Source: a virus
DNA length: 29,942 nucleotides
Direction: 5' to 3' (one strand)
Virus record (IMG/VR): IMGVR_UViG_3300042544_001320
Location: 1 to 29,942 of that record
Shown: positions 1 to 29,942 of the stretch, in pieces
Numbering within the stretch: the first letter of the stretch is position 1
Layout: every line of letters starts with the position of its first letter
The notes under the pieces: model-generated
The model's database searches: none
Seen by the model: only the letters and a program-made list of their open reading frames with translations
Told to the model about the DNA's origin: nothing
Made by a program: the position numbers and the translations under genes

Positions 1-503
1 CTGCTGTCGATGGTATGTATTGCAGGGTCATCCCACGGCTTCAGAAGGTGTTCAGGGGTGTCCATGGCGCAATATGCAATCTCCCACACCGGCAGGTCAA
101 AAAGGCACATGTAGCCTCTTGCTTGCCACTCATACTCTTTTTTGCCGGCCTGATCTTCAGTAAGCGGAAACGTCAGCAGTGACCATGCAACTTTGATGTC
201 AACGCCCTTGCCGGAAGTCGCTGCAATCAGATCCGGTTCGCCGGTAATAATCCCGTTGTTTCGGCGCCCGGATGATTCGACTTTCTTCAGGTCATACAAG
301 AAAACCGAGTTATACAGATCAATGCCTTGATCCTCGCAATATTTGCCTTTTTCAATCATTGGCATGTTGTCCAGCGACTTGCGAACACCAAACATAATTT
401 CCCGCGCAGATTCCAGCATTGCCGTTTTTGCTGTCTCTGACCATTCTTCGCCTTTGGTGCGTGGATTGGTCATGATCTTGGCTATTGAGCTACAACGAAT
501 CAT
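1..503 (-). CDS. PD-(D/E)XK phage exonuclease (YqaJ/lambda-exo type), 3' end outside window
   Basis: I read 167 codons from an ATG at 503; the gene runs off the left edge. The N-terminus (MIRCSSIAKIM) is the usual start of phage-type PD-(D/E)XK exonucleases. The nuclease core is visible: GEPDL near residues 89-92 supplies the first acidic residue (D91), VDIK at 101-104 supplies D102 and K104, and a downstream QxxxY element (Q127, Y131) matches the RecB/lambda-exo family. Such enzymes chew 5' ends of phage double-stranded DNA to make single strands for a partner annealing protein. The partner is directly upstream: the ATG overlaps the stop of the ERF gene (ATGA), so the two are translationally coupled. 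The C-terminal part is unseen, so full length and intactness cannot be judged. Confidence 0.85.
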   Translation of the reverse strand, partial: MIRCSSIAKIMTNPRTKGEEWSETAKTAMLESAREIMFGVRKSLDNMPMIEKGKYCEDQGIDLYNSVFLYDLKKVESSGRRNNGIITGEPDLIAATSGKGVDIKVAWSLLTFPLTEDQAGKKEYEWQARGYMCLFDLPVWEIAYCAMDTPEHLLKPWDDPAIHTIDS

Positions 504-1186
504 GATTGCACCTCGGCCATTACGCGGCCAAGCTGGTCATCATTAAGGGTGTATGCGGCATGAAGTCGGTCAAGGGTATATTCGCCGGCATTGATCTTTC
601 CGATTGCCTTTGTCAGCCGAGAGTCGGTGATGGGCTGTTTTGGTGGTTCTTTGTTTGCCGCCAGCCCTTGTGCGTCATTATCTTCTCCGGTACTGATATT
701 CAGCATCATACAAATGCCGTACCGCTTGCCGTAGCTGATAGTGCTACCAACTGCCTGCACTGCGTTTTTGCTTCCAGAGGTATCAAGAGCAAGGGGTATG
801 CTTGTTTCTTCGCTGTGCCCGTCACGGTGGCTTAATACGGTAGTAATCCACATGACGTTAGACTCATGCTTAACGCGAAAGGTTACAGCAAAGCCGTACT
901 TCTGAAGCACTGGCCTGATGGTGTCGTTAATGTCCTCAAGCAAAGCATACTTGGATTTATTGTGGCCCTCGCCCTTTTCAATCACTCGCGGCAATTCGAT
1001 CTGCATTGATGCTAGGTCTGCTGTGAATTGCTGCTTTGCATTTCGGTTCAGAATGCGCTCTTGCATATCCAGCATTTTTTCCAGCTTGGTAATGTCGGCG
1101 TCTTTGTCCATCGCAACGCGCTCAATTACCTGCATCAGCGCCGTTGTTTCTGATGCTTGCGGTTCGTGCTGCACTATGTCTTTCAT
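500..1186 (-). CDS. erf: ERF-family single-strand DNA annealing protein
   Basis: This 228-residue protein belongs to the ERF superfamily, first described in phage P22. ERF proteins form rings on single-stranded DNA and anneal complementary strands for phage recombination and genome circularisation. Visible family marks are the core near residues 76-97 (NKSKYALLEDINDTIRPVL), a following beta segment (GFAVTFRV), and the signature GSTISYGKRYGICMMLNI near 146-163 followed by an acidic EDNDA tail. The N-terminal 60 residues are helical and charged. The start at 1186 is preceded by GAGGG and AGG purine stretches. It is the first gene of the leftward early unit, followed at once by the exonuclease. 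The pair resembles the Red-type exonuclease/annealase pairing, with ERF in the annealase role. Confidence 0.9.
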   Translation of the reverse strand: MKDIVQHEPQASETTALMQVIERVAMDKDADITKLEKMLDMQERILNRNAKQQFTADLASMQIELPRVIEKGEGHNKSKYALLEDINDTIRPVLQKYGFAVTFRVKHESNVMWITTVLSHRDGHSEETSIPLALDTSGSKNAVQAVGSTISYGKRYGICMMLNISTGEDNDAQGLAANKEPPKQPITDSRLTKAIGKINAGEYTLDRLHAAYTLNDDQLGRVMAEVQS

Positions 1187-1217
1187 TCCTGCTACCCTCT
1201 TATTTGTGGTTGACGTG

Positions 1218-1247
1218 TTGACAATACTATCATATTCAAAATAGAAT
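1218..1247 (+). promoter_or_regulatory. Rightward early promoter candidate
   Basis: TTGACA (1218-1223, perfect -35) and TAGAAT (1242-1247, 5 of 6 to the -10 consensus) are separated by 18 bases. Predicted start near 1254, about 30 bases before the Cro-like gene, whose AGGGA ribosome site lies in between. It would drive the replication genes. Confidence 0.6.
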
Positions 1248-1251
1248 ACAA
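1224..1251 (-). promoter_or_regulatory. Leftward early promoter candidate
   Basis: Read on the minus strand, TTGTAT (1251-1246) and TAGTAT (1229-1224) are 16 bases apart. Predicted start near 1217, about 30 bases before the ERF start. It occupies the same DNA as the rightward promoter, so polymerase can probably bind only one at a time. Confidence 0.5.
1233..1248. promoter_or_regulatory. Operator-like palindrome between the divergent promoters
   Basis: TATTC-N6-GAATA is a 16-bp inverted repeat in the overlap of the two promoters. It is a plausible site for the adjacent Cro-like protein, but a short AT-rich palindrome could also arise by chance. Confidence 0.3.
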
Positions 1252-1284
1252 CTACTTTGATATAAACGGTGTAGGGAACGCAAA

Positions 1285-1455
1285 ATGATGACGCTTGAAC
1301 AAATACAAGAGGCTTTGAAAGATCGCAAGCTTGTAGCGGTTGCTGAAGCTACCGGGCTTGCTTATAACACTGTTTGGCGGGTGACTGCTGGAAAGGCGCC
1401 ATCAGTAAGCTATGACGTGGTAAAAAAGCTTTCTGACTATTTGGAAAGAAAATAA
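1285..1455 (+). CDS. Small Cro/CI-like helix-turn-helix regulator
   Basis: A 56-residue protein starting MMTLEQIQEALKDRK and ending YLERK. Residues about 17-36 (VAVAEATGLAYNTVWRVTAG) form a typical lambda-repressor type helix-turn-helix, followed by PSVSYDVVKKLSDYL, the usual closing helix. There is no dimerisation or cleavage domain, so this is a Cro-sized DNA-binding protein. The ATG at 1285 follows AGGGA by a good spacing; an ATG at 1288 is also possible. Being first in the rightward unit and next to overlapping divergent promoters, it probably represses one or both of them. The target site is not proven. Confidence 0.75.
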   Translation: MMTLEQIQEALKDRKLVAVAEATGLAYNTVWRVTAGKAPSVSYDVVKKLSDYLERK

Positions 1456-1456
1456 A

Positions 1457-1492
1457 AAGCCGGATGACCTTTGAAGGGGTATCAACCGGCTT
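1457..1492 (+). repeat. Inverted repeat between the regulator and the replication gene
   Basis: AAGCCGG (1457-1463) pairs with CCGGCTT (1486-1492) across a 22-base loop. There is no T run after it, so it is unlikely to be a simple intrinsic terminator. It could be a weak attenuator or a protein-binding site. Confidence 0.3.
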
Positions 1493-1524
1493 AATGTTCT
1501 GAGCGAACAGGAGTTATTGTACCA

Positions 1525-2274
1525 ATGCACTATTTTAAGCGCAACATAGGCGATTACCACCGCAAGGCAGGGCGTCTGACAATGCTTGAGCACGGAGCGT
1601 ACACGTTGCTTATGGATGCGTGTTATGACCGTGAATTATTCCCAACAAGGCAACAGGCTATTGATTGGTGCTTTGCCAGAACAGAAGATGAGATAAAGGC
1701 AGTTGAATTTGTGCTCGGTAAATTTTTCGAGCTTTCAGACGATGGCACTTATGTTCAGCTTAGAATTTTGCAGGAATTGCTTGAGTATCAGAAAAACTGT
1801 GAGACAAACAAGCAGATAGCGATTGAGCGAGAGGAAAAGAAGCGACTTAAAAAGAAAGGAGGAGCAAACGAATTGAGCACGAACCGTGCACTAGACGTTT
1901 ACGAACAAGCACCTAACCAAGAACCATTAACCATTAACCAAGAACAAGATATAAAACCTACGTCGAAATCGTTGATTTCTCCCTGCCCTGTTGAACAAAT
2001 TATTTCTCTGTATCAAGAGCATTGCACAAGACTACCGCGACTAAGGGTAATACCCGATAAAACCAAAAGCGCTATAAGCGCAAGGTGGAGACAGGATAGT
2101 AAATTTCAGAGTTTTGATTTCTGGAAAGGATTTTTCGATTACTGCAATGACAACAAATTCCTGTCCGGGCAGTCTAACCCACGACCGGGTGCTGATAAGC
2201 CATTTAGGGCGGATCTGAACTGGCTTGTTAAGCCCGAACCATTTGCCAACATAATAAACGAGAAATACGCATGA
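1525..2274 (+). CDS. DUF1376 (YdaU-like) replication protein
   Basis: A 249-residue protein. Residues about 1-100 match the DUF1376/YdaU family of phage and prophage proteins (MHYFKRNIGDYHRKAGRL, then LEHGAYTLLMDACYDRE). These genes usually sit directly before a helicase or loader, in the place of lambda O, and are thought to act in replication start. The middle is charged (EREEKKRLKKK) and then carries an NQEP/NQEQ motif pair near residues 131-141. The C-terminal part (about 150-249) resembles the basic DNA-binding ends of O-like proteins, with aromatic residues such as FDFWKGFFDYC. The stop overlaps the helicase start by ATGA. Origin binding is inference from position and family. Confidence 0.75.
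   Translation: MHYFKRNIGDYHRKAGRLTMLEHGAYTLLMDACYDRELFPTRQQAIDWCFARTEDEIKAVEFVLGKFFELSDDGTYVQLRILQELLEYQKNCETNKQIAIEREEKKRLKKKGGANELSTNRALDVYEQAPNQEPLTINQEQDIKPTSKSLISPCPVEQIISLYQEHCTRLPRLRVIPDKTKSAISARWRQDSKFQSFDFWKGFFDYCNDNKFLSGQSNPRPGADKPFRADLNWLVKPEPFANIINEKYA
1915..1945 (+). repeat. Short direct repeats inside the replication gene, possible origin iterons
   Basis: AACCAAGAAC occurs at 1915-1924 and 1936-1945, 21 bases apart, with CATTAAC repeated at 1925-1931 and 1932-1938 between them. AT-rich DNA (AGATATAAAA) follows. Lambda keeps its origin iterons inside gene O, so these repeats are candidates for the replication origin; only two full copies are visible. Confidence 0.3.
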
Positions 2275-3638
2275 GCATTGATAACCTCAGATTACCACCA
2301 CACAACGACGAAGCAGAGACCGCGGTGCTGGCTGCGATCCTGAATGACAATAACTTGATTAACGACCTTGATTGGTTGCGTGAAGATGACTTTTACCGCG
2401 GCGAGAACAAGGCGATCTACCGCCGCATGTCGGCCATGGCAATGATTGGACAGCCGATTGACCCGGTAACGCTTTGTGGCTCTCTCGATGAAGCTGGTGA
2501 GATGGTTGGCGACCTAAACCATGAGTACGTGATTGATCTTGCCTACGCCGCCCGCGGTGGCTCTAACGTGCAGCACTATGCTGGCATGATTCGCGGCAAA
2601 GCATTCGGTCGAAAACTGATAGCGGTCGGTCAGATGATTGTTGATGCCGGTTACGGTAACGGTGAAATAGATCAAAAGATTGATCGGGCACAGTCGCTTA
2701 TTAATGGTCTTGTCCCGGGAGGAACAAGAGAGCCGCGGCACATTGATGCCATTCTGAATGACGTTTTGGTCGACCTTGAGCGTCGGTCTAAAATCAAAGG
2801 CGAGGTAATAGGACTGAAAACAGGGTTTTGTGATGTGGACAGGATGACTGGAGGATTACAGCCCGGCCAGCTTGTTGTTATTGCAGGCAGACCCGGGTCA
2901 GGCAAAACTACGTTTGCCATGAATGTTTGTGAGCATGTCATATCAGAAGGCAAGAATGTCATCGTGTTTAACCTTGAGATGATTGATGTGAACATTGCTA
3001 TGAAAACCATGGCCAGCCTTGGGCGCATACCTTACGACAAGATGCGGTCCGGCGATATTGGGGAGCATGGCAGCCAGCTAAACACCGCGGCAATCAAGCT
3101 AAAGGGCCGTAACTTTTACATTGATGACAACGGGAATCTGTCCAGTAATCAGGTGGTGTCACGGGCGCGCAAGATTGCTCAGAAACTGGGTGGTCAGATT
3201 GATCTTGTTGTTGTTGATTACCTTCAGCTGCTAAATGACAAAGGGGATGGAGTGCAGCGGATTACTGAAATATCCCGGGCGTTGAAACTTGCGGCCCGGG
3301 AACTGAATTGCCCGGTGATTGCGCTGTCACAGCTTAACCGAAGCCTAGAGAACCGCAACAACAAGCGCCCAATCCTTGCCGACCTTCGCGAGTCCGGGGC
3401 TATTGAGCAGGATGCAGACACGGTCATTATGATTTACCGAGATGAGTTGCACGATGAAAACAGCCAGCAGAAGGGGATTGCTGAAGCAATTATACGCAAG
3501 AACAGGGAAGGCGAACCCGGTACGGCTTACCTTGCTGCCCGGCTTCAGTATTGCCGGTTTGACAATCTTGATCCGAACCATATACCGCGGCAACAGCAGA
3601 AATCGAGCCGTTCCGCATTTGCACACCTTGATGAATAA
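2271..3638 (+). CDS. DnaB-type replicative helicase
   Basis: A 455-residue protein of normal length for DnaB. The N-terminal DnaB domain (about 8-105, PPHNDEAETAVLAAILND) is followed by a linker and a RecA-fold C-terminal domain with Walker A GRPGSGKTT near residues 205-213, Walker B LVVVDYLQLL near 311-320, and the DnaB motif LADLRESGAIEQDAD near 365-379. It unwinds DNA 5' to 3' ahead of the replisome as a hexamer. Carrying its own helicase means the phage need not steal host DnaB, as lambda does with its P loader. Translation is coupled to the DUF1376 gene by an ATGA overlap. Confidence 0.95.
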   Translation: MSIDNLRLPPHNDEAETAVLAAILNDNNLINDLDWLREDDFYRGENKAIYRRMSAMAMIGQPIDPVTLCGSLDEAGEMVGDLNHEYVIDLAYAARGGSNVQHYAGMIRGKAFGRKLIAVGQMIVDAGYGNGEIDQKIDRAQSLINGLVPGGTREPRHIDAILNDVLVDLERRSKIKGEVIGLKTGFCDVDRMTGGLQPGQLVVIAGRPGSGKTTFAMNVCEHVISEGKNVIVFNLEMIDVNIAMKTMASLGRIPYDKMRSGDIGEHGSQLNTAAIKLKGRNFYIDDNGNLSSNQVVSRARKIAQKLGGQIDLVVVDYLQLLNDKGDGVQRITEISRALKLAARELNCPVIALSQLNRSLENRNNKRPILADLRESGAIEQDADTVIMIYRDELHDENSQQKGIAEAIIRKNREGEPGTAYLAARLQYCRFDNLDPNHIPRQQQKSSRSAFAHLDE

Positions 3639-3647
3639 AGGCAATCT

Positions 3648-3812
3648 ATGAAAGAAAAACACGTCAACGAAGTAATGACCGACTTAATACGTCGATGGCC
3701 GACACCGGCAGAAGCCAGAGACGCAAGGATAGAAGCGCGTAACAAGTGGATGCCAAGAATCTGCCGGATACTGGAAATTGAATTTGTACCAATGGAGAAA
3801 AACAATGAGTGA
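3648..3812 (+). CDS. Small hypothetical protein in replication operon
   Basis: A 54-residue reading frame beginning MKEKHVNEVMTDLIRRW and ending VPMEKNNE. It is basic and rich in arginine and tryptophan, probably helical, with no recognised domain. It starts 9 bases after the helicase stop, preceded by AAAGG, and its end overlaps the next gene by eight bases (ATG at 3805, stop TGA at 3810-3812), which fits a compact phage operon. No function can be given. Confidence 0.6.
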   Translation: MKEKHVNEVMTDLIRRWPTPAEARDARIEARNKWMPRICRILEIEFVPMEKNNE

Positions 3813-4557
3813 CACAATCAGCAAGGCGATAGAGTTGTTACAAATCGCGTCATGCCCCTGTTGTGATGGTGCTGGGGCGTACTACGATAATCATGGCTGC
3901 GCTTGGGAGTGCCAGTTCTGCTGCGAGCGTAAGCAGGCAATAGAGGCACTCCAAGCCCTGCAAAGCGGGGAGCCAATAGCAGCCGTTCGCGGCTACTACA
4001 ACGGCAGGTGCATTATTAAGCCGCTTGACCCCGCATTAGTGTTACCGGTTGGCATGGCTTTGTATGCCGCCCCGCAGCCGGTGGTTCCTGAAGGGTACAT
4101 TACGCCGTTTGCATGGATGCGCCCCGAAGATGCCGCACGAACAATGATAGCGGTTGAAGGTGAGCGTGCCGAAGTTGCGCCAGACAAAGAGCATGGATTT
4201 AGTGTTCCGCTGTACAGATGCCAGCAGCCGGCGGTTGATCGCAACGAACTGATCGAGCTGCTCATTGCCACACGCACTCAGTCAGAGGGTGTAACAGCGG
4301 ATTTAATTATTAAGCTGCTATCAGCAGGTGCGGTAGCAACGCCGCAGCCGGTGGTTCCTGAGCGTCTTGCCAAGTATGTAGCAAAGAAAAAAGCGGAACT
4401 TGATAGATACATAGACGAGTTTTGCCGCTCAGAGCCTGGCACTAACGCAGCGGTCTGGAATTCCGGATATCACCGGCAGCACGCAGAGGATTTGCAGGAA
4501 ATTATTGACGAATTGGACGCACTGCTATCAGCAGGCAAGGGAGGTGAGCAACCATGA
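3805..4557 (+). CDS. Ea22/Ead-like mosaic protein with N-terminal zinc-binding motif
   Basis: A 250-residue protein. I chose the ATG at 3805, preceded by GGAGA, over an in-frame ATG at 3778 that lies deep inside the previous gene. Near the N-terminus CPCCDGAG is followed by CQFCC, a DnaJ-like zinc knuckle. Then comes a region ending VGMALYAAPQPVVPE, a phrase typical of Ea22/Ead-type proteins in gammaproteobacterial phages. The linker PQPVVPE returns near residues 182-188, and LLSAG occurs twice (near 172 and 240). Between the linkers lie exchangeable short domains; the last (about 189-238) is a helical charged segment. Members of this group are accessory and of unknown role. The linker repeats are likely sites where such modules recombine. 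Confidence 0.65.
   Translation: MSDTISKAIELLQIASCPCCDGAGAYYDNHGCAWECQFCCERKQAIEALQALQSGEPIAAVRGYYNGRCIIKPLDPALVLPVGMALYAAPQPVVPEGYITPFAWMRPEDAARTMIAVEGERAEVAPDKEHGFSVPLYRCQQPAVDRNELIELLIATRTQSEGVTADLIIKLLSAGAVATPQPVVPERLAKYVAKKKAELDRYIDEFCRSEPGTNAAVWNSGYHRQHAEDLQEIIDELDALLSAGKGGEQP
4072..4361 (+). repeat. 20-bp direct repeat pair (linker of the mosaic protein)
   Basis: The same 20 bases (CCGCAGCCGGTGGTTCCTGA) occur at 4072-4091 and 4342-4361, exactly 270 bases (90 codons) apart, encoding the PQPVVPE linker both times. A second pair, CTGCTATCAGCAGG, at 4315-4328 and 4522-4535 encodes LLSAG and can fold as a small hairpin. Confidence 0.85.
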
Positions 4558-4616
4558 CCAAGGGCGGCTGCCGCTAATAAAAACGCACACAAAGAATCAA
4601 AGGGAGTCAGCAGAGC

Positions 4617-4799
4617 ATGAAAAAAGAGCAACAACAAGTAGAAAAGCTGTCAGCAGTCCTTAATGAGCTGGTCAACATGGGGCACATTAACGCAAACGAC
4701 AGAGTTAGAATTGAAGGGCATGGCGAGTGGACAGTTGGGGAATTGCTTCAAGAAGCAGCAGAAACAATTCTCGTGTCGAGGAATTTTAACAATGGGTAA
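4617..4799 (+). CDS. Small hypothetical protein before ninB
   Basis: A 60-residue protein (MKKEQQQVEKLSAVLNELV...). The N-terminal half looks like an amphipathic helix and the centre (NDRVRIEGHGEWTVGELLQ) looks like a short beta hairpin plus helix. No family is recognised. An AGGGAG stretch stands upstream of the ATG and the stop overlaps the ninB start by eight bases, which supports it as a translated member of the operon. Role unknown. Confidence 0.6.
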   Translation: MKKEQQQVEKLSAVLNELVNMGHINANDRVRIEGHGEWTVGELLQEAAETILVSRNFNNG

Positions 4800-5223
4800 C
4801 ACGTTTAAGGTAACGGAACTGCGGCAGATCGGAAACGCGGTTCAATGGATGGTAACAGCGGTCGAAGCCGGACTGTTAGCGGGCGAGGTCGATATCACGC
4901 TTGCACCTGAAGGCCGTTCAGCGATTCAAAATCGGCGTTTATGGGCTGTACTGACAGATATAGCAACTCAAGTCGACTGGTACGGGCAGAAGCTGTCACA
5001 AGAGGATTGGAAGCACGTATTTACTGCGTCCATGACTAAACAACGGGTAGTTCCTGGAATCGACGGGGGGTTTGTAGTCTGCGGATTATCAACATCAAAA
5101 ATGACAAAGCAGCAATTTGCCGACCTGCTAACCATCATTGACGCTTTTGGCTCAGAGCAAGGGGTTAAGTGGTCAGATCCTGCGCTTGAAACATTCAGCG
5201 AATACCGCGAGGCGCAAGCATGA
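4792..5223 (+). CDS. ninB: NinB recombination protein
   Basis: A 143-residue protein of the NinB family (lambda Orf). Lambda Orf binds single-stranded DNA and helps load recombinases, replacing host RecFOR in the Red pathway. Recognisable parts are the start (FKVTELRQIGNAVQWM), the middle (GRSAIQNRRLWAVLTDIA) and QKLSQEDWKHVFTASM, typical of the family, and the closing ALETFSEYREAQA. A longer reading frame extends upstream to 4663, but that part overlaps the previous gene and is not NinB-like; the ATG at 4792 gives the family length. The stop overlaps the next start by ATGA. Confidence 0.9.
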   Translation: MGNTFKVTELRQIGNAVQWMVTAVEAGLLAGEVDITLAPEGRSAIQNRRLWAVLTDIATQVDWYGQKLSQEDWKHVFTASMTKQRVVPGIDGGFVVCGLSTSKMTKQQFADLLTIIDAFGSEQGVKWSDPALETFSEYREAQA

Positions 5224-5426
5224 CTTTAAAAATTGACAGAATTGGTTTATCAAGCGATCTACGAACGAATAGGTGGTCAATTATTTGCCAGTGCGGGAAA
5301 CGTAATGAGCCATCAACAACGATGCGAGCAACACAGAGATTCCAATGTGAAAAATGTCAGGCTGAAATTTACGCTGATTACAATGCCAATCCGCCGACCG
5401 CAAAGATTATAGAGGCTCAAGCATGA
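5220..5426 (+). CDS. Small zinc-ribbon protein between ninB and ninG
   Basis: A 68-residue protein. Two cysteine pairs, CQCGK near 23-27 and CEKCQ near 43-47, with a beta-rich stretch between them, make a single zinc ribbon. The gene is locked between ninB and ninG with ATGA overlaps on both sides. It may bind DNA or support the Nin recombination proteins, as small zinc proteins in the lambda nin region do, but no specific function is known to me. Confidence 0.65.
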   Translation: MTLKIDRIGLSSDLRTNRWSIICQCGKRNEPSTTMRATQRFQCEKCQAEIYADYNANPPTAKIIEAQA

Positions 5427-5983
5427 GGCGATGCAAGCAATGCCGAATAGAGATCCCGCCGGCTGCAAAGTGTACTGACTTTATCAGCAAGGAGGGATTC
5501 TGCGGCATTGACTGTGCCAGTACGTGGGCTGCCTCAATGGCTACTAAACAGCGCATAAAGACACGCAAGGCAGAAACCAAAACACGCAAGGACAAGATCA
5601 AGACAAAGACAGAATGGTTGGCAGAGGCTCAGGCAGCCTTCAATCAATACATCAGGGCAAGAGATCATGGGCAGGGTTGCATATCATGCGGCACTACAAA
5701 GCAGGATATTCAGTATCACGCTGGACACTATCGAACACGTAAGGCTGCACCACAACTCAGGTTTGATGAGACTCAAGTCTGGCTCCAGTGCGCCACATGC
5801 AATAACCACCTGTCGGGCAACCTAATCAACTACAGGCGCGAATTGCTGAACAGAATTGGACAGGCAGAAGTGGACAGGATTGAATGCGATAACAGCGAGG
5901 CAAGGTTTACGATCGATGATGCCAAGAGGATCAAAGCTGAATACAAGGCTAAATTAGCAGAGTTAAAGAGCTTGACAGCATAG
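5423..5983 (+). CDS. ninG: NinG (Rap) recombination endonuclease
   Basis: A 186-residue protein of the NinG/Rap family. Lambda Rap is a structure-specific nuclease that cuts D-loops and Holliday junctions during phage recombination. The N-terminus carries paired cysteines (CKQC, then FCGIDC), followed by a basic lysine-rich helix (TKQRIKTRKAETKTRK) and the conserved core: CISCGTT near 84-90, then YHAGHY and CATCNNHLSGN. The Cys and His residues form the family's zinc-binding nuclease site. Length is normal. It is the last gene of the rightward early operon and is followed by a palindrome and a terminator. In lambda, Q would follow a little further on; no such gene is found here. Confidence 0.9.
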   Translation: MRRCKQCRIEIPPAAKCTDFISKEGFCGIDCASTWAASMATKQRIKTRKAETKTRKDKIKTKTEWLAEAQAAFNQYIRARDHGQGCISCGTTKQDIQYHAGHYRTRKAAPQLRFDETQVWLQCATCNNHLSGNLINYRRELLNRIGQAEVDRIECDNSEARFTIDDAKRIKAEYKAKLAELKSLTA

Positions 5984-6017
5984 TACGCACAATGTTTTAA
6001 TCCTCACCGCTGACGGT

Positions 6018-6035
6018 AACTTAATTTATTAAGTT
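6018..6035. promoter_or_regulatory. 18-bp perfect palindrome plus a third half-site
   Basis: AACTTAAT-TT-ATTAAGTT is a perfect inverted repeat (8+2+8), and the half-site TTAAGT returns at 6044-6049. It lies 35 bases after ninG and before the terminator. The symmetry fits a dimeric regulator site; the protein that binds is unknown. Confidence 0.45.
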
Positions 6036-6078
6036 TCTTCAGTTTAAGTAACAAGGGAGTCCAACCCGAACACCGAAT

Positions 6079-6102
6079 AAGCCCATCGCAAGTGGGCTTT
6101 TT
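6079..6102 (+). terminator. Intrinsic terminator after ninG
   Basis: AAGCCCA (6079-6085) pairs with TGGGCTT (6093-6099) across a seven-base loop, and a T run continues to 6102. It ends rightward early transcription ahead of the opposing cassette. The rest of the 5984-6160 gap holds only the palindrome and the opposing terminator. Confidence 0.85.
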
Positions 6103-6121
6103 CATTTGTGCGTCACTAAAA

Positions 6122-6146
6122 CTGCGCCAGCCATAAGCCAGCGCAG
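6122..6146 (-). terminator. Intrinsic terminator of the minus-strand cassette
   Basis: Read on the minus strand, CTGCGC (6146-6141) pairs with GCGCAG (6127-6122), with inner GGC/GGC elements unpaired, and TTTT follows from 6121. It lies 15 bases after the methyltransferase stop and faces the ninG terminator. Confidence 0.65.
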
Positions 6147-6160
6147 GGGGTTACAACAGG

Positions 6161-7363
6161 TCAAAACACCATCTCTATATTTTTCAATCTAAGTTCAGCC
6201 ACACGTTTCACTATCAACGGCTTGTAGGCGGGGTTTAATTCACACAGGATTGCATTGCGCCCATTGGCCAGCGCAACACCAGCAGTTGTGCCGCTGCCGC
6301 CAAAAGGGTCTAGCACTGTGCCGCCAATCACGCCAGCCTCGCAAGAGCAGACGGCCTGAAATCCAAGTGTGACCGTTTTTATGGTTGGCCCCGTGCGGAT
6401 ATCAGGTGTGCTGTTTGTTTGCCTAGAGGTTAAATCCTGTTTGCCAATGATAGGGTTACCGCTTTTACCGGAGCCACTTTCAAAAGTTTTAGTTTGTTCC
6501 GTCAGTCTTTCCCACGGCTTGCCGCATTGTGAGCAGCATCGCTCAGGACAGCCAGCCAATATACAAGGCTCTATCAGGCCGGGCGGGAAAGTGGCAAAGT
6601 GTGCGCCAGCATAAGGCTTGGTGGTGACTGTCCAGACGCTGCGCTTATTGCGCGTAGGGTTTTCCTCATCATCTTTACCCTGAAGCCCTTTGTGCGCTCC
6701 ACCGGAGATTGGAACCTCTCCTGATGTGTACTTGCCTGCCGACCGATCTCTCGCTCCCCAGTTCTGCGCCTCCTCCTTGATAGCCTCATGGTCATAGTAA
6801 TACGTGGCAGACTTGGACAGCAGAAAAATATATTCATGCGACTTAGTGCATCTGTCTGTTACGCTTTCCGGCATGGGGTTTGGCTTGTGCCAGATAATAT
6901 CCTGACGCAGATACCAGCCGTCTGCTTGCAAGGCAAAGGCTACTCGCCAAGGAATGCCGATGAGGTCTTTATGCTTGAGGCCAATGGCTTGAGCGTTGCG
7001 GGTAGGGTTGTATCCGTCATGCCTATCCCGGTTAACGCGATCACCATCTTGAGTCTTTCCGCCCTTGCCGCCAGCAAGCGTCTCTGCTGGTTGATGTGTG
7101 CCGCCTCGCTGTGCGGCATAACTATCCCCAAGGTTTAACCATAAAGTGCCATCCTCTCGCAGCACTCGGCGCACCTCGTGAAATACTTTAATCAGCTTTG
7201 CAACAAACTCCTCTGGTGTTGGCTCAAGACCTATTTGCCCATCATGGCCGTAATCACGCAAGCCGAAGTATGGAGGGCTAGTCACGCAACAATGCACCGA
7301 CTGATCGGGCATCTGGCGCATAGAGTCGATGCAATCGCCAATATGTATTTGGTAGTCATTCAT
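6161..7363 (-). CDS. Beta-class DNA methyltransferase (N4-cytosine or N6-adenine) with zinc-finger insert
   Basis: A 400-residue SAM-dependent amino-methyltransferase. The catalytic motif IV, TSPPYFGLRDYG, is near residues 28-39 and the SAM-binding motif, DPFGGSGTT, is near 352-360; this order defines the beta class. SPPY rather than DPPY leans toward N4-cytosine, but this does not settle the base. PWRVAFALQADGWYLRQDI and NPMPESVTDRCTKSHEYI are conserved family blocks. Before motif I, CCSQCGKPW and CSC supply a split zinc finger. I chose the ATG at 7363 because it overlaps the stop of the upstream peptide (ATGA); an in-frame ATG at 7417 would lie inside that peptide. Probable roles are shielding phage DNA from restriction or modifying sites for cassette partners. 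No recognition sequence can be read. Confidence 0.9.
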   Translation of the reverse strand: MNDYQIHIGDCIDSMRQMPDQSVHCCVTSPPYFGLRDYGHDGQIGLEPTPEEFVAKLIKVFHEVRRVLREDGTLWLNLGDSYAAQRGGTHQPAETLAGGKGGKTQDGDRVNRDRHDGYNPTRNAQAIGLKHKDLIGIPWRVAFALQADGWYLRQDIIWHKPNPMPESVTDRCTKSHEYIFLLSKSATYYYDHEAIKEEAQNWGARDRSAGKYTSGEVPISGGAHKGLQGKDDEENPTRNKRSVWTVTTKPYAGAHFATFPPGLIEPCILAGCPERCCSQCGKPWERLTEQTKTFESGSGKSGNPIIGKQDLTSRQTNSTPDIRTGPTIKTVTLGFQAVCSCEAGVIGGTVLDPFGGSGTTAGVALANGRNAILCELNPAYKPLIVKRVAELRLKNIEMVF

Positions 7364-7446
7364 AGCAACACCAACATAAACATCCCAGCACACAGGATGC
7401 ACGTCAGGACACCACAAAGGACATCAATCTTCTGGGCGCGGGTCAT
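7360..7446 (-). CDS. 28-residue predicted single-pass membrane peptide
   Basis: A very short frame: MTRAQKIDV, then LCGVLTCILCAGMFMLVLL. The last 20 residues are almost wholly hydrophobic, long enough to cross a membrane once, after a short charged N-terminus. Support for translation: an AGGA ribosome site eight to nine bases before the ATG, and ATGA overlaps with both the zinc-ribbon gene before and the methyltransferase after. It may be a functional inner-membrane peptide or may mainly serve to couple translation into the methyltransferase gene. No homologue is known to me. Confidence 0.55.
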   Translation of the reverse strand: MTRAQKIDVLCGVLTCILCAGMFMLVLL

Positions 7447-7619
7447 TTAAATATTCCTTTAAAAAGGTTTTCAGCAGAATATTCGTAATTCTTTGCCATG
7501 TTGTTAGTGCGTTCAGTTCTGACGCATTTGCCGCAAATGTGATACATGTCCTTTTTAAGTTTAGCGTCTCGTATTTCGCCAAGGTACTCGCCGCATTTGT
7601 AGCAGTGTATTTGTCTCAT
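7443..7619 (-). CDS. 58-residue zinc-ribbon protein
   Basis: The protein begins MRQIHCYKCGEYLGEIRD and has CYKC at residues 6-9 and CGKC at 29-32, a compact two-pair zinc ribbon with 19 residues between, then a charged tail (NYEYSAENLFKGIFK). Its start overlaps the stop of the GIY-YIG gene and its stop overlaps the start of the membrane peptide, both as ATGA. Small zinc ribbons of this sort often bind nucleic acid or a protein partner. The function is unknown; position suggests that it works with the nuclease or the methyltransferase. Confidence 0.7.
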   Translation of the reverse strand: MRQIHCYKCGEYLGEIRDAKLKKDMYHICGKCVRTERTNNMAKNYEYSAENLFKGIFK

Positions 7620-8266
7620 TCCACACCTCGCAGCCGTGGCAGAATGGTTTCCAAAGCAGAAGCTAGTCGCATGTCAGTATTTGGATAGCCGTTTGCGTCA
7701 ACGTCAGGGCTTAAGGCGTCGAATATATCGCTCAGGATGCTCCAAGCTGCCTTGTACTCAGGCGTTGGCAGGTCGTGGCGCACGGCAGCTTGTAGGGCTG
7801 CTGTGATATACTGCGTGCGTGACATCTCGCACTTATGTGCGGCTTTTGTAAGCTGACGTAAGAGGCTGTCAGGTAGGCGCAGGCTTGTAGGTGCGCCCGC
7901 TCCCCGCTCAGGCTTAATAATCGGAGTTGCAGCAATTACGTCAAATGGGTCTTGCAGATCGCCTACAGACGCATTGAATTTATCTATTGCAGACACAACG
8001 GCGGCAATAGCAGAGCAGTCGTCAGTAAAGTTAAAGTATTCTCGTTTTGGGTGAACCCTGCATTTAATCAATTCACCATGTATAAATTTTTCAAGGCGTG
8101 TATGAAATTTATTTTTTGCATCAAATATCGGAACAAATTTATGGTCTAGCCCCATAGATGAATAACCCGCTATTCTGTTTTTAAGTATTTGGGTGGTTCT
8201 GCCAATCTTGTATTGATTTGGCATGCTTTTGTTTTTAAGTATGTATATGGTTCCTTCGTCGCTCAT
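7616..8266 (-). CDS. GIY-YIG (T5orf172-type) nuclease fused to a ribbon-helix-helix domain
   Basis: A 216-residue two-domain protein. Residues 6-80 fit the T5orf172 branch of the GIY-YIG nucleases: TIYIL (6-10) and YKIG (19-22) are the name-giving strands, R31 is the likely catalytic arginine, E59 in RLEKFIHGEL is the metal-binding glutamate, and REYF (75-78) matches the closing motif. All expected catalytic residues are present. After a linker, residues 126-163 (PTSLRLPDSLLRQLTKAA onward) form an RHH DNA-binding domain, followed by a helical tail. The RHH domain aligns without gaps to the small protein encoded upstream. The enzyme probably nicks or cuts DNA and is steered, or regulated, by its RHH part. 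Linked by ATGA to both neighbours. Confidence 0.8.
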   Translation of the reverse strand: MSDEGTIYILKNKSMPNQYKIGRTTQILKNRIAGYSSMGLDHKFVPIFDAKNKFHTRLEKFIHGELIKCRVHPKREYFNFTDDCSAIAAVVSAIDKFNASVGDLQDPFDVIAATPIIKPERGAGAPTSLRLPDSLLRQLTKAAHKCEMSRTQYITAALQAAVRHDLPTPEYKAAWSILSDIFDALSPDVDANGYPNTDMRLASALETILPRLRGVE

Positions 8267-8433
8267 TGTTTATCCCCTTTGATTGCGGCGTTAGTTGCAG
8301 CCTCAAGCGCATCAATAACAAATTGGTTTTTAGTGGTGCGCTTAATGTGAGCCGCCTCATTGATCCTTTTTCGCAGCCCGTCTGATATGCGGAATGTGGT
8401 TGGGTACTTGTCTTTATCGTGCGGGTTTTGCAT
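8263..8433 (-). CDS. Arc/MetJ-like ribbon-helix-helix repressor
   Basis: A 56-residue protein starting MQNPHDKDKYPTTFRISDGL. The strand YPTTFRI (10-16) and two helices (LRKRINEAA and TKNQFVIDALEAA) give the classic RHH fold, which works as a dimer with the paired strands in the DNA major groove. A longer frame extends upstream to 8502 but would cross the candidate promoter and has no family support, so I chose the ATG at 8433. It leads the minus-strand cassette and is probably its autorepressor, acting on the 9-bp spaced repeats that overlap the promoter. Its domain shares 13 of 36 positions with the RHH part of the next gene product (hand alignment, no gaps). Confidence 0.8.
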   Translation of the reverse strand: MQNPHDKDKYPTTFRISDGLRKRINEAAHIKRTTKNQFVIDALEAATNAAIKGDKQ

Positions 8434-8474
8434 AAACGCCTCAGTAGTTTGTGGGTAGCAATGCCGGAAACAAC

Positions 8475-8502
8475 AAGATAGCACACAAAGCAAGCAAAGC
8501 AA
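8475..8502 (-). promoter_or_regulatory. Promoter candidate of the minus-strand cassette
   Basis: Read on the minus strand, TTGCTT (8502-8497) and TATCTT (8480-8475) are 16 bases apart, with a TG-type element just before the -10. Start predicted near 8468, about 35 bases before the RHH gene. Confidence 0.45.
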
Positions 8503-8510
8503 TCAAAGCA
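8486..8510. repeat. Three CAAAGCA direct repeats at 9-bp spacing (operator candidate)
   Basis: CAAAGCA occurs at 8486-8492, 8495-8501 and 8504-8510, a fixed period of nine bases. The repeats cover the -35 box and spacer of the cassette promoter. RHH dimers often bind short tandem half-sites at such spacing, so this is the likely operator of the RHH protein encoded 50 bases away. Confidence 0.6.
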
Positions 8511-8639
8511 AACACAATAGTTTCTATCAATACAGAGCAGATCAATAGATTATTTGTATCGCTACGCTAATCGGGTTGAGATACACTTAGCCGTTGATTG
8601 TAGTAGTGCTGACCCTCAGCGCGTCCTTGGCGCGCCTTG

Positions 8640-8667
8640 TGCCTCCGAAGTTTGGGGGCATTTTTTT
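8640..8667 (+). terminator. Intrinsic terminator just upstream of the late promoter
   Basis: TGCCTCC (8640-8646) pairs with GGGGGCA (8654-8660), with one G-T wobble, and seven T follow (8661-8667). No plus-strand gene lies before it; it may block antisense readthrough into the late operon or end a short RNA. Upstream, between 8511 and 8639, I see only a GCGCG/CGCGC hairpin at 8619-8635 and no gene. Confidence 0.75.
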
Positions 8668-8694
8668 GCCTTATGGTTTGTGGTGGCGTACAAT
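8666..8694 (+). promoter_or_regulatory. Late operon promoter candidate
   Basis: TTGCCT (8666-8671) and TACAAT (8689-8694) are separated by the ideal 17 bases. The start is predicted near 8701, 38 bases before the terminase small subunit. The -35 begins in the T run of the terminator. Confidence 0.6.
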
Positions 8695-8704
8695 GAGACA
8701 TAAG

Positions 8705-8737
8705 GCGGCAGTGCCGCGATAGATCAACGGTGTTGAT
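8705..8737 (+). promoter_or_regulatory. Two stem-loops in the late leader, the second touching the terminase start
   Basis: GCGGC-AGT-GCCGC (8705-8717) and ATCAAC-GGT-GTTGAT (8723-8737) are perfect inverted repeats. The second ends one base before the ATG at 8739, and no clear ribosome site is seen, so it could limit terminase translation. As DNA, both could be operator sites. Confidence 0.5.
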
Positions 8738-8738
8738 T

Positions 8739-9143
8739 ATGGGCAGCAAAACAGAATCACGATCAGTCGGCAGACCTCGCCTGTATGATACGCCTGAGCA
8801 GTTTGACGCCAAAGTCGAGGAATACAAACTTTACTGCGACACCAAGCCAGAGCCGGTCACATGGACAGGGCTTGCACTGTATCTCGGATTTTCATCCCGC
8901 CAATCTATTGACGAATACCTCAACTATGACGGATTTTCTGACTCCGTAAAACGGGCAAAGTCGCTTGTTGAGTATAGCTACGAGCTAAAACTACACGGCG
9001 CATCACCAACTGGCAGCATATTTGCACTTAAAAACTTTGGCTGGTCTGATAAGTCAGCAGAGCCAGAAGGCATCAGCGCGGATCAGGTGATTGAGATAAT
9101 CAGGGCGGCAAGGCCGGAACAAAGTGCAGCTCGCCCTGACTGA
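8739..9143 (+). CDS. terS: Terminase small subunit (DNA-packaging, P22 gp3-like)
   Basis: A 134-residue protein from the ATG at 8739; a GTG at 8730 in the same frame would add three residues. The start SVGRPRLYDTPEQFDAKVEEY and the later LKLHGASPTGSIFALKNFGW with SDKS are characteristic of small terminase subunits that recognise the packaging site on phage DNA and hand it to the large subunit. A helix-turn-helix-like portion lies near WTGLALYLGFSSRQSIDEYL. The gene opens the late operon, after a promoter and two stem-loops, and its end overlaps the large subunit start by 20 bases. In P22 the pac site lies inside this gene; whether that holds here is unknown. Confidence 0.85.
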   Translation: MGSKTESRSVGRPRLYDTPEQFDAKVEEYKLYCDTKPEPVTWTGLALYLGFSSRQSIDEYLNYDGFSDSVKRAKSLVEYSYELKLHGASPTGSIFALKNFGWSDKSAEPEGISADQVIEIIRAARPEQSAARPD

Positions 9144-10368
9144 GCCGCAAGAGGACTTTGTATTCTCAACCAACCCATACCCTGCGATGGTGGCGGGCTT
9201 GGGCGCTGGGAAATCAGAGGCCGGTATAGCAAGGCTGGTCATCAAGATGGCGCAGCAGCCGCAGATTAATACCGCGTATTACATGCCAACCTATGACTTG
9301 CTAAGACTGCGCGCAATGCCTGGCGTCGAGGACATGCTGTCAAGGCTTGGGCTACCCTTTAAAACGAACAGATCAGAGTACACCATCCACATCAGAGGCT
9401 ACGGCGACATGATATTCCGGTCATACGACAGACCGGAGCGTATCGTTGCGTACGAGGTGGCAGATTCTATTGTTGATGAGCTGGACACGTTACCAAAGGA
9501 CAAGGCGGCGTATGTGTGGCGCAAAGTGTCAGAGCGTAACCGGCAGCACTGCGGCAGAGCCAACACAATCGGCAGCGTGACAACGCCAGACCAAGGCTAT
9601 TCCGGCTTTACTTATGAAAAGTGGGTCAAGAAACGCCAGAAAGGGTATGAGCTTATCAAGGCATCAACGGCAAGCAACCCGTTTTTGCCAGATGGCTACA
9701 TCGAGCAGATACGCGCAAACTATGACCCGATACTGGCTGACATGTATCTCAATGGCGAGTTTGTCAGCCTGTCACAGAACAAGGTCTATCACTTTTTTGA
9801 CCGCATCAAACACCACAGCGACAGGGTGCTGACAGCCGATGACACCTTTGTTCACATTGGGCTAGACTTCAACATAGGCGGCACATGCGCCACCGTCTGG
9901 GTGATTGACAACAACCAGCCGATTGCCGTTGATGAGTTCGTCAGTCACGACACAATGGACTTTTGCAACAACCTTACAAAGTACAAGGCAGAGGGGCGCA
10001 AGCTGATTGTTTACCCTGACGCATCCGGCAAGTCGGGCAGCACAAACGCAAGCCAGTCAGACATTGAGATTATTATCCAAGCCGGTTACAGGGTAGACTG
10101 TGCAGAGGCTAACCCAGCGGTGCGTGACAGAATAAACTCCGTCAACGGATTGCTGGCGCATGATAAAATGCGCGTCAACACGGACAAATGCCCGAACCTG
10201 ACAGATGCACTTGAGTCGCAGGGCTATGATACAAAGGGCGACCCAGAGAAGTTCAAAGACCACCCGGCAATAGACGACTGGAACGACAGCATGGGTTATT
10301 TTATTTACCGCAAATGGCCTGTGCGCCGACCGTCGAGCGCAGGTGTAAAAATGGGAGGGCGCTGGTAA
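9124..10368 (+). CDS. terL: Terminase large subunit
   Basis: A 414-residue motor-nuclease that cuts concatemeric DNA and pumps it into the prohead. The ATPase half has a Walker A variant GLGAGKSE at 25-32 and Walker B SIVDELD with D118 and E119. The nuclease half has an RNase H-like fold with metal-binding acids at D248 (HIGLDFN), D299 (YPDASGKS) and the DDWND cluster at 384-388. It starts at a GTG (9124) inside the end of the small subunit gene. It is slightly short for the family, but both domains are complete. Confidence 0.95.
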   Translation: MQLALTEPQEDFVFSTNPYPAMVAGLGAGKSEAGIARLVIKMAQQPQINTAYYMPTYDLLRLRAMPGVEDMLSRLGLPFKTNRSEYTIHIRGYGDMIFRSYDRPERIVAYEVADSIVDELDTLPKDKAAYVWRKVSERNRQHCGRANTIGSVTTPDQGYSGFTYEKWVKKRQKGYELIKASTASNPFLPDGYIEQIRANYDPILADMYLNGEFVSLSQNKVYHFFDRIKHHSDRVLTADDTFVHIGLDFNIGGTCATVWVIDNNQPIAVDEFVSHDTMDFCNNLTKYKAEGRKLIVYPDASGKSGSTNASQSDIEIIIQAGYRVDCAEANPAVRDRINSVNGLLAHDKMRVNTDKCPNLTDALESQGYDTKGDPEKFKDHPAIDDWNDSMGYFIYRKWPVRRPSSAGVKMGGRW

Positions 10369-11612
10369 TGGCTGCCGACTCGCTCGCAGACACACTGCTA
10401 AGACATGCCACATATCTGGACAGGGTGGCATCTGGCGTTATCAAAGACTCTGTTGACCCTGCAATGATTGCCATCGCTATTGCGGTGCGTCAGGCGCTTG
10501 CTGATTACGCGCCCGACATGAGCCGGATAGAGTTTATCCAGATGCGCTCGCGTATCAGACAGATCGCTGACACGCAGTTGCGCGCCATGATGACAACCGT
10601 CACCAATCAGATGACCGACATTTCCCTGGCAGAGGCGACTTACTTTGCCGGCATTGTTGAAGAGTTTGCAGCAAAGGGCGTCTCTGTTGCGATACCGTTA
10701 CCGACAAGCATCGCGCTCAGTGTGCAGCGTGAGATGGTATTGACCGCTGGCGCATCAAGTCAGGTCGGCACATGGTCGGAGTTCGTCGCAGGGACAACAC
10801 AGGCGCAGACACAGCTTATCGACAACACAATACGCGCAGGGTACGCAGACGCACAGACAAAAACCGAGATTGTTAAGCGCCTTGTTGGCACGGGCAAGCT
10901 TGATTACTCAGACGGGCTGATTATCAACCGCGCAAAACGTCAGATTGAAACGCTTGTCAGGACGGGCATAAATCATTACTCCAACGAGGCAAAGCGCGCA
11001 GTTACTGAGCAAAACGAGGATATTGTTGAGGGTTATGTGTTCTTAAACGTGTTCGACAACCGCACAACGCTCACCTGTCTGCACTTTGGGGAGTTGGCCG
11101 CAACCGGCAAGATTTACAAGGTTGATGACCCTGACACTCCGCGCCCGCCTTTGCACTACAACTGCCGCTCGCAACTGATATTCAAGGTGCAGGGGCTAGA
11201 CCCGTTTGCCGGGCGCATGGCATCGGTAGGCGGTCAAGACACGGCAGAGGCAGCAGAGGCATACAACAAACGACAAGAGCGCCTAGACGAGCGCAGGGAC
11301 GCAGCAGCCGAGAGACGGGCAGAAGGCTTGCCAGCAAAAGAGGTTTCATCCAAGGTTACGCGCAAGGGGCGCGCAGACGATACGATATTCAAGGCAGGCA
11401 CGATCAGTGCAGACACTAGCCCGTCAGAGTTCCTGAAGCAGCAGCCGCGCTGGTTTGTGGAGTCAACACTTGGCAAGTCGCGGGCGGCGTTGTTTCTGGA
11501 TGGTAACCTGCCTATTGAGAAGTTCACCGACATGCAGGGGTCGCCGCTCACCCTGTCACAGCTACGGGCAATGGATGACACAGACGCGGCATTCAGGCGG
11601 GCTGGTTTGTGA
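10368..11612 (+). CDS. MuF/SPP1 gp7-like minor head protein
   Basis: A 414-residue protein. I chose the ATG at 10368, which overlaps the terL stop (TAATG) and follows GGGAGG; an in-frame ATG at 10314 lies inside terL. The MuF domain is in the second half: FLNVFDNRTTLTCLHFGE (Cys at 237) and PPLHYNCRS (His at 263, Cys at 266), the conserved Cys/His cluster of the family. MuF proteins sit inside the head near the portal and may be injected. Past the domain a charged, arginine- and alanine-rich segment (about 295-330) and a separate C-terminal tail follow. The usual order is portal then MuF; here MuF comes first. Confidence 0.85.
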   Translation: MAADSLADTLLRHATYLDRVASGVIKDSVDPAMIAIAIAVRQALADYAPDMSRIEFIQMRSRIRQIADTQLRAMMTTVTNQMTDISLAEATYFAGIVEEFAAKGVSVAIPLPTSIALSVQREMVLTAGASSQVGTWSEFVAGTTQAQTQLIDNTIRAGYADAQTKTEIVKRLVGTGKLDYSDGLIINRAKRQIETLVRTGINHYSNEAKRAVTEQNEDIVEGYVFLNVFDNRTTLTCLHFGELAATGKIYKVDDPDTPRPPLHYNCRSQLIFKVQGLDPFAGRMASVGGQDTAEAAEAYNKRQERLDERRDAAAERRAEGLPAKEVSSKVTRKGRADDTIFKAGTISADTSPSEFLKQQPRWFVESTLGKSRAALFLDGNLPIEKFTDMQGSPLTLSQLRAMDDTDAAFRRAGL

Positions 11613-11635
11613 TATTGCAGCATCGGCGCTATAAT
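11607..11635 (+). promoter_or_regulatory. Internal promoter candidate before the portal gene
   Basis: TTGTGA (11607-11612) and a perfect TATAAT (11630-11635) are 17 bases apart, in the short gap between the MuF and portal genes. Start predicted near 11642, 21 bases before the portal ATG. Confidence 0.45.
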
Positions 11636-11662
11636 CAGCAAAACGGCTTACGGGTTTAGATC

Positions 11663-13135
11663 ATGGCGCGAATAAAATCATCGGCAAGGATATTTCAAAA
11701 GCCGGACATTGTTGTGCATGAGCAGTATGACGTTACGCTGCCCGATGTTGTAAAGGTGCGCGACTTCCTTGAAGGCGAGCCAGCGGTCAAGCGCAAGAAA
11801 ACCACGTATTTACCGCACCCAAACACCGCGCAAGCAAAAAACCCGGGGCAAGATGAGCTGTATGCCGCATACCTAATGGGCGGAGAGGTTGAGGACTTCG
11901 CCGCACGCACACTTGAGTCAATGCTTGGCAGGCTTAACCGGAACCCCGTCGTCTATGGGTTGCCATCAGAAATCGCGTATCTTGAGTACGATGCAGACGG
12001 AGACTGGACAACACTACAGGAGACCGTCGAGGCTGTTGCCAATAACATATTGGCTGTTAACTACCACATATTGGTCGCAGAGTACGAGCGGGTTCCCGAT
12101 GGCGTTGCCGAGCTATCGGTCGCCCAAAAGCAGGCGCTCGGCCTTCGCGCATACATTAGGCAGTACGCACGTGAAAGCCTGTATGATTGGCAGTTCGGCA
12201 AAATCAACGGACGGACGCAGCTTGTTTATGCAAAGCTTGTGACAAGCGAGGTGCGACGCGCAGAAGATGGCCCTTATTTGCACACAGACGAGCTTGAGCT
12301 GTTTTTGGACGAACAAGGCTACAGGCAGACGCTGACCAAATACAAAAACGCCGAGCCTATCGGCCAGCCAAAGGCGTTTATCCCGATGGCAATGAATAAG
12401 CGGCTCACGTATATCCCTATAGAGATTGTCACGGCAGACCGTACGCCCAAAGGCACAGTGCCCAAAAAGACGGGTTACATCGCGCCATTGGTTTATAAAG
12501 CCCACCATCGCTACCAAGTGTCAGCGGATCTCAAAGAAAAGCTGCGAATCATGCAGGACACCAGCTATTCAAGCGGCTGGTCAGAGGCAAACAAAGAGGA
12601 ATTCAACAGCATCAACGGGCGACAGTATTTTGCCTTCGGCGCAGGCGTGCATAACTTTCTGCCGCAGGGTGTTGAGATTGATATCCTCAAAATGCAGGCC
12701 GACGGGGATGCGCATTTTAAATATCTGGAAATGAATGCCGGTGAGGTGCAGGCGCTCGGCGGTCGGTTTAACACCTCAGAGAAAGAGGTGACGGCAACCG
12801 AGGTGATGGATGCAGCAGCAGAGGAGCTGGCAGAGCTTAACCTGATTGCAAACAATATCGAGTCTGCTTTTAAGCGCATGCTGTGCTACTGCGCTGAATT
12901 TGAAGGACTGACAATAACGCCGGAAAAAATAGAGTTCAGCATTAACCGCGAGTTCGTGGCGCAGAACATGACGCCAGACGAGGTTAGGGCAGTGCGCGAA
13001 ACCTTCCTAGACAGACTAATAAGCCGTGAACAGGCAGTCCAGAAATTCATAGACGGCGGTTTTTTGCGCGGCGAGGTTGATGTAATCCTTAACGATATTG
13101 ATGACGATTTGCCAGAGCCGGAAACAGGCGTATAA
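11663..13135 (+). CDS. Portal protein (DUF4055 family)
   Basis: A 490-residue protein that fits the DUF4055 group of phage portals. The portal is the twelve-fold ring at the head vertex through which DNA enters and leaves and on which the neck is built. Family-like traits are the N-terminal VRDFLEGEPAVKRKKTTYLPHP, the mixed alpha/beta middle, KVYNFLPQG-like text (VHNFLPQGVEIDILKMQADG near 331-350) and the late segment TATEVMDAAAEELAELNLIANN, a helix expected for the portal stem region. It ends with an acidic tail. The position between terminase and scaffold supports the call. Confidence 0.85.
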   Translation: MARIKSSARIFQKPDIVVHEQYDVTLPDVVKVRDFLEGEPAVKRKKTTYLPHPNTAQAKNPGQDELYAAYLMGGEVEDFAARTLESMLGRLNRNPVVYGLPSEIAYLEYDADGDWTTLQETVEAVANNILAVNYHILVAEYERVPDGVAELSVAQKQALGLRAYIRQYARESLYDWQFGKINGRTQLVYAKLVTSEVRRAEDGPYLHTDELELFLDEQGYRQTLTKYKNAEPIGQPKAFIPMAMNKRLTYIPIEIVTADRTPKGTVPKKTGYIAPLVYKAHHRYQVSADLKEKLRIMQDTSYSSGWSEANKEEFNSINGRQYFAFGAGVHNFLPQGVEIDILKMQADGDAHFKYLEMNAGEVQALGGRFNTSEKEVTATEVMDAAAEELAELNLIANNIESAFKRMLCYCAEFEGLTITPEKIEFSINREFVAQNMTPDEVRAVRETFLDRLISREQAVQKFIDGGFLRGEVDVILNDIDDDLPEPETGV

Positions 13136-13136
13136 T
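13109..13136 (+). promoter_or_regulatory. Internal promoter candidate before scaffold and capsid genes
   Basis: TTGCCA (13109-13114, 5 of 6) and TATAAT (13131-13136, perfect) are 16 bases apart and overlap the end of the portal gene. Start predicted near 13143. It could raise expression of scaffold and capsid. Confidence 0.5.
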
Positions 13137-13144
13137 TAAACCAT

Positions 13145-13161
13145 CCAGCACCGTGTGCTGG
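13145..13161 (+). promoter_or_regulatory. Perfect stem-loop in the scaffold leader
   Basis: CCAGCAC-CGT-GTGCTGG is a 7-bp perfect stem with a three-base loop and no T run. If transcription starts near 13143 it would cap the 5' end of the mRNA and could stabilise it, before the GAGGGG ribosome site. Confidence 0.5.
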
Positions 13162-13191
13162 TCAACCGACAGACAATGAGGGGCGGTGCCC

Positions 13192-13911
13192 ATGAGTGAT
13201 TTGACAGCAGAGCAGTTTGGCCAGTTACCTGAGTTTATCAAAGGCGACTATCAAGAAGTTGAGGCGGATGGCGTAAAAACGTACCGGCACGCCGGAGTGC
13301 TAAAACTTAAAGGCACACTCAATGAGCTTGATGGCAAGCTTAAAGCAACATCGTCAAAGCTGACAGAGTACGAGGCGACACAAGCGCAGCGGCAAGCGGA
13401 AGCAGAAAAGGCTGCGTTTGAGAAGATGAAAAAAGAAGGCAAGATTGACGAGATTTTAGAGGATCAGCGCAAGCGGCATGAGGCAGAAAAGGCCGAGTTG
13501 TCGGAAAAGCTGACCAACAAGGACAAGGCTATAATCCGCAAGGCTGTTGATGGCGTGGCCTCCGACCTTGCGGCAGAGATTGCTACGGATGTGGGTCGGG
13601 CGATGGTAAAAAAAGAGATTGCCAGCCGCGTGCAGTTTGACCCAGATACAGAAAAGTACACTTTTTTAGACGAGGATGGCAGTGCCACTTCGCTGGATTT
13701 GAAAGGCTTTAAAGCGGAGCTTCTCAAGTCGCAAGCCCTTAGCCCTTTAATCAAAGCGCAGTTCTCTAGCGGCGGCGGTGCAGATGGCGGGCAGGGAAAA
13801 AATACTGGCGGTGCCAGTCAGAAAACAGTAACACGCTCGCAGTTTGATGCGATGGGACACAAAGACCGACTGGAATTCGCCAAAGCTGGCGGCAAAATAA
13901 CCGATAATTGA
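13192..13911 (+). CDS. Capsid scaffolding protein
   Basis: A 239-residue protein. The ATG at 13192 follows GAGGGG at a good distance; the GTG at 13186 would be too close. The N-terminal part is globular (SDLTAEQFGQLPEFIKGDY), then a long coiled coil runs from about 45 to 115 (LNELDGKLKATSSKLTEYEA, then many K, E, A and Q). The C-terminal quarter has a glycine-rich linker (SSGGGADGGQGKNTGG) and a final helix with basic residues (SQFDAMGHKDRLEFAKAGGK), as expected for the coat-binding end. Scaffolds direct assembly of the procapsid and then leave. Placement directly before the major capsid gene supports the call. Confidence 0.8.
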   Translation: MSDLTAEQFGQLPEFIKGDYQEVEADGVKTYRHAGVLKLKGTLNELDGKLKATSSKLTEYEATQAQRQAEAEKAAFEKMKKEGKIDEILEDQRKRHEAEKAELSEKLTNKDKAIIRKAVDGVASDLAAEIATDVGRAMVKKEIASRVQFDPDTEKYTFLDEDGSATSLDLKGFKAELLKSQALSPLIKAQFSSGGGADGGQGKNTGGASQKTVTRSQFDAMGHKDRLEFAKAGGKITDN

Positions 13912-13933
13912 TTTGCATTTGGAGTAACTGAAC

Positions 13934-15088
13934 ATGCCTAACGTACTAACCGATTTAGCTGCCGATATTTACGTTGCAGCAGATATTGTCGCCCGCGAGC
14001 AAGTGGGCGCTGTTTCATCCGTTGTTATCAACGGTAATGCGTCTGAGCGCGTTGCTGTCGGCGGAGTCGTCCGCTCGCACTTCACACGCGCAGCGACCTT
14101 GATCGAGAATGCCTCGCCATCAATGACCATTCCTGAGGGCACGGATCAAACGATTGACAATAAAACAGCGACGATCAGCAAGACCGCAAACGTGCAGATC
14201 CCGTGGACTGGCGAGGAAATGCGCCTGATCGACAACGGCTCTGGCTTTGAAACCGTTTACGGCGATCAGATCGCACAGGCGATGCGCACGATCACAAACA
14301 AAATTGAGCAGAATCTGTTAATTGAGATCTACAGAAACGCCTCTCGCGTAGTCGGCACATCAGGCACAACTCCCTTTGCGTTAGACTTTAATGCAATGGC
14401 AGAGCAGCGCCAGATTCTGGCAGACAACGGCACGCCGATGGCGGACGGCCAAATATTCACTATACTGTCATCCGTTGCAGGTACAAAGCTACGTAATTTG
14501 GCACAACTGCAAAAAGCGAACGAGGCAGGCTCTGACCGCATGCTGCGGCAAGGCGTTCTGCTGGATCTGCAAGGCATTGCGCTCAAAGAGACCGCCTTTG
14601 CACCAGCGCACACCAAGGGCACTGGTACGGGATATCTGGTTAATGCCGGCGCGGGTCTCGCTGTTGGCGCAACTGCTATCCCTGTTGATACCGGTACGAA
14701 CACTATCGTCGCTGGCGATGTGATCACGTTTGCTGCCGATACAGCCAACCAATATGTTGTTGCTACAGCATTGACGGGCGGCGTGGTGACGATTGCTGCG
14801 CCCGGTCTGCGCGTTGCAATCCCTGACAATAATGCGATCACTGTAACTAACAACTACACGGCAAACGCCACCTTCCACCGAAACGCAGTCGAGCTGATCA
14901 TACGCCCGCCAGCGATGCCAAAAGGTGGAGACGCGGCTGTTGATATGCTGACAGTCCAAGACCCCCGCTCCGGGCTAGTGTTTGAGATTGCCGCGTATAA
15001 GGGCTACCAGAAGGCCATGTTTGATGTGCGCTGCGTCTACGGCTATGAGGTATGGAAGCCAGAGTTCGTGACCGGCGTTAAAGGCTGA
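13934..15088 (+). CDS. Major capsid protein, P22 coat family
   Basis: A 384-residue coat protein with an HK97-type fold. The start MPNVLTDLAADIYVAADIVA and blocks such as IPWTGEEMRLIDNGSGFETV match the P22 gp5-like coat family. An inserted domain of about 80 residues (232-312: VGATAIPVD, AGDVITFAAD, VTIAAPGL) is made of short beta strands, like the insertion domain of this family, which helps subunit contacts in P22. A GGAGTAA ribosome site stands eight bases before the ATG. A strong terminator follows directly, fitting a need for high, separate expression. This combines a P22-fold head with a long siphovirus-like tail. Confidence 0.9.
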   Translation: MPNVLTDLAADIYVAADIVAREQVGAVSSVVINGNASERVAVGGVVRSHFTRAATLIENASPSMTIPEGTDQTIDNKTATISKTANVQIPWTGEEMRLIDNGSGFETVYGDQIAQAMRTITNKIEQNLLIEIYRNASRVVGTSGTTPFALDFNAMAEQRQILADNGTPMADGQIFTILSSVAGTKLRNLAQLQKANEAGSDRMLRQGVLLDLQGIALKETAFAPAHTKGTGTGYLVNAGAGLAVGATAIPVDTGTNTIVAGDVITFAADTANQYVVATALTGGVVTIAAPGLRVAIPDNNAITVTNNYTANATFHRNAVELIIRPPAMPKGGDAAVDMLTVQDPRSGLVFEIAAYKGYQKAMFDVRCVYGYEVWKPEFVTGVKG

Positions 15089-15102
15089 TAACAATTAACA
15101 GG

Positions 15103-15126
15103 GGGCTGGCGCAATCCAGCCCTTTT
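15103..15126 (+). terminator. Intrinsic terminator after the major capsid gene
   Basis: GGGCTGG (15103-15109) pairs with CCAGCCC (15116-15122) across a six-base loop, then TTTT. It probably lets only part of the polymerase pass to the tail genes, keeping capsid mRNA in excess. Confidence 0.8.
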
Positions 15127-15142
15127 GTTATCTGGGGTAATT

Positions 15143-15616
15143 ATGGCAATCGTCGTCGAGACTGGCACAGGCACAAACCCTGATGCTAATTCCTATATTG
15201 ATACTGATTACCTCGCAGCGTACGCGCTTGATCGGGGTTATGAGATACAGTCGGAGCCGTCTAATTTAATTTACGCAGCGATGGACTGGATAGAAAATCA
15301 GCAGTATCAGGGCTGGATCAAGGAGGAAAAACAGCCTCTTTTGTGGCCGCGCCATGATGTTTATTATCGCGGGTATTTGCTATCCGCTGACGAGATACCT
15401 GCACTGGTTAAAAAGGCACAGGCTGCACTTTGTCTTGAGATAGACAGAGGATATAACCCTCTCGCTACGATCACCCAAGGCGTCAAGCGCGAGAAAGTCG
15501 GAGAGATCGAGGTCGAGTATCAGGACGGCACAGGCACGTTTGCTATCCGCAGTGTTAATCAAATATTGCGCCCCTTGCTCGCTGGCGGCATGAATAGCGC
15601 CATGAGGGTGTTATGA
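15143..15616 (+). CDS. Head-tail adaptor (DnaT-like family)
   Basis: A 157-residue protein starting MAIVVETGTGTNPDANSYID; an upstream TTG at 15125 in frame is unlikely because GGGGT precedes the ATG at 15143. The family is often labelled putative DnaT-like ssDNA-binding protein; members lie right after the capsid gene and act as adaptor proteins that dock on the portal. Typical parts are the N-terminal beta hairpin, AYALDRGY, YAAMDWIENQQYQGW and the helix LVKKAQAALCLEIDRGYN, then ITQGVKREKVGEIEVEY. The DNA replication label is probably misleading. Confidence 0.75.
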   Translation: MAIVVETGTGTNPDANSYIDTDYLAAYALDRGYEIQSEPSNLIYAAMDWIENQQYQGWIKEEKQPLLWPRHDVYYRGYLLSADEIPALVKKAQAALCLEIDRGYNPLATITQGVKREKVGEIEVEYQDGTGTFAIRSVNQILRPLLAGGMNSAMRVL

Positions 15617-15966
15617 GCCGGTACAACTACGCTCCGCTGCAACAATCTGCTGCCAGACTCATAAATAAGTTTGGCGCAGAGTACACGTTTGAGCGGCAGG
15701 TCGAGCGCGACTACGACCCAGAGACCGGCAAGCCAACAGCGAGAAAGTTTGTCTACACTCGCAACGGCGTTGTTGTGGATTTTGATCGCAGTGAAGTGGC
15801 ACAGAACACTGTCCAGCAGGGCGATATTAAACTGCTGGCAGAAAGTGAGGATTACAACATCGGTGACTTGGTCAGCGTCAACTGTCTACAATATCGAATC
15901 GTCAGCATGATACCCATCCAAGGCAGTCAGCAGGCGCTGGCTGTTTATTTACATTTGAGGAAGTGA
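15613..15966 (+). CDS. Head-tail joining (stopper-like) protein
   Basis: A 117-residue, mostly beta protein: YTFERQVERDYDPETGKP, VYTRNGVVVDFDRSEV, VQQGDIKLLAE and YNIGDLVSVNCLQYRIVS are consecutive strands seen in small head-closure proteins of siphoviruses. It starts inside the stop of the adaptor gene (ATGA) and its own stop overlaps the next start (TGATG). Position in the neck block (adaptor, stopper, gp10-like, tail terminator) gives most of the evidence. Confidence 0.7.
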   Translation: MSRYNYAPLQQSAARLINKFGAEYTFERQVERDYDPETGKPTARKFVYTRNGVVVDFDRSEVAQNTVQQGDIKLLAESEDYNIGDLVSVNCLQYRIVSMIPIQGSQQALAVYLHLRK

Positions 15967-16346
15967 TGAAAGGACTGTCGCAGGCTGTGCTGAGCATCAA
16001 GAAACTGGCGCAGCGCGATGCGAGGCGGTACACGCTTGACTGTGCGAACAGGATTATACGCAGGACCCCTTTCGACACAGGCATACTCCGTGGCGGCTGG
16101 CAACCATCTATCAACACGCCGATAAACACCGAGATAAACAGGCCTGATAAAAACAATTCGATTGTTAGCGCAGAAATTAAGTTAAATTCTGACCGGCTTG
16201 TATTGGGTGATATTTTCTACATGAGCAACAATCTACCGTATGCCGCACGCATTGAGTACGATGGCTGGTCACAGCAAGCCGTACAGGGCATGATGCGGAT
16301 ATCGGTCATTGAGGTGGCAGCGGCTATCAACGCGGGGCGCAAATAA
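15966..16346 (+). CDS. Tail completion / neck protein, HK97 gp10-like
   Basis: A 126-residue protein. The ATG at 15966 is preceded by GAGGAAG; a GTG at 15963 adds one residue. Recognisable HK97 gp10 family text is RRTPFDTGILRGGWQPSIN in the middle and NLPYAARIEYDGWS near the end, then a helix GMMRISVIEVAAAIN. These proteins join the tail to the head. Both flanks overlap neighbouring genes. Confidence 0.8.
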   Translation: MKGLSQAVLSIKKLAQRDARRYTLDCANRIIRRTPFDTGILRGGWQPSINTPINTEINRPDKNNSIVSAEIKLNSDRLVLGDIFYMSNNLPYAARIEYDGWSQQAVQGMMRISVIEVAAAINAGRK

Positions 16347-16753
16347 TGGCAACCTATTTCGCAGACATTGAGGCCGCTTTTACGGTCAAGATGAATGAGC
16401 TTGCAGACAGGCCGGCTGTTGCATGGCCCAACGTGAAGTTTGAGCCGAATGCCAAAAAACCTTATCTGCGGATAAACATCATCCCAGCCGAAACCGTACA
16501 GGCATCACTCGGCGCAACTGGTAAGGATGAGACAAACGGCATCTGTCAGATTACTTGCTTTGTGCCAACTGGCACAGGGCGAACAGACTTGCCAGATATA
16601 ATTGCCGATCATTTTAAACGCGGCACTGTTTTAAGCTATAATAGCGCCAGCATCAGATTACGCTCGCCCAGTATCGGGCCAGCAATAGCAGACGGCGCAT
16701 TCTATTTTGTGCCTGTATCAATCCCGTATCAGACGTACACAGAGGCAAGGTAA
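16346..16753 (+). CDS. Tail terminator protein (gpU-like)
   Basis: A 135-residue protein resembling DUF4128 and lambda gpU-type tail terminators, which stop tail tube growth and attach it to the head. Signs are an N-terminal helix (ADIEAAFTVKMNELA), PYLRINIIPAETVQASLG, then QITCFVPTGTGRTDLPDI and a late strand YFVPVSIPYQTYTE. It lies between the gp10-like protein and the tail tube gene, the standard place. Confidence 0.8.
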   Translation: MATYFADIEAAFTVKMNELADRPAVAWPNVKFEPNAKKPYLRINIIPAETVQASLGATGKDETNGICQITCFVPTGTGRTDLPDIIADHFKRGTVLSYNSASIRLRSPSIGPAIADGAFYFVPVSIPYQTYTEAR

Positions 16754-16758
16754 TCATC

Positions 16759-17676
16759 ATGTCAATAGCAAACGGCGCACAGCATTCGATACACTACGTC
16801 CCTGAGGCAACGTATGGGACGACACCGGCCAACCCAGCGTTTAAACCCTTCCCGCACACCGGTACAACCCTTGGCATGACCAAGGACGGTCTTGAGTCTG
16901 AAAAGCTGCGCGGTGATCGGCAGGTTGTGGACTTCCGGCACGGGAATCAATCAATAACGGGCGATGTTAGTGCAGAGCTTGAGTACGGCAGTTTTGACGA
17001 CATCTTGCAGGCGGTCATGTGCGGAACATGGACGTCTGATACTTTGCGATCAGGAGTTACTCGCCGGTCATTTACTATTGAGCGCAAGTTTGCGGATCTA
17101 GCCGTACCTGAGTGGCACAGGCATACCGGCTGCGAGTTCAACAGCTTCGCGCTGTCTGTCAGCCCCAATGCGATTGTGTCGGCCACCTTTGGCGTGGTCG
17201 GCAAGGGCTTAACACCGGCAACCACTGCGATTGCTGGCAGCACATACGCTGCGGCATCATCTGTACAGCCATTTGACAGCTTTACCGGCGGCATAGAAGA
17301 GGGCGGGCTGACGATCGGTATTATCACAAGGATAGAGTGCTTGCTCGAAAACGGACTGGAGCCATTGTTTGCAGTCGGATCAAAAACAACTATCCGGCCA
17401 AGCATTGGCAAATCACGAGCCACAGGCAATTTAACCGCGTACTTTGAAAGCAAGGCTTTATACGAAAAGTTTATCAATGAAACGTCATCCAGCATTATGC
17501 TAGTGCTTGTCGATCTTGCTGGCAACTCGTATGAGTTCAATTTGCCTAACGTCAAATATAACTCAGGCCAGCCCGATGTATCAGGCGAGGGCGCGGTCAC
17601 TATTAGCATGGACTTTATTGCGCTTTACGAAAGTGTAAACGCAAGCCAGATCCTGATAACAAGGACTCCTGCATAA
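16759..17676 (+). CDS. Major tail tube protein
   Basis: A 305-residue protein of the phage tail tube family. It starts with ANGAQHSIHYVPEATYGTTP, where YG(T)TP-like text is common in tube proteins, and continues with FRHGNQSITGDVSAELEYG and FDDILQAVMCGTW. The rest is beta-rich with Ser, Thr and Gly. Hexameric rings of this protein stack to make the tube along the tape measure. It is followed, after two bases, by the tail chaperone genes, as in lambda (V, then G/T, then H). Confidence 0.85.
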   Translation: MSIANGAQHSIHYVPEATYGTTPANPAFKPFPHTGTTLGMTKDGLESEKLRGDRQVVDFRHGNQSITGDVSAELEYGSFDDILQAVMCGTWTSDTLRSGVTRRSFTIERKFADLAVPEWHRHTGCEFNSFALSVSPNAIVSATFGVVGKGLTPATTAIAGSTYAAASSVQPFDSFTGGIEEGGLTIGIITRIECLLENGLEPLFAVGSKTTIRPSIGKSRATGNLTAYFESKALYEKFINETSSSIMLVLVDLAGNSYEFNLPNVKYNSGQPDVSGEGAVTISMDFIALYESVNASQILITRTPA

Positions 17677-17678
17677 TC

Positions 17679-18170
17679 ATGGAGCTATCAAGCCTGTTGA
17701 CGGTCAATGACCATGAGGCAGGGGCGGAGTGTAATATCCTCTCCCCTGTCGATGGCAAACCAACCGATGTTTACATCCTGCTCGCCGGGGCAGATTCCTC
17801 TGTCTGGCGCAAAGCCAAGCGCAAGCAGACAACCGAGATCATGGCGGCTGCACGCTCAAAGGCTCCCGTTGACCTTGATTACGATGCGATGGACATTGCG
17901 GCACTTGTTGATGCAACTATCGGCTGGCGCGGCATTGTCTCTGGCGGACAGCCATATGAGTTCAGCAAGGAAAATGCGCTGACGCTGTACTCAGGCTCCC
18001 CAGGCATCGTCAATCAGCTACTGGATTTTATTGCTGACAAGCGAAATTTTATCAACGGCTGGTCGAGGAGTTTGTCAGGTTCGGGCGCTGGTGTTTTTAC
18101 ATCCACGCCCATCCAGAAGGCTCCACGATCAGCCGGTACGAAACGCTCAAGCAGGTTGAAAAAAGCCTAG
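17679..18170 (+). CDS. Tail assembly chaperone, short form (gpG-like)
   Basis: The 163-residue zero-frame product. It reads as a real protein to about residue 124 (ELSSLLTVNDHEAG, then ATIGWRGIVSGGQPYEFSKENALTLY). From there on (SRSLSGSGAGVFTSTPIQK) it becomes low-complexity, rich in Ser, Arg, Gly and Ala, as expected past a frameshift point. The short form, with its long form, wraps the tape measure before the tube polymerises. A slippery A AAT TTT lies at 18044-18050. Confidence 0.75.
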   Translation: MELSSLLTVNDHEAGAECNILSPVDGKPTDVYILLAGADSSVWRKAKRKQTTEIMAAARSKAPVDLDYDAMDIAALVDATIGWRGIVSGGQPYEFSKENALTLYSGSPGIVNQLLDFIADKRNFINGWSRSLSGSGAGVFTSTPIQKAPRSAGTKRSSRLKKA

Positions 18171-18382
18171 GCACAACGCCGGCAGGATTGCTAAATGCGC
18201 CAACGCTCGGAGCTGAACACGATGACGCTCTAGAGGCTTACAAGGCGCTGACTACGCACTCATGGCAAGAGCTTGATGCGTATATGCGCTTATCCGGCAA
18301 CGTGCTTGCAGCGTGGGAAATAGAGGCTGTTATGACACTGGCAAAGCATAAAGACGAGGTTCCGGCATGGCCACTGAAGTAG
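17679..18382 (+). CDS. Tail assembly chaperone, long form by -1 frameshift (gpGT-like)
   Basis: Join 17679-18050 with 18050-18382. In zero frame the codons are AAT TTT preceded by A, so A AAT TTT (18044-18050) is a proper X XXY YYZ slippery heptamer. After a -1 slip reading goes on as YQRLVEEFVRFGRWCFYIHA, then HPEGSTISRYETLKQVEK and, later, SWQELDAYMRLSGNVLAAWE, text that looks like the second tail chaperone domain of many siphophages. That frame has no stop from 18038 to 18380 and no ATG before the TTG at 18188, so frameshifting is the best way to translate it. It ends inside the tape measure start. Confidence 0.75.
18044..18050 (+). promoter_or_regulatory. Slippery heptamer for -1 ribosomal frameshift
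   Basis: A AAT TTT in the zero frame. A TGA in the -1 frame at 18035-18037 sets the left limit, and the zero-frame stop at 18168 the right limit, for where the shift can occur; this is the only good -1 heptamer I find between them. Confidence 0.65.
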
Positions 18383-20289
18383 CAACCTTATTATTTGAGG
18401 CCGACACCCGCCCACTCAAAAGCGCAAATGACGAGCTTGTCAAGACGGAACGCGCAGGCGTGCGCGCTCAGGATGCTGCGCGCAAGATGGGGGTCGAGCT
18501 TAAAAAGGCGGCGAACGATTCCATCAACCCAATCCAGAAGGTCAGCAGCGGGATCAGCGCATTAACATCCGCGATTGTGGCGCTTGGCGGCGCGCTGGCC
18601 GCTCGGCAGTTCGCCATCTATACCGATCAATGGACTGACCTTAATTCCCGCATCATCAACGCCACAGGCAGCGCAGAAGCGGCTAATGAGGCGTTACAGT
18701 CCATCAGTCAGACGGCCAGAACAACGTATTCCAGCCTGCAACAAACCGCCGAGGCGTTTTTGCTTAACAGCATGGCGCTTAATGAGCTTGGTTACACGAC
18801 ACGGCAGCAGGTTGATCTGGCAGACGCACTTAATAATGCGCTGGTAATCTCCGGCACAAAGGGTGAGCGTGCGGCCTCGGTAATGAATGCGCTGTCAAAA
18901 GCGATGGCACTTGGCACGCTGTCCGGCGATAACTTCAACACAGTTATTCAGTCAGGCGGCAGAGTTGTGCAGGCGCTGGCTGATGGGCTGGGCGTGACCA
19001 CCACAGAACTGCGCGCAATGGCTTCAGAAGGGCTGCTGACCACCGAGGCTATCATCACATCAATGACAAGCCAGATGCAGATACTGCGGACAGAAGCAGA
19101 AGAAATGCCTGCAACGATTGGTGACGCGATGGTGCAGTTTGGCAACTTTGCGCTTGAGGCTGTTGGGCGCATGGATCAGGCTGCCGGATTATCTGCGTCA
19201 ATTGCGGATGCCATTATCCGATCACTGTCCGGATGGCGGTCAGTCTACATGCAGACCGAGCAGCAGAAGTTCAACGAATTACTGGCAGAGCGTGTTGTGC
19301 TTGAGGATCGTATTGCAAGCCGGGCAATCGCGGCAGGCAGCACAGCAGGCATTGCGGCGAGAAACAGGATTGCGGCAATCAATGAAGAGTTGATGGCGCT
19401 GTCAGATGCGAACGTAGCGCGGCAGAAAGCCGAATCAGAAGCTTACGCAGCAGGCGTTAAGCTGCGTAACGATCAGGAAGCGCAGCGCGCAGCAGACCAC
19501 CAGAGCGAGCTAAACCGAATATCGGCAGAGTCAGCGGCAAGGATTGCAGCGCGGCAGGCCGAGATTGCACAGACGCAGATCGAGCGCGCCCGGAGTGGCA
19601 AACCAGGCGGCGGCAAGATAAAAAGCCTTGCAGAAGCCGAGCGCGAACAACAGCAAGAACGCTTTGCTGAATTACTGCTGTGGAAGCAGGCAGAAGAGCG
19701 CCTTGATAATCGCGCAGCAGACGCAAGGCTGGAGCGCCAGCAGCAACAAACCACACAACTGTTGGCCTTTGAGGATGTGCTGCTGCGTGGTAAAAACTCC
19801 GCACTTGCCGAAGCGTATCGAATCGGTGTCAATTACGCTGACAAAGAAAAGCGTGAGACTGCCGCAAAGATTATCTCGGATAGTTACGCGGCTGCGATGG
19901 GCGCTTACCGTGCGCTATCCAGCATACCGCTTGTCGGCCCTGCTTTGGGCGCGGCTGCTGCTGGTGGCATTCTGGCTGCTGGCGTGTCCTACTCTGCCAA
20001 GTCGCTTGCAGGGCGTGCGCTGGGCGGTCAGGTGCGAGGCGGTGAGTCGTATGTCGTGGGTGAGCGCGGTCCAGAAGTTTTAACAATGGGTTCATCCAAC
20101 GGCAAGATCATCCCCAACTCTGCACTAAAACAAGTGCCAGCGGCCAGTAATGTGACCAACACAGCAAATGTAACCTTTAGTATCACTGCCAACGATACAC
20201 GAGGCTTTGATGAGCTGCTATTGAAGCGGCGCGGCATGATTGCCAGTCTGGTGCAGTCATCACTTAACAATCTGGGGCGCAGTATATGA
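18367..20289 (+). CDS. Tape measure protein
   Basis: A 640-residue protein that sets tail length. The N-terminus (EVATLLFEADTRPLKSANDE) and the conserved tape-measure domain near 75-260 (LNSRIINATGSAEAANEALQ, GDNFNTVIQSGGRVVQALA) are clear. The middle is long, alpha-helical and rich in Ala, Gln, Glu and Arg (about 300-500). A hydrophobic, glycine-alanine rich stretch near 515-550 (LVGPALGAAAAGGILAAGVS) could enter the host membrane during DNA delivery. The C-terminus has GGQVRGGESYVVGERGPEVL, widespread in these proteins. By about 0.15 nm per residue, tail length would be near 95 nm. Confidence 0.92.
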   Translation: MATEVATLLFEADTRPLKSANDELVKTERAGVRAQDAARKMGVELKKAANDSINPIQKVSSGISALTSAIVALGGALAARQFAIYTDQWTDLNSRIINATGSAEAANEALQSISQTARTTYSSLQQTAEAFLLNSMALNELGYTTRQQVDLADALNNALVISGTKGERAASVMNALSKAMALGTLSGDNFNTVIQSGGRVVQALADGLGVTTTELRAMASEGLLTTEAIITSMTSQMQILRTEAEEMPATIGDAMVQFGNFALEAVGRMDQAAGLSASIADAIIRSLSGWRSVYMQTEQQKFNELLAERVVLEDRIASRAIAAGSTAGIAARNRIAAINEELMALSDANVARQKAESEAYAAGVKLRNDQEAQRAADHQSELNRISAESAARIAARQAEIAQTQIERARSGKPGGGKIKSLAEAEREQQQERFAELLLWKQAEERLDNRAADARLERQQQQTTQLLAFEDVLLRGKNSALAEAYRIGVNYADKEKRETAAKIISDSYAAAMGAYRALSSIPLVGPALGAAAAGGILAAGVSYSAKSLAGRALGGQVRGGESYVVGERGPEVLTMGSSNGKIIPNSALKQVPAASNVTNTANVTFSITANDTRGFDELLLKRRGMIASLVQSSLNNLGRSI

Positions 20290-20864
20290 GCGGCACTTAT
20301 CCGGCATCACCAGAAGCATCGCGGGTCAATATCACCTCGCTGAATCTCAACCTGATGTCCGAGTCACTATCCGGCAGACGACAGGTGCGCGGCATCGGCT
20401 CGCAGCGATGGGCTATCACTGCATCCTACAACCCAATGACGCGGGCAGAGTTTGCGCCTGTTTACTCGTTTGTCATTAAGCAACGGGGACAGTTTGAATC
20501 ATTCCAGTTTGTGCCGCCGGTTGTGGCTGTGCAATCCGGTGACGCAAGCGGGTCAAAGACCGTCAACGGTGCGCTCAGTATTGGCGCAACAACGATGAAC
20601 TTGCATGGCGGCTCAGGCACGCTAAAGGCGGGTGACTTTTTCAAGTTTGCCAATCACTCCAAAGTGTACATGTTCACGGCTGATCGAAACGGTAATGGTA
20701 ACGTGACATTTGAACCCCCGTTGATTGCGCCTGTGGCAAACAACGAGGGGCTTGTGATTACCAATGTGCCCTTCACTGTGCGCCTGAATAACGATGTTCA
20801 GCAATACAGCCTGACCGGATATGAGCGATACGTGTATGAGGTCGACATGGTGGAGGCAATATGA
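20286..20864 (+). CDS. Distal-tail-like minor tail protein
   Basis: A 192-residue protein directly after the tape measure (ATGA overlap), the place of the distal tail protein. It opens with SRVNITSLNLNLMSESLSGR and RWAITASYNPMTRAEFAPVY, strands and a helix typical of tail-tip proteins. Residues about 92-161 form a small beta insertion (LSIGATTMNLHGGS, LKAGDFFKFA, VTFEPPLIAPVANNEGLVIT) that resembles the insertion in this phage's own capsid protein. It ends in YERYVYEVDMVEAI. Function is inferred from place and fold. Confidence 0.65.
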   Translation: MSGTYPASPEASRVNITSLNLNLMSESLSGRRQVRGIGSQRWAITASYNPMTRAEFAPVYSFVIKQRGQFESFQFVPPVVAVQSGDASGSKTVNGALSIGATTMNLHGGSGTLKAGDFFKFANHSKVYMFTADRNGNGNVTFEPPLIAPVANNEGLVITNVPFTVRLNNDVQQYSLTGYERYVYEVDMVEAI

Positions 20865-21415
20865 CCCGCGCCATTGATGCCGCCACTATCACGGCACTCC
20901 AATCAGACTCGTTTAACATGGCGCATCTGATACAGTTGGATTTTGCCTCTGTTGTCAGGCTGACCGATTGGGGCAGAAACATCACTGCGCTTTCAAACAC
21001 CTTCCTGAGTTCACCGCACCTTGTTGGCATTGGCGACTCGTCCGAATCAACCGACATTCGCGTCAATTCCATTGACCTTGTTATGTCGGGCGTTGAGCAG
21101 ACTTTCATTGCGTTGTTTCTGACCAACAACTACATGGATGTACGAGCAAGAATCTGGAAAGCTGTTTTAGGAGCCAATGACGCTGTTATCGGCGCTCCGT
21201 TCGTTGTGTTTGACGGACGTATCAGCAGCTACAGCATTAGTGATGACACCGGTACAAGTGAGATCAGTATCGAAATGTCATCGCATTGGAAAGACTTTGA
21301 GTTGAGCAAAGGTCGGCGCACAAACAGAAACAGTCAACAGTATTACTTCCCAGCGGATAAGGGCTTAGACTTCTCCGGCGTTATCGTAAGAAACCTGAAA
21401 TGGGGCAAAGGCTAA
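20861..21415 (+). CDS. Tail-tip minor protein
   Basis: A 184-residue protein overlapping both neighbours (ATGA in front; TAATG behind). Strands such as MAHLIQLDFASVVRLTDWG, STDIRVNSIDLVMSGVEQ and AVIGAPFVVFDGRISSYSIS, with a closing SIEMSSHWKDFELSKGRR, resemble phage tail-tip/hub proteins (DUF2163-like region), which sit between distal tail protein and the J-like tip. Near the end, NSQQYYFPADKGLDF is usual in such proteins. The exact role is unsure. Confidence 0.6.
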   Translation: MTRAIDAATITALQSDSFNMAHLIQLDFASVVRLTDWGRNITALSNTFLSSPHLVGIGDSSESTDIRVNSIDLVMSGVEQTFIALFLTNNYMDVRARIWKAVLGANDAVIGAPFVVFDGRISSYSISDDTGTSEISIEMSSHWKDFELSKGRRTNRNSQQYYFPADKGLDFSGVIVRNLKWGKG

Positions 21416-24400
21416 TGGCGCTTCCAGTATTACCAGCAGCGGCAACAGTAGCGGGGCAGGCAGGCGTTGCGGGGGCATCGGCAACAGCAGGATCAACACT
21501 CGCTGCGGCTCTTGGGCCAATAGGGCTTGGTGCGGCTCTGTTGAGCGCGGGCATCTCTTACTTTTCGCAGCGTAAGGCCAAAAAGAAAGCAAAAAAAGCA
21601 GCAAGGGCTGCGCTCGGTGAACTGCTCAACTTTGACGGGACAAACAACTTTATTCCTGTTGTCTACGGCGTGCGTCGAATTGAGGGCACGCTGGTTTATA
21701 TCAGCACCAATGATGCGCCTGGCGGTGATCCCAATGAGTTTTTGTATCTGGTCTACGCATTGTGCGAGGGCGAGGTTGAGCAGATATTAGAGGCAGACGT
21801 TCTGATTGATGGTCTGCCGGTGACTGATGCGCGGTTTGATTACACCGACTCCATCAACATAGCGATATACGGCGGAACAGACGCACAAGCAGCCGACACA
21901 ATGCTGATCAATGAGACGGCAGACTGGACGACTGACCACAAGTTGAGCGGCATTGCTTATATTCGTGTGCGCCTGAAGTGGGACAGAAAAGCGTTTAACA
22001 ATATTCCCGTAGTATCTGCGCTGGTTTACGGCAAGAAGGTCTACGACCCACGCACAGCCACAACTGCTTATTCCACAAACCCTGCGCTGTGCATCCGCGA
22101 CTATCTGACCAACACACGATACGGCAAAGGGCTTGCAGCGGGGCTGATCGATGACACCGCAATCGGTGCGGCCGCTACCTTCTACGATACAACTGTTACC
22201 TTCTGGACAGGCGGCGATACCGGCAAGGTGTTTGAGTTCAATGCCATCGTGGACACCGAGCAGTCAATCCTTGATAACCTCAAAGACATGATGCTCTGCT
22301 GTCGTGGCTTTATGCCGTACACAAACGGGATTTATTCACTGATACCCGACAAATCAGCGTCGAGCGTGTTCGCATTTACCACTGACAACATCATCAGCGG
22401 CATTTCCATCAGAGGCGAAAACAAGGCCGACAAATATAACCGCATGGTCTGTACGTTTACCGATCCGGCGAACAACTGGCAGGAAAACACGGTTATCTGG
22501 CCGGAGGCTGGCTCTGCCGAGGAGTTCGCATATCTGGCAGAGGACAACGGCACAGAACTGGTAGGCGAGATTGATCTGCCGTACATAACTAACTTTTACG
22601 CTGCGCGTGATCTCGCGAGAGTATTCCTGCTGCGCTCACGTAATGCTATTCGGACATCGTTTAACGCAAACAGCGATGCGCTCAACGTGTCTGTGGGCGA
22701 TGTAGTTACAGTGACGCACCCAACACCGGCATGGAGCGCAAAGCCGTTTCAAGTCGAAGAGGTGGCGATCAACTACGATGGCACATGCACCGTTTCGCTG
22801 ATTGAGTACGACAGTTCCATTTACAGTTACGATCCGGCATCTGAGCAAGTGGCCTATGCTGATACAGATCTGCCCAACCCGTTTGCAGTAGGCGCTCCGA
22901 CCAGCTTTGTGGCTACCGAGTCAACTTTGCTGAGTGAAGATGGCTCGGTGGTGCGCGAGATCACAATCTCATGGACGGCATCAACAGATGCGTTTGTTGA
23001 GAGATACGAGCTACAGTTCAAGCGGTCATCTGCAAGTGTTTATTTCTCAGTGTTCACTGAGCAACCACGATACATCACTACCTACGGCGATGTGGGCGAA
23101 GTTTACGACTACCGCATCAGGTCTATCAACTCCCTGGGCGTTGTCAGCGACTGGCTGACCGGCACTTATACAACGGTGGGCGACACCACCGCTCCTGCAA
23201 TCCCCACAGGCGTAACAATCAGCGGCGACTATAACCAAGTTACAGCCACATGGTCAGCAGCGACTGAGCGTGATTATAAAGAGTCGTGGGTTTACCAGAA
23301 CACTACTGGCACAACGCCATCAACGGGCGATGCGCCGTTTCGCAGGGTCACTGGCAACTCCGTCACGGTGGCGGGGCTTGCGGTGAGCACCACGTATTAT
23401 GTCTGGGTTCGCAATGTGGACTTCAGCGGTAATGCTTCTGGCTTCAGTTCTGCGGGGACGTTTACAACTACGGCGGGGGCGTCTATTGCTGACGGCTCGG
23501 TAACAACAGCAAAGATTGTAGACTCTGCTGTGGTGGCTGCAAAGATCGGCACAAGCGCAGTGACAGAGGACAAGATCAGCGCGCTGGCTGTAACGGCTGC
23601 AAAGGTGGCGGCTGGAGCGATTGAAACGGCAAAGATTGCTGACCAAGCTGTCGCAAGCGGCAAAATCGCCGCGCTTGCGGTCACGGGCGATAAGATTGCC
23701 GCTAACGCAATAACCGAAACAAAAATAACCGATTCCGCTATATCAACACCCAAGCTTGCAGCGGGCGCGGTAACGGCGTCAAAAATCGCTGCTGGCACGA
23801 TTACAGCCAATGAGATTGCGGCCAACACGATCACAGGTGCAAAAATAGCAGCCGGAACCATTACAGCCGGAAACATTGCTGCGCTGACTATCACGGCGAA
23901 CGAAATAGCAGCCAACGCTATCACGGCAGGCAAGATACTTGCAGGCGAGATAACCGGCGACAAAATCAGCGCCACGTTTACCACGACCAGCAACCTTGTG
24001 TTGACTACGGCTGGCAAGCTCTACACCTTCGGCAAGACCTCCGCAGCCAGCACAACAGCCGGTGTATTCCTTGGACATGACGGCGGGTCAAATTACGACT
24101 TTGCCGTGGGAGATAGCACAAAGTCTATCGTATGGGATGGGTCGGCCAGCACGTTTACGATCACCAATGTAAACTTGTCAACAAACGGACAATTAATATC
24201 AACCGGCAGCGCGGCATCGGCAGGCGGTAATGGCGCTGTTGTTGGCGCTCCGACAAATACCGGTGTTTTTGGGGTGGTCGGCGTGGCGACAAGTGGACAC
24301 ACAGTTCCGGCGCTCGGTGGCTATTCAGCGTCAACCAATACCGCAGCGGTTGGTGTGCTTGGGCAGACGACAGTCAACGGCGTTGCGGCGATTGAAGGGC

Positions 24401-24693
24401 TTGCTGGCGGCGGCGATTCGGGCGGCGTTGCTGCTAAACTATTTGGGAATATCGTTGTTGGCGGAGCAACCAACACCGGCATATTTAATCTTGTACTGAA
24501 AGAAGGCACTGCCGGCAGCCGACTGGATAATCAAATGCAGATTTATGGTGCGCTATCATCAGGCTCTGATACAACGCTTGGGCTAGTGACTGAGCAGGGC
24601 GTGGTTACGGGAACTGGCGCATTTGCTGGCATCTTGCAAATCAGAATAGTATGGAACGGGGCAGAATACTGGCTCCCACTACAGGCGGTGTGA
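21415..24693 (+). CDS. J-like tail tip attachment protein with fibronectin III domains and decapeptide repeats
   Basis: A 1092-residue protein. The ATG at 21415 follows GGGGCAAAGG and overlaps the previous stop; an in-frame ATG at 21400 is inside the previous gene. The first 60 residues hold a hydrophobic segment and a basic cluster (RKAKKKAKKAARAALG). Residues about 65-480 are the J/tail-tip core (NFIPVVYGVRRIEGTLVYIS, VSALVYGKKVYDPRT). Two fibronectin III domains follow near 491-588 and 595-690. Residues 695-853 are 16 units of ten residues with pattern (A/T)(V/I)T..KIA.., forming a stalk. The last 240 residues hold glycine-rich beta repeats (FGVVGVATS, VGVLGQTTVNG) and end at the host-facing side. 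This protein probably recognises the receptor. Confidence 0.88.
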   Translation: MALPVLPAAATVAGQAGVAGASATAGSTLAAALGPIGLGAALLSAGISYFSQRKAKKKAKKAARAALGELLNFDGTNNFIPVVYGVRRIEGTLVYISTNDAPGGDPNEFLYLVYALCEGEVEQILEADVLIDGLPVTDARFDYTDSINIAIYGGTDAQAADTMLINETADWTTDHKLSGIAYIRVRLKWDRKAFNNIPVVSALVYGKKVYDPRTATTAYSTNPALCIRDYLTNTRYGKGLAAGLIDDTAIGAAATFYDTTVTFWTGGDTGKVFEFNAIVDTEQSILDNLKDMMLCCRGFMPYTNGIYSLIPDKSASSVFAFTTDNIISGISIRGENKADKYNRMVCTFTDPANNWQENTVIWPEAGSAEEFAYLAEDNGTELVGEIDLPYITNFYAARDLARVFLLRSRNAIRTSFNANSDALNVSVGDVVTVTHPTPAWSAKPFQVEEVAINYDGTCTVSLIEYDSSIYSYDPASEQVAYADTDLPNPFAVGAPTSFVATESTLLSEDGSVVREITISWTASTDAFVERYELQFKRSSASVYFSVFTEQPRYITTYGDVGEVYDYRIRSINSLGVVSDWLTGTYTTVGDTTAPAIPTGVTISGDYNQVTATWSAATERDYKESWVYQNTTGTTPSTGDAPFRRVTGNSVTVAGLAVSTTYYVWVRNVDFSGNASGFSSAGTFTTTAGASIADGSVTTAKIVDSAVVAAKIGTSAVTEDKISALAVTAAKVAAGAIETAKIADQAVASGKIAALAVTGDKIAANAITETKITDSAISTPKLAAGAVTASKIAAGTITANEIAANTITGAKIAAGTITAGNIAALTITANEIAANAITAGKILAGEITGDKISATFTTTSNLVLTTAGKLYTFGKTSAASTTAGVFLGHDGGSNYDFAVGDSTKSIVWDGSASTFTITNVNLSTNGQLISTGSAASAGGNGAVVGAPTNTGVFGVVGVATSGHTVPALGGYSASTNTAAVGVLGQTTVNGVAAIEGLAGGGDSGGVAAKLFGNIVVGGATNTGIFNLVLKEGTAGSRLDNQMQIYGALSSGSDTTLGLVTEQGVVTGTGAFAGILQIRIVWNGAEYWLPLQAV
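23497..23973 (+). repeat. Sixteen tandem decapeptide-coding repeats in the J-like gene
   Basis: Sixteen units of about 30 bases code for variants of AVTAAKIAAG and TITANEIAAN. The nucleotide copies are diverged, but the protein period of ten is strict. The opposite strand also stays open here because of the repeat composition. Confidence 0.85.
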
Positions 24694-24694
24694 T

Positions 24695-24928
24695 ATGAAC
24701 GAAAATGAAGAACTTTTAAGCATGACGGTTGATTTCACAATCGGCGGCGTATCTGCGATTGTCGGTGTGTTGGTTGATGGTGTTGGCACACAGCACCGGT
24801 CGGTTACGCTGGGCAAGGCTGGCTTTGATCAGCTAATGTCTGCAAACCCGTCATGGGCTACCGACAAGCCTGCAAACACCTTCCGCAAAGACGACATTGA
24901 AGCACTGATTACTTACATGGCTGAATAA
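24695..24928 (+). CDS. Small hypothetical tail-region protein
   Basis: A 77-residue protein starting one base after the J-like stop. It is mainly beta at first (MTVDFTIGGVSAIVGVLVDG) and helical at the end (DDIEALITYMAE). No family recognised. Proteins of this size behind J genes can be chaperones or minor tip parts, but nothing here proves that. Confidence 0.6.
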   Translation: MNENEELLSMTVDFTIGGVSAIVGVLVDGVGTQHRSVTLGKAGFDQLMSANPSWATDKPANTFRKDDIEALITYMAE

Positions 24929-24929
24929 C

Positions 24930-25124
24930 ATGACCAACCACCAAGCCCAAAAAATCAGCGATCTCCTGCGCGCACAGCTTGAGGAAAATCTACACAACAG
25001 GCTGACTCAGGCGTGTGCAACCGGCATTCTGACTCTGTTCAATAAAGAGCTTGAGGCAATGGTTAGCGTGGACGCGGCGAGCGTGGTAAAATCCGCTGAA
25101 CAAGCACCGGAGCCATCCCCATGA
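24930..25124 (+). CDS. Small hypothetical helical protein
   Basis: A 64-residue, mainly helical protein (AQKISDLLRAQLEENLHNRL, then LTLFNKELEAMVSVD) with an Ala/Pro tail. It starts one base after the previous stop and overlaps the next start by ATGA. No family known to me. The helices suggest a chaperone or oligomerisation role, without proof. Confidence 0.55.
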   Translation: MTNHQAQKISDLLRAQLEENLHNRLTQACATGILTLFNKELEAMVSVDAASVVKSAEQAPEPSP

Positions 25125-25459
25125 ACTGCGACATGATCTATTTGGTCAAAGACGACAACGGCTCGCAAGTTGAGTGCATCATCACCCGCGAGAATACGGG
25201 CGAACCTGTCAATCTAACCGGCGCAACTGCTCGCTTAAAGTTCCGCAAAAAACGCACAACTACAGTGCTGTTCACGCTGACGAACATTACGATTGCGCCA
25301 GCGGATTTACCAGCCGGTCAGGCGCTGTTTCAATTCTCTGCCGCGAATCTTGATCTTGCTGCTGGGCTGTACGAAGGCGAGGTTGAGGTAACATTTCCCA
25401 ACAGCAGTATTGAGACAATATACGAAATTATCGACTTCCAGGTGCGGGATGATTTCTGA
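25121..25459 (+). CDS. BppU-N-like beta-sandwich tail protein
   Basis: A 112-residue protein made of beta strands: MIYLVKDDNGSQVECIITRE, GEPVNLTGATARLKFRKK, GQALFQFSAANLDLAAGLYE and GEVEVTFPNSSIETIYEI. The pattern (P-V-N-L-T-G-A then ..Y.GEVEV) is that of the N-terminal domain of baseplate upper proteins, a small domain used to attach fibres or receptor-binding proteins. Here it stands alone as a gene between the tip and fibre genes. Confidence 0.65.
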   Translation: MNCDMIYLVKDDNGSQVECIITRENTGEPVNLTGATARLKFRKKRTTTVLFTLTNITIAPADLPAGQALFQFSAANLDLAAGLYEGEVEVTFPNSSIETIYEIIDFQVRDDF

Positions 25460-26298
25460 TGAACCGCCTTACGGTCATATCTAGGGCAATAAAGGCAACT
25501 GCCAGCTCTGGGCGATTAGCGTTCAAATCCATCCAGAGCGGATTTTTCCTCATCGCCTCTTTGATAGAAAAAATACTTGATGACTCCCTGACTATTACCG
25601 AGGCGATCCAGATCCTGTTTACAAAAGGGTTTCAGGAAGATGTCGGCGCAAGTGATACGCAAGGCAAGGATGTAATAAAGCCGGCCTCAGATGCGTCAGC
25701 AGCCTCTGATAGCAATGCTAAAACTGTCGGCAAATCAATCTCTGATAGTTACGCGGCAACTGATTTTATTGCGCTTGTGCTTAGTGCAAACAGATCGTTT
25801 TCGGACTCTTCGTCAACGACTGACTTGCAAGCACTGTTTGCATCCAAGTCGATTAATGACGCCGTGGGAGTGTCGGACGCTGCAATAATCAGCTTCGTCA
25901 GGCTCTCCTCGTTTTCCGACAGCGTGGAGGTTGTTGAAACCGTTGCTGTGTCTGCAAGCCCTTCGGCTGCCGACAGTGGATCAGTTGGCGACTCAATTAG
26001 CCTTGTGGTGCAATACCATAGGGCGGTTGGCGATCTTGCCGGCACAACCGATGCAGTTATTTTCAGTGCCTCTAAAGCTATTTCGGATGCCTCTGCGGTT
26101 TCGGATATTGCGGCAATGCTTGTTGACAGGCCGGCAATAGATGCAGGATCGGTCGCTGACACTATTGCTAAATCAACAGGGCTTGCCAAAAATGATATAA
26201 TCGGCACTGCTGATGCTGGATACCTATTGAACCAGGATTACGTAAGCGATCCTACTTATTTTGCCGATGATTATGTTGGCGCAAAACGAACATTTTGA
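25459..26298 (+). CDS. Tail-associated repeat protein (18/20-residue repeats)
   Basis: A 279-residue protein. The first 60 residues include a hydrophobic stretch (SGFFLIASLIEKIL). From 77 to 262 it consists of units beginning (S/N/A/G)D....(S/T)D, at 77, 95, 115, 133, 153, 171, 191, 209, 227 and 245. The spacing is 18, 20, 18, 20, 18, 20, 18, 18, 18. Most units carry Asp at position 2 and near 8 and many small residues. It ends in YVSDPTYFADDYVGAKRTF, a phrase I associate with phage tail proteins. It could be an elongated virion stalk or decoration; no enzymatic motif is seen. Confidence 0.65.
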   Translation: MNRLTVISRAIKATASSGRLAFKSIQSGFFLIASLIEKILDDSLTITEAIQILFTKGFQEDVGASDTQGKDVIKPASDASAASDSNAKTVGKSISDSYAATDFIALVLSANRSFSDSSSTTDLQALFASKSINDAVGVSDAAIISFVRLSSFSDSVEVVETVAVSASPSAADSGSVGDSISLVVQYHRAVGDLAGTTDAVIFSASKAISDASAVSDIAAMLVDRPAIDAGSVADTIAKSTGLAKNDIIGTADAGYLLNQDYVSDPTYFADDYVGAKRTF

Positions 26299-26307
26299 GG
26301 TGTAATT

Positions 26308-26757
26308 ATGCTTAAAAGTAAACTTTCCGTTAGCGGTCGCCTGAGCGTAGTTTTGCTCGATAATCAAGGCAATGTCAAAACATCAAGGAATCACGAAAAC
26401 CTTGTTGTCAGTGCTGGGCTTGCCTATATTGCCAGCCGCATGAGGGATGCTTCTGCCACTGCTATGACGCACATGGCTGTCGGCTCCGGCACAACTGCTG
26501 CCGCTGCTGGTGATACCGCATTACAGACGCAGATAGGCAGCAGGGTGACACTAACATCAACGACTGCCAGCGCAAACACTGTAGTTTATGTCGCCACGTT
26601 TGCGCCCGGCACTGGAACTGGCGCGATTACCGAAGCCGGCATCTTTAACGCCTCAACCGCTGGCACGATGGCGTGCAGAACAGTGTTCCCTGTTGTAAAC
26701 AAGGCCGCTGGGGATACGCTGCAAATCACCTGGACTATCACACTTAACGCTGCTTAA
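26308..26757 (+). CDS. Tail-fibre-associated protein
   Basis: A 149-residue protein of the type found near phage fibre genes. Recognisable text includes NHENLVVSAGLAYIASRM and MTHMAVGSGTTAAAAGD, then alternating Thr/Ala-rich strands and a last strand QITWTITLNAA. Such proteins are small, beta-rich structural parts. The region before the gene has GAGGT. Exact function unknown. Confidence 0.6.
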   Translation: MLKSKLSVSGRLSVVLLDNQGNVKTSRNHENLVVSAGLAYIASRMRDASATAMTHMAVGSGTTAAAAGDTALQTQIGSRVTLTSTTASANTVVYVATFAPGTGTGAITEAGIFNASTAGTMACRTVFPVVNKAAGDTLQITWTITLNAA

Positions 26758-26774
26758 TTTGGTAGGGGCGAGTC

Positions 26775-29174
26775 ATGGCTACAATAGTAACAAGGGCTGG
26801 CAAAGGCTCGCCGCTTACGAATAATGAAGTTGATGCTAATTTTACCGGCTTAAATTCAGAGCTTTCTACTATGTCCCGCGCCATCTCCGTGCAGATGACG
26901 GCATCAGCAACGGTGGGCGGGATACAGCAGCTTGATAACGACAATCTGGACATGGGGACGAATGATTTTACTCTTGAGTTCGATGAAGTCATCCCGACTA
27001 CGCGCCCGTCTGCCGACATAGTGCTGGATCGCAAGCACGATGGCACGAATGGTTACATTCTGACGCTGAGAACCACCGGCATTGTTCGATTGCAGATTAA
27101 CGCAACCACGTATGATTCAACCGCGCCCTTGGCTTCGGCTACAAACGTCAATCCAAAACTTTATATTCAAGTTATCCGCGAGACTGCGACTGTTGCGGGA
27201 TCGGTGACGCATTACAGTAACGGCGTTATTGTCGGCACTGCTGTTGCTATCTCTGCCGGCGCTCCGGTATCTGTTAACAACGCCTCTGCCCGCATCATCA
27301 GCGGCACAGCGACAACCCGCACAGCAGGCTCCCTGCAAGCCTCGCGCCTATTCAACCGCGCTTTGACTGCTGCGGAGGTGCTGGATTATACGTACAACCT
27401 GCCTGCGCTTGAAAATAGAGGCGCAAACAACAGCAGCATTCTGAAAATACCGGCTGATTTTCCCTATACAGTTCCGTTTAATATCATCAAAACTGGCAGA
27501 GACACTGTTACCACCGACATAGATATGGCGGCGTACAAGATCACGCCATCCGTGACCTACTATCTATCCCCGACTGGTAATGATGCCAACAACGGTTTGA
27601 CAGTTGGATCGCCCAAACGGTCTATATCTGTGCTGGCTACTGCGCTTAATGCCAGCCCACCGAGCGGAGCAGATTTTGTACTGGCACCCGGCGCGTACAA
27701 CAATGCAATCGGGATAAATGGAGGGTCTTTTAATTTTAGGCTTAACATGATCTGCCCAACAGGCCGAGCGGTAATTGCTAAAACGCAATCCGCATCGTGG
27801 GGCAAAACGGGCGGCAGAACCAATATCTATCAAGCGACAGTGGCAAACCCTCCGTCAGTGGTCGACCTGACCAACACGGACGCTTACGGCATAGAAAAGC
27901 GCCTGACAATAGTCGCCAGTCTGGATTTGTGCGATACGACTCCAGACAGCATGATTTACACGGGCGGCGTATTGTACGTCAACACCTTTAACAGCCGGTC
28001 ACCTGACGCAAACATTTTGGTATTTGATAGCGTTGGCATTAACTGGAGCCAAGGCAACAACAGATCCCTGTACTTTGAAAACATAGACTTCTGGGGAGGC
28101 GAACAGCCTGCTAGAGTTGGAAACACAGGGGTCAATACAAATATGGCGTTTTTGGCTTGCTCATTTAGATACTGTGCGGGAGATGGCAACGGCTTCGAAA
28201 CCTCAAGTGCAAGCACTGCTGCAACGCTTCTAACCATCTTCAAAGATTGCGATGCGTCATACAATAACCGTGACGGGTTTGGATATCGCGGAGCGCATAG
28301 AGCGGTAGAAATAAGCTGTAAAGGGGTTTACAACGGCTGGAATAAATCATCAGGGTCTGACAACGGCAGTACTACTCATAATTCCGTAGTTAGTGTCAGA
28401 GTGAATGGAATATATCGTTACAATGATGATAGAAATGTCCACGACATAGATACAGCGCAAAGCCTTTTAGTTTGCTGCGCTGCTGGCAATCCACAAAACT
28501 CATCGACTGGTCAGTTTGATAACGCAAATTTCCTCTTCGGGAACACGTCAGGCAGCACAACAAAGGCTTGGCTGTACGCGTGTCAGTCACTTGGAGGGGC
28601 GGTTACAGATTTCGGTGTAATGACCGGATGTACTGGCAGCACGTACTTAGATAGCGGTTTTGATAGCGTGTACACAACAGGAACCGCCTTAGTAAATTAT
28701 AATTCGTTTTCGTCGTTTGGCTTTGGATTGGTCTCCGAACTCCTAGCAATCAACGCCCAATCCGACACCGGCCAGATATTCGACTCATCAGGCAACAAGA
28801 ATCACGCACTACTACCCGCATCCGGCGCAGCTGTTGTCGGTCGCCCTGTATCACAAACCCGGGAGGTACGCTGGACCAACAACTGGTCTAATACTAACGA
28901 GCTTCAGTACATTGGCGGTGTCAACCAAGCAATTCTGCCAGCTAATGCCTACATCGAATCAATCATTGCGACAGTGACGGGTTCGGGACAGCAAAATGTT
29001 AATGTCGGCAACGGCGCAGACGCTGATCGGTACGCTGTAATCGTGCCTGGATTTGATGTAAGCCTGTTAAGCCGGACAACGGACGGTGTCAACTTAAAGC
29101 TGACGGCTACACCAACATCTCTATCAACAATGACCGTTGCGTGGGTAATTCGCTACTCAATTTTGGAGGGTTAA
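26775..29174 (+). CDS. Tailspike with lectin-like domain and right-handed beta-helix
   Basis: A 799-residue protein. The first 35 residues (SPLTNNEVDANFTGLNSEL) are a virion-attachment segment found in many fibres. Residues about 40-200 look like a concanavalin/LamG lectin domain (NDFTLEFDEV, NGYILTLRTTGIVRLQI, RLFNRALTAAEV). From about 260 (YYLSPTGNDANNGLTVGSPK) to about 660 lies a pectate-lyase-like right-handed beta-helix, with ladder text such as FENIDFWGG, LACSFRYCAG and DCDASYNNRDGFGYRG. The C-terminal 100 residues are a beta-sandwich. Such spikes often cut surface polysaccharide; candidate catalytic acids cannot be picked by eye. It is a probable host-range determinant. Confidence 0.8.
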   Translation: MATIVTRAGKGSPLTNNEVDANFTGLNSELSTMSRAISVQMTASATVGGIQQLDNDNLDMGTNDFTLEFDEVIPTTRPSADIVLDRKHDGTNGYILTLRTTGIVRLQINATTYDSTAPLASATNVNPKLYIQVIRETATVAGSVTHYSNGVIVGTAVAISAGAPVSVNNASARIISGTATTRTAGSLQASRLFNRALTAAEVLDYTYNLPALENRGANNSSILKIPADFPYTVPFNIIKTGRDTVTTDIDMAAYKITPSVTYYLSPTGNDANNGLTVGSPKRSISVLATALNASPPSGADFVLAPGAYNNAIGINGGSFNFRLNMICPTGRAVIAKTQSASWGKTGGRTNIYQATVANPPSVVDLTNTDAYGIEKRLTIVASLDLCDTTPDSMIYTGGVLYVNTFNSRSPDANILVFDSVGINWSQGNNRSLYFENIDFWGGEQPARVGNTGVNTNMAFLACSFRYCAGDGNGFETSSASTAATLLTIFKDCDASYNNRDGFGYRGAHRAVEISCKGVYNGWNKSSGSDNGSTTHNSVVSVRVNGIYRYNDDRNVHDIDTAQSLLVCCAAGNPQNSSTGQFDNANFLFGNTSGSTTKAWLYACQSLGGAVTDFGVMTGCTGSTYLDSGFDSVYTTGTALVNYNSFSSFGFGLVSELLAINAQSDTGQIFDSSGNKNHALLPASGAAVVGRPVSQTREVRWTNNWSNTNELQYIGGVNQAILPANAYIESIIATVTGSGQQNVNVGNGADADRYAVIVPGFDVSLLSRTTDGVNLKLTATPTSLSTMTVAWVIRYSILEG

Positions 29175-29176
29175 TA

Positions 29177-29942
29177 ATGACTACTACTGCTGCATTACCC
29201 GTTACGTCTGACGCCCTTACGGCCAGCAACACACTAGAAGTAATTAACAAAACGCTGGATGCGAGGCAAAACACATTTCTCAATTTGCCTGGATCGGGCG
29301 CAGACTCCCCCAGAGGGTCGGTGGTTTTATCAGCCACCAGTCCCGGTATTGTATCGGTAACAACAGAGACGTTCGGGCAGTTTGTCAAGATGGCCGATGC
29401 GCTGACTTTGCAAACAGGCATTCAGATTGTTGCGGCCTACAATGACGGGGCGTTTCCGCTGCGCTTGTTAGACTACGATGACGGCCTGCTAGGGTTTGTA
29501 CATCCCGGTGATTACGCACTGTGCAGTCTCGTTGACAACACAAACGCTGCTGGCGCGTGGAGATGCCTCGGGGCAACCCGTGTCGGTTATTCTGCCGCGC
29601 TGCAAACCACGGCGCTTTCTTCGCTTGCCACCAACCAAACAACTTGTGAGATCGATCTCGATGGCGACATCGGTATTGTCTATGGCGTAAACTCTAGCGT
29701 GCATCCAGTAGCAGTCGCATACCGCAAAAGCACAGGGGAATTTGGCGAACCGCTGGTATTGCGAACAGCGAACTGCCAGTTTAGGTCTGCCATAAGGCAC
29801 ACAAACTCTCAATTCTTAGCAGTCACGCTTAACTCCGCAGGCACAATGGTGGCGTGTACTTTCTCAGTCAATGCCACAACTCTTGAGTTAACGCCCGGCA
29901 CTGCTGCGAGCGTTAATCTAGCTGACACGTATGTCAGCAGCG
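29177..29942 (+). CDS. Tail-fibre-like protein, 3' end outside window
   Basis: The frame opens two bases after the tailspike stop, behind GGAGG, and stays open for 255 codons to the window edge. Text such as AYNDGAFPLRLLDYDDG, LLGFVHPGDYALCSLVDN and AAGAWRCLG matches a small beta domain (plain pattern: ...G.L..V.PG....C.LVDN...G.W) used in several phage fibres. No catalytic motif is seen. It is probably a second fibre or receptor-binding part. Confidence 0.7.
   Translation, partial: MTTTAALPVTSDALTASNTLEVINKTLDARQNTFLNLPGSGADSPRGSVVLSATSPGIVSVTTETFGQFVKMADALTLQTGIQIVAAYNDGAFPLRLLDYDDGLLGFVHPGDYALCSLVDNTNAAGAWRCLGATRVGYSAALQTTALSSLATNQTTCEIDLDGDIGIVYGVNSSVHPVAVAYRKSTGEFGEPLVLRTANCQFRSAIRHTNSQFLAVTLNSAGTMVACTFSVNATTLELTPGTAASVNLADTYVSS

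Follow-up and report, generated by a model that had tools for sequence, protein, structure and literature searches.

Most of a 279-residue protein encoded in a 29,942-base stretch of viral DNA (IMG/VR record IMGVR_UViG_3300042544_001320, positions 1 to 29,942; hereafter, the window) consists of regularly spaced units of 18 or 20 residues, and the protein ends in a conserved C-terminal cap. Judged by sequence, it is a member of a large capped family for which the libraries searched offer no curated model, and its relatives are carried by many environmental phages. The reading we favor, with a probability of about 0.65, is that this protein serves a modular phage adhesion device as its stalk or connector, adjustable in length and running from a tail anchor to an exchangeable fiber. 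The initial annotation had proposed a regular stalk; the fiber-region context of the gene fits this, and the earlier interpretation as a whole is partly supported.

The repeat gene, the proposed stalk, occupies positions 25459 to 26298 on the plus strand, as do all features below, and is defined by its ORF and by family alignments. The window also carries a terminase, a DUF4055 protein, a tape-measure gene and J-type tail genes, among them a J-type tail tip protein of 1,097 aa (21400–24693; phrog_31 central tail fiber J, E=1.2e-82) and a Dit-like distal tail protein (20286–20864; phrog_1302 distal tail protein, E=1.3e-27), a possible docking site of the anchor. Overlapping the start of the repeat gene by one base is the gene for a 112-aa, BppU_N-like protein, the proposed anchor (25121–25459; phrog_1084, E=1.3e-8). 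PF10651 (BppU_N) matches this protein with E=0.0046 and the corresponding proteins at two other loci, L005 and L057, with E=0.002 and 0.12, all below the 23.1-bit cut-off. Downstream lie a 149-aa phrog_5417 protein (26308–26757; phrog_5417 E=2.1e-29, phrog_4176 tail fiber protein 2.9e-10, and PF12571 Phage_tail_fib at E=0.0078, below the curated cut-off) and a 799-aa fiber or tailspike with a LamG and a hydrolase-like region (26775–29174; Laminin_G_3 E=3.7e-7, phrog_16653 hydrolase 1.3e-38, phrog_32409 tail fiber 4.3e-32). The J-type protein has fiber repeats of its own at residues ~700–905, AxKIAAxAIT-like by eye and unlike the Asp repeat. At L057, a 292-aa protein downstream of the fiber (L057:7064-7942) contains near-identical short tandem repeats of TTGGNYAGESY and VPGNDVYTPYYNPT types.

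In lactococcal phage TP901-1, the adaptor BppU links the Dit ring to the receptor-binding protein. The window is like that system in having a small BppU_N-like gene upstream and, at 20286, a Dit-like gene; it is unlike it in that the BppU_N match falls below the curated cut-off and lies in a separate 112-aa protein, and in that the stalk is the product of a different gene, without a Pfam match, in a phage with a tail of the J type.

Three parts can be distinguished in the repeat protein. Residues 1–41 (25459–25581), the proposed attachment end, are common to L148, the closest relative among the matches listed, and show helical hydropathy periodicity (P=0.002) and a helix predicted by AlphaFold2 at residues 3–41 (block pLDDT 59–79 in the full-length run). 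The array of 12 or 13 units covers residues 42–270 (25582–26268), and the conserved cap covers residues 255–279 (26221–26295). The initial annotation had described ten units, within what correspond to residues 77–262 of this ORF, and these stand, with acidic pairs at 78/84, 96/102, 116/122, 134/140, 154/160, 172/178, 192/198, 210/216, 228/234 and 246/252 and with the nine spacings as it gave them (18, 20, 18, 20, 18, 20, 18, 18, 18). Its paired Asp holds for nine of the ten pairs, 154/160 being Asp-Glu. The array is longer than was described, since acidic pairs also occur upstream at 42/48 and 60/66 and, inside the cap, at 264/270; from residue 42 the spacings run 18, 18, 18, 20, 18, 20, 18, 20, 18, 18, 18 and, counting the pair in the cap, 18. 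The unit model places the three 20-residue units at residues 96–115 (25744–25803), 134–153 (25858–25917) and 172–191 (25972–26031).

A unit model trained on 66 family proteins, the window protein included, chains 13 units when spacings of 18, 20, 28 and 19 carry lower penalties. With one flat penalty per spacing it chains 12 units at a score of 79.4, against a shuffle maximum of 11.4, and none of 200 shuffles reaches the observed score. Model-free autocorrelation over residues 56–279 peaks at lags 18, 6, 38, 56, 36, 76, 24 and 20, and at none of these lags did any of 500 shuffles equal the observed value. Tandem Repeats Finder detected no DNA-level tandem array in the gene, where the sole direct-repeat family comprises three 23-nt copies, of which two are 65% and 74% identical to the one taken as reference. 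The window repeat is a protein-level repeat whose DNA copies have diverged.

Direct searches with the protein returned little. It matches no Pfam family to E=1, and its NCBIfam matches score no more than 20 bits, where the cut-offs are at least 650 (best E=8.9e-5, a serine-rich protein). Sequence searches of the PDB with the protein or its family gave no match at E<0.001, one of them yielding only E>=1.2. With the low-complexity filter on, tblastn found nothing for the window protein in 50,697 phage records at 1e-5, nothing for L148 among named phages, one weak place (E=3e-3) for another relative (L013), and only itself for the 177-aa slot protein of the inducible prophage CF418-P1, whose C-terminus is a variant of the cap. 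An initial locus search with the window protein as query returned no relative, and searches of the open-licence PMC literature turned up no paper whose title or abstract concerns the Asp repeat.

The initial annotation had suggested looking for the repeat in other phages, and many relatives emerged once the family was approached in IMG/VR through the neighboring phrog_5417 gene (best 80 of 589 loci) and then through the cap. Among these best 80 of 589 loci, the slot upstream of the neighbor gene holds 70 distinct proteins, the window's included, of which 50 carry the cap at the C-terminus (49 of 69 without the window's); the rest are variants (for example, with HFLNETP ends), other proteins or fragments. 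Later loci enlarged the family set to 66 proteins. In an alignment of the window protein with 30 of 45 references (A1, 31 members), Q259, Y261, F268, D271, V273 and G274 are invariant, and the cap consensus is about Q-x-Y-x(4,5)-YFaeDYVGxxRTF. The window protein also fits the family definition adopted here: [DE]x5[DE] units of 18, 20 or 28 residues, the cap, and a phrog_5417 gene next. Of 13 loci found by scanning genome contigs, L087 has a capped relative and L088 an Asp-repeat protein that lacks the cap, and the slots of the remaining 11 apparently hold other proteins; 38 further viral loci include several with the cap, and many of the weaker matches among them seem unrelated.

Cap and units are separable, because four proteins of ~1,000 residues (L227, L239, L258 and L295) carry the cap without detectable units. 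The repeat style is also wider than the capped family, because a 670-aa protein of another type (L121:69-2081) has similar KSLSDSISISES units. In four further cases (L060, L064, L071, L077) the slot before phrog_5417 is filled by a variant that is rich in 19-residue units and ends differently (HFLNETP/YYFNQTP). By eye, several family members seem to open with shorter KRLxAxV-like repeats, and the N-terminus of L033:3546-4988 has about ten 8-residue repeats, VxFxRIKS-like.

The alternation of 18 and 20 residues, a 38-residue rhythm, is common to L148 (411 aa), the closest relative by blastp among the matches listed, whose spacings run 18, 20 five times and then 18, 18, 18, 20. The wider count covers 114 further family proteins that were absent from the first set, L148 included, and that come from cap-found loci among the matches listed. 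Under the flat penalty these have 1–30 units (median 11); 106 of the 114 have at least three units, and none has three after one shuffle each. The eight with fewer than three include the four unit-less proteins named above. Their spacings are 18 (755 of 1,115), 20 (123), 19 (90), 28 (52), 24 (29), 27 (19) and rarer others. Even spacings outnumber odd ones by 975 to 140, or 220 to 140 without the 755 of 18; a strict rule of even spacings only was dropped, given the spacings of 19 and 27 residues in these relatives. Runs of 20-18-20 occur in 15 of the 114 proteins, against 5.66 expected from within-protein spacing shuffles (maximum 12 in 1,000), and adjacent 20-20 spacings are rarer than chance (3 observed, 10.3 expected). 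The 18/20 rhythm is thus common to relatives, as the cycles of L148 and the excess of 20-18-20 runs attest. The unit preceding a 20-residue unit is most often one of 18 (51) or 28 residues (38). In two slot proteins (L111, L112), spacings of 16, 18, 18 recur with a 52-residue super-period, unlike the 18/20 of the window.

The initial annotation had read the alternation as duplication of a two-unit block, a view that the comparisons do not support for this protein. The 20-residue units of the window protein are mutually no more alike (18-position BLOSUM sums 18, 23 and 6) than they are to 18-residue units (12 to 35). The alignment with L148 is gap-free over window residues 1–208 (42% identity over residues 7–56 of the N-terminal region) and then requires extra stretches of 20 and 112 residues in L148, neither a multiple of 38. 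Both lengths can be reached with whole units (112 = 2x20 + 4x18), so that the length difference between the two proteins fits whole units and would reflect whole-unit length change. Array length thus apparently changes by units.

Within the units, residue character is tied to position. Across 366 distinct 18-residue units of relatives, acidic residues occupy position 0 in 90% and position 6 in 97%, with Glu in place of Asp in ~20% of units at each place; a basic residue stands at position 14 in 82%; and positions 4, 10, 12 and 16 are hydrophobic in 58–72% (65% at 10, 72% at 12). All preferred positions (0, 4, 6, 10, 12, 14, 16) are even. The unit model selects on positions 14–17 and 0–8, so the acidic and basic preferences there are partly selected for, and only positions 10 and 12 are free of this bias. 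The 20-residue units (50 distinct) carry hydrophobic residues, often Phe or Tyr, at positions 8, 14 and 18 (80–94%) and Arg at position 16 in 74%. Relatives also have a 28-residue unit (24 distinct) whose Asp-rich loop, TDDxxGxxxxxDDQxxxFxK-like, hardly varies; neither this unit nor the TDDxxG of its loop occurs in the window protein. The 28-residue unit often sits just before a 20-residue unit, mid-protein (L013, L054, L008, L030 and others). Hydrophobic residues of the window protein favor even unit positions (43 of 117, vs 19 of 117 odd positions; Fisher P=0.0006), which suggests an extended strand. Kyte-Doolittle hydropathy power at 160–180 degrees is not raised in the window protein, perhaps because acidic residues share the hydrophobic face.

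The same composition invites another account, in which the array is an intrinsically disordered, low-complexity linker, a flexible Ser/Ala/Asp-rich tether from anchor to fiber whose spacing is the trace of old duplications. The protein has 44 Ser, 43 Ala and 29 Asp in 279 residues, AlphaFold2 pLDDT is below 50 over most of the array, and the NCBIfam matches, far below their cut-offs, are serine-rich proteins and Sdr/Clf adhesins. We nonetheless regard this account as doubtful: residue classes are position-specific in the 366 units, also at positions 10 and 12, which lie outside the model, unit spacing is tightly kept among the further proteins, and the mean hydropathy of residues 42–279 (0.519) exceeds the Uversky disorder boundary of 0.439.

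Structure prediction, which the initial annotation had named as a check on a possible beta-solenoid, gives no support to a monomeric one. AlphaFold2 on the full-length monomer reached pLDDT 44.6 with the 31 sequences of A1, and on the C-terminal 114 residues 46.1 with the window protein plus 31 hand-chosen fragments (A3, 32 sequences), blocks around the cap reaching 63–69 in the latter run. A self-sufficient solenoid is usually predicted better than pLDDT ~45. An obligate oligomer or disorder would each explain such poor monomer models; our guess is an oligomeric, probably trimeric beta-fiber rather than a self-sufficient solenoid.

Regular, short units with residues of alternating character and elongated stalks are also found in RTX beta-rolls and in the triple beta-spiral of adenovirus, a trimeric fiber shaft; unlike these, the window protein has no RTX motif and no sequence match to any solved structure. 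A calcium-binding or metal-laddered monomeric solenoid of RTX type might still be considered, in that two acidic residues recur per unit, that 18 residues equal two RTX nonapeptides, and that relatives have, in their 28-residue unit, a loop rich in Asp and Gly (TDDxxGxxxxxDDQ-like). It is very improbable, given that the window protein contains no GGxGxD, no GxGxD and no TDDxxG, that Glu so often replaces Asp at either acidic place, and that AlphaFold2 does not fold the monomer. Pentapeptide repeats and a collagen-like fiber were rejected as well (0 A(D/N)LxX and 0 runs of four or more GXX in the window protein). A more speculative proposal, tentative and possible at best, is an undescribed fiber fold: an obligate oligomer in which 18- and 20-residue units would form two alternating kinds of half-turn and Asp/Asp/Lys ladders would recur at set heights, unit number would be an evolvable ruler for the distance between fiber and tail, and the cap with phrog_5417 would be a common coupling for fiber swaps between unrelated phages.

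Gene order was assessed with the cap, not the neighbors, as the search key, which avoids circularity. Among the matches listed, 160 loci were used (80 plus the best 80 of at least 120); a complete ORF ending in the cap is present at 154 of them, and 125 different C-termini are represented. Immediately upstream, 112 of the 117 testable loci among these matches have a BppU_N-like gene, and a phrog_5417 gene lies at most 650 nt downstream in 119 of 119 (stop-to-stop frames); 106 of the 117 and 108 of the 119 are new to the first family set. Among relatives found through phrog_5417 genes, a BppU-like gene is present at 59 of 65, and a fiber N-terminus of the form LTNxExDxNFxxL follows in 42 of 61.

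Fusions indicate which end faces the tail. The L016 protein begins as a baseplate wedge (PF23786 5.7e-11, phrog_2885 3.1e-53) and ends in ten units and the cap, and in L023 three C-terminal units accompany a PF23786 match; because repeats and cap are the C-terminus of these wedge-like proteins, the N-terminal end of the repeat protein is placed at the tail. L295, the one scanned of the four capped proteins with undetectable units, is wedge-like by profile scan. T4-like baseplate wedge proteins (PF23786, phrog_2885, phrog_17744) resemble the window protein where, as in L016 and L023, they carry C-terminal repeats and the cap before a phrog_5417 gene; the window protein differs in being a stand-alone protein without the wedge domain, in a phage with a J-type tail. 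The same fusions bear on whether the protein is a helper outside the virion, for instance a chaperone in the assembly of the downstream fiber, with repeats that template or protect the nascent fiber. The position of the repeat gene between anchor-like and fiber genes would suit such a helper, which we hold to be most unlikely, since in wedge-like proteins these repeats and the cap belong to the same polypeptide chain and a widely varying unit number suits a spacer better than a chaperone.

A further link leads to phrog_384. Residues 153–276 of the window protein match positions 295–389 of its 393 (E=0.0073), without the N-terminal domain, and 10 of the 31 A1 members match it weakly (best 1.1e-6); we rejected the window protein as a full phrog_384 protein because only the C-terminal part matches. 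Full-length phrog_384 proteins occur in Achromobacter phage JWX (1.4e-121), BcepGomr (gp17; 1.6e-121) and Achromobacter phage phiAxp-1 (3.1e-131), each with a phrog_5417 gene directly after (6.4e-43, 5.5e-42 and 3.2e-44, respectively). Like the window protein, these proteins and that of Achromobacter phage vB_Ade_ART have a cap-like C-terminus before a phrog_5417 gene, and the loci of JWX, vB_Ade_ART and BcepGomr also include an annotated tail fiber. Unlike it, they begin with a long N-terminal domain and are encoded after the tape-measure gene, and the unit model finds no unit chains in the phrog_384 proteins of phiAxp-1 (orf54), JWX, vB_Ade_ART or BcepGomr. The hmmscan matches, the cap-like end and the shared phrog_5417 neighbor link the window family to the phrog_384 proteins. 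In phiAxp-1, orf54 is given as 434 aa and 49,282 Da in Table 2 (PMC4764938), and AKJ71379.1, of the same mass, is among 18 proteins detected by LC-MS/MS in Table 3, with an emPAI of 4.39 (PMC4764938). Because that 18-protein table also includes a recombinase, an endonuclease and a helicase, it does not read as a clean virion list, and orf55, the phrog_5417 protein, is absent from it (PMC4764938). As virion support for the window family, the detection of orf54 is suggestive only.

The module is found close to J-type tail genes, next to head genes on a contig stretch that lacks J, and as the C-terminal part of wedge-like proteins. Upstream of the L148 module is a J-like region, 64% identical to residues 696–937 of the window J protein, whereas L057 has no J on the locus examined and head genes adjoin its module. 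These two loci share 87% identity in phrog_5417, 90–99% in the fiber and 97% in the next gene, vs 36% for BppU and 30% for the repeat protein; because similarity jumps there, fibers appear to have been exchanged near the cap/phrog_5417 joint. Between the window and L005, the J protein, a 77-aa protein, BppU, phrog_5417 and the protein before J keep 70–90% identity, vs 43–63% for the main matching parts of the fiber and 33% for the repeat protein.

Read from gene order and fusions alone, the adhesion device we propose would be ordered as tail, anchor, rod, cap, phrog_5417 protein and fiber. The N-terminal end of the repeat protein would join the tail of the virion, directly or through the small BppU_N-like protein; the 18- and 20-residue units would build an extended rod, its length fixed by how many of them there are; the C-terminal cap would dock the phrog_5417 protein; and the latter would carry or cap the exchangeable host-binding fiber or spike.

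Stalk-like parts of adhesion modules are known; what the sequence comparisons add is a regular repeat with a shared rhythm, in a family that curated models in the libraries searched do not cover. Fiber attachment parts in uncultured phages often go unnamed, and the cap motif together with the recurrent gene trio, which accompanies tails of several kinds, would guide annotators to adhesion modules and to fiber genes that have no recognizable domain. The cap and phrog_5417 are the likely joint of fiber exchange, and, if the array is a ruler, the reach of a fiber could be read from sequence by counting units.
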